A DNA stretch of 64,000 bases, from NCBI GenBank assembly GCA_947179485.1, contig OX359249.1, forward strand, positions 1,426,001 through 1,490,000, given 5' to 3'. The stretch comes from Allacma fusca. Taxonomy: Eukaryota > Arthropoda > Collembola > Symphypleona > Sminthuridae. Of this stretch, positions 1 to 64,000 are shown in pieces (positions within the stretch are counted from its first letter, which is position 1; each line of letters begins with the position of its first letter). The notes under the pieces were generated by a model. It saw only the letters and a list, made by a program, of their open reading frames with translations. It made no database searches and was not told the DNA's origin. The position numbers and the translations under genes were made by a program.

Positions 1-33
1 CGGACATATAAATTTTCGAATAAACTTGAACTG

Positions 34-1262
34 TAGAGTTGGAGCCCAAGGGCTTAATAACTGACTGGGCAGGTGCCCAGCCCGACCGGGCAGTGTACGG
101 GCTGGGCATTAAAACAATTTAACATCGGCGGGTACACAGGTAAATTATTATTTTATTCGCTGGTCACGGGTAGGCATGGGCTTCATCTTTAGAGCTCATA
201 CTAGCACGGGCCGTGCGGGGCATTCTCTAAATTCCGATCTGGCAGTACCAAATACCCGCCCGCCCGTGTAGCCGATGTAGATTTCCATTGAGTGAGTTTT
301 CCTCTCAGAGAGTTGAAAAAGCTTCCTAAGCTTGTTGCACACATTCGTGCATATTTTAATTATTTTGCTTTATATTGGTTACCATCTACTGCATTGCATG
401 GGTGATTGGTTTCCTCAGCAAAAGCCGGCAATTTAATTCTTTGCACGAATAAAAAATAACAAAATTTTCATTATAAAAGACATTCGAATTTACTTTCCGT
501 ATTGAAGTTCGATGTTTGGAAATGTTGACCCAAGTAAATATTATACGATCTGGCACTGAATTTGCTAAAAACTAATTTTACATACCTTCGGTATGACGTT
601 TTTATATAATACTCACCTTATGTAAACTTAATAAACTTTTTCATACATGGATAAAAAGTTCAAATTTCTTAACAAACCCGTACGCAACGCCGCTCAAAAT
701 ATTTTTCAAAATGATTTGGAGATTTGTGGTAATACATTATTTTACTGATCCTCAAAATCTACAACCAACTCAATAAAGATGGATGCTTGATATTCCTTCT
801 TCGTCGACACCTAGTGAAACGAATTTTTCTATACCCGGAATGACAAATAATTAAATTACAGAAGAACTGTCTTTATTGGATTATCACACTACTGGTTTTG
901 CCTTTTCTCCGTTATATAAAGCAGTCATTTAAAAGAGTTCATCAATGTACACAACTTAAAACGCTTGAATTATTTACATTTTTTAGTTCTAATTTGTTAG
1001 TCCGATTTTAGTCATTGAAAACGTGAAAGCACAGGTTATTTGTGCTATCAGTAACCCGCAAATGCCCGCCGGCGGGCAAGTCGGTAGTTCATACCTATAA
1101 ACGGGGTGGAGGTAAAATGTTTGGTACATTGGAAGTAACGGGCGAGGCGGGCACATAAACAGGTGCTTCTGCAGGCCACGGCCGGGCTGGGTAAATTTTA
1201 ACAGCTCTTCTACGGACACTGGGTGGGCCGAGCAGAAATATTTTCCATGGGTCCCAGCTCTA
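34..1262. mobile_element. hAT-like non-autonomous element, GCCCGGGC-word family
   Basis: The ends are imperfect inverted repeats: TAGAGTTGGAGCCCA on the left and the complement of TAGAGCTGGGACCCA on the right. Both terminal 150-bp zones are crowded with GGGC/GCCC words, while the roughly 850-bp centre is AT-rich. Similar flanks (ACTTGAAC at 24-31, ACTTGAAG at 1263-1270) suggest a decayed 8-bp target duplication, though the left copy is offset by two bases. No transposase reading frame is visible, and the short open frames inside look incidental. Confidence 0.55.
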
Positions 1263-1902
1263 ACTTGAAGTAGTGATTTTGAAAAAGTTGCTGTATTTTC
1301 CGAATTAGCATGTCATAGAATATCGTTTTGCAAAATATTAACATTTCACATGCGTTGTAATAGTTAGCATTGCAGAATGTGTAAATTCTCTCAACATTGT
1401 GGTAGTGGAAAGACTTTAAAAAATTAAAAAATTAATTTTCGAGATATTTTTTAGGTAACATTTAAGCGTGCTATAAGTCCTTAAATGCACTACCTTGATG
1501 CATTCATTGTCACAGACGACGATAGGGCATGTAATAAAATTGTGCTAATTTTTGAATATCCCATTGTTTGAGGAAAATATATTCGAAAAACGTGTCGATT
1601 TCAAAAATCGTGAGATGTATTTAAGCACGAAATTTATCACTAAAAATTTGAAAAGGGTTCCAAATGATGTTCTTCGTAGATTTCAAAATCGAATTGGCAT
1701 GGAAATTATGATAAAATGTTAGCTGCAAATCTCGAACAGCGTGTCAGTTTTTTTTTAAGAACAATAAGTGAAATCTAAAATTGTTTGGCCAATCCTTCGA
1801 TCCTCATCTGGATTTTCTTCATCATTTATAATTTACGCAAGTTCCGCTTTAAACTTATAATAGTCGAGCTTTCATGGTACTATTTTAAGTGTGAGAGCCA
1901 TC

Positions 1903-2735
1903 TAGTGGTCGGACTGGTTCAGTTTGGTTCAAAAAAATCAGTTCAATTCAGTTTACACACTGAATTGAATTGAACGAGAGTGGTTCAATTCAGTTAGACA
2001 AATTTCAGTTCAATTCAGTTCGGTTTTACTCTACGAACTGAATTGAACCATGAACCATTCAGTTCACGCGGGAAAATCAGAATTCCAACGAGTTTGTGTT
2101 CGATCACATTCACGTTTGGTTTGGTCACGGTAACGCTTTTACTAGTCTTTTATGTAAAATTTTCAAAAGTGGACCTGGGATATCATTCTCATTGTCCAAA
2201 ACAGGACCCTTCAGAGATTTTTTATTTCACCGGTGTTAACAAGTTATATTGTCATAATTATATGAACAAAAATCTGGCATTCAAGTGAAATAATCTTTCT
2301 TTCTTGCTCAATATGCGTTTAATTTTTCTCTTCAAGCATATCTTCCTCTGAACTAAAATCCTTCGTAGATTCAGGTTCTTCAATTATTGATTATATAATT
2401 TGGGGTACACAATATTTTGCGTTCCATTATGAATTCTGAAATATTATTCCCCAATAAATAATATTTATGAACAAATTATTGCTTAGAAATTCTTACAACG
2501 GCTGCTAATATTTTTACTAGTATGTTTATGAAAATTGATGAGACAAACAGTTGATCATTATATGGTGTAGGACGAAATTATTAGACTAGTTGTGTGCATG
2601 TAGTCTCGTTATTTAGTTGGTAAGAGGCATTAACGAATCGTTTGAATTGCAGTTCACACCCTGCAGTTCAGTTCAATTCACCGAATTGAATTGAATTGAA
2701 AATTTCGGTTCTGAACTGAATTGGTCTGACCACTA
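1903..2735. mobile_element. hAT-like non-autonomous element, GAACTGAATT-word family
   Basis: An exact 8-bp duplication GAGCCATC (1895-1902 and 2736-2743) flanks inverted ends TAGTGGTCGGAC / GTCTGACCACTA. The first 150 bp and last 100 bp are packed with GTTCAATTCAGTT-type words on both strands; the centre is unrelated AT-rich DNA. The 8-bp duplication and TAG start are typical of hAT transposons. No transposase is encoded. A fragment with the same right end lies at 10615-10744. Confidence 0.85.
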
Positions 2736-3073
2736 GAGCCATCAAAATATGTATTCAATTGTTTCTTGATGGGCATGTTGATATTTAATTAGGCCTTATA
2801 AAGTAGCTTTTTTCTTAATTTGGAGCCGACTTGGAGTATATAGATATACAATGCCATACAATAAACCTCCAATAAATCCTTCAACAATCTAAAAATTTCT
2901 TCAGATGAGAAAAAATGCGTAGCAATTAGGTTGTATAAATATAACAAAGTTAAAGACAATTAAGATGCTTTGATGCATGAACTGTGCTCAAAAGTAACAA
3001 ACAAGGGTGACTTTCAAACCAGTATTGTGTTGACATGCATACTCATTCAGTAATGCAAAACGGAAGTAAAATT

Positions 3074-3995
3074 TTAACCGACATCCGACATGTGTCGGGA
3101 GATTTTAGCCGACAAATGTCGGGCAAAATGGGATTTTGGCCGACAATGTCGGGCGATTTTCCCCGACATCCGACGCGGGAAAGTTTCTAGCCGACGAGAC
3201 ATTTCGAGATAGTACCCGACATCCGACATTGTCGGCCAGAATCCACCGACATTGTCGGGAGTTGTATGGATTTTAGCCGACATGTCGGGTGATTTTAGCC
3301 GACTTGTGTCGGGTGAAAGTGGATTCTACCCGACACGTTATTTTTTACAATTCTAGCCGACATCCGACAAAATGTTGATTTTATCCGACATATGTCGGGA
3401 GATTTTACCCGACATGATTTTTCTTCTTCTTCCGACATATGTCGGGAGATTTTACCCGACATGAATTTTTTTCTTCTTCCGACATATGTCGGGAGATTTA
3501 ACCCGACATGACATTTTTTCTTCTTCCGCAATCGGGAATATGTCGGGAGATTTCAGCCGACATGAATTTTTTCTTCTGACATCCGACATGTCGGGAGATT
3601 TTACCCGACATGACATTTTTTCTTCTTCCGCAATCGGGAATATGTCGGGAGATTTCAGCCGACATGAATTTTTTCTTCTGACATCCGACATGTCGGGAGA
3701 TTTTACCCGACATGAAATTTTTACTTCTTCCGCAATCGGGAATATGTCGGGAAATTTCAGCCGACATGAATTTTTTCTTCCGCAATCGGGAATATGTCGG
3801 GAGATTTTACCCGACATGCAATTTTTACTTCTTCCGCAATCGGGAATATGTCGGAAGATTTCAGCCGACATGAATTTTTTTCTTCTGACATTCGACATGT
3901 CGGGAGATTTCAGCCATCATGAAAAATTGGTTTTCTTCCGATATCCGAAATATGTCTGGAGATTTCAGCCGACATGAAAATAGTTTTATCTTCCG
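3074..3995. repeat. CGACATGTCGG tandem/palindromic repeat array
   Basis: Dozens of copies of the near-palindrome CCGACATATGTCGGG occur. From about 3370 they are organised in 55-95 bp units joined by TTTTTTCTTCTTCCGCAATC-like spacers. Units at 3500-3860 are nearly identical, so local duplication is recent. The repeat lacks stops in several frames on both strands, giving long overlapping open frames (about 3486-3977 plus, 3452-3898 minus) that are artefacts of repetition. Outer inverted ends and a target duplication could not be fixed, so its membership in the hAT-like group is only suspected. Confidence 0.8.
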
Positions 3996-4154
3996 ACTTG
4001 TTGGATGCCGTTCAACTATTATTTTGAAGAGGTAAAACTGGGAAAACAGATGTTTTCGTATTTCTATCGTGTTAACCATTGTCGTTGGATATGAAAACTG
4101 ATTTTACCTTTCAAGAAAAACAGTCTAAGGGTATTTTCCTGGGACCGTCCTTTT

Positions 4155-4649
4155 TACTGTTTCTGTTCGGTATCGGGAATTCCCGAGGTTCCGGTTCGGT
4201 TTCGGTACCGGTACGGTTTCGGGCCAACGTTTTAAAGAACCGTTACATTTCGGTCCGGTTTCGGGTCATCGGTTTATGAACCGTCAAATTTCGGTCCGGT
4301 TTCGGGTACAAAAATCAAAATCGAAAGATTTCGGGAATGGTTTGTTAAAGCTGCCGTTTTGGATGAAAACACGAAACTTGCATTTGGCCAGCATTTGTCA
4401 ACTATCATTTGAAAAGGCTATAAAATTTTGGCTTCCATAAAAATGAATCATATACATTTTCTGTCTGTTCGTAAAGGAACCGGAACCGGTTCGGGAACCG
4501 CTTTTATTTTCCGGATCGGTTCCGGGAAGCCAAAAATGTCCCGGACTCGAAAATATCGGTTCCGGTTTTGGGAACAGAATTGGGATTTTTTTCGGTTCGG
4601 GAAAACGAGTCGAGTCGAGTCCATGTTTTGGTACCGTTCAGAAACACTA
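4155..4649. mobile_element. hAT-like non-autonomous element, CGGTACCG-word family
   Basis: An exact 8-bp duplication GTCCTTTT (4147-4154 and 4650-4657) flanks inverted ends TACTGTTTCTG / CAGAAACACTA. Both ends are filled with GGTTCGGTTTCGGTACCGG-like words. At 495 bp it is one of the smallest members of this group. No coding capacity. Confidence 0.85.
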
Positions 4650-4800
4650 GTCCTTTTACACTCCTCGATCATTTTTTCCGAAGCGTTTGCATTTGAACCA
4701 CTTTGGCACAAACATTTTGTGCTACAGTAATCGAAACGCATAAAATTTAAGGAATACAGCATTAGTGACGTAGGAAGGTTATGCTATTCGATCATTTAAG

Positions 4801-5787
4801 TAGTGCTGCGCTCGGGTCAAGTATTTATTAAGATCCGACCACGAACTTGACTTGACCCCGACTTCTCAAGTACGTATTTCAAGGTTACCCGAACTTGACA
4901 TTTTCAGTTAAAGTAATACTTGAATGAAACAAGTTCAGGTTTTGAAGTAATTCTCAGATTACTTGGCCATGATTTTATACGCGCGTTTCGGGTCCAACTT
5001 CATTCTGACTTGACCATCACCCGAACTTGACCATGAACTTGAACTTTCAAGTACTTGAAACCTGATTTGAAGGACAACAAAATACTTTTGGTGGATTTCT
5101 GTGGAGAAAAATTTTTGTTTATAATGAAAGCGAACTTGGGTTTCTAACACACTAGGTTTCACCCAGCAATTTGCGAGAAACCGCCTCTAAAAATAATGAA
5201 ATAATGTATTTTTGGCCCCTTTCAATGAATGTATGGTAGTACACTGAAGATCAACTCTTATTTCGTGTACCGGGTGGGTCTGGTGACTCATTGTCAGTTG
5301 ACATTTTTGGTGACACAACTCCTTTTAGGTTTTGTTGACACATACTATTACTATAAACATGGTTGCGAACATTTTTAAATCAATTTACACGGAGCCATAT
5401 GAATGTTGAGCGTTCTTGTGTAATTGCGTACACGGAACAAATTAACAAATGCCACTTAAAGTGATGCATTAAATGCCGTTTTAAGTTTATGTAGTACAGT
5501 GAATCTTAAGTGAATTTAAATTCCCTCAGCCATGAAGAATTGCACAAACAAAATTACTTGAACTTGTACACGAAAAACTCAAGTTCGTGGTCAAGTACTT
5601 CTTAATTTTTACTTGAACATGACCAAGTACTATGGTTCAAGTAAAATAATGATTCTTAATTATAAGTATGAAATACCTGAACACGACTCGAACCGTTCAT
5701 GGTTTTTAATTTATTTACTTGACCACGACCCGAACGCGAACTTGACTTGAAATACTCGTGTACTACTTGTACTTGTGAGCAGCTCTG
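4801..5787. mobile_element. hAT-like non-autonomous element, CAAGTTCAAGT-word family
   Basis: An exact 8-bp duplication CATTTAAG (4793-4800 and 5788-5795) flanks short inverted ends TAGTGCTGC / GCAGCTCTG. Words of the type ACTTGAACTTGACC and their complements fill about 250 bp at each end (4815-5070 and 5530-5780). The middle shows nothing recognisable. Confidence 0.85.
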
Positions 5788-5795
5788 CATTTAAG

Positions 5796-6284
5796 TTACC
5801 CAAATGACCTCTTACAATTCCCGGGGATTTAATCCACTGTGAACCGGGTGATACAGGAAATGTCAGATCAATATGGCCAAACACATTCAAGGTCTCCTCA
5901 AAACGCATGTAAGTTAAGAATATTGGAAAATACGATATTTATTTTACCTCTACTCCTATGCTGATGACGGAAATGTTCTACTACTTGCAAATACTTATTA
6001 CATGTCTTATAAAACGTGATATTATGTTGTAATTCAATTTAATTTAAAGATCTTCACCTCTTTCATTCTATTTTTGATTTTTAAACAATTTTGTGCGTAA
6101 TCTTTTCATGGATCTGCAAGTATGCAAGTTAATTTTATTTCTACTCGACAACGCTTCTAATTTGTTTTACTCTTGAATGAAAATATATAATATCAAATAT
6201 TGCTCTAGCTGGTCAAAATTACAAACTAAGGTGTCATACATTATTACGTATAACGTACTATTGCATATAAACAAATCTGAATAA
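5796..6284. other. no recognised feature
   Basis: AT-rich spacer between two repeat elements. No convincing exon, RNA gene or repeat structure seen. Confidence 0.5.
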
Positions 6285-6445
6285 AGAACCCGGGTACGAG
6301 TACGGGTACGACACATATACCCAAGTATGTGTACAATGTTCGAGTTTTTTCCGGTACGGGTACAATGCTGGTACAGGTACATAGTTTGAGATTGCATTTC
6401 GGTTACGTGTATGAAAAATGTGTACCCGGATTAGGGCATCTACTG
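6285..6445. repeat. Left part of a GGTACGGGTAC-word element, cut by an assembly gap
   Basis: Repeated GGTACGGGTACG / CCGGGTAC words start near 6288 and run into the N block. By analogy with its neighbours this is probably the left terminus of a hAT-like element whose remainder lies in the gap. The related word GGTACAGGTAC recurs at 9380-9520. Confidence 0.5.
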
Positions 6446-6645
6446 NNNNNNNNNNNNNNNNNNNNNNNNNNNNNNNNNNNNNNNNNNNNNNNNNNNNNNN
6501 NNNNNNNNNNNNNNNNNNNNNNNNNNNNNNNNNNNNNNNNNNNNNNNNNNNNNNNNNNNNNNNNNNNNNNNNNNNNNNNNNNNNNNNNNNNNNNNNNNNN
6601 NNNNNNNNNNNNNNNNNNNNNNNNNNNNNNNNNNNNNNNNNNNNN
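6446..6645. other. Assembly gap (200 N)
   Basis: Exactly 200 N, probably an arbitrary gap size. It sits at a low-complexity repeat, a common cause of assembly breaks. Confidence 1.
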
Positions 6646-6724
6646 ACCTGTCCTGTGTGTTAAAGAGCCTACAATCAAAACTTGTAGGTCTGGTCCCATA
6701 TACAAATGTCACATACAAAGGACA

Positions 6725-6730
6725 TATAAA
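6725..6730 (+). promoter_or_regulatory. TATA box of the secreted-protein gene
   Basis: TATAAA lies 77 bases before the ATG at 6807. A start about 30 bases downstream, near 6755, would leave a 5' leader of about 50 bases. The sequence is compact and in the right place, but no transcript data support it. Confidence 0.6.
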
Positions 6731-6806
6731 TGCAGTCAGGGTCCAGACAGTTCTCAAACCATCGTCGACTCTTATAGCATAATCAACTCATCATAGAATT
6801 TCCAAA

Positions 6807-7747
6807 ATGCGTTTCATTTATCTCGTAGTTCTGCTTGCCTTCATTGGAGCAACTTTTGCCATCCCGAAAGAAAGCAAGAAAAAGATTTTCAAGACTCGTT
6901 CGGATTTGCCTTCAAATGAGACTTTGGTTGCAGCTGAAGTTTCTGACCGGGCTAACGTAACCGTGTTGGAGAAGGACAAGCCCACGGAAACAGTGAAAGA
7001 CGAGAAGGTAGTGGAGCCCCCAAAGGAACCTTCAGGCGGAGAGACTATATCTGACATTGCCTTGGACTCCAACCAAGAAAAGGAGCCCCACACTGAGGAT
7101 AACAAAGTAGAAGGAGAAACCACGGTTGTCCCACTCCCTAAGCCCTCTTACTTGAGTGAGTTTTAAAAACCACATTTTTAATTCCTAACTTTGTAAAATT
7201 GTGCCGCTCATGCAAAAGTAACTTTGGTTGACTTTAACAAATGACTCCACTTTATTTACAGCCAAAGTCAAGAACTTGGTGAAGCGCGTTTTTGAAATTC
7301 TTGGACTTCCTTGGGGTCGGGAGAAGAGGAAGGGGAGAAAGATGAAGCACGATGATGTAATCGACAGTCTCCAGTTGGTTGAGGATATGCGGACGGCTTA
7401 TGGGGCACTCAAAGGGAAACAGGAATGCATGAAAAGAGCTGCTTGCAGTGCTGGAGGATACCTTCGACAGGTCAAAGGGAAGGAGCTCTTGATTATGTAA
7501 GTGCGACATTATTCTATTACACACTTACAAATCCTTACTCACACATGATCTCAAATCCGATTTTCTAAGTTTATTGTGCAATTCAAATTAAATACTCATA
7601 TCACTAGTAATACTTATTATTCCTGTTTATTTCAGTCTGCTGGAAAAATTCGCCCCAGCAATTTTGGCCGAACCCATAAGCTACATGAAAGAAGCAGCTA
7701 TTTATAAGGACCCATGCGATTATTCCTGTGATGGCGACAATGAGTAA
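6807..7747 (+). CDS. Small secreted acidic/lysine-rich protein, three exons, unrecognised family
   Basis: The model is 6807-7155, 7262-7496 and 7636-7747, with GT-AG introns (donors GTGAG and GTAAGT). The summed length of 696 nt gives 231 codons and a TAA stop, with phase kept at both junctions. Residues 1-18 are a clear signal peptide (hydrophobic VVLLAFIGATFA, likely cut after the alanine). A disordered stretch rich in E, K, T and P follows to about residue 115. The second part is basic (REKRKGRK) and then helical, with four cysteines (CMKRAAC and CDYSC). A TATA box upstream and a polyA signal downstream make it a complete gene. The basic run could be a proprotein-convertase site, which would fit a peptide precursor or a secreted effector; I do not recognise the family. 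It is one of only two clearly intact genes in the window. Confidence 0.8.
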
Positions 7748-7870
7748 ACGCACGGAATGAAAATATACTACTCTTCAATCTAAAGACAATATCTTTTTGA
7801 CATAATACTTTCCGTAAACACGATAAAATATTTATTTATTTATGAATGTTTTTATGCATTAATCTAATGT

Positions 7871-7876
7871 AATAAA
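7871..7876 (+). terminator. Polyadenylation signal AATAAA
   Basis: AATAAA lies 124 bases after the TAA stop of the secreted-protein gene, in an AT-rich 3' region. Confidence 0.6.
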
Positions 7877-7977
7877 TTATTTAATTTCTCTTCATTATTG
7901 GATGTTTAAAAAATATTATACTGCAGTTATATTGTTGCATTGAACTTAGTTGTTCATATCGTAGATCTTGCTGTGTT

Positions 7978-9162
7978 TAGGGTATGTCGATTTGAAAATG
8001 CCCGGCATTTTGGGCAACTCGCCCGCCCAAAATGCCAGGGCATTTTGGGCATTTTCATTTCAGGGCGAGGGCGGCATAATAGGGCATATTGGGCAAGGGC
8101 ATTTTGGGCATTTTCATCGAGGACAAATTGGGCAGAATCGTGGAATATAATAGAACAAAATATACAATTTGACAATGAATTTGAAAATTACTTTGTAATT
8201 TTGGAGAAAAAGAGTTCGAAATTATCTTGAAAATTGTATTCTGTATGTCATTATTTTGACGAAGTTAATTCAACCGGTGATGAAATACGTTTGGATACCA
8301 CAGGTCATATTGAACATTACAATTTGTGAAACACCTGTACAGTACACGATACGGCTATAAATTAAAATATTCTAAGAACTATTTTTCCAAACTGCAGACG
8401 ATGTAAAATGAACTTCCACCATCCTGGGAATATTCACATACCCCTATGCATGTATGTATATTACTGTGATCAGAAATGTCTTTTCGGTTAAAATTTGAAC
8501 CCATACGGTAATTGTTTTGTACACCATAAAACTACAAACAACTATATTTGGGGGACCCGTATGGAGGATGTATATTGGTTTCTACTCGAGCCATTTTTGG
8601 CTGATCGTTGCAAACTGCAGACAATAGTGATGTAGAATAAAATGAGTATAAAATTCAGCTACATCACCCATTTAAATTTTGACTGATCCATTACCATCAG
8701 ATTTTTACTTTAGGAGTTTGTACTCCAAAAGAAAATAGTACTTCTGCCCACCCGTCAGTGACGCATATGTAAATTTATTTAATATTATTGTTTACATAGA
8801 AATTTATTTTCGTAGGAGTGATAAATGATATCACCTCATGTGAATGAAATTAAATTGATTTGACTGTTTTTGCCATTAAAATATACGCGAAGAAGCGAAT
8901 AACCAGACATTCACATTTGTAACTTTTCCTTGGCTGGGCTTTCATGCATTTGGATGGATATTCTGAATATATACTATAGTAATCCAATTTTGGTGCCATG
9001 AAAATGCCCAAAATGCCCAACTTGCCCTGCCCAAAATACCCAAAATCAGGGCATTTTCAAAAGCTGCCCACATGCCCAGTTTTTGGGCATGTGGGCAGTC
9101 ATTTTGGGCATTTTCAGCTGGGCGGGCAAATACTGCAGGGCATTTTCAATCGACATACCCTA
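7978..9162. mobile_element. hAT-like element copy 1, AAAATGCCC-word family
   Basis: The inverted ends TAGGGTATGTCGATT / AATCGACATACCCTA are followed by dense GGGCATTTTGGGCATTTTC words. The interior (about 8230-8990) matches the reverse complement of 30120-30890 closely along its length, so this and 29140-31143 are two copies in opposite orientation. The flanks GCTGTGTT and GGCCTGTGTT are only similar, so the target duplication has decayed. No transposase is encoded. Confidence 0.8.
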
Positions 9163-9374
9163 GGCCTGTGTTACATTTTCAACCTTTTTGTAATCATTTA
9201 TAACTGCTGATATTATATGGAATTATTCCAGTACTTATAGCCATGCTTTCGAAGAATAACAAATAAAAATAAATCTAATATGATATATAAAATTAAGTCA
9301 AAATGCCTTGGTCGCAGATATTTTAATTTTTCATTTCGTGTAATATTTTTGGTAATCCTTTACATTAGTACAAT

Positions 9375-10540
9375 CAAAAATACCCGGGTACAGGTTCTTT
9401 TCAGGTACAGGTACTCCTGATTTAGTTTGATTACAGGTACAGGTTCAGGAAAATTGAACCCAGGTATTCAGGTACGGGTACAGGTTCAAAAAATCCATGT
9501 ACCCATACTTCAGGTATAGGTTCAGGCCAGAGCTTCTGCCGGGGACAGGGACGTCCCGTCGGGACACTGGACGGACCGGGACGGGACGTCCCCGGGGACA
9601 AAATAATTGTCCCCATGTCGTATTCGGGACGGGACGGGGACAAAAAAAATTGACCCCATTATATTCGGGATGGGACGGGGACAAAAAAAAATTGTCCCCG
9701 CTATATTTGGTACGGGACGGGGACGAAAAAAATTGTCCCCGCTATATTTGGTACGGGACGGGGACGAAAAAAATTGTCCCCGCTATATTTGGTACGGGAC
9801 GGGGACGAAAAAAATTGTCCCCGCTATATTCGGGACGGGAGATGCCTTTTGGTAATGTATATAACGGGACGGGACGAGCAAGCATAGCAGAACAAGGATA
9901 ACGATTCAGCTTTAATGCTCATGAGTAAACTATTCTGTGAACACTATTTCACCGAATGTAAGACATTCGATTTTAGGTTGTAGAAAATGAAGCTTGTTGC
10001 TCAAAAAGTTAAGGAAGAATCTTGGAGCCACGATTCTATAAATGTGTTTTTTATGTCTTTAGTAAAAATATTTTTGGTACGAAATTTTCCTCATGTTCCG
10101 ATTTTCGGTATGACTGTTTTTAGTAATTATCGGGACGGTACATGAATTTTATTCACATGCCCCAATTTTCGGGACCGGAACAATGTTTTTTAAACATTCT
10201 GGGGACGGGACGGCGACAAGCTTTTTGTCCCCTTGTCCCGACTTTCGGGACGGGACCGGGGACAACGTTTTTTAAAAATTTTGGGGACGGGACGGGGACA
10301 AGGTTTTTGTCCCCATGTCCCGACTTTCGGGACGGGACCGGGGACAACGTTTTTATAAATTTTTGGGGACGGGACGGGGACACGGTTTTCGTCACCGTGT
10401 CCCGATTGTCGGGACGGGACTGGGGACAAAGGTTTTTAAAAAATATCGGGACGGGACGGGACGGGACGGGACAAGAATTTTGTCCCCAACAGAAGCTCTG
10501 GTTCAGGCCCAGGTACAACATTTTTGTGCCCATGCGGGGC
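9375..10540. mobile_element. GGTACAGGTTCAGG-word element, host of the nested element at 9528-10500
   Basis: GGTACAGG and TTCAGGTA words run from about 9380 to 9527 and resume at 10501-10520 after the nested insertion. The outer inverted ends and duplication could not be identified. It shares its word style with the gap-truncated element at 6285. Confidence 0.5.
9528..10500. mobile_element. hAT-like non-autonomous element, GGGACGGGGACA-word family
   Basis: An exact 8-bp duplication GTTCAGGC (9520-9527 and 10501-10508) flanks inverted ends CAGAGCTTCTG / CAGAAGCTCTG. The left terminus holds about five near-identical units of roughly 48 bp (GGGACGGGGAC + A-run + TTGTCCCCGCTATAT). The right terminus holds about four related units. 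A non-repetitive centre lies at about 9900-10140. It inserted into an older GGTACAGG-word element. Confidence 0.9.
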
Positions 10541-10550
10541 ACTATAGTCT

Positions 10551-10885
10551 GTTCTAGAGAATGAGTCTGTTCCAGCGAATGAGTAAGTTCTAGAGAATGA
10601 GTCAATTCGAGTCACTGGATGAACTGAATCGAATTGAATGGCTTTGGGGCAACTTGAATCGAAAATCGGTTTTTCAATTCAATTGAAGCTTCAAATTGAA
10701 TGAAATTGAAGACTTTGAATTAAATTGAATCGATCCGACCACTAGTTCTAGAGGATGATTCTGTTCTAAAGAATGAGTCTGATCTAGAGAATTAGTTTGT
10801 TATACCGATTGAGTCTGTTCTAGAGAATTAGTCTGTTCCGGCGAATGAGTCTGTTCTAGAGGATTAGTCTGTTCTAGAGAATCTT
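10551..10885. repeat. GAATGAGTCTGTTCTAGA tandem repeat with an inserted GAATTGAA-word fragment
   Basis: About ten copies of an 18-mer close to GTTCTAGAGAATGAGTCT occur. They are interrupted at about 10615-10744 by AATTGAAT/TTCAATTC words ending in CCGACCACTA, the same right end as the element at 1903-2735. The left end of that fragment is not resolved. Confidence 0.7.
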
Positions 10886-11920
10886 CTGTTCCAAGGTAAT
10901 TGAAGTTTTAAGGTAATTTGATGTTGTAAAGGCAATCTGAGCTTCGGGGCCGTTCATTTTTTACGTAACTCCAGCTGGGGTGGGGTTGGGTAACTCGTTA
11001 TGCTGCAAATTGTTACAAGGGGTGTGTAATGCTACACTGATTTGTAACGCAATATTATATCTTAAATGGCAAATGTGGATTAATTTTATGCCACCTATCT
11101 TTATGTTTTTGAATGTAAAGTTTACATACAAATTCACACTCACAATCAGACCTGATTCACTCGTACATTTAATCATTTAATGTTTTTCAAGTGTAAATAA
11201 TCACCGGCCTGGAGGTTCTTTTTTGAGGAACTGCGGTTTTCTTAATATATTAGTTCAAAACATTAATTACGTGTAGAATCAATCCGGGTGTCCCCATTTG
11301 TACACCAACACTTAAAATATACAGATGTAGATGCCACGTGCTTGCATACACATACATATGCTTTTACAAGAATACATATATACATATATACCCCATGTGG
11401 ACATTAGTGTTGTAGTGTTTAAGACGTTCCATTTGTGACCCAGCGAGTACGAATAAGTACGTAAATTGGAAACAATTTAAATGTTAGCACTAACTAAAAT
11501 TTTATTAAATCAAATTACTTAAGAAGAAACCCAAATTTCTTAACTGCCGTCAGAAATATTCCAGAATTGGCTAAACTTTGTGGATTAATAATATACAACC
11601 ATGAAAAACATTCTGGGGAAATATTTTTGTCCTTACTCAAGAGGGATCGGTTATGGGTGCGGTTCAGCAAGTGATCTTTTTCTCAAGATTGTGACCATCC
11701 AATTCTGCTCAAATTGGTTCCGAATGTAATACATATTATTTTGGTAAAATGGGGTTTTTAAGCTGGTATGAGCACAGGTCAATGTGGTACTGTGTTTACC
11801 ATAGTTAAGCCATTTTACCTGTGGAGGTCGCACCATGAGTCATGGGTATCAGAGCTTTAAAATCCCCTTATATAATCATGTTCACTCCACCCTGACCGAA
11901 TTTAAGCAAAAGTGGAAGAT
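10886..11920. other. no recognised feature
   Basis: Mostly AT-rich single-copy-looking sequence with a short (ACATATAT)-like run near 11350-11390. No supportable gene. Confidence 0.5.
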
Positions 11921-11922
11921 AA

Positions 11923-12063
11923 ATGCTGTCATCAACTGTGGGACTGTTCCTTATAGTCGTATACATTTACCTCACCAATTTTAGTCAATACGGAAACATC
12001 CCTGACGAGTGTATAAAACCCTGAGAGGATATTGATGTTATAGCTGATATTCAGGAGTGGATG
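11923..12063 (+). other. Possible first exon of a secreted protein, interrupted by TGA
   Basis: An ATG at 11923 opens a strongly hydrophobic N-terminus (GLFLIVVYIYL). After 33 codons an in-frame TGA (12022-12024) occurs. The same frame then stays open to a good splice donor (GTAAGT at 12064). This could be a decayed first exon or chance; no downstream exon was linked. Confidence 0.2.
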
Positions 12064-12632
12064 GTAAGTCCTAGTACTGAAATATTGATTGTAAAAAGGT
12101 CTTTTTGCACGTATAAATCAGGTCAAGAATACGCTACTGTAAAAATGCATTATTTTAATGTGTAAATTAAGCTTGCGTTACGGGGGTGGGGTTGTTATCA
12201 GAAACGTAACTTTATATATGTATATATTATTTTTCTTCGATATATTCGGGCAGTTGGAAATATACGAGCAGCTGTAAATTATCCTCCTAGTTGGGAAATT
12301 TACTCTCAGCTGGAAAATTTTCTTCAGTTTCTCTGACCCTAAACAACTCTGTTCAAGAGAATCTCTGGCTTCCGTAAAATCTTGAAAACATTCCCTCGGT
12401 TCCAGATCTTGATATCCACAGAACCTCGCTGTTGCATGGAATCTCTGTAACAAAGAATAAGTTCTAAGTAGTGAATCGAATTGAAGTGAGTGGATCTGAA
12501 CCTAAATTTTTCAATTCAGTATTGAATTGTTCTGAGCAAATATATAGAACTGAGAGATAGATTCTTTTTAAAGGCAGATCCTCTGAAGCAGAGGTATATC
12601 TCTGCTTCATATACTTCATATATACTCTATAC

Positions 12633-12725
12633 TAGGGATGGCAAATATCGCCACTTGACTTGTATCGCAAATGTCGGTATCGGTAAAATTATAATTGGCG
12701 ATATATCGTATACCGCCAATATTTT
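12633..12725. mobile_element. Fragment of a TAGGGATGGCA / CGATATATCG-word hAT-like element
   Basis: It begins with TAGGGATGGCAAATATCG and carries GGCGATATATCG words, matching the termini of the element at 61552-63355. No opposite end is seen nearby, so it is a truncated or solo end. Confidence 0.6.
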
Positions 12726-13403
12726 ACCTAGCACTTGATTTCAACCACAAAGAACGCCAAAATATGTTTACGAACTGTATTTATTTTGAAGACATGATGA
12801 CAGTGGCACTAATTTATGACCAAACATATATGCAAGGAATGACAGATTAATAAATCTAACAAAAAATGTCTTGAAGCTAACTGCCTGATATAAAGTTTGT
12901 TTTAGAAAAAGCTTGTTTAATTAATATGTGTCGAATATCCGCTTTCGGATTTACAATTATCCACATAGTGACTAAAAACTAATTAGTTATATGGCAACCC
13001 AAGCCCAAATCAGTTGTTTTTAAGGACGTTCCTTATTAAGGTTGGAATTTATTCTGTGAGAGTGAGACATATCATTTTTATTCTTTGACACAAGGTGAAT
13101 AAATTGCAAACGAAATTAAAATCAATAATAAATGTCACTTCCAGTTTTTACAGTTATAAATTCCGACGCACTTTAGGCTTAGGCTGTAAATATATGGCTG
13201 AAGACAACGTGACTCATCAATTATAATGCGAAAAAGACAGATTCTCCTGGACTTAGAAATTTTCTGGAACAGAGAGAAAATATCAGACTGGAAGAATATA
13301 GAACTGAGACATTCTATGGAACGAAAGCATTGTATTACACCCGCCCAACGATTCAATTGAACAGAGATTATTCGATAATTAAAAATAGTATGCACAAAAG
13401 CAA
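12726..13403. other. no recognised feature
   Basis: AT-rich spacer with no supportable gene or repeat. Confidence 0.45.
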
Positions 13404-13737
13404 CAAAATGTAAATCCACTTATATGGCTTATTGTCTGTTCCTTTAATTACTGCTAACACAAATATGAGGTGGGTACTGGAACCGGATAATACAATACCC
13501 GATATCCATAAATATTCAAAAATTAGTGACGTTCGCTGCACATCAATATGTTTTAATGATTGTTAGGCGTCTGACTATTTTAGTGCTAATGGCATCCGGA
13601 CATTGCACCCGGGTTTTATAATACTCGGCCGAATATCGGGTATTGTATTATCCGGCCCCAATACCCACCGGATATTTGTGTTAGCAGTAAAGCGACAGAC
13701 TATAAACCATAAGTGTATTTACATTTTGTTTGGTCCT
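13404..13737. mobile_element. Foldback MITE with long inverted repeats
   Basis: About 120 bp at each end are inverted repeats with only scattered mismatches. The outer part is CAAAATGTAAAT..CACTTAT; the inner part includes TTACTGCTAACACAAATAT and GGATAATACAATACCCGATAT, pairing across a spacer of about 90 bp. The long stem and short loop fit a foldback or MITE-type element. A target duplication was not determined. Confidence 0.75.
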
Positions 13738-16104
13738 AATTGGTCAGCACAAACGGCAGTTATCGTGATGTAACCATGCTAACCTAAACCGGGTATCCTG
13801 TTACCCGAATGGGCCCAAAAATTTTATTTAAGCTCCTGGTATGGTGTTGAACACGTTTGTGACGCCGGGTTTGCCTTAAACACAGTATTTTGGAAATAAC
13901 CTATGGGGACACTTTTTACCTCATCAAGAGACGTCACTTATGGGAATCCTACACGATGTTACATACATACGCACATGCTTGCACTGACTTATTGGACCGT
14001 TGGACCCATTACATCCAGTCAGCTGAACCCGCCACTTGGGCTCGTGGTTTCTGATTCCTCTTTGTCAGCACTAGTGACTAGTCCCAATTGCAAAGCTGGA
14101 CAAAATAATCGCATACCTTAGATCCTACATATTTTTAGATTCGTACGTAGAGCCTACATTTTAGCCTATATATGTACATATGTAGATCACTCCCTAGATA
14201 CGTTCCTCCCTACAACCTACATACATCTTGTCGGAATTGAATCCTAACTAAAATGACATTATTCATGCATAAATTGAAACCTACAAGTTATTTACAATGC
14301 TCTTACTTTAAAAATTAACAACACATAGCTGGCAATAAGAATGCATGTTCCAGCCACCTTTTCAACAATTTTTTGTGTACTTACTACTCATTAAAAATAT
14401 ATTTCTGTAAAGTGATATATAATTCACTAATTTCGATAATAACTACGAAGGTGCTTTAGTTTCTCACGCGTACAAACTAATATATGACGATGAGTAGATA
14501 TATAAAATGCATGTATCTTCAGAATAATTTGTTTAGAAAATAACATTAAATAGGTACTGTCGGGGCAAAGCTACTTGGAGTTTGCCAATTAGGGACAGGT
14601 AGGCTGTACTCCGCCTCCTGTCTATGCATCGAATCGGGAAAGAGTTAGCAGGCAGGTAAAAATTTCGAAATACAATTCCACGAAAAACTTGGTGTCTTAT
14701 AACGTGTTCACATGAAGGTATCCTTGACACAAGGGCCAAAGGACAAGTCGACCATAGTACACAGCACGTACATATACGAAGCATACACATATACGATTTC
14801 TACTACTACATCATCTATAGATGATAGAACTGTTCGTCTGATCAATGTAGACACAGGAGGATTTTATTATTTGGATCAGGCTTACCGGAAAGCCTGAAAC
14901 TAGTGGTTTTATTGGATGTATGGGACAAATTGCTATTGATGGCAACTACCGATTACCCCGAAATTGGAAAAAGGATGAAGAAATGTGTTGTCAAGATGAT
15001 CCAATTATTTTGGATGCGTGCCCAAAGACAGACCGTTGTAGTCCGAATCCATGTGAGCACGGTGGTATTTGTAAACAAAACTGAATTTGAATGTGACTGC
15101 GACACTACAGGCCACACCGGCTCAGTTTGTCTTACTTGTAAGATTGTAGCACCTAAATTATGCACAAGACTTGGTTTTAACTATATACAGACTTAATTTC
15201 CACAACTTCTCAATAGAAGTTGCCATACATTCAATATAAAATGTCAAGTAATTTTATTCATTACCTATGTCGATGTATTTTTTTTGTATTAGCTCTACTC
15301 TACACCCTGTAAGCTGTCAATCTCACAGAAATCTTCACGGATCTAACCAACGAACAAATATTAAAATTGATCCTGATGGTTCGAGTCTATTGGAATCATT
15401 CTACGTAAGCTGTCAATATTATCAAAATGGAGCAACAGAAACGATCATTCATCATAAACACGATTCTGGACCAAGGATTGTTAATGGATGTGACAAACCA
15501 GGGTCTTTCATACAGGTAGAAGCAACTAAGGATATCGCTTTACCTTACTGTGAACGTGTTTTGTTACAAGTTTGTATTGTGACAGCTTAAAATTTTGGAA
15601 TGGTTGGTTGCAGGAAATTTCTTACGACGGAAGTTTAACGCAAATAGAAGGCGTCCTCAATACACTCTTAAAAATCCAGGCTGAGTTTCTTCATGTTCGG
15701 TAAAAAATTTATGTATGGACAAGAAGGCAGGGAGCACATATAATGGCCAGGATGAATTTCATCCGGCAATGCGGATCAAGCAGTAATAAGTCCGGATGAG
15801 TCCGAAGTTATACCCGGATTGTTTCTGCATAGCCGGGATAGTATTGAGTATTTCTGTAATATGAATAAAACAAGGACATATAGGCTATCTAATCAGTATG
15901 GATCCATGCAGGAATATATACCAGATAGGTATGCTCCACCTTCATATATGTGCGAATTTATGGATGCCTCCAGGTCTAAAACGATCCTGGCCATGGATAC
16001 TTAATTAAAAAGGTCAAAAGCCCCGTTCATGACGAATATTGAAAGGATGAAAAATGTTGTTTTCAGTTGTTAGTTTTTATTAATAATGAAAAATGAATCA
16101 AATA

Positions 16105-17219
16105 TTAAGAAGTCATAAATGCCGAAAGTTCAGACACAATGGAGGGTAATGGTCCTTTCTGACACATTTCGTAAACGCAATAATCTATAAACTGCCAGGT
16201 TCCGGCGCAGGTTTGGGGAAAAGGGATGTTGAACACGTAGTAAGTTTTGAATGCCAGGTCGACAGCCGACAATAAAGTGTCTTCTTTTAAAGCTCGGTTT
16301 TCGAATATTACAAAATATTCCTGGAGATACAAATCTGCTAGGTGACCCTTGCAAATTACCCTTGCAGATTTTGAGCAACAATCATGAGCTAATGCATCGA
16401 CATCCACCAATGGCTGTAAGAAATTAATTCGTGGATTTTAGAACTTGTTCAGGTTCAAAAACTATTCATAATTGCATATCGAATAAATATAATACTCACA
16501 TTAACTACTTCAATAAACGATTTGACGCTGCCCACCTGAGTGACTTTCTTAGTTTTCGACCGATTTAGCGCTGCTAACATAAAAAGGCAGCCTTTGAAAT
16601 ATCCAAACCTGAGAGAGAAATAAAGCATTGGTTGTAGTCCAAGAAATTATGTCAACTAAAATAACATTGACAATACTTAAGTAGCAAAAAATCATACAAC
16701 CTGTAGCATCCGCAGTAACTCCAAATACGAGCAGAGATTTCTTTGCTGAATTAAAGTATTCGTAAATCTTCACAGCCATCTCGTTCCATTTTGTAGAAAG
16801 ATTGTCCGATACAAGTGGATAACATAAGTTGAAATCAAATTGGATCTGAAGGGTACAAGAAAAGTATAATTAATTGATATTTAATTAAGTTATGCTAATT
16901 TTTGAAGTAGGAAATAATTGTACACAAAATGAACAAATAATACATACAGCTCCTGTTGTTGGCAAACAAACTTACGGCATTTGGAATTAACTTGATGTGA
17001 TCGTTTTAGATGTGTCCATAATGAGACCCAGTTTAGTTCAATTTTTAATGGACATAAAGAACATTCAGTTACCTGCTTGGTGACCTGCGTTTTGACTTTG
17101 AACGCATTTATAATGCTGACGCGATGGCCAAGGCTTGGGACGATTTGTCGCATTTCTTCCTTTAATTTTTCATCATCGCAAATGATTGACATAACCTCGT
17201 CAGAAAGATGTTGATCTGC
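16105..17219 (-). CDS. Uncharacterised multi-exon gene with SAM-like domain and C2H2-like finger (3' part)
   Basis: Minus-strand exons with consensus splice borders are 17219 to about 16950, 16845-16701, 16608-16500 and 16413-16105 (stop TGA). The first visible exon looks like a SAM-type helical domain (LSDEVMSIICDDEKLKEEMRQI..LGHRVSIINAFK) followed by a C-x2-C...H-x4-H finger (CSLCPLKIELNW..HLKRSH). The last exon (CKGHLADLYL..AVDLAFKTYYVFNI) resembles the C-terminal region of arthropod uncharacterised proteins with that architecture; this is recall, not a search. Joining 16845-16701 to 16608-16500 leaves a one-base phase conflict, so one border is wrong or the gene is damaged. The 5' exons were not found. 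It lies antisense between exons of the Neurexin-like pseudogene. Confidence 0.45.
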
Positions 17220-17977
17220 AAAAAGTTAACCACATGCATCTCAGTTTAAAATAACAGTTAGTCTGTATAGTTACCTTTTTGTGGAGTTTATATGTATGTC
17301 CTATATCATTTAAATACTATCTGCCAACACTAAGTTATTTTGATAGCACAGATAAATGACAAATACTAAGTTACCCTGCACTTGAGTAACTTCTCAACAA
17401 ATGGCGGCTTCTATTGTCATGCTAAACCGCCTAAATATTAACGGTCCATCATTTTAGGCATGGATGTGTTACTTAGATTAACCCATTCCGTACTTCCTTT
17501 GTTCCGGCATTCATGTTAACGAAAGCACTTTCCGGCTGGCATTAAAAACTGCAGGTGGAAAGTTATCCCGCTGTGCAAACTTAAATTAAATCTATAGTTT
17601 CCGGGTAACCGGAAGAAATCAAGTACATCCAAGTTTATTTACATTTAAGTCTGCATATGGACTGACCGCATTTTTTACAGTGTAGGTCTTCCAGCTGTGA
17701 ACAGTTCATTCGATTTTAATGTCATAGTAGCAAGCTATTTAAAACGCCAGGTATTTTTGTAGTAGCTATCTTAATGGCTTGTTTATGCAGCAAAATATGA
17801 GGTACAACTCGATTTGTTTTGGTTTAATGTAAAAATATATTTTGAATGTTTTGCATTTTAGTTTCTGAAACATCTCCATTTCTACCAAATTCGTGGTGGG
17901 TTTCCCGACGTAACCAACCCATGGACTATTGGGGAGATAGTATTCCAAGGTCTCGAAAGTGTGAATGTGGAATACAT

Positions 17978-18945
17978 GTATGTATGTATGTATGTATTGG
18001 CAGGGTCCGGAGGCGGTCATTTCTTTTCCTCCTCCGGAGGCGCTCAAGTCTAAAGACTTATTGCACTCTACCCCAAAGACATGTTTACTGTTGGCTCCTG
18101 GTAAAGCGCCCATATATATGTATAATGTGGTGTACATGTATAATGTTGCCCGGTCTTTTGCCTGAGCCTCTTGTATTATGTCAAATGTTGCTTTCCCTTC
18201 CCCCAGGTATACAAGTCGCTGATCGATGTACAGTGGGCACTCGCATATGAAGTGCTCCACTGTCTCATCCCCCAGTCCGCATTTGCAGCCCGGGACATCC
18301 TTGCAACCCATGGTGTAAAGGTCTTTGTTTAGTGGTGCCCGGCCCGTGTAGGTATACGTTAGCCACTGCATGCTTCTTCTTCTATCCTGTATCAAGTTGT
18401 CAGTTCCATACCTAGGCCCTGACAAGAATCTCTTTTCCGCTATTTGGGCCTTCCCCCAGTATACCTTATGTTGGTTCCTGAGTTCTTCCCTCACAACCTT
18501 TTTTATTGTGCTATCTGCTAGGGGTACAAAGGGTTCTGGTCCTACAGCATCCCTTCCAACACCCTCTATAGTATTCATTTTCGCTAGCTTATCCGCTTCT
18601 ACATTCCCTTTTATGCCCGCATGCCCCGGTACCCAGTTAAGGGTCACCCGGTTCACTTCGGCCAGTTCGTTCCACCTTTCGTGACACTCCAGGAGGATTC
18701 TGGAATTTATTTCCCCTCCCCCTAGAGATTTTATCATCTGTTGACCATCTGAGTACAGATGTACTTCCCTTCCTTCAGTCCCCACTATTTGCAGATACCA
18801 TGCGGCCACTATTGCTGCATAGCACTCGCTTTGAAACACTGGTGTTCGTCCCTAATGGTATCGAGTACTCCCACTTTGTTTCCCCTCCATCGTTTATAAT
18901 CCCGCCACACCCCGACGGTCCAGTCCCCTTGGCCCCGTCGGTATT
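17978..18945 (-). mobile_element. 5'-truncated LINE fragment encoding RNase H, inserted in a Neurexin-like exon
   Basis: A 12-bp target duplication TGTGGAATACAT (17966-17977 and 18946-18957) flanks the insert. The 3' end carries a (CATA)n tail next to 17978. The coding strand is minus: an RNase H domain starts at about 18945 (DGAKGTGPSGCGG), shifts frame near 18840, then continues with an SDGQ motif and GHAGIKGNVEADKLAK. A Cys/His-type C-terminal segment (CKCGLGDETVEHFICECP) follows. RNase H plus this tail is typical of I/R1/LOA-like non-LTR elements. It is dead: 5' truncated and frameshifted. Confidence 0.85.
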
Positions 18946-19863
18946 TGTGGAATACATAATAGCTGCGTCGTGCCTGATAAATGGTGTAACTGTGATTCTG
19001 GACTGGATTCTTGGATGAAGGCTACATTCGTGAAATGGAGTACTTGCCAGTCCGGCGACTCCATATTGGTGATACGGGCACTCCGTTTGATGATAAAATG
19101 GTCTTTACTTTGGGTCCGCTTATATACGCAGAGGTGATGGTAAGTTCGCTACGATTTCAGAATGTTATTTATTTCGTATAAAATAAAGTTTTAACTGTCA
19201 TACTTCATTAATTTTTCAGTTTTATACTATAATGTGGCCACATTCCGTCTCGCTGATGCTGCCTTTCAATTTCCATTAACTGATTTGGATCACAGTTGGG
19301 ATATCTACTTTGAATTTAAGACTACTACTAGTAATGCAGTTATGCTTCATGCAGTGGGCAAGGGTGGCGATTTTATCACGGTTAATCTTATCGGAGGGGA
19401 TCAACTTCAGTTCCAAGTCGAGAGTGGCTCTGGTGTAATGAAAAAATTAAATACAGTCGAAACATATCTAACAAACTCAACGCTAATGAATTGCATATCG
19501 TCCATATCGAAAAAAGTAGGTAAATAGGTGACAAAAATTATATATCATTTATAAATGTCCAATGCTTTTCTACTGGCTCTGAAACTGGTTATTGAACTAT
19601 TGCAGGAAACAAGCTCGATTGGTTATTGATGGTGCTATGGTGCATTTACTTCGTCTGTGGTACAGCCGCCTGGACAGTACGCGCAACCGAGTTAGGGAGT
19701 GTGCACATATTACGTTTCATTTTTGGGGGTCTTGAAGCTGACGATTTTGTGTTTACCAAGGGGGTGGGGGTAATCTTGATGATGACGTTTCAACCATTCT
19801 CACAAAAATGAAAGGAATAAACACGGATAATTGTTAGACTAGCGTTTTTAGTAACCTTATTGG

Positions 19864-20389
19864 CAGGGTTGGGGGTTTTTTTGGTTTTTTTCAAAAAAAC
19901 CAAACAACCAGGTTTTTTTGGTTTAAACCGGGTTTTTTGGTTTAAACCAGGTTTTTTTGGTTTAAACAAATTTTCAATCCAAAACATTCATTAATATGCA
20001 AAAACATGTGGATTTGAACAAATTTACTTGTTTCAAAAACTCAGTAAGTATCACAAAGCATTAAATGTTTAATAATTTAGATATAATTTTAACGATAAAT
20101 TTGCAGCATAAACACAAGTTTGGCATTTTTCATTTTACAAACGATTCCGAATTTCTAAATGTACAAGACTAAAGGCTAATAGTATTATTTACTTCACTAA
20201 AGTTTAACTACACAATATCACATTAACTGCACAAGTTTTGTGCACGACGAAATATAAGCATTTTGGATTGAAAATACTAAAATTTCAGGTGTTTGGTTTA
20301 AACCATTGGTTTTTATAAAAAAACCGTTTGGTTTAAACCATGGTTTAAACCATGGTTTAAATCATTTGGTTTAAACCAAACCAACCCTG
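19864..20389. mobile_element. hAT-like non-autonomous element, GGTTTAAACC-word family
   Basis: An exact 8-bp duplication CTTATTGG (19856-19863 and 20390-20397) flanks inverted ends CAGGGTTGG / CCAACCCTG. Both ends consist of GGTTTAAACCGGG-like words with the perfect palindrome GTTTAAAC; the centre is AT-rich. It is nested in the Harbinger-like element. Confidence 0.9.
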
Positions 20390-20617
20390 CTTATTGGTGA
20401 AAGACCACTGATACATTTTATAAACATACGCAAGCCGTACTTTAGTCCAAATGTCTGACAACCATGAGCATTCCGAAAACTCATGGCTTACGCAAGAATG
20501 GCTACAAAATCACGTCCATCAATTACAGTTTTGCAAATAATTTGTTTTCATGATCTCAGTTGCTGTCGCCCTTGGCGATGCAACTTGGACAAATTTTTAA
20601 TATCAAAGTTTCTCCAG

Positions 20618-21023
20618 GTTCCGGTGCTCTTTAAGCAGGATTTTTCTGGAGTTCGTATTTGAAAACCCGGACGATTCATCCGCCTATTTTGGTAGTTTGT
20701 TGCCAAATGTCATGCTAAATATCTGGAAATTATCCCCTGGCTACTATTGCCCCAGCATTCAAGACAACCTTGAAAGCCAAACCCACCATGCCAGCAATTA
20801 CTATTTTGTTATCAACATTGCATATGAACCACACAAAAGAGCTGCTCATAGTTTGCTAGAAAGCATTTCGAAAAAAATTGAATCTGTTGTTCAAAGTAAT
20901 CAAATGCCATTTTCCACAGCATGTGAAGCGAAGTATTTGTCGGAAACACCGATGGAAGTTATTGTAAATGTGGCTGCCACGATACAGAGCGAGTTTGCCG
21001 ATATTAATGACGTTAAATGTTAA
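20618..21023 (+). CDS. Unrecognised open frame / last exon inside the Harbinger-like element
   Basis: A stop-free frame begins right after a good acceptor (TTTCTCCAG, 20609-20617) and runs about 135 codons to TAA at 21021-21023. A polyA signal AATAAA follows at 21101-21106. The product has no obvious signal peptide or membrane segment in this piece; it contains FENPDDSSAYFG, WKLSPGYYCPS and an amphipathic helical C-terminus. No family is recognised. It may be cargo captured by the transposon or part of its original gene content. Upstream exons were not found. Confidence 0.35.
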
Positions 21024-21158
21024 TGTTATAATAATAATAGGCTCTTTGCAAGAACAGTAGTAATTTCCAACTTCGCTTTTGTCCGCGAAGGAGAAACCAA
21101 AATAAAATGGCCGCAATCTCAAGTTTCCCAACCGGTATTCATTCGTTTGCGTTAATTA

Positions 21159-21569
21159 GGCGGCATGCATAAATTATGTAACGCATAGTCGGTCGATAAA
21201 TTATGTAACGCATAGTCGGTCGGTGGTGGTTTTTCTTAACGTTATGCTAGCGTTACGCACAGTAGGTGGTACTTTTGTACTCCTTTACCTAACGCAATAT
21301 TTGATTAGACCCGGTTTCTACGCGTAGACATTCTTGGCATATTTAGTGAAAATATTTGAGAGCGAGATTTAATTTTTAAGAATATGTGTAAAAATCAAAG
21401 GACTGCAATTTCTACAAGACAAGAGTAATTTCCGACATAATTTTAGTACTAATCCTTTAAGTTATGTATGATAGTGGGGATGAGATGACAGCGTTACGTA
21501 TGCGTTACTCGGGGTCAGAGGTGGTCAAAAATGTGGCAAATGAGCGTTATATAATTTATGCATGCCGCC
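21159..21569. mobile_element. Harbinger-like MITE
   Basis: Inverted ends GGCGGCATGCATAAATT / ATTTATGCATGCCGCC are flanked by TTA (21156-21158 and 21570-21572). The 5' end has a tandem duplication of ATAAATTATGTAACGCATAG. GCGTTACGCA-type palindromic words recur inside. No coding capacity. Confidence 0.8.
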
Positions 21570-22095
21570 TTATTATTTGTTTCTTCCTTCAAAATTTAGT
21601 TTATTTTGTTTAAGTACGAGCATGTGGACCGATTTCAACCAATAACAAGCTCATCAATTTTGAACAAAATGGGTGGAGCATTTTCGGAGGAAAGTACAGA
21701 TTTTATTTTTTGTACACAAGAACACGCTGACCGGTTTCAATCATTAACAAACTCATACGAGTTTTCGGCCTATCCAATGATAACTAAAACTTTGAACGGT
21801 TTGGTCTAGTAGTTTCAGGGGAGAACTACCAGACATCACGGAAAACACCATCTTATAAGGGGGCTGACGCCGCCCTAAAAATGCTGCGGATTAAACTTGT
21901 TTTTTCTTTGTTTTTGCTTTGATGACGTTTACAGGGGGGGTCAAGGAAAAATGACGTTAGGATGACGATAGGGGGTAGGGTCCAAGAATGGTGAAAAAAT
22001 GAAACGTAATATGTGCACACTCCCTTAGATAATAAAAAGGACTATATTTGGGCGCTACCGTTGAGAGAAGGAGTGGTTTATTACGTTGGATGTAT

Positions 22096-23058
22096 TCGAG
22101 CTCTACTGCAATGATGTTCGCTGGGGATACCGTCTCTCAGGACGGACGTCAAAAATCGGGACGGGATAGGGACTTTGAGACGGATTCGGTTCTAACAATT
22201 AAGAGGGGAGAGAGACTGAGACGGGATCGAGACGTTGACCGTAAAATACATTAATAATAAAGACGAATACTTGGGACGTTTCGATTTAATCCAGTCACCG
22301 CCACTCTCACCATGTACTACCTCGTTCATTTACATGTGCTGTATACCATACATATGTTGCAATGAATATAACAATGGTGGGTGCAAGAAATCACGAGATG
22401 GAGAGAGGGATAGGGAAACGGACGGGACGGGGACGTTCATTAACGACGTTAGCGCTGACTGGCCGGGACTGAGACTAGATCTGTCAACTGGTGTTCAGGA
22501 CGGATTAGAGGGACGTAAGGATTTGTGACTGAGTGTTACCAGGGATATGGACGTACCTAGTAGGGATTTTCCCATCATTGACAATGATGTTCGCTGGGGA
22601 TACCGTCTCTCAGGACGGACGGCAAAAATCGGGACGGGATAGGGACTTCGAGACGGATTCGGAGCTAAAAATTAAGAGAGGAGAGGGACTGAGACGGGAT
22701 CGAGACGTTGACCGTAAAATACAGTAATAATAGGGACGAATACTTGGGACGTTTCGATTTAATCCAGTCACCGTCACTCTCACTATTTACTACCTCGTTC
22801 ATTTACATGTGCTGTATACCATGCATATGTAGCAATGAATATAACAAGGGTGGGTACCTGGAATGGTTGTCACGTGAGATGGAGAGAGGGATAGGGATAC
22901 GGACGGGACAGGGACGTTCATTAACGACGTTAGCGCTGACTGGACGTGACTGAGACTAGATCGTCTGGTGTTCAGGACGGATTGGAGAGACGTAAGGATT
23001 TGTGACTGAGTGTTACCAGGGATATGGACGTAACTAGTGGGAATTTTCCCATCATTGC
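22096..23058. repeat. Tandem duplication of a GGGACGG-word element
   Basis: Two direct copies of about 475 bp (22106-22575 and 22583-23058) are roughly 95% alike. Each starts CAATGATGTTCGCTGGGGATA and ends TTTTCCCATCATTG. GGGAC/GACGG words are spread through both. The ends CAATGATG / CATCATTG could be short inverted repeats of an element, but no target duplication was found. It abuts the last Neurexin-like exon piece. Confidence 0.7.
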
Positions 23059-24347
23059 TTTGAGAACGTTCCGGTCACCACTAATGCCTAGCCTTTACTT
23101 GACGAACTTGTAGCCTGCCGGAATAGCCCAGTCCCTTGTTCAGAATTATCTGAGTATCCTAGATTTTACCTAAGCCTATATTGTAGTGGTGACTGCCCAG
23201 CCTTGAACCTCGCCTAGATTTATATTCCAATTTGCAGCATCCTAGAGCCTTAGCCTATTATAGGGCCTAGAATCTAGGCAGGCGCCCATGTTTGTTGCCT
23301 TATATCACCAACCCGTTACTTGCGGCCACAGTAGTCAAAAATGTTTCTCAAGGTTTTAATAAAGACAAAATTGTTTCGTAATTTGTCAAATGGAAATTCT
23401 TATCAAACCACCAATTCTTATCAAAATCGGTGATAAGCTAGTAAACTTAAAACATATACATAGCACATTATTTGACCTTTCAATATTTCCGAAAGTAGAA
23501 GATTACTAAGAAATATTCGTTCAGTTCCTTATACTGTACTCCTCAAGTATATATAAAGTCCCTTTGTAGCATTTGTTTTTAAATCCTAAGGGGCTAATAA
23601 ACTGTACTTGTTCCTGTTAGCACCAGCACCATTTACAATTAGTAGCACCGCTGGTCGACTGGTCCTGAAAATCGCCAATGATTTTAAAATAGAAATTACT
23701 ACTAAAAACATTCTTTGTAAAAGGTTGCGGTCCTGTTAATTTAAAATTTCAAAGAGGTAAGTACTTACGAGGTACTTGCTTGGCTACAATAAATTGTACG
23801 TACTTTGAGAACTTGAGGACTAAAAAACTAAATACCAAACTTGATTGAGTACGAAAGATTTTGACGCGTTCATGCCTATAACATATGTTTGCCCATTAAA
23901 GGATTTCCTTGGCCGTTGCAAAAAGCCCACCAAAAATTGAGGTTCATTGAGAATATATTTTTATATTTTTTTCTGTTGAAATAGACGAACTTTGTTAACT
24001 CGTATGTATATTAATATTAAGTGATTTTAGCTACAGTAAAATCGCTTGCTCTCTGATCCAGAAGCTTCAGTACGACTTTACTTTACTTTCAGGAAGTGCA
24101 GAACGTCGTATTTTTTATAGTTTGACTGCTTATTACATCAAGAGGTTTACATATGTGAAATTAACCGAGGTCAAAATATTGAACAGCAATTCACAACGGA
24201 TGCACTTGGTGATTCCTGCAAGATCAATTAACAATCAAAGCTTCAGATAATTACCTCAGTATGACGAGTAAGTTTATTTACATAATGCAACAGTAGCTGG
24301 TTTTGTTAAATAAATTCATTGGGAATATTTATTGGCTAATTGTAAGT
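23059..24347. other. CCTAG-word cluster, then no recognised feature
   Basis: At 23070-23290 GCCTAG/CCTAGA words recur, together with an inverted pair GGTCACCACTA (23075-23085) and TAGTGGTGACTG. This is possibly remains of another word-rich element. From 23300 to 24347 only AT-rich sequence is seen. Confidence 0.4.
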
Positions 24348-24488
24348 TCTACAATCCCGGCCGTTTCAACTTTTCCACCTTTTTCACTTTTTTCCACTTT
24401 GTCCACCTTTTCAACTTAAAATTTCAAAATTCCTACCGCACATTCAACTTAAACTAATGGTCCCAAAATGACCATAGCTTCTTTTAGA

Positions 24489-26282
24489 CAGAGGTGTGGA
24501 ATATTTTGAAATATTGTATTTAAAATAGTATTTGAAATACATTCCGTATCTTGTATTTGGTATTTTTCTAGCCGTAAAAAATGTTGCAAGATATTTTGTA
24601 TTTTGTCTGCACCAACATTTCTACGGTATTTCGTATTTTCAAGATCAACAAACGTTATCATATTTTGTATTTATTTATCTTGTAATGTTATCCCTCCCGT
24701 ATTCCAAATACAAAATACAATTTCAAAATACAAAGCCCTGGCAACTGCCAAAATTGTATGTATCACATGTTCAAACAAAGGTGTCCACCTATCCTATTTA
24801 TAGGCCTATATATAGGATAAAAATAGGCAGGATGCAAAATCCAAGTAATTATAGGTAGTAAAATAGGGTGCAGTAATTACCGCTAAAATTAATCCTATAT
24901 TATATGTAGGAGCTGCAAGAGTTCACTTTTTATTTAGGAACAAGGTAGGCAGTTTGCGAAGGTAAAAATAGGCATATTTAATAATCTATTGACAAATTTG
25001 TCAAGCAATTATTTGATTTAACCTTAAAATAAATCTCAAAAATATTCTTCAAATACGTGACATTTTAGTAGTTTGATTTTTTTCATGTGTTACGATTTCA
25101 CGTACATATTATCAAGGTTGGGGAAATAAAAAGGAGGAGGAGATAAAAATATATCGAAGATTAGTACAATGTACTAGACTTTATTCAATCAAATGAAAAG
25201 AGCAGGAGGCAAAACGAGACGCACCACGTTTGTTAAAATATAATAGTAGAGTGATCCTTAACAATTATCTCCACTATGGAGAGATCGGCCTTCCTATAGT
25301 TAGCATTAGCTAACTATATTAATTTAAAAAGAAATTAAATTGTAGATTTAATTTCAACAATTGGATAACTAAAATAAATATTTTAGTTAAACCAAACATG
25401 GCCAGTCGATGATGCTTGCAGCGGAGACGACCATGACAATATGTACATAGATGATTTTTAGTTGAAAACATAAGCCTTTATAGGCTAAAAATAGGTCTTT
25501 ATAAGCTAAAAAATAGGTCTTTATAGGCTAAAAAATATGCCTTTATTGGCTAAAATATAGGCAGAAACATTACAGGAGTATATATGTAGGCAAATAGGTA
25601 GGCAATTTATTTTTGATAAATAATGTAGGTTAATATGTAGGGAAGGCAAAGCTGCTAAAAATATGTAGTATTTTAGGTAGGCTGAACCTTTTGGACACCT
25701 TTGTGTTCAAACAAATATTTTAAAGATAAAAGTACTAATTGGAAACATTTTGAAACCAATTCTTTAACGGTTTTGGTTTGCTTGCAATATTCACTAGTTG
25801 GATAAATACATTATACATTAAATTCATTTTATGTATGTGGGGGCCATAAAAAAATTATTGAAGCGAACATAAAATCAGTGAAAAGTTACCCAGGAGTTAG
25901 AAGGTTATTCGCTTTAAGGAAAAATATTCTGTATCTAGGGTCATGTTATTTACTTTGATCTTCAAGATACTGTTCTTGAGAGAATATAAACTACATCTTA
26001 CATTACATATCAGACGTATATTTTAAAATAAAGTTGAGAATATTTTCTATATGTATTTTATATTTCAAATACGGTATTTTCATTTAGTATTTTCGTTTTT
26101 GTTGGAGGAAAAGTAATTTATTTTGTATCTTGCCAAAATTCCTACATATATTTGTATTTTATTGTGTAATTTAACTAAGTTGTTCCTAATATCTGTATTT
26201 TATGTTTGTATTTTAATGTTTCTGGAAATGTATTTGTATTTTATATTTTAATAATAAATTTCACGTATTTTCCACACCTCTG
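24489..26282. mobile_element. hAT-like element, AAATACAAAATAC-word family
   Basis: Inverted ends CAGAGGTGTGGAAT / TTCCACACCTCTG are flanked by CTTTTAGA and TATTTAGA (6 of 8 identical), read as a decayed 8-bp duplication. Both ends consist of GTATTTTGTATTT / AAATACAAAATAC words. A second element (24776-25703) is inserted in its left end. Confidence 0.75.
24776..25703. mobile_element. hAT-like non-autonomous element, ATAGGCCTATA-word family
   Basis: An exact 8-bp duplication TGTTCAAA (24768-24775 and 25704-25711) flanks inverted ends CAAAGGTGTCCA / TGGACACCTTTG. The termini carry TATAGGCCTATATATAGG and CTTTATAGGCTAAAAATAGG words. Not coding. Confidence 0.9.
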
Positions 26283-27590
26283 TATTTAGAGCGTCTCCCT
26301 GTGGAATATTTTAGGCCCGTGGACCGTAAATTTTTGCCCCTACCTATCCCCGGAATTGAAGTTCAACGACAAATCCCGTCCCCCGTCCGACAAAAATTAT
26401 AAATCCCATAGCCGCCAGTATATACCAGTTCAGCTTGTAAATCCTTAGTTAGACCCATAACCATTTGCTCATTCAATTTTACTGTGTCGCAATCTTTTAT
26501 TTTCAAGTATTTTGAATGAAATTGGTAATAGCTGGGGGTGCTTCCACTGCAGAATTTTTGAAATTATATCTGGCCAGAGTTGATGTCCCTCCTGGGCCTT
26601 ATTGCCAGCTAAAAATAATTATGTACTCAATGCACTTCACACAATTTACGGCAACCTGGTCAACCACAGTGTATGTGTTTAAATGCTTTAATTTTTTTTT
26701 CAATATTCCTGCTACTTCCTGTAGTGTAATTCGTTGCCTTTGAAAACTAACGATTTAATTTCGGCTTTGGTAAGCATTTCCGGTGATTTTCCTGATTTTA
26801 TTTCAACGTTAACTTCTGGATTCTCGTTACCAATACGTGAATTATTAGCATAATTCGTCTTCGAGACTAAATGGAATTTTCCCCAGCAATGAATGACGGA
26901 ATGAAACTAGTACTAAATAACAAAGGCAGGCATGCAATAAAACAATGATTTCTAGAAGTCCCTCATACCATGTCGTGCTTTGTTTTAAAGGTAAAATTAC
27001 AAACGTTTGGTTCAAGGCATTCAAGTATGTATTTACATGTAAATTCAAAACCGTTTCTCCTGCATGCACAACTCATGGAGTTTTTCACGGGGTTTCATGG
27101 TCTCGTATACACTGGCGGCTGAGGGCTTTTATAATTTTTGTCGGACGGGACCGTCTTTGTCGTTGAACTTCAATTTCGGGTTGGTTTGGTATAGGCAAAA
27201 ATTTACGGTCCACGGGCCTAAAATATTCCACGGAAAGATGCTCTAAATGATGCTGGGGTCATTTTGGGACCGTTAGTTGAATGTGCGGTAGGAATTTTGA
27301 AATTTTAAGTGGAAAAGGTGGACAAAGTGGAAAAAGTGGAAAAAGGTGGAAACGCCCGGGACTGTAGAACCTAGCCATATTTATCCTCTTTACTAATTTG
27401 AAAGAGTGGGCGGTCTTCGTCTTACAAGCAAAGTCTTCCGATGTGAACTTCAGAATTAAATGAAAATTGGTGGATTTGTAGGCACTACTAGTAGTGTTCA
27501 CATAAACCGCAAACTTGATGTCATCTCCTCTGGGTTCGAGCAGTAGGACATCTGAAAGTTTGATTTTTTTTTAAAGTTCATCCCTTGAAT

Positions 27591-28939
27591 CAGGGACGGG
27601 ATATCGGAAAAATACGGATTTAATTCGGATTCGAATACTTTCTAGTTTCGATTTCAATTTTAATTACTTTTAATAATACTTAAAAATTTGAATTCCGATA
27701 CGAATTCCAATATATTTGAATACTTGCTGAATTTGAATTCCGATTCAAATACTTTTCGGATATTCGTACAAAAAATGGGAATTTATTCAAAAGAACAATT
27801 TAATCGCAAAAAAATAAGCGATACATAACACATTAAGCGTTTTTGCATCTATACATTACCACGCAATCATTTAATATAAATTTAAGCGCAGAAAACACAC
27901 GCTCAACTGAAATTTCAGTAACTAGAAAAGCAAGGATTGATCCAATAACATTTTTAAAAAATTCGGAGGAATCTGTTAACCTGCCTAACTACTTTTCCGG
28001 TTAGTTTTTTCTGACAGTATATATTTTGAAAATCGATTCGTTTGATAACACATGGTAACTAAAATGCACTTCAACGGAATTAGTTTTACGCATCCCCATG
28101 ATGAGAACAAAATTTAAGAAAGAAGAAACTTGATTCACTTAATCTACGGCTATCTCATCCTATTTGTAGGAAGGACACCGCACAATCCTTACGAGAAAAT
28201 GTCCTCTGTTCGATTTGAACGAAAAAATTACTGCAGGGTGCGCCTTGATGCGTAGATCATTTTTGATAATTGCCCCGAAAAAATCTGACGACGGGATTCG
28301 GAGATATCCCGGGTCAAAGTTAGCAAAAAATGAGGGGGGGCTCATGGGGTACCAAAAAATTCAAACAGTGAAATTTAGCAATATAACTTCAAAAATGGCA
28401 AGAATAAAATTTAAATAACGTGCAAACAAAATTTCAGCGAGATATCACCTCAAAATTCCAAGATATTGACCTCAAGAGGTCAAAGAGCGTCGATACCGGT
28501 TTCATAATCTAAACGGTGACAAAACTGGCCCAAATTGGAATCAGGGCTTTAATTAGACACATATTAAACGTGTGCCGAGTTTGGTTCCAGTTGGTGACAC
28601 GATGACCCAGCTGTGACCCCCGAGGTCAATATATTACCCATACCGGATTTGGTACCCAAAAATCATTCGAATCACCCGTTATTTAAATTTTATTCTTGCC
28701 ATTTTTGAAGTTATATTGCTAAATTTCACTGTTTGAATTTTTTGGTACCCCATGAGCCCCCCCTCATTTTTTGCTAACTTTGAATACCGATTCGAATACC
28801 CTTGTTTTTATTCTAATCCAATTTCGGATACAAATACCGTGGTGAGTTGTTTTCCGATTCTAATATCGATTCGGATACCCGAATTTTTTGAATGTAATTC
28901 CGATTCTAATTCCGATTCGAATTCGAATTCCCGTCCCTG
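27591..28939. mobile_element. hAT-like non-autonomous element, TTCGAATTC-word family
   Basis: An exact 8-bp duplication CCTTGAAT (27583-27590 and 28940-28947) flanks inverted ends CAGGGACGGGA / TCCCGTCCCTG. The termini are built of ATTCGAATTCGGAT-like words. A separate long inverted repeat (28313-28786) is nested inside its right half. Confidence 0.9.
28313..28786. repeat. Near-perfect inverted repeat with arms of about 105 bp
   Basis: Arms 28313-28420 and 28677-28786 are inverted copies with no mismatch that I could see over about 105 bp, separated by about 255 bp. Such identity implies a very young MITE or active maintenance. The outer limits (TCAAAGTTAGC / GCTAACTTTGA) suggest a separate insertion. 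Confidence 0.85.
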
Positions 28940-29159
28940 CCTTGAATGTTAAATCCCATAAGAAAAATCCTTTTTCGCAACTCGAACAAAATCCAAACCA
29001 ATGTTCACATATGTTCGGAACATGTACATACATAAAAATACTAGTCCCGTCTTCAAACCTTTTTTCTATTAATTAAATACAGTTAAAAGTCGAAGGGGTA
29101 CGTTAAAATGTATAATATGCATATATAATGTGTTATATGTAGGGTATGTCGATTGAAAA

Positions 29160-29968
29160 TAGAGCATCACCCCGTGGGATATTTTAGGCCCGTGCCCGCC
29201 CGTGGCTCGTAACGTTTTACCCGTACCCGCATGGCCCGAAATTAATGTCTATCGAAAAAGCCCGGCCCGGCCCGCTAAATTAAAAAAAGCCCGTAGCCCG
29301 CCCGCAATTACCATACATCTTAAATACTGAAAAACTGTATTTTAAAATATTGGTGTTCTTGACTGTTACATACAGTCGTTAAACTACCTTGTTTATTAAG
29401 AAGGCAATACAAAAGCTTGTGCTGCTATTTCGGCTTTGGTAAGCACTTCTGGTGGCGTTCTTGAATTTATTACAATGTTAACTTCTGGATTCTTATTACA
29501 AATACATGAACTACAAGCAGGATTCATCTTTTAGACTAAATGGAATTTTCCACAGTAATGAGGAGCAAATGAAACTTACTAAATAACAAAGGCAGGTATG
29601 CAAGAAAACTTTTCTTGCATACCTGCTTTTGTTATTTAGTAACAGTCGTACAGACGGGCACGGGCCTAAAATATCCCACGGGGTGATGCTCTGTCGTACA
29701 CCAAGCCTTAGTTTGTTTGAAAGCTAAAATTGCAAACGTCTGAAATTCGTTGTATGTACATTCACAACCGCTGCTCCTGCATTCACAACTAATGGAATTT
29801 CTCACGGGCTTTTACGGGCTTTCACGGTCTTTTTTAGCCGCGATGAAAAGACCGTACCCGCCCGTAACCCGTCAAACGTAATAATTTTTACCCGTACCCG
29901 CTCGAAGCCCGTGCGGGCCGGGCTTTTTGCGGGCTTACCCGTAAATTTTAACCGCCCGAGATGCTCTA
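29160..29968. mobile_element. hAT-like element nested in the left end of copy 2, GCCCGTGGGC-word family
   Basis: An exact 8-bp duplication ATTGAAAA (29152-29159 and 29969-29976) flanks inverted ends TAGAGCATC / GATGCTCTA. GCCCGCCCGT/ACGGGC words fill both ends. An internal inverted copy of the left end (CACGGGCCTAAAATATCCCACGG-like, 29655-29693) shows an internal rearrangement. A hairpin with 30-bp arms lies at 29577-29642. Confidence 0.9.
29577..29642. repeat. Strong hairpin
   Basis: TTACTAAATAACAAA and AGGCAGGTATGCAAGAAAA are followed at once by their complement, giving a stem of about 30 bp with almost no loop inside the nested hAT-like element. Confidence 0.8.
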
Positions 29969-31776
29969 ATTGAAAATGCCCTGCAGTATTTGCCCGCCCA
30001 GCTGAAAACGCCCAAAATACCTGCCCACATGCCCAAAAACTGGGCATGTGGGCAGCTTTTGAAAATGCCCTGATTTTGGGCATTTTGGGCAGGGCAAGTT
30101 GGGCATTTTGGGCATTTTCATGGCACCAAAATTGGGTTACTAGCATACTTGTATTCAGAATATCCCTCCAAATGCATGAAAGCCCAGCCAAGGGTAAGTT
30201 ACAAATGTGAATGTCTGGTAATTCGCTTCTTCGTGTATATTTTAATGGCAAAAACAGTCAAATCAATTTAATTTCATTGACATGAGGTGATATCATTTAT
30301 TTATTCTACGAAAATAAATTTCTGCGTAAACAATAATATGAAATAAATTTTCATATGCGTTACTGACGGGCGGGCAGAAGTACTATTTTCTTTTGAAGTA
30401 CGAACTCCTAAAGTAAAAATCTGGTGGTAATGGATCAGTCAAAATTTAAATGGGTGATGTAGCTGAATTTTATACTCCTTTTATTCTACATCACTATTGT
30501 CTGCAGTTTGCAACGATCAGCCAAAAATGGCTCGAGTAGAAACCAATATACATCCTCCATACGGGTCCCCCAAATATTGTTGTTTGTAGTTTTATAGTGT
30601 ATAAAGCAATTACCGTATGGGTTCAAATTTTAACCGAAAAGACATTTCTGATCACAGTAATATACATACATGCATAGGGGTATGTGAATATTCCCAGGAT
30701 GGTGGAGGTTCATTTTACATCGTCTGCAGTTTGGAAAAATAGTTCCTAGAATATTTTAATTTATAGCCGTATCGTGTACTGTACAGGTGTTTCACAAATT
30801 GTAATGTTCAATATGACCTGTGATATCCAAACGTATTTCATCACCGGTTGAATTAACTTTGTCAAAATAATGACATACAGAATAAAATTTTCAAGATAAT
30901 TTTGAACGCTTTTTCTCCAAAATTACAAAGAAATTTTCAAATTCATTGTCAAATTGTATAGATTGTTCTATTATATTCCACGATTCTGCCCAAAATGCCC
31001 AATTTGCCCTCAATGAAAATGCCCAAAATGCCCTTGCCCAATATGCCCTATTATGCCGCCCTCGCCCTGAAATGAAAATGCCCTGGCATTTTGGGCGGGC
31101 GAGTTGCCCAAAATGCCGGGCATTTTCAAATCGACATACCCTAGTTATATGCATATTCAGCATGCAAATTAAAAGTTTAAAAAATATTCAAAGCACAGGT
31201 GATCTTGGCAATGACTGAATCTTATCGAGAGTTTACATGAAACAAATTATAGACGAATACAATAAAATCATTCCTATAATTTCAAAATTTGGCTTATTTC
31301 TGCTCAAATAGTGTACCCTTGAATACGGGACTAGTATTTTTATTTATGTACATGTTCCGAACATGTGTGTACAATGGTTCGGATTTTGTTCGAGTTGCGA
31401 AAATAGATTTTTCTTATGGGATTTAACATGCACAAATTCAAGCGAGGAAGGGAAAAAATAAATCAAGTTTTGTCAAATTTTAAAAAAGAATCAAACTTTC
31501 AGATGTCCTATTGCTCGAACCCGGAGGAGATGACATCAAGTTTGCGGTTTGTGCGAATACTGTTAGTAGTTCCTACATTTCCACCAATTTTCATTTAATT
31601 CTGAAGTTCATATCGGAAGACTTTGCTTGTTAGTGCAGTACGGATTTGAGATTAAAATTTAAGCTAGCTTTTTTTATTTGCTGAGCCACCAATAACTGGT
31701 TAAATAAATTATTAATTTTTTTAATAATTAGGCCCACTCTTTCAAATTAGAGGAGAGAATTATTTTAAATAAGTAC

Positions 31777-32583
31777 AGTAAAACCTGTATATAATGGCCG
31801 TTCATATAGTGGTTTCCTGTCAATAGTGGTCATATTTGGCTTCCCGGTCCCACCTCCTAACCTTTATCGTAGGGAATTCCCTCCATATAATGGTTTTCTA
31901 TATAGTGGTAACCTGTTCATAGTGGTCTAATGAGCACGCCCCTTCAGTTCAAAATACAGCTTAAAGTACCTGTATACAGTGGTCAACCAGTCAGAAAGAA
32001 GGGATACAACTCGCGCAAACCCGAACCAATGACACAGCTGCTTGAGTTTAGTGCAATTAAAGGCATTGTGGGGCGTTTTGACCTTAAGCATTTCCTACTG
32101 CATGTAATTGTACCAAATCAAACGATGGTTCACTGGCTCTATTATTGGTCCTTTGAAGTATTTCAATTAATTAATGGTTACTTTTAATCATCTTAAAAAA
32201 TTATTAGTAGCTTTAAAAGATCTCAGATGATTTAATCCTCCTGAGGTAATTTGACACGAAACTTCGTCGAATAAATATTATGACCCAATTTCTCTATGCA
32301 AAATGTCTCAAAAGATAAGATGGTCTGAAGATCACTGCACTATTCTTCAAGATTCCCTTGCAAAGTCTCAAGCAGAAGTAAATTAGTAAATATTTTTAAA
32401 AAGTGTAAAATTGCTGGTTGTCAATAACGTATATGCAATTCAAGCCTCATTCCTGCTCGTATGCCTGTATTTGTATGTGTTTATATAGTGACTTTTGACC
32501 ATCATACACTTATACAGTGGTCCCTGTTTATAGTGGTCAAATTTCGGCGTCCCTAGGAAAACCATTATATACAGGTTTTACTG
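31777..32583. mobile_element. pogo/Tc1-mariner-like MITE (CAGTAAAACCTGTATATA ends)
   Basis: The inverted ends CAGTAAAACCTGTATATAATGG and complement are flanked by TA (31775-31776 and 32584-32585). The start CAGTAAAACC and TA duplication are typical of pogo/Tigger-type elements. TATAGTGGT words recur at both ends. An 85-codon open frame (31930-32187) is not recognisably a transposase. Confidence 0.8.
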
Positions 32584-33419
32584 TATTAAAGCAAAATTAA
32601 TTTAAAAATCATTTTACCATACGTTAGTTTACACTTTTACTAGGATAATTAGTTAAAGACGCGAAGTTAAATATACATAATATATTAGATCAGGGTACAG
32701 ATTCACTTTCTAACACAAGGATTATATTTTATTTGCAGCAACGTTCCCAGCTTTGACTCTTCGTCAGGCAAATGATATACTAGTAGTAACATTAAATGTA
32801 TTGCATATTACAATCAATAACAATTCAAAAATAGAAAAAAATGTTTTTTACAATTATCTAAAGTGATTATACTCATTTTTTAAAAATATTAAAATAGTTC
32901 AGCCATTAAAAATTTTTTTTATTGACATCTTTAACTAATTATAATAACACTATTGTTTTGACGCCATCCTTTACTTTCTAAAATGAGTAGAAATTACTCT
33001 TAACCTTCGTACAAATCATTTTACTCTTTAAATATGCAAATATACTAGATTATATCCAGATCATGTTCAAACATTAGCACAAAAATACTTAACTACTTTT
33101 AACTACTTAACTCTATTTTTAAAAAGTCGAAAATAGTAACAGGATTTTTATCTACTTGTGTGGAAATATGATATATACCTAAAAGATTTCGACTTAAATT
33201 TACATCAACATGTGTTGAATCAGATCACGAGGCCATTTTAAGAAACCTGTGTTGCTCTTTGAAGTTAATGAAACAAATCCTGTGTGATTATTGATTAAAA
33301 TGTAGTTTTACCGAAGAAATAGCGTATTTAAAAGAATCTCTGCGCCAATCAACTCCAACGTAATCGTTCAACTTGATCATATCTTTTGCACAAAAATTGA
33401 AAAATCAGGTTTGTAGTTC

Positions 33420-34263
33420 GACTACATCCATAATAACAATATAACGTCCATATCCTTGAAATTTAAATTCAGCCAGTTTCTTGAGTAAATCATTTGTATC
33501 CTTCAGATAAGTAGTGTGGATTGAAATATAGGTCATAAAATGGTATCAGGAAATGCTGAAACCAATTCGGTTGTACTATTTACTGATGACATGATTGGTC
33601 TACCGGGATTATTTGGTTTATAGATTTTTGGGAGACAGTAAAATTTTGGACATCGTGGTGTTTTGCAAATGAGTTAATTGCTTTCCTTGGAATTTGTCAA
33701 GTACGAATCATTTCTGAAATTGTTTCTGTCACGATATCTTGGCTTTCTGTTGTCGGTTCTTCCGTCAATGGAATGTAATAAGTCGTGTCAGGTAACTATC
33801 GCATACAGTCTTCAATTTATAAATCTTTTCGCCAGACAACAGTGGCTTCACCTTTGTCGGCAGGTTTGATGACAATATCATCACGTGATTTCAGTGAATT
33901 GATAGCGGTGGATTATTAAATAGTGCTATTTCATTTTACTTTAAATTTTGGACTCAATTTTGTATTAACACGGGTTTTAACTTCTTCGATGTAATGCGCA
34001 ACTAATCCAAGAACGTTTTTCATGGACAATATTTCCCAGTATACCTGCTACTCCATCCTTAGGTTCTGGATTTGCGTATTGATTATTCTGAAAATGTGAG
34101 TTAATGTTATTTCTTCTAAAAAAGCTTCAGTGTTGGTTTACTATGCGTCCACTTTTGGTGTTCTAGTAAATTTTAAACCCTTTTGTAAACGTTTCCTGTG
34201 CTGTAGAAAGTGGTAGTTCCTCGGGGATGGTTACAATTGATTTCTCATTTTCCTCTTCGGTTG
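33420..34263 (-). pseudogene. Penelope-like reverse transcriptase fragment
   Basis: Minus-strand translation in shifting frames gives KGFKFTRTP (after 34200), DIVIKPADKGEATVVW (near 33880) and LPKIYKPNNPGRPIMSSVNS (near 33600), the hallmark N-terminal PLE RT motifs. It continues to VIMDV (motif A, near 33430) and then stops. Several frameshifts and stops are present. RT fingers/palm beyond motif A and the GIY-YIG domain are missing here. Confidence 0.8.
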
Positions 34264-34921
34264 CAACTTGTCTGCATAGATAGATAGATCGATAGATTTA
34301 TTCATATCAATCGGGTCTCACCCAAAACATACTTGTATTACAATGTATCATTACGCAGGATTCTTGGTTAAATATAATTTTAAAATTCCTAAAATAAATT
34401 TTGTCACTTGCTGCTTTTTGTTGAGCTATAATTCTTTTAGTACTGAGGGGAATACACGCTCTTAAGTCATTTGAAGCATAGACATTGGTTTTGTAGTGCT
34501 TGAAATCAATTGAATATGAAGAGTTTAGAATTCTTTGCATGTATCCTTGTTCACACTGCAGTCTGACCGATTCCAGTATATCATTAAGGGTTTCCATAAA
34601 CAATTCCGGAGATTATTTCTTCCAGACAGATTAAGCCGATGTTGCGGAATAGGTTCTTCGTTTGGAGCACCCAATTATATTTAGGATTAGTATCTTTTAG
34701 TTCGGATAATTCCTTCAGCCTATCATAGCACTGTCTCACATACGTGCTTTTGTTAAGGGAGACAATTCGTGTTAACAGACGGATTGTTAATTTCACTATT
34801 TGAACTAATGAGTTTACTATCCCTGTCTCGACTCGTATCCAGTATCTCGATGTTGATCTAGGTAACCACAAAAAGTTTTTATGAAAATATCGTTGGATAA
34901 TTTCAATTTCCTGGAGGAAGT

Positions 34922-36205
34922 TTAGCCCCCAGATTGGTGAGACGTATTGGTATTTGGTAGTATTGTTGCGTTTAATAGATTAGCTGTGATATCCCAGGAA
35001 TCCATATGGGAGGAGTTTATTGCATTTATTAAAGCACTTGAGGCCGAATAAGGTTTAGATTTTACATGGGCGAAGTTTTTCGTAAACGTTCCAGAGGATT
35101 GAAAAACTATGCCTAGGTATGTGTACTCTTTTACCTTCGTTATCACCTTTCCTTCCCAATACCACTTAGTTCTCTTTGGTAAAATTCCCCTAGGGGAAAA
35201 GACCATAATATTCGTCTTAAGTAGATTAATTTCAAGTTCCATTTCAGCGCAGTGTTTTTGTAGTACGTCAATTTTTTCCTGTAAACTGATTTTACCATCA
35301 ACAATGATGAACGTGTCATCTACGAATAACAGTTGATTTATTCTTTCGTATCCCATGTTAATTGGAGGTGCTCCGTGGTCGTCCATATATTTATCCAGGT
35401 CACCTATGTATATAGAAAACAAAAGCGGGCTAAGGATTTCTCCCTGGAGTACTCCCATTGTTACTTGAATAGGGCTGGATTGACCTTCCACGCTTCCTAT
35501 AATGAAGCTCGTATTATCACACAGAGATTTAATGATTCTAATAATGCTTACACTAATTCCTAGCTTGTCCATTTTTCCCCAAAGGAGATGATGCTTGAAG
35601 GAATCAAATGCCCGCTTAAAATCTACGAAGTACAAAAAGCTTTGAGTTTCTTAATAGTCGTGACTGCACTAGAATTTAAGCAAAAAATCGTATCTGTACA
35701 CCCACGTTTTTGCCTAATGCCTGCTTGAAATTCTGGGATAACTCTTCTTCACACCAACTATAGAGCCTCTTGTACACTATTGTAGTAAATAACTTTGCAT
35801 TCGTATTGATCAGAGCAATCCCTCTGTAGTTAAATGGGTCTTCTGAATCTCTTTTCTTGGGAAGGCACTAATTCTATTTCTGACCATTTCATTGGAGTTT
35901 GCTACGACTTCCAAATTTCGTTGAACAGAAGTAGGATTTCATTTTGTAGGTTAGAGTGGCAGTTCCTTAGGAATTCCTTTGTCACTTTGTCGATCCCAGG
36001 AGCTGTTTGTTTTCAGTGTAGTAAGAGCTGCGTTTAGTTCTTTCAGGGAGATTGATTTGTTTAGGTTATAATCCACGTGATTAAATTCATGTAAAGACCA
36101 AGGCTTTTGGAAGGTATATGTTCTTTGTAGAAATTTGCCCACTTTTCCTCGTTTTCTAATTTTGGGGGTTGTCTGCCATTTCGAAATACGTTGATTGTTT
36201 TCCAA
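34922..36205 (-). pseudogene. LINE reverse transcriptase (broken)
   Basis: The main open piece, 35635-34922, carries motif A (YFVDFKRAFDSF), motif B (GVLQGEILSPLLFSIYI) and motif C (FVDDT). The thumb (KVITKVKEYTYLG) follows. The upstream piece 36205-35951 holds the N-terminal RT block (ISLKELNAALTTLKTNS). Pieces at 34871-34307 continue the C-terminus. Stops and frameshifts separate them. The clade is not certain from reading; I/Jockey-group relatives are plausible. Confidence 0.8.
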
Positions 36206-36589
36206 AATTGGGATGTACTTTTGTACTCACGTAGTTTACTTTTAGTTTCTTCCCAACTCTCCCTTTTCTTTTGTTTTATCAGATTTTAGTGAATTTGTTT
36301 GTATTCGATTGTCATCATACGATTTCAAGACTTTTCCATAGTTATCAAACTTTTTTTGAGTACCTACATTCTGAGTCGACCCGTGGTTTCATTTGCCATA
36401 CACTCTTACAGTTCTTTAGGAATTTAATATTTGATTGCTCCACTGCTTCTTTAAAGCATGCGTTAATGTAGTTACATCCAGTGTCTGGAGATAACCTTAT
36501 TGCATCTTGCCTTCATTGTGGTTGAAATTGACTTGTGATCGTTAGGAAATTACCCTGTTCCCCTGGTTTCCACTTAAAGTGTTTGGAGA

Positions 36590-36781
36590 TTATTTTGTAT
36601 GTACACGTTTCTTGGTTTCCCCATTTGAGAGTGAGTGTGCCAATAGAGTGAGACAACATATTTGACCTTTAAGTCTAGAATCTTGACTGCACTTCCTGTT
36701 AGCCCAAACTAGGTCGATCGTACTTGCCCAGAATCGGTTATTCAAATCTGTAATAATTATATCAATAAAACGTGTTATCAA
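36590..36781 (-). pseudogene. LINE AP-type endonuclease fragment
   Basis: LNNRFWASTIDLVWAN matches the S-x-(I/L)DLV region near the end of apurinic-type LINE endonucleases. Its position upstream of RT on the same strand agrees. The rest of the domain to about 37200 is decayed and then interrupted by the Copia insertion. Confidence 0.6.
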
Positions 36782-37214
36782 GTAATCAGCTTCGTTTCCT
36801 GGAGGTATGTAGATCGCTAATAAAACTAGAGATTCATTCCGATTTCCGTTAGGGATGATTTCGGCTGCGATGAATCCAAATTGTATAACACTTCTGTAAT
36901 TTCAAATGCATTCTTTCCTGTTAAAAGTAATTACCCTCCGCTTGCTCTTCCTTTTTACTTGCATTCGTTTTGCTCTAGATACAACCACGTTTTAATTGAA
37001 CATTAATAGTTTCTGTAATTTCGGATTTTCTTATTCAGACCAGGTTTCACGTACGTATAAATGTCTTTTGGGATCAAGTTTTTAAAGTTTGTTAAACCGC
37101 AGTTTGCTGCAGTGCCATAAAGAGATTGTTGTTGACCTTGGCGATTGTGTTAAGAGCGAGGCGTCCTTTCATTGTTTTTTCGGGCAAAGTCCCGGAATCT
37201 CTTTGATTTGAACT

Positions 37215-37219
37215 GTTTC
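37215..37219. repeat. Target-site duplication GTTTC of the Copia element (left)
   Basis: GTTTC here and at 44388-44392 flank the element exactly. Five bases is the usual duplication size for Copia integrases. Confidence 0.9.
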
Positions 37220-37737
37220 TGTTGAAATTATTAGTAAATCATTTAGGAATTAAGCAAATGGACTTGTAAGAATGATTTGAAATGAGAATGATTTTTTCAT
37301 GTATAAAGTATTTATCATGAAGTATGAAAAGAGGAACTGAAAGTGATGACTAAGGGATAACACACTTCAAGCAAGAGTTTCAAGAGGAGGAAACTTGACC
37401 GCGAGGATGCAACGCATTGGACTTTGCTGACACAGCAGATGACAGTTTTATGACGGTAATAAAACTCGGGACTGACTCAAGACTCAAGACCAGCTCAAGT
37501 ATATATAAGATTTGTGACACACAAATACATTGACGAAACCTCCTCTTGTTATTTGTACATTATTTAGATGCTAAATTAAACTTGATGTAAACTTGGACTA
37601 GATAATGTTATTTAAGCAGATGAACCTGTAACTTTGGATAATAATCGATAATAATCAATCAGAGAATAAAGTTAGAGATCTATTGTATTATTCAAGAGAA
37701 ATATAGTGAATACTGATTTATTCCATATTTCACAATA
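37220..37737 (+). repeat. Copia 5' LTR (518 bp)
   Basis: It starts TGTTGAAATTA and ends TTCACAATA. Compared with the 3' LTR it has 60 extra bases (between GAGGAAAC and GGTAATAAAAC, about 37393-37453) and about two substitutions. A TATATAAG box lies near 37502, and AATAAA near 37665 may serve polyadenylation. Confidence 0.95.
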
Positions 37738-37755
37738 CGTTATCAGCACTGGCTA
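37738..37755 (+). promoter_or_regulatory. Candidate primer-binding site
   Basis: CGTTATCAGCACTGGC follows the 5' LTR directly. TATCAG is common at this site in Copia elements primed by tRNA or half-tRNA; the tRNA was not identified. Confidence 0.5.
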
Positions 37756-38132
37756 AATTCACTGCAAAAGTGAAAAAGAAGATTTTTTCCGACGTGGAAA
37801 TTTCTACAGTGAATTTTAAGACTGCACAGAGGTGTTCTTCAAAATTTTAAAGAGTGAAACTTAAGAGTGATAGTTTTTTTACGAGAGATTTCATTTTTTT
37901 GTTGTTGACGTACAACAAAGTTTAAAAGTGATAACTTTCAGTGAGTAAAGTTCTGTATCAACTTACCCCGAGTGAAATAGTGCAAAACTATTTTACTAAC
38001 AACTCTAAATCCCGACGACGGATTTAGCTGGAAATTTCTGTGACAACAGAAGAGTGTGTGTACTTCATACAGAGTGACCAAAAACTCCGCTAAGGAATTT
38101 TTATTCAAAAGTTTTTCCAGTTGACAGTCACG

Positions 38133-40184
38133 ATGTCTACAACTACAAACAACCATTATGTCACCCGGAGGTTTGACACAGCGTCAATTACGAAGCTCAA
38201 CGGGGACAATTACCGGATTTGGAAAACAAGGTTAGTAAGTGTTTTTACGGCTCACAAAATCATGGATGTCGTGGATGGATCCTTGACCAGACCATCTACA
38301 TCTGGAGACAGCCAGGACAAGTGGGACCAAGCCAACTCGGAGGCTTTAACAAGTATGTATCTTTCTATGTCTGATGCTGAGGTAGATAGAGTTTCGGGGT
38401 GCAAAACCTCAAACGAAGTATGGATTAAACTAAGAACAATGTATGAAAGCACATCCGGAGAGAGCAAGCAAGCTCTTCTCCAGAAATTCTTTAGCATAAA
38501 GGAAGGAGACTACAACTCTCCGGTCAAGACAATGGGCGAGTCCAGAACTTGGCTGCCCAGCTAAACTCCATAGGATCAAAGATGGACGACGATTCCATTG
38601 TGGCTCGCGTAATCTCTAGCCTCATGGCAGAGAAATTCAGGAATTTCAGAGAAGCCTGGAGATCTGTAGATGTCAGTAAGCAAACTACTGCACTTCTACT
38701 ATCAAGACTGAAGACCTGGGAACTCGAGGATCAAGAGTCAGGAAGTCTTGCGAAAAACAGTGAAAGTGGAAAAGCTTTCTCAGCACAGAAGCAAAATGGG
38801 AAGAAACCCAAATTGACCAAAGAGGAAATTGCTGAATTGAAGAAAAAGACAAAATGCCATATTTGCGCAAAGCAAGGGCATTGGGCTCGGGAATGTTCAG
38901 AAAAGAAAAAAAAGAACGAGTCTAAGCAGACAACAACCACAAGTCAACTCAAATCTGGTGGAACTGCCTATGCAGCTGGAGACCACACGGTTGATTGGGT
39001 TAATGACTGTGGAGCTGATGCACATTACTGTGGAAGATTAGAATGGTTCTCGGAATATGAAAAATATTCGGAACCACAGCAAATTGGACTGGCGAACGGA
39101 TCATTCATGCAGGCCCTTGGAATAGGAAAGGTGAAGGTCCTTGCTCTCAAACGAGGCAATTGGGAAACCATCGAGATTGGAAATGTTCTATACATCCCTG
39201 GAGCAGCAAACTTACTTTCAGAAAATGTCCTCTTGAAAAAGGGATACAGAATAGAGAAAGAAGGAACAGAAGATTTTATTTTCTTCAAGGATGGAGTACC
39301 GGACATTCAAGCCTACATGAAGAATGGACTTCAGATTATGAGGTTCAGACCTATAATTAACAATGCATTTGCTTGCAAAAAGCAAGTTAACTGGCACTCA
39401 AGATTGGGACACATCAACTACAGTTTTTTGAAGAAAACTAAGGACAAAGGAGCAGTATATGGTCTCGAAGACATGAAAATTGATGACTCACCATGTTCAA
39501 TATGCAAGATAGGAAAAGCGGTAAAACAGTCCTACCCAGAAGTCGCAAAGACTGGGATAGTTAAGACTGGTGAAGTTTTACATGTAGATTTGATATATGG
39601 ACTCACACCATCAAATAGCGCTAGCAAATACTGTCTATTAGTCAAAGACGAAGAATCGTCTTTTAGACATGGATATTTTCAAAGGACAAAGGATGAGACC
39701 GCTGAAAACATCAAAGAAGTGGTTAACTTCATGAGTAACCAGACTGGAAATACAGTCAAGATTTTCCGTTCAGATAATGGAACCGAGTTTGTGAATCAAA
39801 CTGAAGCAATTCTTTTCAGAGAAAGGAATTCTACATGGGCTCAACGCCCCGCACACCCCTCAAGCAAATGGATTTATTGAGCGTGATGTACGCACAATCC
39901 AAGACGCAGCACGCACTATGCTTACGCAAAGTAAGTTAGGTGACAAATTTTGGGAAGATGCAGTTGGAGTAGCATGCTATATGCTCAACAGGACTCTCAA
40001 TTCCCATAATACTGAGATCACACCCTGGGAAAAGGTGTTCAAGAAGAAGCCATCCTTAAGACATGTACGGACGTTTGGTTGTACTGCATACGCCAAAATC
40101 ATGCATGGGCATCAGTAGTGGAACGACGCAGCCCTGGAGACAATTCTGGTAGGATACAATTCCCTCAACAAGAAATTACAAACT
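38133..40184 (+). pseudogene. Copia gag, protease, integrase (frameshifted)
   Basis: The first frame (ATG 38133; an upstream in-frame ATG also lies at 38121) encodes the Copia-type capsid region (TKLNGDNYRIWK). It shifts near 38535, continues with a CCHC knuckle (CHICAKQGHWAREC, 38855-38896), a protease site with DCGAD in place of the usual DSGA (about 39005), the GAG-pre-integrase block (WHSRLGHINYSF, CSIC), and integrase (HVDLIYG, RSDNGTEF). A second shift occurs near 39835; the next frame has the integrase Glu region (PQANGFIERDVR). A TAG stops it at 40116-40118, after which the same frame resumes. In normal Copia elements this is one continuous polyprotein that forms virus-like particles, processes itself and integrates cDNA. 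Confidence 0.9.
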
Positions 40185-42200
40185 GTGGGTACCAGTCACA
40201 ACAAATACATAGAGCAGGTAAAGCACGTAACTTTTGATGAAGACACCCTGGGTATCATTGATAATAACTCTATGAGTATTATTCCTGAGGATGAGGTTAC
40301 CGTACATGAGCAAGTCATTTGTCCCGCCAGACAAATTGACACATTGCCCAGGAGCATATTGAAGAAATCAAGTCCTCCTGTACAAAGTAAGGCAAACTTA
40401 CCTAGTACGAGCACAAGCAAGGCAAATACCCCGGAACAGGTATTTTTAAGTCCTACCTCAAGCCGTGATAATTCCCCCGAAAGGGATTTATTCACACCAA
40501 CTAACTCAGACGATGAGGGTTCTACACCCAGGAAACGGTTTGTGTCATGGCCTGACACAGAACCAGAGATGTTTGAGAAGTCAGATGAAGAAATGGAACA
40601 GGATCCAGTTCCAGAACCAACGGTACGACGTTCAGGGAGAGTAACTACCCAGACGAACAAGTATCAAGCAGGGTTTCTCGCTGAGCAAATCAGTGAACCT
40701 AAGAGCTACAAAGAAGCAATTCATTCCAAATTCAAGAACGAATGGAAAGAAGCGATGGACGATGAAGTCTGTAGTCTTGCAGAGCAAGAAACGTGGGCTC
40801 TTGTAAAAAGAACTCCACAGCAAAGACTCATAAAGAATATGTGGGTCTATAAACTGAAGAACGGCCCTGACGGACCAAGATTTAAAGCAAGACTTGTTGC
40901 GAAAGGTTACAGTCAAAAGGAAGGGATTGACTTTCAAGAAACATTTGCTCCAGTCAGCAGATATGAGACCGTCAGGATTCTACTCTCCATCGCAGCTGCT
41001 CGGAATATACACATCATGCAATTTGATGTAGCAACCGCATTCCTGAACAGTCCATTAGATGAAGATATATATATGGAGCAGCCCGAAGGTTACAATGCAG
41101 AACCTGGAATGGTATGCAAACTATTGAAAGGCCTTTACGGATTGAAACAAGCTCCTAGGAACTGGAATAAAACTTTACAGGAAAAGTTATCCAGCATGGG
41201 ATTCTACCCTATGGACAGCGACCCTTGCTTATTTAAGAAGGATCATGACGGACATCCTATATATATGACTATATATGTAGATGACGGACTTGTTATAGGA
41301 CAGTCCAAAGAAGAATTGGAGGCTATAATTGCTGACTTGAAGGACAGCTTTAAGCTCACCATTCAACCCCTGAAGAAATTTCTTGGTATAGAAATTATCA
41401 GGAATGAGGACGGAATTTTTATTCACCAGGAATCATATGTTCAAGAGCTTTTGAGAAGATTTGGCATGGAACAGTGCAAAACTGTTGAGATTCCGATGGA
41501 CCAAGGTCTACAGTTGGCCGCAGTAAGTCCATCAGACACTGCCTACAATTTTCAGGAACTCATTGGTGCTCTGCTATACCTAGCAAGATGCACGAGACCG
41601 GACATCACATATGCTGTTCACTACCTCGCGAGATTTTTTGCAGGATACGGGAGAGAACACTATGAAGCTGGAAAGAAAATTCTGAGATACCTCAAAGGGA
41701 CGCAAAGTCTCGGTATATTTTATTGGCAATCAGAAGATGATATCATTCAAGCTTATGTTGACGCAGATTATGGTTCAGACAAGAACTCTAGGAAGTCCAC
41801 ACCAGGAAACTTATTCACCTTCAATGGGAGTCCAGTTTCGTGGCTGAGCAAACGACAGACATGTATATCACTGTCCTCAACGGAAAGTGAATATGTGTCG
41901 TTAGCTCAAGGAGGAAAGGATGCTGTATGGATACGGAAGATTTACGAAGACTTCGGAGTAGCAAACACTCCTATTTCTATTCTCACGGATAGCCAAAGTG
42001 CTATGAAGTTAGCGAACAACCCGGAGTTCCATGAAAAATCCAAACACATTGACATCCGACACCATTTTATCAGAGACTTGGTAGAGACAAAGCAAGTTGC
42101 TCTAAAGCATTTGCCGGATATTGTCCAACCAGCTGACATTCTAACCAAGGCGGTTGGAAGAGTCAATTTCTTGAAGAAAAGATCAATTATGGGAATGCAA
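40185..42200 (+). CDS. Copia reverse transcriptase and RNase H
   Basis: An uninterrupted frame holds RT: WVYKLKNGPDGPRFKARLVAKGY, FDVATAFLNSPLDEDIYMEQPEGY and the catalytic YVDD at about 41274-41285. RNase H follows with YVDADYGSDKNSRKSTPG, SLSSTESEYVSL and DSQSA..KHIDIRHHFIRD. These are diagnostic Ty1/Copia motifs and all key residues are present. The frame does not stop after RNase H but runs straight into the envelope-like region. Upstream breaks mean this copy cannot make the whole polyprotein. Confidence 0.95.
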
Positions 42201-43859
42201 CTTCCACCCGAAGCAAAAGAAGAACCTGTAAAGCGCAGAGCTTTATGCAGTATAATAGTGGATCCAAAAAGGCCAAAATTGTTTTGGACCTTATCACTCT
42301 TCTTGTCATTACTGACACTCGGAGGAGCAAGTAATGGAAGCCCACTACTTTGGAGGAAAACGTATGACCCAGCTGTAATTGGCTTCAAAGCTTTTACAAT
42401 GAAGATAAACCTAATTTCGCCGTGCACATTCCTACCTATTGAATGTACGGACGTAAATATGGCGGAAGCACTGAGGAAACAGTGTGAAGAAACCTACGAT
42501 GAACTTTTCTCTAGGAACATTGAAAGGATTTGTCCCAGCGAGAAAACTCTCCACAAAAGAGGGAAGAGATTGATATTTATTGCAGGTTTCATAATTGTGG
42601 CGGTACTGGCTAGCGCAGGTTTGGGCATAGGAACCTTTGCTCTGACAAAAACTTACCAACTGGAGACCCGTCAATCAGAGCTACTGGCAGCTCTAGATGA
42701 ATTAAAACGAGATGTCTTTGCAGCTAACAAAAGGATGAAGACATTTCAAATGGAGATACGCAAAGTAACCTCCTGATTGGATACATTAGAGGCAGATCTA
42801 ATGTCTTTTAAACAGAAAGTAATCGAGCTTCAGTATGTAATTTCCTACCTCACAGGACGACTGTTAGAGGGTAAAAGAATTTTACAACTTACGGAGAGAA
42901 CCTGGAGGAAAAAGGAATTGTCCACTGAGTTGTTCAATTACCTTAACATCACATTACCGTGTGGAGAAGACTGCTTTGCAGAATATGGAACTTTTCAAAG
43001 TTGTGTGATGGATGAAAACAAAAAGGCAATAACATTGGACTTCACCATTCCAATCGTTAATAGGAGCCTTATCAGAGTCAAAGCCGATCCATTTGACATT
43101 ATGACGAAAAGGAATAATGTTACATGCAGACTGAAGTATAACGGTCCTATTTTAGCGACCATATCAGCAGAGGAAGATTGTGTCTACAATACACAATTCC
43201 AGGAGGAAATGAGACAATTGTCACTAGACGTGTCATTAAATTGTACGAACAGTTCTATTTTTGAAGACGGAACTTACTACAAAACTGAGAGATGCAAAAT
43301 CTCCAGAGACGAAGATGAGAAGGAGTTTATCCAAGTTAAACTCTTCAACAACCTATATTATATATACTGTCCAGGAAGCAGTTATGTAATTGGAAGGAGA
43401 AGTATTTTGTGTCCACTCCATGTGTTCACACTACCCTTATCGGCGACATTCACATTGAATGGAATAGAGTATAAAGGATCGATTCTAAAGGTCAATTACC
43501 GAGAAAAAGAAGATCCGTTGTTAATTGAGCAGATCAATTACCATCTCAATCCGAACATCAATTGGAAAAATCTCACAGCCGAGATTGATGAAGATTGGAA
43601 AAACAGCGAACTTGAGATTGAAAGAGAAGTGCATAACTTGTCTGTATTTCAATACTCCAATAGTTCATGGACAACGGCAGAAGTTTTACTGATTATCAGT
43701 GCATGCATATGTGGAAGCATTGCATTTTTGATTGCAGCTAGAAAATGCATCAAAAAGTTCAAGTCGCAAAGACAAGGACGAAATGCAACAGCAGAAGGAG
43801 AAAAGAAGGAGGAATCCATTCCACTTCAAGAAATCGTAGAAAATAATTTTTACAATTGA
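42201..43859 (+). CDS. Envelope-like glycoprotein region of the Copia element (one in-frame TGA)
   Basis: The region continues in frame from RNase H. A hydrophobic signal-peptide-like segment (about 42270-42333, WTLSLFLSLLTLGG) precedes a short cysteine-containing ectodomain. A basic site KRGKR (42555-42569) is followed at once by a hydrophobic, glycine/alanine-rich segment like a fusion peptide. A heptad-rich coiled coil (about 42660-42860) holds a TGA at 42774-42776; the frame stays open after it. Eight N-x-S/T sequons and many cysteines follow, then a single hydrophobic anchor (about 43680-43743) and a 35-40-residue basic/acidic tail. This is the layout of class-I-like fusion glycoproteins such as errantivirus or baculovirus F-type envelopes. 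No sequence homology search was possible. A spliced or proteolytically released product would be needed. This copy is broken at the TGA. Confidence 0.8.
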
Positions 43860-43921
43860 AAGATTCGTAATAATTTTCTGTATATGTACATACATTGAAT
43901 AGTAATATTAGAAAATTGATT

Positions 43922-43929
43922 AAGGAGGA
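43922..43929 (+). promoter_or_regulatory. Copia polypurine tract
   Basis: AAGGAGGA directly precedes the 3' LTR, as needed to prime plus-strand DNA synthesis. Confidence 0.85.
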
Positions 43930-44387
43930 TGTTGAAATTATTAGTAAATCATTTAGGAATTAAGCAAATGGACTTGTAAGAATGATTTGAAATGAGAATG
44001 ATTTTGTCATGTATAAAGTATTTATCATGAAGTATGAAAAGAGGAACTGAAAGTGATGACTAAGGGATAACACACTTCAAGCAAGAGTTTCAAGAGGAGG
44101 AAACGGTAATAAAACTCGGGACTGACTCAAGACTCAAGACCAGCTCAAGTATATATAAGATTTGTGACACACAAATACATTGACGAAACTTCCTCTTGTT
44201 ATTTGTACATTATTTAGATGCTAAATTAAACTTGATGTAAACTTGGACTAGATAATGTTATTTAAGCAGATGAACCTGTAACTTTGGATAATAATCGATA
44301 ATAATCAATCAGAGAATAAAGTTAGAGATCTATTGTATTATTCAAGAGAAATATAGTGAATACTGATTTATTCCATATTTCACAATA
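43930..44387 (+). repeat. Copia 3' LTR (458 bp)
   Basis: Same start and end as the 5' LTR but lacking 60 bp. The rest is nearly identical (for example TTTTTTCATG against TTTTGTCATG and GAAACCTCCT against GAAACTTCCT). Confidence 0.95.
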
Positions 44388-44661
44388 GTTTCTAAGCCAT
44401 CCGATTCGTAGGTTTCTTTCCCTTTCCGGAATCCCTTAATTAGAAACCGATTACCATAGATGTGTGCTTTTTTCTCAGGATGTTTTGAATTTTATTCTTT
44501 CCTTCGTTCCACCAAGTTGCTTATTATTTGATTGAGGTCGCCGTTTATCCAGACTGTTTGTTCCGCCAGTATTTTTCAGTTGCTCCTTACCTTGTTGGCT
44601 TCTGAGAGGTTCTTGAATTTGCACTTGATTATGGACTTTCTTGCTGTCTCATCTGACCTAG

Positions 44662-45024
44662 TTATCGGAAGGATAATTTCGCAGCTGAAGGAGTGTTTCG
44701 GTGATCTTCATTTTTACCGTGAGGAACGAAATAACTACTGCTTTTGCTTGGTTCGCGTTTGAGTGATCTATTATTTTGTCCACGCCGGATACAACGAGGT
44801 AATTCTTTGTTATTAGGCTGGTTATAGTTCGAGTCGTTTTTAAATTTGCTTTTTGAGCTTTTCAATTTCTTTTTTGAGGACTTAATTTTCTTGTTCGAGT
44901 TGCTGTAGACGGATTTCAGTATTTGCCATAAAATTCTGTCTCGGTTCTCGGCTCTCCCGCTGCGGCCTGACGATTGAAACAAATTGCTTGCTAATTTGCT
45001 TTGTTCTTTCTTATGATTTTTCAA
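44662..45024 (-). pseudogene. LINE 5' region reading frame (lysine/serine-rich)
   Basis: A 120-codon frame rich in K, S, N and R (KKIKSSKKKLKSSKSKFK) lies between the Copia insertion and the LINE 5' end. A basic low-complexity product would fit an ORF1-type nucleic-acid-binding segment, but no fold or motif is recognised. It may be chance within LINE sequence. Confidence 0.35.
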
Positions 45025-46103
45025 GATTAATATTCTTTCGTCGGTTAATAATAAAAACGTACTTTCCCTCCCGGTGCGGTCCTCACAAAAAATTATATTT
45101 GTGCATTCAGCTTTAGTTACGAGTAATATTTGTTTTTCCTATGTTTACCAAAAATCTTTACGAACCCAACCGTGTGTCGGACCAGGGCCCAGCTATTGTG
45201 ATAACTTGAAGAGGCGTATATGTATGTCACTGCTTGTAATTTTCCCGTAAGCACTATGTCGTTACTGATTTGTCTTTGCTTATGGTTTAAACACTGTCAA
45301 ACAAGTTCCCCTTGGGTTAATAAAGGTTTTAGAATAGTACCTTTTCGAGTTTTATTCACTTCATACTCCTTATTTTTTACTTTCCTAAAATTGAAATTTG
45401 GGAGGATAAAAAATATGTGTTTACAATTAGCGCCACCCAAGGATCCCAACTTGTCTCCATCGCATCGGTATCTTTACTTTGTTGTGTTGGTATAAACTAT
45501 ACACGTGATTATTCAATTTTTGCGCAAGATATGATCAAGTTTAACGATGGCATTGGAGTTGATTGGCGCAGCGATTATTTGAAATACGCGATTTCTTCGG
45601 TAAAACTACATTTCCTTCTATAATCACACAGGATTTGTTTCATTAATTTCAAAGAGCAACACACAGGTTTCTTAAAATGGCCTCCTGATCTGATTCAACA
45701 CATGTTGATGTAAATTTATGTCGGAATCCTTTTGGTATATATCCTATTTCCACACAAGTAGATAAAATCCTGTTGCTATTTTCGACTACTTAAAAATACA
45801 GAGTGAAGTAGTTAAAAGTAGTTAAGTATTTTTGTGCTAATGTTTGAACATGTTCTGGATCCAATCTAGTTGCATATTCAAAAAGAGAAATGATTTGTAC
45901 GACGGTTAAGAGTTTCTACACACATTTTAGAAAGTAAAGGATAAAATAATAGTATTTTTATAATTAGTTAAAGACGCCAATAAAGTTTTTAAAGGATTAA
46001 CTATTTTCATATTAAAAAAACGAGTGATAATCACTTTAGATAATTGTAAAAACATGATTTTCTATTTTTGATTTGTTATTGAGTGAAATATGCAATACAT
46101 TTA

Positions 46104-47027
46104 ATAATTGTATCCATATCTTCAGTTTAAGTGGTTAATATTTATTAAACAAGCTAAATTATATTCATTTCGACATGTAACAGACTGTCATCCTCAGGCA
46201 CTAAAAAGTAAGTGACAGATAAATTCACACAATGGAAAAAATAAACAATTAAAAAAACAGTTTTTGACGATTGCTATTTTTAAAAATTAGCAGTTAGAAT
46301 TTTCTGAGTTAATGGCGTCCATGCAACATCTAATTAAAAACCATCATTGACGTTCATCAATTTTCTGTCAGATTGTTGGATTATTAGACCCTATTTAATT
46401 TTCCTCAAGAATTGATTTGGTTCTTTTTTAGTTGACTTGGCGTTATCAGAATCGATGGAATGATTTCTATTGTTGTAAATATGTCGAGCAACTGCTGATT
46501 TCCCATAGTTCCTCAAACGAACATGGTTTATATGTTCTTTCAATCGTATGTGTAAAGGACGATAAGTTTCGCCGTAATAAATTTTGTCACAAGAATTACA
46601 CGGAATCTTATATATGACATGATTTTCATTTCCTTATTTGTCCTTGATTCGGTTTAGCATACTTTTGATTTTCTGACCAGGTAGTAATGTTATTTTCCAT
46701 TGAAATTTTCTTCTTAGTAGTCAGCTAATTCTATTGATAAATTACCCAGAAATGGAATGGGAACCCACTTGGCATCTTCTTCGGGATCTTCTTCTGTTTT
46801 TTCTATCCTGATATCAATTTGAGAGTCGGTAATGATATTAGGCTGTTCATTCCTTGTGGATAAATCATTCTGAATGATCAGGCTGGGCATAGTTTGATGA
46901 TTGAATGCGTTAAATTTTATTCGCATTCTATTTAATCGTTTTGAAATTAGACTTGATGAATGAAATTAGCAGTTAGAATTTTCTTATGGCTTCCATCCAA
47001 TATCAAATACAATTAATAAGAATAAAA
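46104..47027 (-). mobile_element. Second Penelope-like fragment, inserted in the inverted pLTR
   Basis: It interrupts the pLTR copy between GCAATACATTTAATA and AATACATTTAACG, so ATACATTTA may be its target duplication. The minus strand encodes a GIY-YIG domain and ends with a hammerhead-like core near 46168-46197. The left and right parts share a repeated AAATTAGCAGTTAGAATTTTCT segment (46285 and 46966). Confidence 0.7.
46420..46650 (-). pseudogene. GIY-YIG endonuclease domain of a Penelope-like element
   Basis: Minus-strand translation gives IYKIPCNSCDKIYYGETYR followed by LKEHINHVRL and AVARHIYNNRNHSI. This matches the Penelope endonuclease: IPC-x2-C zinc-type cysteines, the Y-x-G-x-T-x-R core and the later His residues. 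The RT that should precede it is missing, so it is a remnant. Confidence 0.85.
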
Positions 47028-47060
47028 TACATTTAACGTTACTACTAGTATATCATTTGA

Positions 47061-47085
47061 CTGACGAAGAGCCAAAGCTCGAAAC
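47061..47085 (+). ncRNA. Hammerhead-ribozyme-like core in the Penelope pLTR
   Basis: CTGACGA is followed by a 4-bp stem-loop (GAGC-CAAA-GCTC) and GAAAC, the conserved core layout of hammerhead ribozymes, which are known in Penelope-like terminal repeats. The core has C where CUGAUGA has U. Stems I and III were not proven. The opposite pLTR (32740-32767, minus) has a degraded form. Confidence 0.5.
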
Positions 47086-47464
47086 GTTGCTGCGAATAAA
47101 ATATAATCCTTGTGTTAAAAAGTGAATCTCTTATCTAATATATTACTGTTACTAGGGTTGTGCAGCTAGCGAGCTAGCTATTACATACAACTATTTACTG
47201 CCGTCCATTTACGATTGCCCTGAGCCTCAATTGCTGGCTGTACCTGCAGTGCTCGGTATTTTATAACCGGCATTACTTACATAGATCTAGTAAACAGTAC
47301 TTATTTAAAATGTTATTATCGAGCGTCTATAAATATGGATTTTGGGTTTTATTCTGTTTTGTGATTGCTTAACCATATCCGTTATTTTACATTTTCTTAA
47401 CTACCATTTCACGATTTGTGTTACCATTCGTTTGAGTTGGATACTGTTTTTATTTTGCTGCCAG

Positions 47465-49182
47465 GTTTCCGACTGGCGATGATCCAATTGGCGGTGACTG
47501 CAAGTAAAGCTGATAATTTGAAAAATGCCTTTCTGAAAATTAAGGAAGCAGCAAATGCCGGAGCACAAATTGTGGCATTACCGGAATGTTTCAATTCTCC
47601 CTACGGCGTTGGTAAAGAACTTAATTATCATAGTTATAAATGTAAAATAAAACATGTGTTAAAACAAGATTTCTATCTTTGCAGCTAGAATTCAAATAGA
47701 AATCAAGGTTTAAAAAACTTTAAAATGTACATAAATATTTTTGTGCATTGGATTTACAAAAATTTCTGACCTCTTCGCAATATTTTAGATTTTCCAACTT
47801 CTGAAAATTACATGTAGAAAAATCACCCGGCATCTATCTACCCAACCCACCCAGGAAACTTTTGCTTTTGAAACCTAACCTAACTAAAAATAAAAAACTA
47901 TATATAGGAAGAGATTTACTCAGCGTAAAAGTCGTTAACACGTAAACTTGTGATCAAAGCTTGCGTCAGTAGTGCCATTAGTATTAGTGAACGTGGCGTA
48001 TGAGCTTCTGTATCTCCGAAACTACATGCGAGAGCACCACAATTATTTTAGATGCGTGATCTCCATACTTAATTTACACTTCACAATTAAGTTTCATGAA
48101 AATCTTTGAAGGGCTAGTAAACTGTACTTATGTCTCCATTCTTCATAATCAACTAATTTATTTTTTAGGTTGGAGACACTAACTGCATAATGTATCGATA
48201 ACAATTTTATATTCATAAGAACTGTTTGCACTTAGATTATTTCCCGGAGTATGCCGAACCTGTTCCAAATGGGGAAACGTCAAGAAGACTATCTGAGTGG
48301 TCCAGGGAGAACAAGGTATATTTGGTAGGGGGTTCTATTCCAGAATCTGGGGAAAATGGCAAGTTGTATAATACATGCACAATTTGGAGCCCAAACGGAG
48401 ATTTGCTGGGGAGTCACAGAAAAGTTCACTTGTTCGATATTGATATTCCGGGAAAGATTTCGTTTCAAGAGTCGAAAGTGCTATCTAGCGGCCAACATCT
48501 TACAACTTTTGACACTGAGTTTTGCAGAATTGGAGTGGGAATTTGTTACGATTTACGATTTGCGGAAATGGCACAACTTTATCGCGAAAAAGGGTGTCAG
48601 CTTTTGATCTACCCTGGGGCTTTTAATATGACTACCGGGCCCGCTCATTGGAAGCTACTGCAGCAAGCTAGAGCAATTGATAACCAGGTTTTTAATTTCT
48701 GGATAATATTTCTATGCAAATATGAAACCAGTTGTTTTGTGTTTTATGATGTATGATTGCATGTGTATGTATATATTTATACAAAAATAGTATGTTACAT
48801 ATTTATTTCACAATTGTTTTAGCTCTATGTAGCTTCAGTCTCACCAGCTAGAGTTGAACAAGCACCTTATGTCGCCTGGGGTCATTCCTTAGCCGTAAAT
48901 CCTTGGGGTAAAATTATTACGGAAGCTGAAGAAACTGAAACTATAGTCTATGCAGATATTGGTGCGTTTTTAAATTAGAGCAATAAAACAAAGCCGTTCA
49001 TTCGAAATCTGGTAATTTCTTTCTTAAACAAATAGTAACCAACTTAATAATTTTCCATTTTAGATTTGAAGTACCTGCAAGAAATCCGAGAGCAGATCCC
49101 ACTGACAAAGCAGAGGCGCCGTGACATGTACGAAATCAAGGAACCTATTATAACTGCAGCAGCTCCCTCAGTTGTTATTTGA
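47465..49182 (+). CDS. NIT2: Omega-amidase NIT2 (nitrilase family), four visible coding exons
   Basis: Exons are 47465-47611, 48236-48687, 48823-48961 and 49064-49182. All introns are GT-AG and phases agree, giving about 284 residues to TGA, against about 276 in animal NIT2. Nitrilase-fold triad residues are visible: Glu in ALPECFNSP, Lys in [10 protein letters not shown], Cys in [19 protein letters not shown] and [13 protein letters not shown] are further family signatures. NIT2 hydrolyses alpha-ketoglutaramate and alpha-ketosuccinamate in cytosol/mitochondria, clearing omega-amides made by glutamine/asparagine transaminases. The first visible exon begins in phase so that A|GT TTC would give Ser-Phe, as in other NIT2 starts, implying a tiny upstream first coding exon not located. 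An in-frame ATG at 47416 reads straight in and is the alternative. No disabling change. Confidence 0.95.
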
Positions 49183-49689
49183 GAATAGTACGCGAATTAA
49201 CGCAATACTTGTTTGCCTAAAATCCGTTGTGCTTAAAATTATGCGTATCTATGCCAATTTGTTCATCCCAATTTTATTGAAATGATGGTCTTTCAAAAAT
49301 CAATGCCCAAATTAAATAATATTACTAATTACTAAATCAACATAAAAGGTTGTATGCAATAAATGACTCCCAAAGCATTAGCGACCAAAAATAAACCAAC
49401 TAAATTCAAACAAAGGAAGCCATTCATTCATTTTATGTACACCAGCACACACCATGCATTAATTTAGTCATGCAAAGGCACACGTGGCAAGAACAGCAAC
49501 AAGAAATTTTGGCAATTAAACCCACTGCATTCTATAAAACCACGAAAACGTATTAAAATCCTAGAAAATTGGACTTACAGTATTAAAAAGAAGGCATGGC
49601 CGAGAGGTAATTATTTCAACCAGTAATTTAAAACAAATGAAATCTTAATGGCAATCAATTAATTAGATTCTTCCTTGTAATCCTACTTC
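49183..49689. other. 3' flank of NIT2, no other feature
   Basis: AT-rich sequence. ATTAAATAAT and GCAATAAATGA (near 49310-49370) could provide polyadenylation for NIT2. Nothing else seen. Confidence 0.5.
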
Positions 49690-51210
49690 ATCCTAACCAC
49701 CAGAGAGCTCATACAATATCTAGGTGCTGAAAGAATCTTGTATGGTGTGAACAGAAACAAAATCAATGACGACAAAAAACTTCTAGCAACTTGATGTGGT
49801 CTTCTGAAGAGCTCAATATGCGAAGCACAAGCATAGCAAAACGTGACTACTGGCTGAATTTCTATTACGACCATTTCATTTTGACTACAGCCGCTCGACA
49901 TCGTTTTCGTCACAATCATGCTCTCGAGCAGCTTCGACCCAAATATAAATTGGCTAAATCAGTATGGTTGAAACAGACATGCTGTCAATAAGCACGTTTT
50001 CCTATGCATATAGCTTTCCACTTACTGCTCTTTAGAACTTCAAAAGTTCTTGCAGATCGCACCAAATGAAACTACAAGTTTGTGTTGTCATTGATTTCAT
50101 TTCTGTTTACACCATGCTGGTTTCCTTCAGCAGCTCGAGATCAAATGGTCACACTTGTGATCTCGAGCTGGAACGTCCCGACCAAAAAATGACTAAATTT
50201 GTATGTCAGGAGCTAAAATGATTCTTCACGAGCAAGATACAGGAGCTGGAAATTTCTTGCCCTATTTTACACGTTCAGGGTCAATTTGGTGCGATGACAA
50301 AGACCACTTGGCTATTGTTAGGCTCCGACGGAGCAGCTCCAATTCATGAATGCGACGAATACGATCTCCAGCTACTGAAAGAACCCCGGATGGTGGGAAT
50401 AGAAATAAAATCAACGCTAGTTCTCAAAATTTGACGAGCTTGTAAGAAGCATGACGTTATTGATGAAATGGTTCTTTCTGAACCAGTAATATGGGACGAA
50501 GTGTTTTTGTGTCGTCGTTTTAGTTGGCAGCGAGGGTTTTACGATTGCAAGCTCGAGATCGTATTTGTCACATTCAGTATATCAAGCTGCGTAGTGCTAG
50601 CCGACAAGTTCCCACGGCTTTTGTACATGCTCAATTTTATCTCCGGACTGGAACGACGTCGCGAAATATTATCGTTTGTTTTACTGGTTCTTAAAGAACC
50701 ATTTTGACCCCCCTGAGCTTAGGAGGACCTCACTGACTTTAGAGATCTGATATTAATTTATTTTGGTCCAGACTATCCCGGTCTCTTTCAGCAGCTCGGG
50801 ATCGTATTAGTCGCAGTCATGATCTCGAGTTGCTTTGTCGGAACTTGACAGTAGCCCTGCAGTCCTTGTTATCACACCAGATTGACCCCGAACAAGGGAA
50901 AAATAGCAAGGAATTTAGTTTCATTTTCTTGCTCATGATGAATCGTTTTAGTTCTCGACCAACAGAGCCGTGTTCTGGTCGGAACGACGCAGCTCGTGAT
51001 AATGAATGTGACTAGTAAGATCCCGAGCTGCTGAAAGAATCTTGTGTGAACGGAATTAAAATCGATGACGACACAAATACGTGCTGTTTTATTTGACGTG
51101 GTCTGCAAGAATGTTTGCAGCACTAAAGAGCAGGATATGCAAAGCCAAAGCATAGCAAAACGTGATTATTTGAGAACTCAAAATTTCTTGAAGACCGCAT
51201 CAAGTGAAAC
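49690..51210. repeat. Complex repeat block, AGCTGCTGAAAGAA / CTCGAGATC words
   Basis: Imperfect units of 100-300 bp recur in both orientations. GCTGAAAGAATCTTGT..GTGTGAAC..AAAATC.ATGACGACA occurs at about 49730 and 51030 (direct) and inverted at about 50060-50140. The words GCTCGAGATC and GGAACGAC recur throughout. It looks like a decayed word-rich transposon with several units; ends were not resolved. The short open frames within are not convincing genes. Confidence 0.6.
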
Positions 51211-51909
51211 TACTAAAAACCAATAATCAGGATCTTTCCTTCAATTGTGAGAAGTATACAATATGAAATATCGTTTTAGCTAGTCAGAATTTCAGATAAA
51301 GGTTCAATTCGTTTTAGATGTAGCATACCTTTAGATGTATTCTATTCTTGATAACGTACCCGATAATGAGAACGATTACACTGAGATACACTAGTACGTG
51401 TGAACATTTAGAGTATCGTACGTATACGAATACACTAGAATACAAGTACATGTTTTCAGATTACATTAATTTATGGTCATGAAATAGTTTTACTGGGGTG
51501 ATGTGTACGGGTGTAGATAAAAGATATTACAATACCGGTATTTCGAGTATGGGTATTAGCCCATATTGAGAATAAGCATGGTGAATGGGGGCGGAAGTCT
51601 ATAATCATTTTCGCGATTGTTTTGAAGCCAATATAGTTCTATGTAACCGAAACGGGAAACTTGAGTATAATTTTTGGTCGTGCAAGTTGCGGATTAAATG
51701 TTTACAGCTTCAAAAACGTAGAATTCATTCCGTAAGTTGGCAGCGCATGTTTTATATGAAACGAATTTTCTTTTTACATTTTTAAAATCTAATTTTCAGC
51801 AAACCACAATAAGGAGGTTGATTGCTCTTCGTTTAGCACCATAATTGAGAAACGTATTTGAAATTTGTGTTCTCATTCGTAAATATGGTGTCCCAATTTA
51901 GAAACCCCT

Positions 51910-52915
51910 CAGCTACCTGGTGATCACTCCGTAATTTGCTTTGATTATCAAAATAATTTCATATTGCCTTCAACAGAAGTTAACAAGGAGTATTTCAACA
52001 GCCAGTTGTTGATATGCAATTTCGGTATTCGAAACATGAGAAGCGGTGAAAGTGCCATGTTTGTATTCAGCGAGCATTTTGCTGGAAAGGTAAGATAGCA
52101 AGTACATTTGACCATTTCGGTTTTCTTATTTACCGTGTTTACCTGAACAAATATAATCCATACATTTAAGGTTCCAACACAGTAATTACATGTATTTGGT
52201 ATGTTAAAGAAATTATACCACAGACCGCTACAAATCTGCACATATACTGTGATAATACCTTTAGTCAGAGTAAGTGTAGAGACATTTTTGCTGCTTTGCA
52301 ATACTTATCAGACACAAGGTTTGAGAACATTTGCCTACGGTATCCTTTTCCGGGTCATTCGCGAATGTCTATAGACGGCGATTTTGGCAGGATTGCGTGT
52401 AAAATAAACAATATGGAAACATTGTCCTACCCGTGCGATGCAGTTCGTATCATTCAACAAGCTCGAATTAAGAATCCTTTTATAATTGTGTATGTGAATA
52501 ACAACTTGACTGATGAATTGTGTTACGATGGTCATGTTGTGTTGGACGTGAAGGATTTTAAAACTGCCTTATTTCATTTTATTTTGTCCCCAAGAAAAAC
52601 AAATTCCAACTTGCAGAAATGTCCAGAATTTGTTTAATTAAGTTGAACTCATAACTAAATTTCAGCGAACGGTTTGTTTACGCTAAGACAGATTTTTGTT
52701 TGTTCAAAGATGGGGTGAATGTGAAAAACTTGGCGATATACAGCAGGTCGTGTAATGATGACTTTTTGCCAACTTCCGAACTGAAGCTCAAAAATGTGGA
52801 AGGGCTAAGTACATCGTATCAAGACCCAACGCAACGTTCTACAGTACACTCTATTGCTTATCTGGACGTGGTCTCAAGTACTTTAATAATTGACGTCTTA
52901 TTTAATGTGTCATGA
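51910..52915 (+). CDS. Unrecognised multi-exon gene, possibly transposon-associated family
   Basis: Three exon-like blocks occur: about 51912-52088 (PGDHSVICFDYQNN..YFNSQLLICNFGIRN, donor GTAAGA), about 52266-52560 (LRYPFPGHSRMSIDGDFGRI..NPFIIVYV) and about 52665-52915 (ERFVYAKTDFCLF, ending VLFNVS, TGA). The NFGI and PFPGHS...DxDFG blocks resemble a multicopy arthropod protein family that I recall often near transposons; the function is unknown. Acceptors at 52265 (TTTAG) and 52663 (TTTCAG) look usable. 5' exons were not located. The downstream polyA-like AATAAA at 52997-53002 is reasonable. Confidence 0.45.
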
Positions 52916-53649
52916 AAATCGATTTACAAAGCATGTGTTGAATTTAAATATTGTACATTTAATGGTTGTAAGGGCCCAGGCCAAGAAATCGACCGAATAA
53001 ATATATTATATTATTATTGTTAATATTGTACATTGAATTTTGTTATATTTGGTTGATTTTCAAATTTTATGAATTATTTACCGTTCTTTCCAAGTTAAGT
53101 CCCCATTTAATTGATACGCATCTGAAAAATTAAAAGTATTGAGAAAAACATTGTTTATATTTTATGAGTACATGTCATAAACCATAGTTCAAATGTATTT
53201 AGATATTTTTTTCGCAGAAACAATTTCAAAATTTATTGGGGTTTGTGAAACAAATCAACCAAACAGAAATTGAATTTGATCTTATTTGCATCACCAGATG
53301 CTTTCAAGATACGCTCTACGTTGTATTGATTAATTATTGGTCATCCTCACAGTAGAATTATGTAAATTCTTTGACTCAATTGCCTGTATCATAATCTTGA
53401 GCATTATAAGATAGGCACACATGCCTGTGCACAATGTACTTGCTACATATTTATGCAAGCAAGTTATATTTATTCAGTATTCAATATACATTCTCTTTAT
53501 AGTCACTATTGCTATAAACAATGTCTTTCTAGTCATAAAATAATTTGGCCCCGGAGATTCTCTCGTATGCTGTAATGTTAAATACTTCACGAATAGTAAA
53601 GTTCCCACTAGTCATAACCTCTCTATTGTCCAGCATATTTTCTGTCTCG
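52916..53649. other. no recognised feature
   Basis: AT-rich spacer. CTATAGTCA-like words occur at 53500-53640 without clear ends. Confidence 0.45.
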
Positions 53650-53659
53650 AGAATCTACT

Positions 53660-54379
53660 CTTCATATAGTCACGTTATTCCATTGGAGACATTTCGATGT
53701 TTTTAAAACCTGGATTGCAACTTCTAGTGACAAAGTACCTGTCATTTTAAAGCTTAAACTATCACTACAAGATCATGGGGAAGAGATGGCTCAACAGTTG
53801 GAGAGGGTGAGTGCTGTGTATCCTGGGCTGTCAAAAACTTTAAAATATCTAGAAGGGAATTATGTTCCCGCATGCTCAGTGTGGAGTACTTTGCAACAGA
53901 TCAAAAATTTAATAAACAATTTAGGAGTGCCGTCTGATAAATTATCGCTTTATCTCAACCAAAAACACCCAGCAAATAAATTCTGGGAAGACGCTCAAAT
54001 TCTGGATCCTCGGTTTTGTCCGGAAAATATTTGCGAGGGCATTCCCTCGTCGCTTTTAAAATTTTCCAGCAAAACAATTCCATTAGAAGATTTGGTTCAA
54101 TACCGTACGCTGAGTGAAATGGAGAATTTGCGTCAAACAGCGGAAGTTGACGTTATGGCATTCTGGCTGAAATTTTCTCGAGAAATGCGGATTTAGTCGG
54201 AGGTGGCACTGAAAGTGATTTCCGTACCTAGCAGTAGCACTCCAGTTGAGAGGAATTTTTCTTATTTAAAAAAGCATCTTGTACCCCAGCAGCTAAAACT
54301 TACCGAAGAAATTGTTGACATTCACATGCGTGTGGTATTTAACGATTCGAGTTCTACCAGACTATTTGGATGGCAATAA
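53660..54379 (+). pseudogene. hAT transposase C-terminal part with dimerisation domain, in-frame TAG
   Basis: A frame open from about 53660 (with ATG at 53786) encodes helical transposase sequence (WSTLQQIKNLINNL, WEDAQILDPRFCPENI). A TAG at 54194-54196 interrupts it. The same frame then gives VISVPSSSTPVERNFSYLKKH, the hAT C-terminal dimerisation (hATC) signature with conserved S-x-x-x-VER-x-FS, ending near 54379. The N-terminal BED finger and catalytic domain are missing. It is a fragment, the only hAT transposase trace in a window full of hAT-like non-autonomous elements. Confidence 0.8.
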
Positions 54380-54414
54380 TGATTAAGTAATTATAATTTC
54401 AGTGATTCGATGTA

Positions 54415-55305
54415 CAGTGAAATCTCTTTATAACGGAATCGCAGGATGCCTAATATTTTTGTCCGTTATAGTCATTTTCCGTTATAAGCTATAACGGACC
54501 AATTCCGTTATAATGTAATAGGACCTTGAATAATGTATTAAAAGGTAAACTAATTTTCCGAAAACGAATTACATAACCCGTGACATGATATTTAACAAGT
54601 TGATCGTAAAATTGTTTATCAGAAGACATGCCCAAACACCCAAAACACAAAATATCAAACATTAGTGTACTCTCAGTCCAAACTTAAAGTAATTAGCACA
54701 CACTACAGAATTTGGAAGCATTTAGTTATTAATGGTTGCACAGGAGTGGATAATTTTCGCTTTAAAAAAAGCTATTCGACTTTAATTTTTAAAAATTCAG
54801 AATCTTCATCATGTTCTTGTGCTAGCCACCAGCCACCACGTCTTGAGGTTGGTTACATGCAGCTGTGCTTATGGTGTACTTAAAACACTTCTTACAGTTT
54901 CTGTATCATTGTCTTCTTGCTCAATATGTATACCAGAATTAGCACTTGTCATGACTAATATTTAAGATTTTTAAGGTAACTTGCCATAGATATATAGCAT
55001 TGATTTAATAAGCTTTGACTACAAAATGAATTTATAACCACGACCACTTAAACGTATATAGTGAGTGAACCGGTGTTGCAAACATTGGTTTCAGCAAGGG
55101 AACCGAAGTCCGCTATAGGCTTACAAATTATTTCTAAGGGTACATAAAAAAGGGTCCGGTATACGAAATATTCCGTTATAAACATGTCCGCTATAAGCAA
55201 ATATTGTGCATTGTTAACATAGCAACTTATGGCGGGAATGTGCAAATGTGTCCGGTATAATGAGATTTCCGTTATAAAGGCGTCCGTTATAACGAGATTT
55301 CACTG
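54415..55305. mobile_element. pogo/Tc1-mariner-like MITE (CAGTGAAATCTC ends)
   Basis: Inverted ends CAGTGAAATCTCTTTATAACGG and complement are flanked by TA (54413-54414 and 55306-55307). TCCGTTATAA words recur at both ends. No transposase is visible. A different family from 31777-32583 but the same architecture. Confidence 0.85.
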
Positions 55306-55325
55306 TATGGGAATTTCCAATAATA

Positions 55326-55378
55326 CGTGGTTCATAAGATCAGGTTTTAGCTTCGCCATGAACCTTACCTATGTCACA
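55326..55378 (-). repeat. Gypsy 3' LTR, truncated to 53 bp
   Basis: TGTGACATAGGTAAGG... on the minus strand matches the start of the 5' LTR with one difference over 53 bp. Confidence 0.85.
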
Positions 55379-55392
55379 CGCTCCCCCCGGAA
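55379..55392 (-). promoter_or_regulatory. Gypsy polypurine tract
   Basis: CCGGGGGGAGCG on the minus strand directly precedes the TGTGAC LTR start. Confidence 0.7.
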
Positions 55393-56993
55393 AGGAAAAA
55401 TCCTCCGGATTTTTGGTGAGTTGATGGTTGACATGTTGCTGTCGGGTCACCGACGCAACTTTTCTCGCCTTTTTGGCACGGATGACTTTGCCCGATCTCC
55501 TACGATTGTTTTTAGTAAGCTGGTATCTTGTCATCTTCAGCTTGTTTGGAACGCGGTCATTTTGGCAGAGCTTTTTGACGTGGCCAAACTGTCAACACTT
55601 GGAGCATCTAACTTTAGACATGTTCGGTCTTGGTGGTAGTGGAATTTCGAAAAATGGGGTCTGGGCTCCAGAAGCAACATCTTCAGACCGATTCATGGGA
55701 GCGCTGGATACACCAATGCTCTCTACAACATTTACATTTATGTTTGGGTTGATTGGAGCGACTTCAAAATCCCCATCCTTATAAAAATTTACCGAAACCA
55801 CTTCGGCTGGGTCAATGGAAGAACCTGACGAGCTTTCGGAAACCTCTTGTACATCCACCTCCATAGGCTCATGTTCACCGTCGTCGGTGGTGATTGTAAG
55901 AGTTGACAAGTTACCGTTGACAATTTCCAAAATAGGATCTTTGTATGCGAAAGCTAGCTTGGAAAGCTTTACACTTTGGCAGAAAGTTAAACGTGATACA
56001 GGTTTAGGAAGACCAAGAGTAATTCTTATGGCGTCCGAACTAAATACTTGGTGGACTGGAAGATCTTCGTCCCTTGCTAATTGATACCTCCATGTGTTTA
56101 ACAATACACAAATTTTTGCTTCATCTGAATTTACAGGTCTATTTAAATCTTTCTGAATGGATTCAATAAATTGAATTGGCTCGGTGACACCAAGCACAGA
56201 TTGATGGACTGCTTTGGACAAAGATTTACAATCATTTGATTCCAGATAATTTAGCATAGAAATTAATTTCCCCCGAGCATTGGCTAAAGACTTAATATTA
56301 TTCCAGATACAAATGTTAATTTTAGACAATCTAGCAGCTACAAGTCGGGAATTAAAATCAATAATTGGACTTGACCAAATTATAGAAAAATCAGACTTTG
56401 GGAGCTCGAAATTTATATAGCGTTTCCCTAACTCAATTAGACTTACATCTATATCAGAAGCATGCTTTCCATTCCAGTAATAACTTGCACATTTTAAATC
56501 AACAAAATTTAACAGAACAGAATCAAAATCTCGAAACACAAACTTCACTACTCGGCCAACATTACATACAATTTTAAGCAGTAAAGTATTTTCAAAAATA
56601 GCTTTAAGTTTCAAGCAGATCAAACTACGTTCGCTTATCACTGGTACAACATAGCTTCTAGACTGAGTAGCTATTGAAACTACGACAACAAATCCGTAAC
56701 CATACGTACTTAAATTGCGTACAAATGTGTAAGCCAACTTCAGTCTCATTCATGACATGTTTATACATAGCATTAATAAGGGTAAGCGAATTACAATACA
56801 TCACTGGAGACTTAATAGTTAGAATTTTGAACGAATTAGTACGGTGCGTTTCGTAAAACTTCCACAAATCAATAGCATGACTTTGTTGCGAATTAATTTC
56901 AAAGCTTTGGGTGTTATTAATAAGCTTCATATGATTCTTAAGCCATATATATCTAACTTGAACGCGACCTGGGTAACTTGCTCCAAGCGACAT
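55380..56993 (-). pseudogene. CCHC zinc-knuckle ORF after Gypsy integrase (frameshift and TGA)
   Basis: Starts with ATG at 56993 (MSLGASYPGRVQ), shifts frame near 56740, then runs open to 55592. That stop is a TGA lying inside a zinc knuckle: CSKC before it and QFGHVKKLC after it fit C-x2-C-x4-H-x4-C with one residue replaced by the stop. The frame then continues through a basic tail (NNRRRSGKVIRAKKARK) up to the polypurine tract. About 530 residues in all, mostly helical, without signal peptide or membrane anchor, so it is gag-like rather than env-like. Its place downstream of integrase is not the usual order. It could be gag moved by rearrangement or a genuine third ORF. Confidence 0.6.
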
Positions 56994-57212
56994 TTTGAAG
57001 CTTAAGGGTACACCTTAGCCGCTATATAAAAAGCAAAAGCAAAATTACATACAATTAAAATATTTACAAGCATTTAAAAGCAATGTAAAATTCGACTACA
57101 ACCACGCATTAAAATTCTATTAGAGCCAGCTAACAAAAATTTTTAATGCGGTAATTAAAATAATCTTAACCTATTGCAACATCGCGAGTTGAAATTCCTA
57201 TCATATTTTAAC

Positions 57213-58231
57213 CTAATTGTAAAATTCACTATTATTCAGAATTAAATTTAAAGCATGCATTTTCCCGTGTTTACTTAGAATAATCAATCTTTGGTGTTTT
57301 CGAAGATTCCTGCCAGACTTAACCGTACTTTTGTCATTCTCCACTGGTTGCACTCTATCCGTAAGTGAAGGAGTTTGCAAGAGACTTTCATTAGGTACAT
57401 CAATACGCTTTTCCTGCCTAGATTTCCAAACATTGGACCTATCATCAGATTTATCCTGAAGGTATGGTCGGAAATCATAAACATGATGAGTACCATAAGG
57501 TTCACCAGTGGGCTCATGAACTAATTTAAAAGTTAAACCTGTGACAACCTCTTCTACTAAACTGAATGGACCAAACCATTTTTTACTGAGCTTTTTAATT
57601 TTCTCTTCCGCATTTGACAATATATGAGTTCTTAGTAAAACTTTGTCTCCTACTTTGAACTTACATGGCTTTCGTTTTTATCGTAACGCTGTTTTTGGGA
57701 GAGATAGGAGTTATGCATATTTTTTAATACCCAATCACGCTAATTCTGCAGGCAGCCACTGAGCTACGTCTGACGCTTGCAGAGACTTTCTTTCTCTTGG
57801 TTGCAACGATCTGTCTATGGGCAATTGAATGTGTCTACCCAACATCAGAACATCTGAACTACAACCTAAGGAATCCCTAATCATTGTTCGAACGGTCAAA
57901 GCGAATTTTTGTAAGTGTCTATCCCAGTCTGATTGCCTTTTGCCACAGAAAGCTGTGATCATGGTCTTAAGATCTTTGTTACTGCGCTCAACTTGATTTG
58001 ACTGAGGGTGATAATATGCTACTTTCCTATGAGAAACACCCCAACGGTCGCATAATTTAGCAAATACTTTCCCTTCAAAATAAGTAGCATGATCTGTAAT
58101 AATCTTTGAGGGGAAACCAAACCTGCAAAAAACCTGGTCTTCTAATAATTCAATTATAGTAGGTGCATTGCAATTCCTAATAGGAAAAATCTCTAACCAT
58201 TTTGTAAATTCGTCCTGGACGACAAGGATAT
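57213..58231 (-). pseudogene. Gypsy integrase core and C-terminal part
   Basis: Reads VVQDEFTKWLEIFP (first Asp), ITDHATYF (second Asp, where SD-x-G is usual), and HPQSNQVERSNKDLK (Glu). After a frame break near 57700 follows the C-terminal KKWFGPFSLVEEVV, the GPY/F-type module, and a proline/arginine-containing tail. The core is cut from its N-terminal part by the MITE at 58232-58564. Confidence 0.85.
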
Positions 58232-58564
58232 CGTCGCTGAAGAGGCAAAATGGAATACATGCATTTTGGATTAAAATCAAAATGGTCTACATGCAGTTTT
58301 ACTAAATGCAAAATGGAATAGATGCATCAAGTTTTAAAAGCAAAATGGAATAAGTGCAATTTCGTCTAAAAGCAAAATGGTCTACATACATTATGAAAGT
58401 ATACACGCATGTAGACCATTTTGCTTTTAGTGAAAACTGCATGTAGTTCATTTTGCTTTCAGGAAAGCTTGCAACTATTCCGTTTTGCCTTTAAGGAAAA
58501 AGGCATGTAGACCATTTTGCTTCTATTCGAAATTGCACTTAGTCCATTTTGCCTCTTCAGCGAC
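58232..58564. mobile_element. MITE inserted in the Gypsy integrase gene
   Basis: Inverted ends GTCGCTGAAGAGGCAAAATGGA are flanked by GATAT (58227-58231 and 58565-58569). Removing the element and one copy restores the integrase frame at the first catalytic region, so the duplication is about five bases. The interior alternates GCAAAATGGAATA.ATGCA and CATGTAGACCATTTTGC words. No family assigned. Confidence 0.8.
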
Positions 58565-59870
58565 GATATACTCACACTGTCTTTTGGTCCTCGGAAGCTT
58601 ACCCTGAATATCTATAAAAATAGAATCCTGAGCCTCAGCAATATTTAGTTTATGTCCCATCAGACCTTGTGGGGTCTGGTTTGAGCACTTAATTACTTGA
58701 CATACTTCACAGGTCTCGACGAAGTATTTTATATCGGCTGTCATGCCCTTCCACCAAAATCGTTTCATTACCATGTTTCTAGTCTTCTTGAATCCTAAAT
58801 GCGCGCTTTCTGGGACATCATGGAACGATGAAATAATTTCGGACTGCATCCGTTTTGGAACAACTGGAACCAACATGGACATCTGAACCAGATTTTCCAT
58901 ATTTTTGCTGGCAATCGCAGAGCGTTTATTTCTCCTCATTGAACAGTCACGGACCGTCAATGTGTTGATAGACTTTAATTCTTCAACTTGTTTTAACTTT
59001 GTGGCAGTTAATATTTTATGAATTTCTGCCGATTCTAAGCGCTTGTCACGCTTAAGTGTTTCCCGAAACATTGTACACATTGAGAAGTGCTCTTCACACT
59101 TCGTAAGTGTAGAGCAGTACAGAGCTGCTTTAACTTTATTTTTACAGTACAGAGCTGTGTTAAGGGTATGCCCTTCGCATGTTCTCCCTGCAGATTTGTT
59201 TACAGAGTATTCCTTTCGCTGTTTTATAATTGCATTCTCAAGTCTTTGCAATCTTTCTTGTAACAAATTCATTGATTGACTAATGTTACAAAGTAATTCA
59301 TCGCTTCTAGATGCATCAAATAGTTCCTGTCGATCTTTCCGTTGATGCTTCCTAACGTCAAACATATTATATTTCGGAACTCTCCGACAAAGTAATCCTT
59401 CTTCCAACTGAAATACGTTACTTGGATCACTACTGGCAGTTTCTAAAGATTTTATGATGTTTGCTAACTCTCCATCTTCAAGCTGAGCTTCCTTTAGTCT
59501 CTCTTGAGTCACATCAGAAAATAAATAATTAATGTAAGGAATATGTTCACCTTCGGCGATATCATCCAAGATTTGATCAGGCTCTGATGAATCCTTTGGT
59601 GCCCTACTCAATGCATCCGCTAAAATATTATCCTTTCCTTTAATGTGAATAAGAACATAACTGTACTCTTCAAGTTCTATGCTCCAGCGTTCTACTTTAG
59701 CTTTTTTACTTGGATTTCGTTTCATCCATGTAACTGCCATATTATCCGTTTGAACTATAATATGATGACGTACTATCAAAACATGGAATTTTCTTAATGC
59801 CCAGACTATAGCAAAACATTCTTTCTCGTACACTACTAATTTTCAGCGTGACCCTAACCATTAAATCTGT
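58565..59870 (-). pseudogene. Gypsy RNase H and integrase zinc domain
   Basis: Opens with VYEKECFAIVWALRKFHVLI and QTDNMAVTWM, then HIKGKDNILADALSRAP, the typical Ty3/Gypsy RNase H and its end. A long linker follows, then integrase FHDVPESAH (H-x7-H) and CEVC. The frame ends at the MITE. RT, protease and normal gag upstream are missing: only about 290 bp separate this frame from the PBS. Confidence 0.85.
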
Positions 59871-60167
59871 TCACACTAATCTTAAAATAGTATATGTACT
59901 TCAACGCTACTTGAGTTATAATACTTATTTCCGAAATTTCATCACCCTGACATAATTTACGCACAGAAATAATTGAGTAGCTCGGGATCACCAAAGCCAC
60001 AAAAAAAATGCAAGCTACAGATCACTGTGGCTGCTTTCTTAATTTTACTTACAGTGAAAAAATAAGTACACTCGCGGACTTCGGAAAAATTCCTAAAACG
60101 GGCCGGCAGATTGTTTTTTTTTGCCAATACCCTCCAAAAAATTCCAAGTTCCGAAATAAAGTCCGTA

Positions 60168-60180
60168 GTCACGGTCGCCA
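60168..60180 (-). promoter_or_regulatory. Gypsy primer-binding site
   Basis: TGGCGACCGTGAC on the minus strand, three bases after the LTR end, matches the PBS known from mdg1/412-type Gypsy elements, complementary to the 3' end of tRNA-Arg. Confidence 0.8.
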
Positions 60181-60183
60181 CTT

Positions 60184-60691
60184 TGTGAGAGATCAGGGGT
60201 AAGCTTAGTATCTATATGACCGTGCCGTAGCTATAATGCAGAAAATTAAACATAATAATTAGCTTCACAAATCCATATGCCAACCTCACTCTCACAATAA
60301 TAATTATTAAGTACGCTTATGCCCGAACGCTTGTAAGCATCAAAAATAGTAAACAAATAGGAGAATAAAATAATAATGTGAACCAGTCAAAAGGTATGCC
60401 AATAACAATGGACTGAGTGACTCTCTGTGTTGGCTATTTATTAGTAACGACTTGATAATTTAACTTGAAGTTCCAAAATAATAAAAGGAAACAAAAGCAG
60501 AGAACTACTGCTACGAGACTACTGCAAACTGATCGGTTGCTCCAGAGTCACTGAGGCAACGTCTCTCACTGCACTCCACTTAAGTCCTCCGGCGTGCTCC
60601 TTGCTGTTGGTGGCTTGTTGAGACGGCAGTTTGACGAGCGTGGTTCATAAGATCAGGTTTTAGCTTCGCCATGAACCTTACCTCTGTCACA
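60184..60691 (-). repeat. Gypsy 5' LTR (508 bp)
   Basis: Minus strand starts TGTGACAGAGG and ends CTCTCACA. The first 53 bp match the truncated 3' LTR at 55326-55378. Confidence 0.8.
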
Positions 60692-60773
60692 AAGTTTTTA
60701 AAACTTAGCCATTAGTATTAATTATTAGTTTCATCCCGTTTTGTCCACGTATTAACTTCCCACTCTTTTTCCA

Positions 60774-60898
60774 GGAGCTGGTGAAAGATGTTTTTGAATT
60801 GGTTCAAAGATCCAAGAAAAATGAATTTTTAACACTTCTGTTTAAACAGGGAATGACATCTAATGAATATCAAGTCAAAAAAACTCTGTATAAATAAA
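60774..60898 (+). other. Possible last coding exon of an unknown gene
   Basis: A good acceptor (CTTTTTCCAG, ending 60773) precedes a frame reading ELVKDVFELVQRSKKNEFL and TLLFKQGMTSNEYQVKKTLYK, stopping at TAA 60896-60898. It looks like a helical C-terminus. No upstream exon can be tied to it because the Gypsy element intervenes. Confidence 0.3.
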
Positions 60899-61551
60899 AC
60901 AACCGTAATTGCAATTACTTCACAACTACTTGATGCACACTGGCTAATTTCTCATCCATGTAGCAAACAGTACTTCCATAAAACAACATATAACAACAAT
61001 CAATTACTACAAAGTACACAGAAGTAACTACTTGTGAATGGACGTGTTCAATTTCCAACTTTCGGTCAATCCATTATTATCAGCTCTCGTCATTTTGTTC
61101 ACATTATAACTTTGGAAGAAAAGATCATTTGGAAATGTCCCGATGGCTTCAAAATAAAATGCACTTCAACATTACTGTTGTGCATGTGTCCTTTTTGCCA
61201 TAACTTAGGAGACGAGTGTAATCATAATTATTCCTCAAACAACGAAATAGTTTACAACCATGAGATTTACCACACAACTGATTATTAACCCTGAACCTAT
61301 ATGAACTGTCTGACACTCTAGTTCCTTGGTCATTTGAAATTCGAGTGATCTCGGCAGATCACCTTTTATCCTCGGAAATAGCCAAATTGGCCGCTCCGAG
61401 TCCTTAAGTGTCCTCACCACACATTTTAGGTCTGATCATAACGAAAGGTGGATAAGGCCATTAATAACAAGTGTGCTAATTTTCAGAAACCTGCAATAAT
61501 CCTACGCCAAGGATAGGCATGCAAGGTACACTTTCACAAATCTGTAGTCAC
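60899..61551. other. no recognised feature
   Basis: AT-rich. An 84-codon frame at 61034-61288 with several cysteines (WKCPDGFKIKC, MCPFC) was seen but not supported as a gene. Confidence 0.4.
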
Positions 61552-63355
61552 TAGGGATGCCAAATACGATAATGCCGAGACGATATTCTCGGAAATATCG
61601 CCATTTTACCACCGATAAAACTTGCGATAAAAATCGCCAAATGTGTCGAGAATATCGGTGTCTCGCAAATATCAATTTCCATACTTTGGCCTGTTTTTAA
61701 TGTGCTTCGATAGCGCGGTTAAATGATAATAATACAAAGGGATTCATCTAAATGACATACAAGCATTATTGACTTAAAAAGTGCTGCTGTACAATCTCCT
61801 TCACTAGAAACATTTCATGTAAGGAAAGGACAACTGCACACATGTATTACCGCCGTCAACAATAATTGTGCGTGCAGTCCCCATTTCATTTCTATTCGAC
61901 GCAGTTCCGGTTTAAAAATGTATTTTATTGAAACAACAATCGTTTATAATAATTAGTGAAAATGAGCGGAATCAATGGAGGGGGTAAAACACACAGAATT
62001 AAAAAACTAGATAGAGATCTTTCATGAACAAAGTTTATAACTCGAAGGATTACGGTAAAATATCGTGGAAAATATGGAAACAGAGCTCAGGTTTGGGAAT
62101 ATTTTCTGCTGAAACAGATCCAGTACTTATGCCAACTACGGAAAATAACACTTTCGATATGAAATTCTAACTCAAAGCAGTGCGTAGTGTCTTCGGTGAA
62201 GAGCATTAGAATTCGGTTGTTCAAGAGTTGCACGTGTCAGAAGTAGTGCTGTCCATGGGAACAGGAGACACCCAGGTTTTTGGGAACAGGAACAGGAATG
62301 GGTGCGTACGGGAACACACATTTTGTTCGAAAAACACTTTGGGAACGTTTAGGAACATAAAAATTGTTCCCAAAATATGGGAACAAAAGCGGCTTTGGGA
62401 ACAGGAACAAAACGTGTACCTACCTGGTATTCACATGAAGTTTTAAATATAAAAATATCTCACAAATAAAATATTATTTTAAAAATACGTCGCAACATAT
62501 AAATAAGTCACTCTTTCACACGTTATTATTTTACAAAAATATTAATTATTTAATACGGGGCAAAAATGGAACTCTCTGTAACTTGACAAAATTGCAGCTC
62601 AGAAAACTCCAGCGTGCTTTTATCCTTGTTAGTTCAGCAAAAGTATATTGAAAGTGCTACTTGTCCTAGCTAATTTCAGTTACTACTGTACTTTGCGCTG
62701 CGATGATTAATTTAATGACTGTTAATGAATTCTCATTTAAATTCCAGTAGCTAAATGTATTGGAGATGGTCTGCTGTCATTTATTTTTAATAAAGTCGAT
62801 TTGATATTTGGTTTTTTAAATCGATGCATAAATGGAGTTCCCTGGGGCATAAATGTGTAGGTTGTACTTTTCTGCTAGTCTTTAAGTACTTTTGGGAACA
62901 GGAACAGGTCCACGAACTTTGACTTGGTACCCACTTTTATGGGAACAGGAACAGGACCATTGCTTTAGTTCCTGAAAAAATGGGTACAGGTACAGGAACA
63001 GTTATGGGTACCAAATTTCCGTTCCCATGGACAGCACTAGTCAGAAGATGCTGACTAGGATGACAACGCTAGTTTCGTCACCGCACAATTTGACTTAGAG
63101 GATTGCTCGGGTCTGTTCTTTGACGCAGAGGATTAATTTGTTACGTTATATGAAAATAACGTTTCATAAGCTTGATTAAATTTATAAATTTAATTGAATC
63201 ACTTTGAAATTATTACGTTATAAATTTCCCCAGCATATCTAATTTCAATGAAGACAGGGTCCGATATATCGCCGATAGGCGATATATCGTAAAATGTGAT
63301 TTGCCCGAGAACGATAATTGCGATATGAGATGAATGGCGATAACTGGCATCCCTA
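61552..63355. mobile_element. hAT-like element, CGATATATCG-word family, with nested insertion
   Basis: An exact 8-bp duplication GTAGTCAC (61544-61551 and 63356-63363) flanks inverted ends TAGGGATGCCA / TGGCATCCCTA. GGCGATATATCG and TATCGCC words fill the termini. The same family left a fragment at 12633. A second hAT-like element (62244-63039) is inserted in the right half. Confidence 0.9.
62244..63039. mobile_element. hAT-like non-autonomous element, GGGAACAGGAACAGG-word family
   Basis: An exact 8-bp duplication GTCAGAAG (62236-62243 and 63040-63047) flanks inverted ends TAGTGCTGTCCATGGGAAC and complement. The termini carry GGGAACAGGAACAGG words. Nested in 61552-63355. Confidence 0.9.
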
Positions 63356-63363
63356 GTAGTCAC

Positions 63364-64000
63364 CATCTATACTACCTACAAAAAATCCTTAAAACCATTA
63401 TTGCAAGTAATTAAATTTCTTATATTTATTTGTTACATTACAAAAAGTTACGTAATATGTGGAAAACAAATTGTTGAAGCATTATTTATAAGTTCCCACT
63501 ATAATAAATTAGCTCCACAGGATTAACATTAATAGTGATAAAATGTTCCTACGCAGCCCAAAAAGTTCCCCATATACCTGCACAATTTCCACCAACGTTC
63601 GAAAATAAATGCCCAACATTTCAGCCACGCGCAGTTGCAAGTGGCGGTTCATCCAGTAGTAAACGCCCAATAAAATAAGGTAATTTCCAGTGTCAGTCAT
63701 TCCTTAACATCATTAGATTATGCTTTTATAATGATTTAGTATAATATACCTATAAAATTAGTAACAACATAAAATTAAACTTGGTTGATTTGCACATTTT
63801 GACGCTTTCAGTGTTTCATATAACATGCAAACCAAATATGAAAGTAGCAGTGTGACTATAAAAATACCTCAGCATGCGGTGACTGAGATTCGTCAGCAAA
63901 TGTTGAACCAACTTTCACAAAAATGTCGCCAAGGTGCTGAATATTAGAACTTTAAAATTATGGTCCTCATTTGATTGTGTCATTGTGTTCTTATTTTACA
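63364..64000 (-). other. Possible exon(s) of an unknown gene at the window edge
   Basis: At 63700-63580 the minus strand reads MTDTGNYLILLGVYYWMNRHLQL and RVAEMLGIYFRTLVEIVQ followed by a GT (GTATAT). It could be an exon with helical content, but the acceptor, neighbours and family are unknown. The rest of the edge shows nothing. Confidence 0.25.

What the first reader, a model, noticed from the sequence alone, without database searches (positions are those of the whole stretch)
37220..44387. Ty1/Copia retrotransposon carrying a complete envelope-like glycoprotein region
Diagnostic Copia RT/RNase H is followed in the same frame by a signal-peptide-like segment, a KRGKR cleavage site (42555-42569), an adjoining fusion-peptide-like hydrophobic run, a coiled coil, eight downstream sequons, a C-terminal anchor and a cytoplasmic tail, then PPT and LTR. 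Envelope genes are well known in animal Gypsy (errantivirus) and some BEL elements. In Copia they are mainly reported as env-like ORFs of plant Sireviruses. An animal Copia with a furin-type class-I-like envelope would be an independent route from retrotransposon to retrovirus. Young LTRs suggest the lineage was active recently.
Basis: partly seen in the sequence, partly recalled or inferred. Interest (0 to 1): 0.92.

Follow-up and report, generated by a model that had tools for sequence, protein, structure and literature searches.

The report
Springtail Copia element with envelope gene
A jumping gene of a type normally confined to the cell that made it carries, probably in soil springtails, a gene for a virus-style membrane-fusion protein, which suggests that this type too gave rise to virus-like elements.

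Summary
The element at 37220-44387 is real: a young LTR retrotransposon (2 substitutions in 458 aligned LTR bases, GTTTC on both sides) with Ty1/Copia coding order. After RNase H, in the same frame, comes an envelope-like region: furin-type site, hydrophobic run, coiled coil, anchor, tail. "Complete" is wrong for this copy: one in-frame stop splits it, and gag and integrase are frameshifted. It is not a one-off: two of three protein searches gave 24 homologues. Seven join pol to this region; five run uninterrupted from the F2-like part to the tail. The five that bear an organism name are springtails of two orders. All 13 evaluable homologues keep a dibasic site before the hydrophobic run. Family profiles put pneumovirus/paramyxovirus-type F proteins among their best PDB hits, at site, hydrophobic run and coil, but not significantly (best E 0.04). 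Structure prediction was off and no other DNA copy could be fetched, so fold and dN/dS are untested. Best reading: a springtail-associated animal Copia lineage that captured a class-I-like fusion glycoprotein and kept it. The papers I could see give env-like genes in Pseudoviridae only to plant Sireviruses; one key survey was not held.

The parts
37215..37219 (.). target-site duplication, left copy (GTTTC)
   Evidence: matches 44388-44392
37220..37737 (+). 5' LTR, 518 bp
37738..37749 (+). putative primer-binding site directly after the 5' LTR; looks complementary to an internal (anticodon-arm) tRNA segment, tRNA-Ile by recall
   Evidence: sequence; tRNA identity recalled, no tRNA in window
38121..38564 (+). 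gag, first part (Retrotran_gag_2 7.7e-16)
38549..39880 (+). gag zinc knuckle, Pol_BBD, GAG-pre-integrase and start of integrase core (rve 2.1e-6), in another frame
39804..42200 (+). rest of integrase, reverse transcriptase (RVT_2 5.9e-64) and RNase H
   Evidence: RNase H by alignment to P0012 and P0013
42279..42332 (+). signal-peptide-like hydrophobic stretch at the start of the envelope region, same frame as RNase H
   Evidence: below threshold here, above it in five homologues
42336..42569 (+). F2-like segment ending in the KRGKR cleavage site (42555-42569)
42570..42650 (+). fusion-peptide-like hydrophobic run with the conserved ASAGxG core
42651..42773 (+). heptad-repeat A, first part, by alignment to homologues
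42774..42776 (+). in-frame stop codon that interrupts the envelope region of this copy
42777..43859 (+). rest of the F1-like ectodomain with conserved cysteines, anchor (about 43665-43751), basic tail and stop
43922..43929 (+). polypurine tract directly before the 3' LTR
43930..44387 (+). 3' LTR, 458 bp (lacks 60 bp present in the 5' LTR)
44388..44392 (.). target-site duplication, right copy (GTTTC)

Best explanation
This is a recently inserted, now defective copy of an animal (most likely springtail) Ty1/Copia retroelement whose lineage carries an envelope gene. After RNase H the same reading frame continues into a glycoprotein built like a class I viral fusion protein: short F2-like part, furin-type site, fusion peptide, heptad repeat A, cysteine-rich domain, anchor and basic tail. 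Shown: the element, the coding order, the conserved features, and the presence of the same pol-env joint in several other elements. Inferred: the glycoprotein was captured once, before the two env clades split, from an unidentified virus; host furin cuts it; it coats particles made by the Copia gag and fuses them with a target cell, most simply to move from soma to germ line or between hosts, as gypsy does in flies. How env is expressed (spliced RNA, or the end of a polyprotein with an internal signal) is open; I lean to a spliced RNA by analogy with gypsy elements.
For: Copia domains and order. 24 homologous proteins from the two searches that gave hits; none carries a virus name. 7 of 24 join pol sequence to the region: P0005, P0007, P0012, P0013, P0021, P0023, P0024; P0012 aligns from RT through RNase H to the tail over 862 residues, 39% identical, P0013 over 695 residues at 49%. 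5 of 24 run uninterrupted from the F2-like part to the tail: P0004, P0007, P0010, P0012, P0013. 13 of 13 evaluable homologues have [KR]R 13-16 residues before the core; 10 of 13 are exact R-X-[KR]-R. Coil: of the 23 rows of A3, 13 homologues have 60 residues there; no proline in any, 3.5-residue periodicity at p<0.05 in 12 of 13. Anchor in 17 of 22 homologues examined; the other 5 end before it. Profile A4 gives 41 PDB sequences at E up to 3, 12 of them named as fusion glycoprotein F, best E 0.040, matched at site, fusion peptide and coil. The env tree puts window with P0005 (92/91) in a 7-row clade with P0013 (96/92) inside a 10-row clade (96/100); in RT/RNase H the window is likewise nearest to P0005 (60.0%) and P0013 (59.6%).
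Against: No Pfam model explains the region and no PDB match is significant: three non-F proteins score above the F proteins, coiled coils are mixed in, the F entries are related to each other and so not independent, and no shuffled-profile control was run. No fold could be computed. No dN/dS. Protein databases list open frames only, so intactness of homologues is partly a selection effect. P0012 is not placed by pol: 47% identical both to window and to P0023, 55% to the short P0024. The N part of env does not separate the clades well: window is 42.6% identical to P0013 and 41.8% to P0012. The env tree has 11 of 21 inner branches open and its bootstrap had not settled. Three of the seven pol-env joints (P0005, P0023, P0024) are gene models that skip sequence. 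This copy is defective in gag, integrase and env.
Confidence: 0.78

Rival explanations
1. The region is a conserved membrane glycoprotein of the element but not a fusogen; like the debated env-like ORFs of plant Sireviruses it does something else (for example targeting to membranes).
For: Motifs such as anchors, sequons, RXXR and coils are not specific to envelopes, a caution given in PMC5408684 (passages). No significant similarity to a solved fusion protein.
Against: Site and hydrophobic core come in the class I order with nearly fixed spacing in 13 of 13 evaluable homologues, followed by a coil with heptad periodicity in 12 of 13 segments, and the profile matches F proteins over just this stretch (not significant).
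Confidence: 0.13
2. One-off chimera: a single copy picked up a passing gene, which then drifts neutrally.
For: This copy is interrupted.
Against: 24 homologues, 7 of them with pol joined to the region, at 28-50% env identity.
Confidence: 0.02
3. A captured or host-domesticated springtail gene rather than a viral one; some hits would then be host genes.
For: P0014 of Folsomia candida lies on a 3.5-Mb contig and carries no pol in its gene model; no viral donor was found.
Against: Deep sequence diversity, pol attached in 7 of 24, and a cleavage/fusion-peptide layout that host proteins rarely have (inference).
Confidence: 0.05
4. A gypsy errantivirus env moved into Copia by recombination.
For: Same layout as the F-type envelopes described for errantiviruses in PMC12992720 (passages).
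Against: No gypsy-env or baculovirus-F model among all 25 families that matched the 8 members of A1, nor among the 25 shown of 59 for the 23 members of A3.
Confidence: 0.05

Closest known systems
Plant Sireviruses (Pseudoviridae; SIRE1 type)
   Same: Ty1/Copia pol with a further coding region after gag-pol read as a putative envelope (PMC8515867 whole text; PMC3599292 passages).
   Different: Sireviruses are plant-specific by those papers; here the named homologues are all animals. Here furin-type site, fusion-peptide core and coil are conserved; sequence relation to Sirevirus env was not tested.
Gypsy errantiviruses / insect endogenous retroviruses with F-type envelope
   Same: LTR element of arthropods with a furin-site envelope after pol; probable way of working (PMC12992720 passages).
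   Different: Gypsy pol, baculovirus-F-like env as a third ORF made from a spliced RNA; here Copia pol, env in frame with RNase H, no Pfam env match.
Bdelloid rotifer TelKA elements
   Same: LTR element with a class I F protein most similar to those of paramyxoviruses (PMC5408684 abstract and passages).
   Different: TelKA belongs to that paper's rotifer retrovirus-like lineages, not Copia; the F similarity is clear there, only suggestive here.
Anakin (mosquito Pao element with chuvirus glycoprotein)
   Same: An arthropod LTR element that captured an RNA-virus glycoprotein (PMC10084718 passages; PMC12440569 passages).
   Different: Pao pol and chuvirus glycoprotein; PMC10084718 states that it found no clear evidence of such capture for Gypsy and Copia.
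Drosophila copia and GalEa-type animal Copia elements
   Same: Copia pol in animals; a short internal tRNA primer is what defines hemiviruses (PMC8515867), to which Drosophila copia belongs (recalled).
   Different: The main text of PMC3587641 holds none of the terms envelope, env gene, env-like, third ORF; I know of no env region in these elements (recalled).

Membership tests
Ty1/Copia (Pseudoviridae) | RVT_2-type reverse transcriptase | tested here: met
   PF07727 5.9e-64
Ty1/Copia (Pseudoviridae) | integrase upstream of reverse transcriptase | tested here: met
   gag_pre-integrs and rve within 38549-39880, RVT_2 within 40185-42248
Ty1/Copia (Pseudoviridae) | LTRs, PPT, short target duplication | tested here: met
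Ty1/Copia (Pseudoviridae) | tRNA primer-binding site | tested here: inconclusive
   sequence directly after the LTR; tRNA identity recalled only
Ty1/Copia (Pseudoviridae) | place in a Copia RT tree | not tested
   no reference Copia RT sequences were at hand (RT scan of viral contigs gave none)
Sirevirus | env-like coding region after pol | tested here: met
Sirevirus | plant host | tested here: not met
   5 of 5 homologues with an organism name are Collembola; the window's own host is inferred
Errantivirus | Ty3/gypsy pol order (RT before integrase) | tested here: not met
Errantivirus | envelope homologous to baculovirus F | tested here: inconclusive
   no such Pfam match, nor among the 25 of 59 families shown; no profile-profile test made
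Class I viral fusion glycoprotein | protease site directly before a hydrophobic fusion peptide | tested here: met
   13 of 13 evaluable homologues and the window
Class I viral fusion glycoprotein | heptad-repeat coil after the fusion peptide | tested here: met
   12 of 13 segments at p<0.05; P0014 fails at 0.0685
Class I viral fusion glycoprotein | C-terminal membrane anchor | tested here: met
   window peak 2.69; 17 of 22 homologues examined, the other 5 end before it
Class I viral fusion glycoprotein | N-terminal signal peptide | tested here: inconclusive
   hydropathy only: five homologues pass 1.5, window and P0013 do not
Class I viral fusion glycoprotein | trimeric class I fold, fusion activity | not testable with these tools
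   structure prediction off
Paramyxovirus/pneumovirus F | significant sequence similarity | tested here: inconclusive
   E 0.04-0.59 for 12 of 41 hits, not significant
Retrovirus-like infectious agent | extracellular infectious phase | not testable with these tools
   no experiment possible

The most novel reading that the evidence does not exclude
Springtails host an old, diverse lineage of enveloped animal Ty1/Copia elements, the first true retrovirus-like members of Pseudoviridae outside plants, made by a single capture of a mononegavirus-F-like fusion protein that was fused in frame to the end of pol and has since evolved together with it.
Probability: 0.5. Interest if true: 0.9.

Novelty: new variant of a known kind. 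Interest (0 to 1): 0.78.

Why it matters
[quoted passage not shown] An animal Copia lineage with a conserved class-I-like fusion glycoprotein would add an independent route from retrotransposon to retrovirus-like agent, beside those of gypsy, Pao and the rotifer lineages. It also gives a natural comparison for what an intracellular Copia capsid needs in order to become enveloped, and springtails can be kept and sequenced, so the question is testable.

Tried and rejected
Tried without result: region search of residues 690-863 of the 40185-42773 frame (3502 candidates, none at E up to 1); env scans of viral contigs (46 pattern matches, none confirmed) and genome contigs (32 matches, none confirmed); RT scan of viral contigs (7 matches, none confirmed); Pfam for the env pieces and homologues (weak matches only, the best being Tweety in 2 of 23 at 0.00033, DUF948 in 6 of 23 at 0.0013, FlaC_arch in 3 of 23 at 0.0013, Pre-PUA in 2 of 23 at 0.0017; TLV_coat in 1 of 23 at 0.038; 25 of 59 families were shown; wherever a curated cut-off was shown for an env match it was not reached); PDB by sequence with the C piece (9 matches, best 0.064), with profile A2 (4 matches, best 0.22), with P0004 (0 at E up to 10) and with the RT/RNase H part (0 at E up to 0.01); tRNA genes in the window (0).

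Considered and rejected: one-off chimera (homologues exist); a stop read-through as a regular device of the lineage (homologues that cover this place, for example P0005, P0012 and P0013, read an ordinary residue there); a gypsy element (coding order). The gene models P0005, P0018, P0023 and P0024 of Allacma skip sequence and I did not use them as evidence of splicing. P0018 reaches from the F2-like part to the tail but lacks an inner stretch, and P0014 starts just before the site; neither is in the count of five. In the feature script my regular expressions for the cleavage site and for RT/RNase H were poor (P0008 was wrongly flagged, several sites misread); I replaced the site count and the pol count. 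No control profile (shuffled columns) was run for the F hits. One search examined 22 of the 24 homologues (not P0019, P0024).

Literature: 10 searches listed, as far as titles and abstract starts show, no paper that reports an envelope in an animal Copia element; each listing had 10 to 30 rows and most listed papers were not opened. Only open-licence papers are held. [quoted passage not shown] I know it only from passages of PMC13172572 and PMC12859917, which describe gypsy elements. PMC11673190 (passages) has the word envelope once, in a figure legend. PMC5490193 and PMC6955108 (passages) mention no such element in springtails in the passages shown.
Full report
What is there. The stretch 37220-44387 is one LTR retrotransposon. 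Its LTRs are 37220-37737 (518 bp) and 43930-44387 (458 bp); over 458 aligned bases they differ at 2 positions, and the 3' copy lacks 60 bp that the 5' copy has (37393-37452). GTTTC stands on both outer sides. A purine tract AAGGAGGA lies directly before the 3' LTR. Pfam finds, in Copia order, Retrotran_gag_2 (7.7e-16), zinc knuckle (0.00054), Pol_BBD (4.5e-17), GAG-pre-integrase (1.1e-9), integrase core (2.1e-6) and RVT_2 (5.9e-64). The integrase lies before the reverse transcriptase, which separates Copia from gypsy, BEL and retroviruses (established knowledge).

The extra region. The frame that holds RT and RNase H runs on, without a stop after RNase H, into a region with a hydrophobic stretch (about 42279-42332), an F2-like part, KRGKR at 42555-42569, a hydrophobic run, a coil, a long cysteine-containing ectodomain, an anchor and a basic tail ending at 43859. 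One TGA at 42774-42776 interrupts this frame. Upstream the frame changes in gag near 38.55 kb and in integrase near 39.8-39.9 kb. So this copy is young but dead. The 360-codon run after the stop is far longer than chance: mean 78, maximum 177 in 2000 resamples.

Relatives. The C piece (42777-43856) found 6 proteins. A profile of five of them and the C piece found 21, of which 18 were new, in total 24 (P0001-P0024). A third search, with the N part of the region, found none. Five of the 24 carry an organism name: Allacma fusca (P0005, P0018, P0023, P0024) and Folsomia candida (P0014), springtails of the orders Symphypleona and Entomobryomorpha. The other 19 have none, and none of the 24 carries a virus name. 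By tblastn at E up to 1e-3 all 24 match the window inside this element only, in one frame; no other copy in the window was seen.

The joint with pol. Seven of 24 hold pol sequence and this region in one protein: P0005, P0007, P0012, P0013, P0021, P0023, P0024. P0012 (873 aa) matches the window over 862 residues, from RT through RNase H to the tail, at 39% identity; P0013 (722 aa) over 695 residues at 49%. P0007 and P0021 hold the end of RNase H followed directly by the region. Three of the seven (P0005, P0023, P0024) are gene models that skip sequence, so their exact joints prove little. The segment between RNase H and the hydrophobic stretch aligns between P0013 of one env clade and P0007, P0012, P0021 of the other, as expected from a single joining event.

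Conserved envelope features. Fourteen of 24 homologues cover the fusion-peptide-like core; P0008 starts at the site, which leaves 13. All 13 have [KR]R 13 to 16 residues before the core, 10 of 13 an exact R-X-[KR]-R, and the window copy has RGKR. After it, 13 homologues of A3 have a full 60-residue coil segment: none has a proline, 12 of 13 show 3.5-residue hydrophobic periodicity at p<0.05 by shuffling (P0014 fails at 0.0685), the best period is 3.52-3.56 in 10 of 13 (2.32 in P0014, P0016 and P0018), and the family mean gives p 0.011 over any period. An anchor peak is seen in 17 of 22 homologues examined; the other five (P0005, P0006, P0011, P0021, P0023) end before it. Five of 24 run uninterrupted from the F2-like part to the tail: P0004, P0007, P0010, P0012 and P0013. 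Protein databases list open frames only, so this is weaker evidence of selection than a dN/dS test.

Evolution. In a tree of the C part (24 rows, P0024 left out) the window groups with Allacma P0005 (92/91, not starred; P0005 fills 37% of the columns), in a 7-row clade with P0013 (96/92) inside a 10-row clade (96/100); 11 of 21 inner branches are open, the bootstrap had not settled, and P0006 has a very long branch. In RT/RNase H the window is nearest to P0005 (60.0% of 165) and P0013 (59.6% of 166), against 47-49% to P0012 and P0023; P0023 and P0024 share 86.2% of 80. In the N part of env window shares 49.3% with P0005 but nearly the same with P0013 (42.6%) and P0012 (41.8%), and 31.7% with P0023; P0012 is nearer to P0023 (51.8%). 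In pol P0012 stands between: 47.3% to window, 47.4% to P0023, 55.0% of 80 to P0024. Pol and env agree broadly, with P0012 unresolved. A single capture followed by joint descent is the simplest reading; I did not test it formally.

Link to known fusion proteins. Single sequences match nothing significant. Family profiles against PDB sequences give a weak but patterned result: with A3, 13 of 48 hits at E up to 10 are named fusion glycoprotein or hMPV fusion protein (best 0.068); with A4, 12 of 41 at E up to 3 (best 0.040), all over the stretch from the cleavage site through the fusion peptide into the coil. That all of these come from pneumo- and paramyxoviruses is partly recalled; two are named hMPV. 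I saw the residue alignments of two of them, where the basic site, hydrophobic run and coil fall in register. Three other hits rank above them: DotF and a GCN4-tropomyosin chimera on the coil, and EFCAB6 on the C-terminal part; many of the rest are coiled coils. With three more members the best F hit went from 0.068 to 0.040 while the top hit went from 0.012 to 0.016. I read this as suggestive of an F-like class I protein, not as proof; the F entries are not independent of each other and no shuffled-profile control was run.

How it probably works. Inferred: the LTR drives a full-length RNA; gag and pol make particles and cDNA as in other Copia elements; env is made from a spliced RNA or as the end of a polyprotein, enters the secretory path, is cut by furin at the RXKR site, and its fusion peptide and coil drive membrane fusion. 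Gypsy elements of flies, with such an envelope, pass from ovarian somatic cells to the germ line (PMC13172572, passages). The primer site after the 5' LTR (CGTTATCAGCAC) looks complementary to an internal tRNA segment (tRNA-Ile anticodon arm, by recall), which would fit the short-primer use of hemiviruses (PMC8515867); this was not tested.

What is new. The ICTV profile of Pseudoviridae (whole text) states no extracellular phase and names Sirevirus, restricted to plants, as the genus with a putative envelope; PMC3599292 (passages) says it is the only such genus. Ten paper searches listed no animal Copia with an envelope as far as titles and abstract starts show (calls in Tried and rejected), and PMC10084718 (passages) reports no clear capture of its glycoproteins by Copia. 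One key survey was not held. I therefore call it a new variant of a known kind: envelope capture by an LTR element is known, but not, in what I could read, in an animal Copia lineage.

Limits. The window's own host is not known to me; springtail is an inference from the named homologues. The genome could not be searched. Fold, dN/dS, RT placement and expression remain open.

Noticed in passing
37738-37749: The primer-binding site looks complementary to an internal tRNA-Ile segment (recalled), with a C opposite the wobble base, as if copied from an inosine; this would be half-tRNA priming.
   Followed up: partly
37393-37452: 60 bp of the 5' LTR are missing from the 3' LTR although the rest is nearly identical.
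   Followed up: no
57735-59833: Ty3/gypsy-type pol pieces on the - strand (integrase, RNase H, H2C2 domains).
   Followed up: partly
34922-35635 and 17766-18839: RVT_1 and RNase H frames on the - strand, probably LINE-type elements.
   Followed up: partly
48226-48756: Exon-like frame of a carbon-nitrogen hydrolase (nitrilase type) gene, probably a host gene.
   Followed up: partly
P0006: A very divergent homologue (28% identity, long branch) hints at a wider family than the two main clades.
   Followed up: no
42150-42332: RNase H and env share one open frame with no stop between them in this copy and in P0007, P0012, P0013 and P0021, unlike the separate env frame of gypsy elements.
   Followed up: partly
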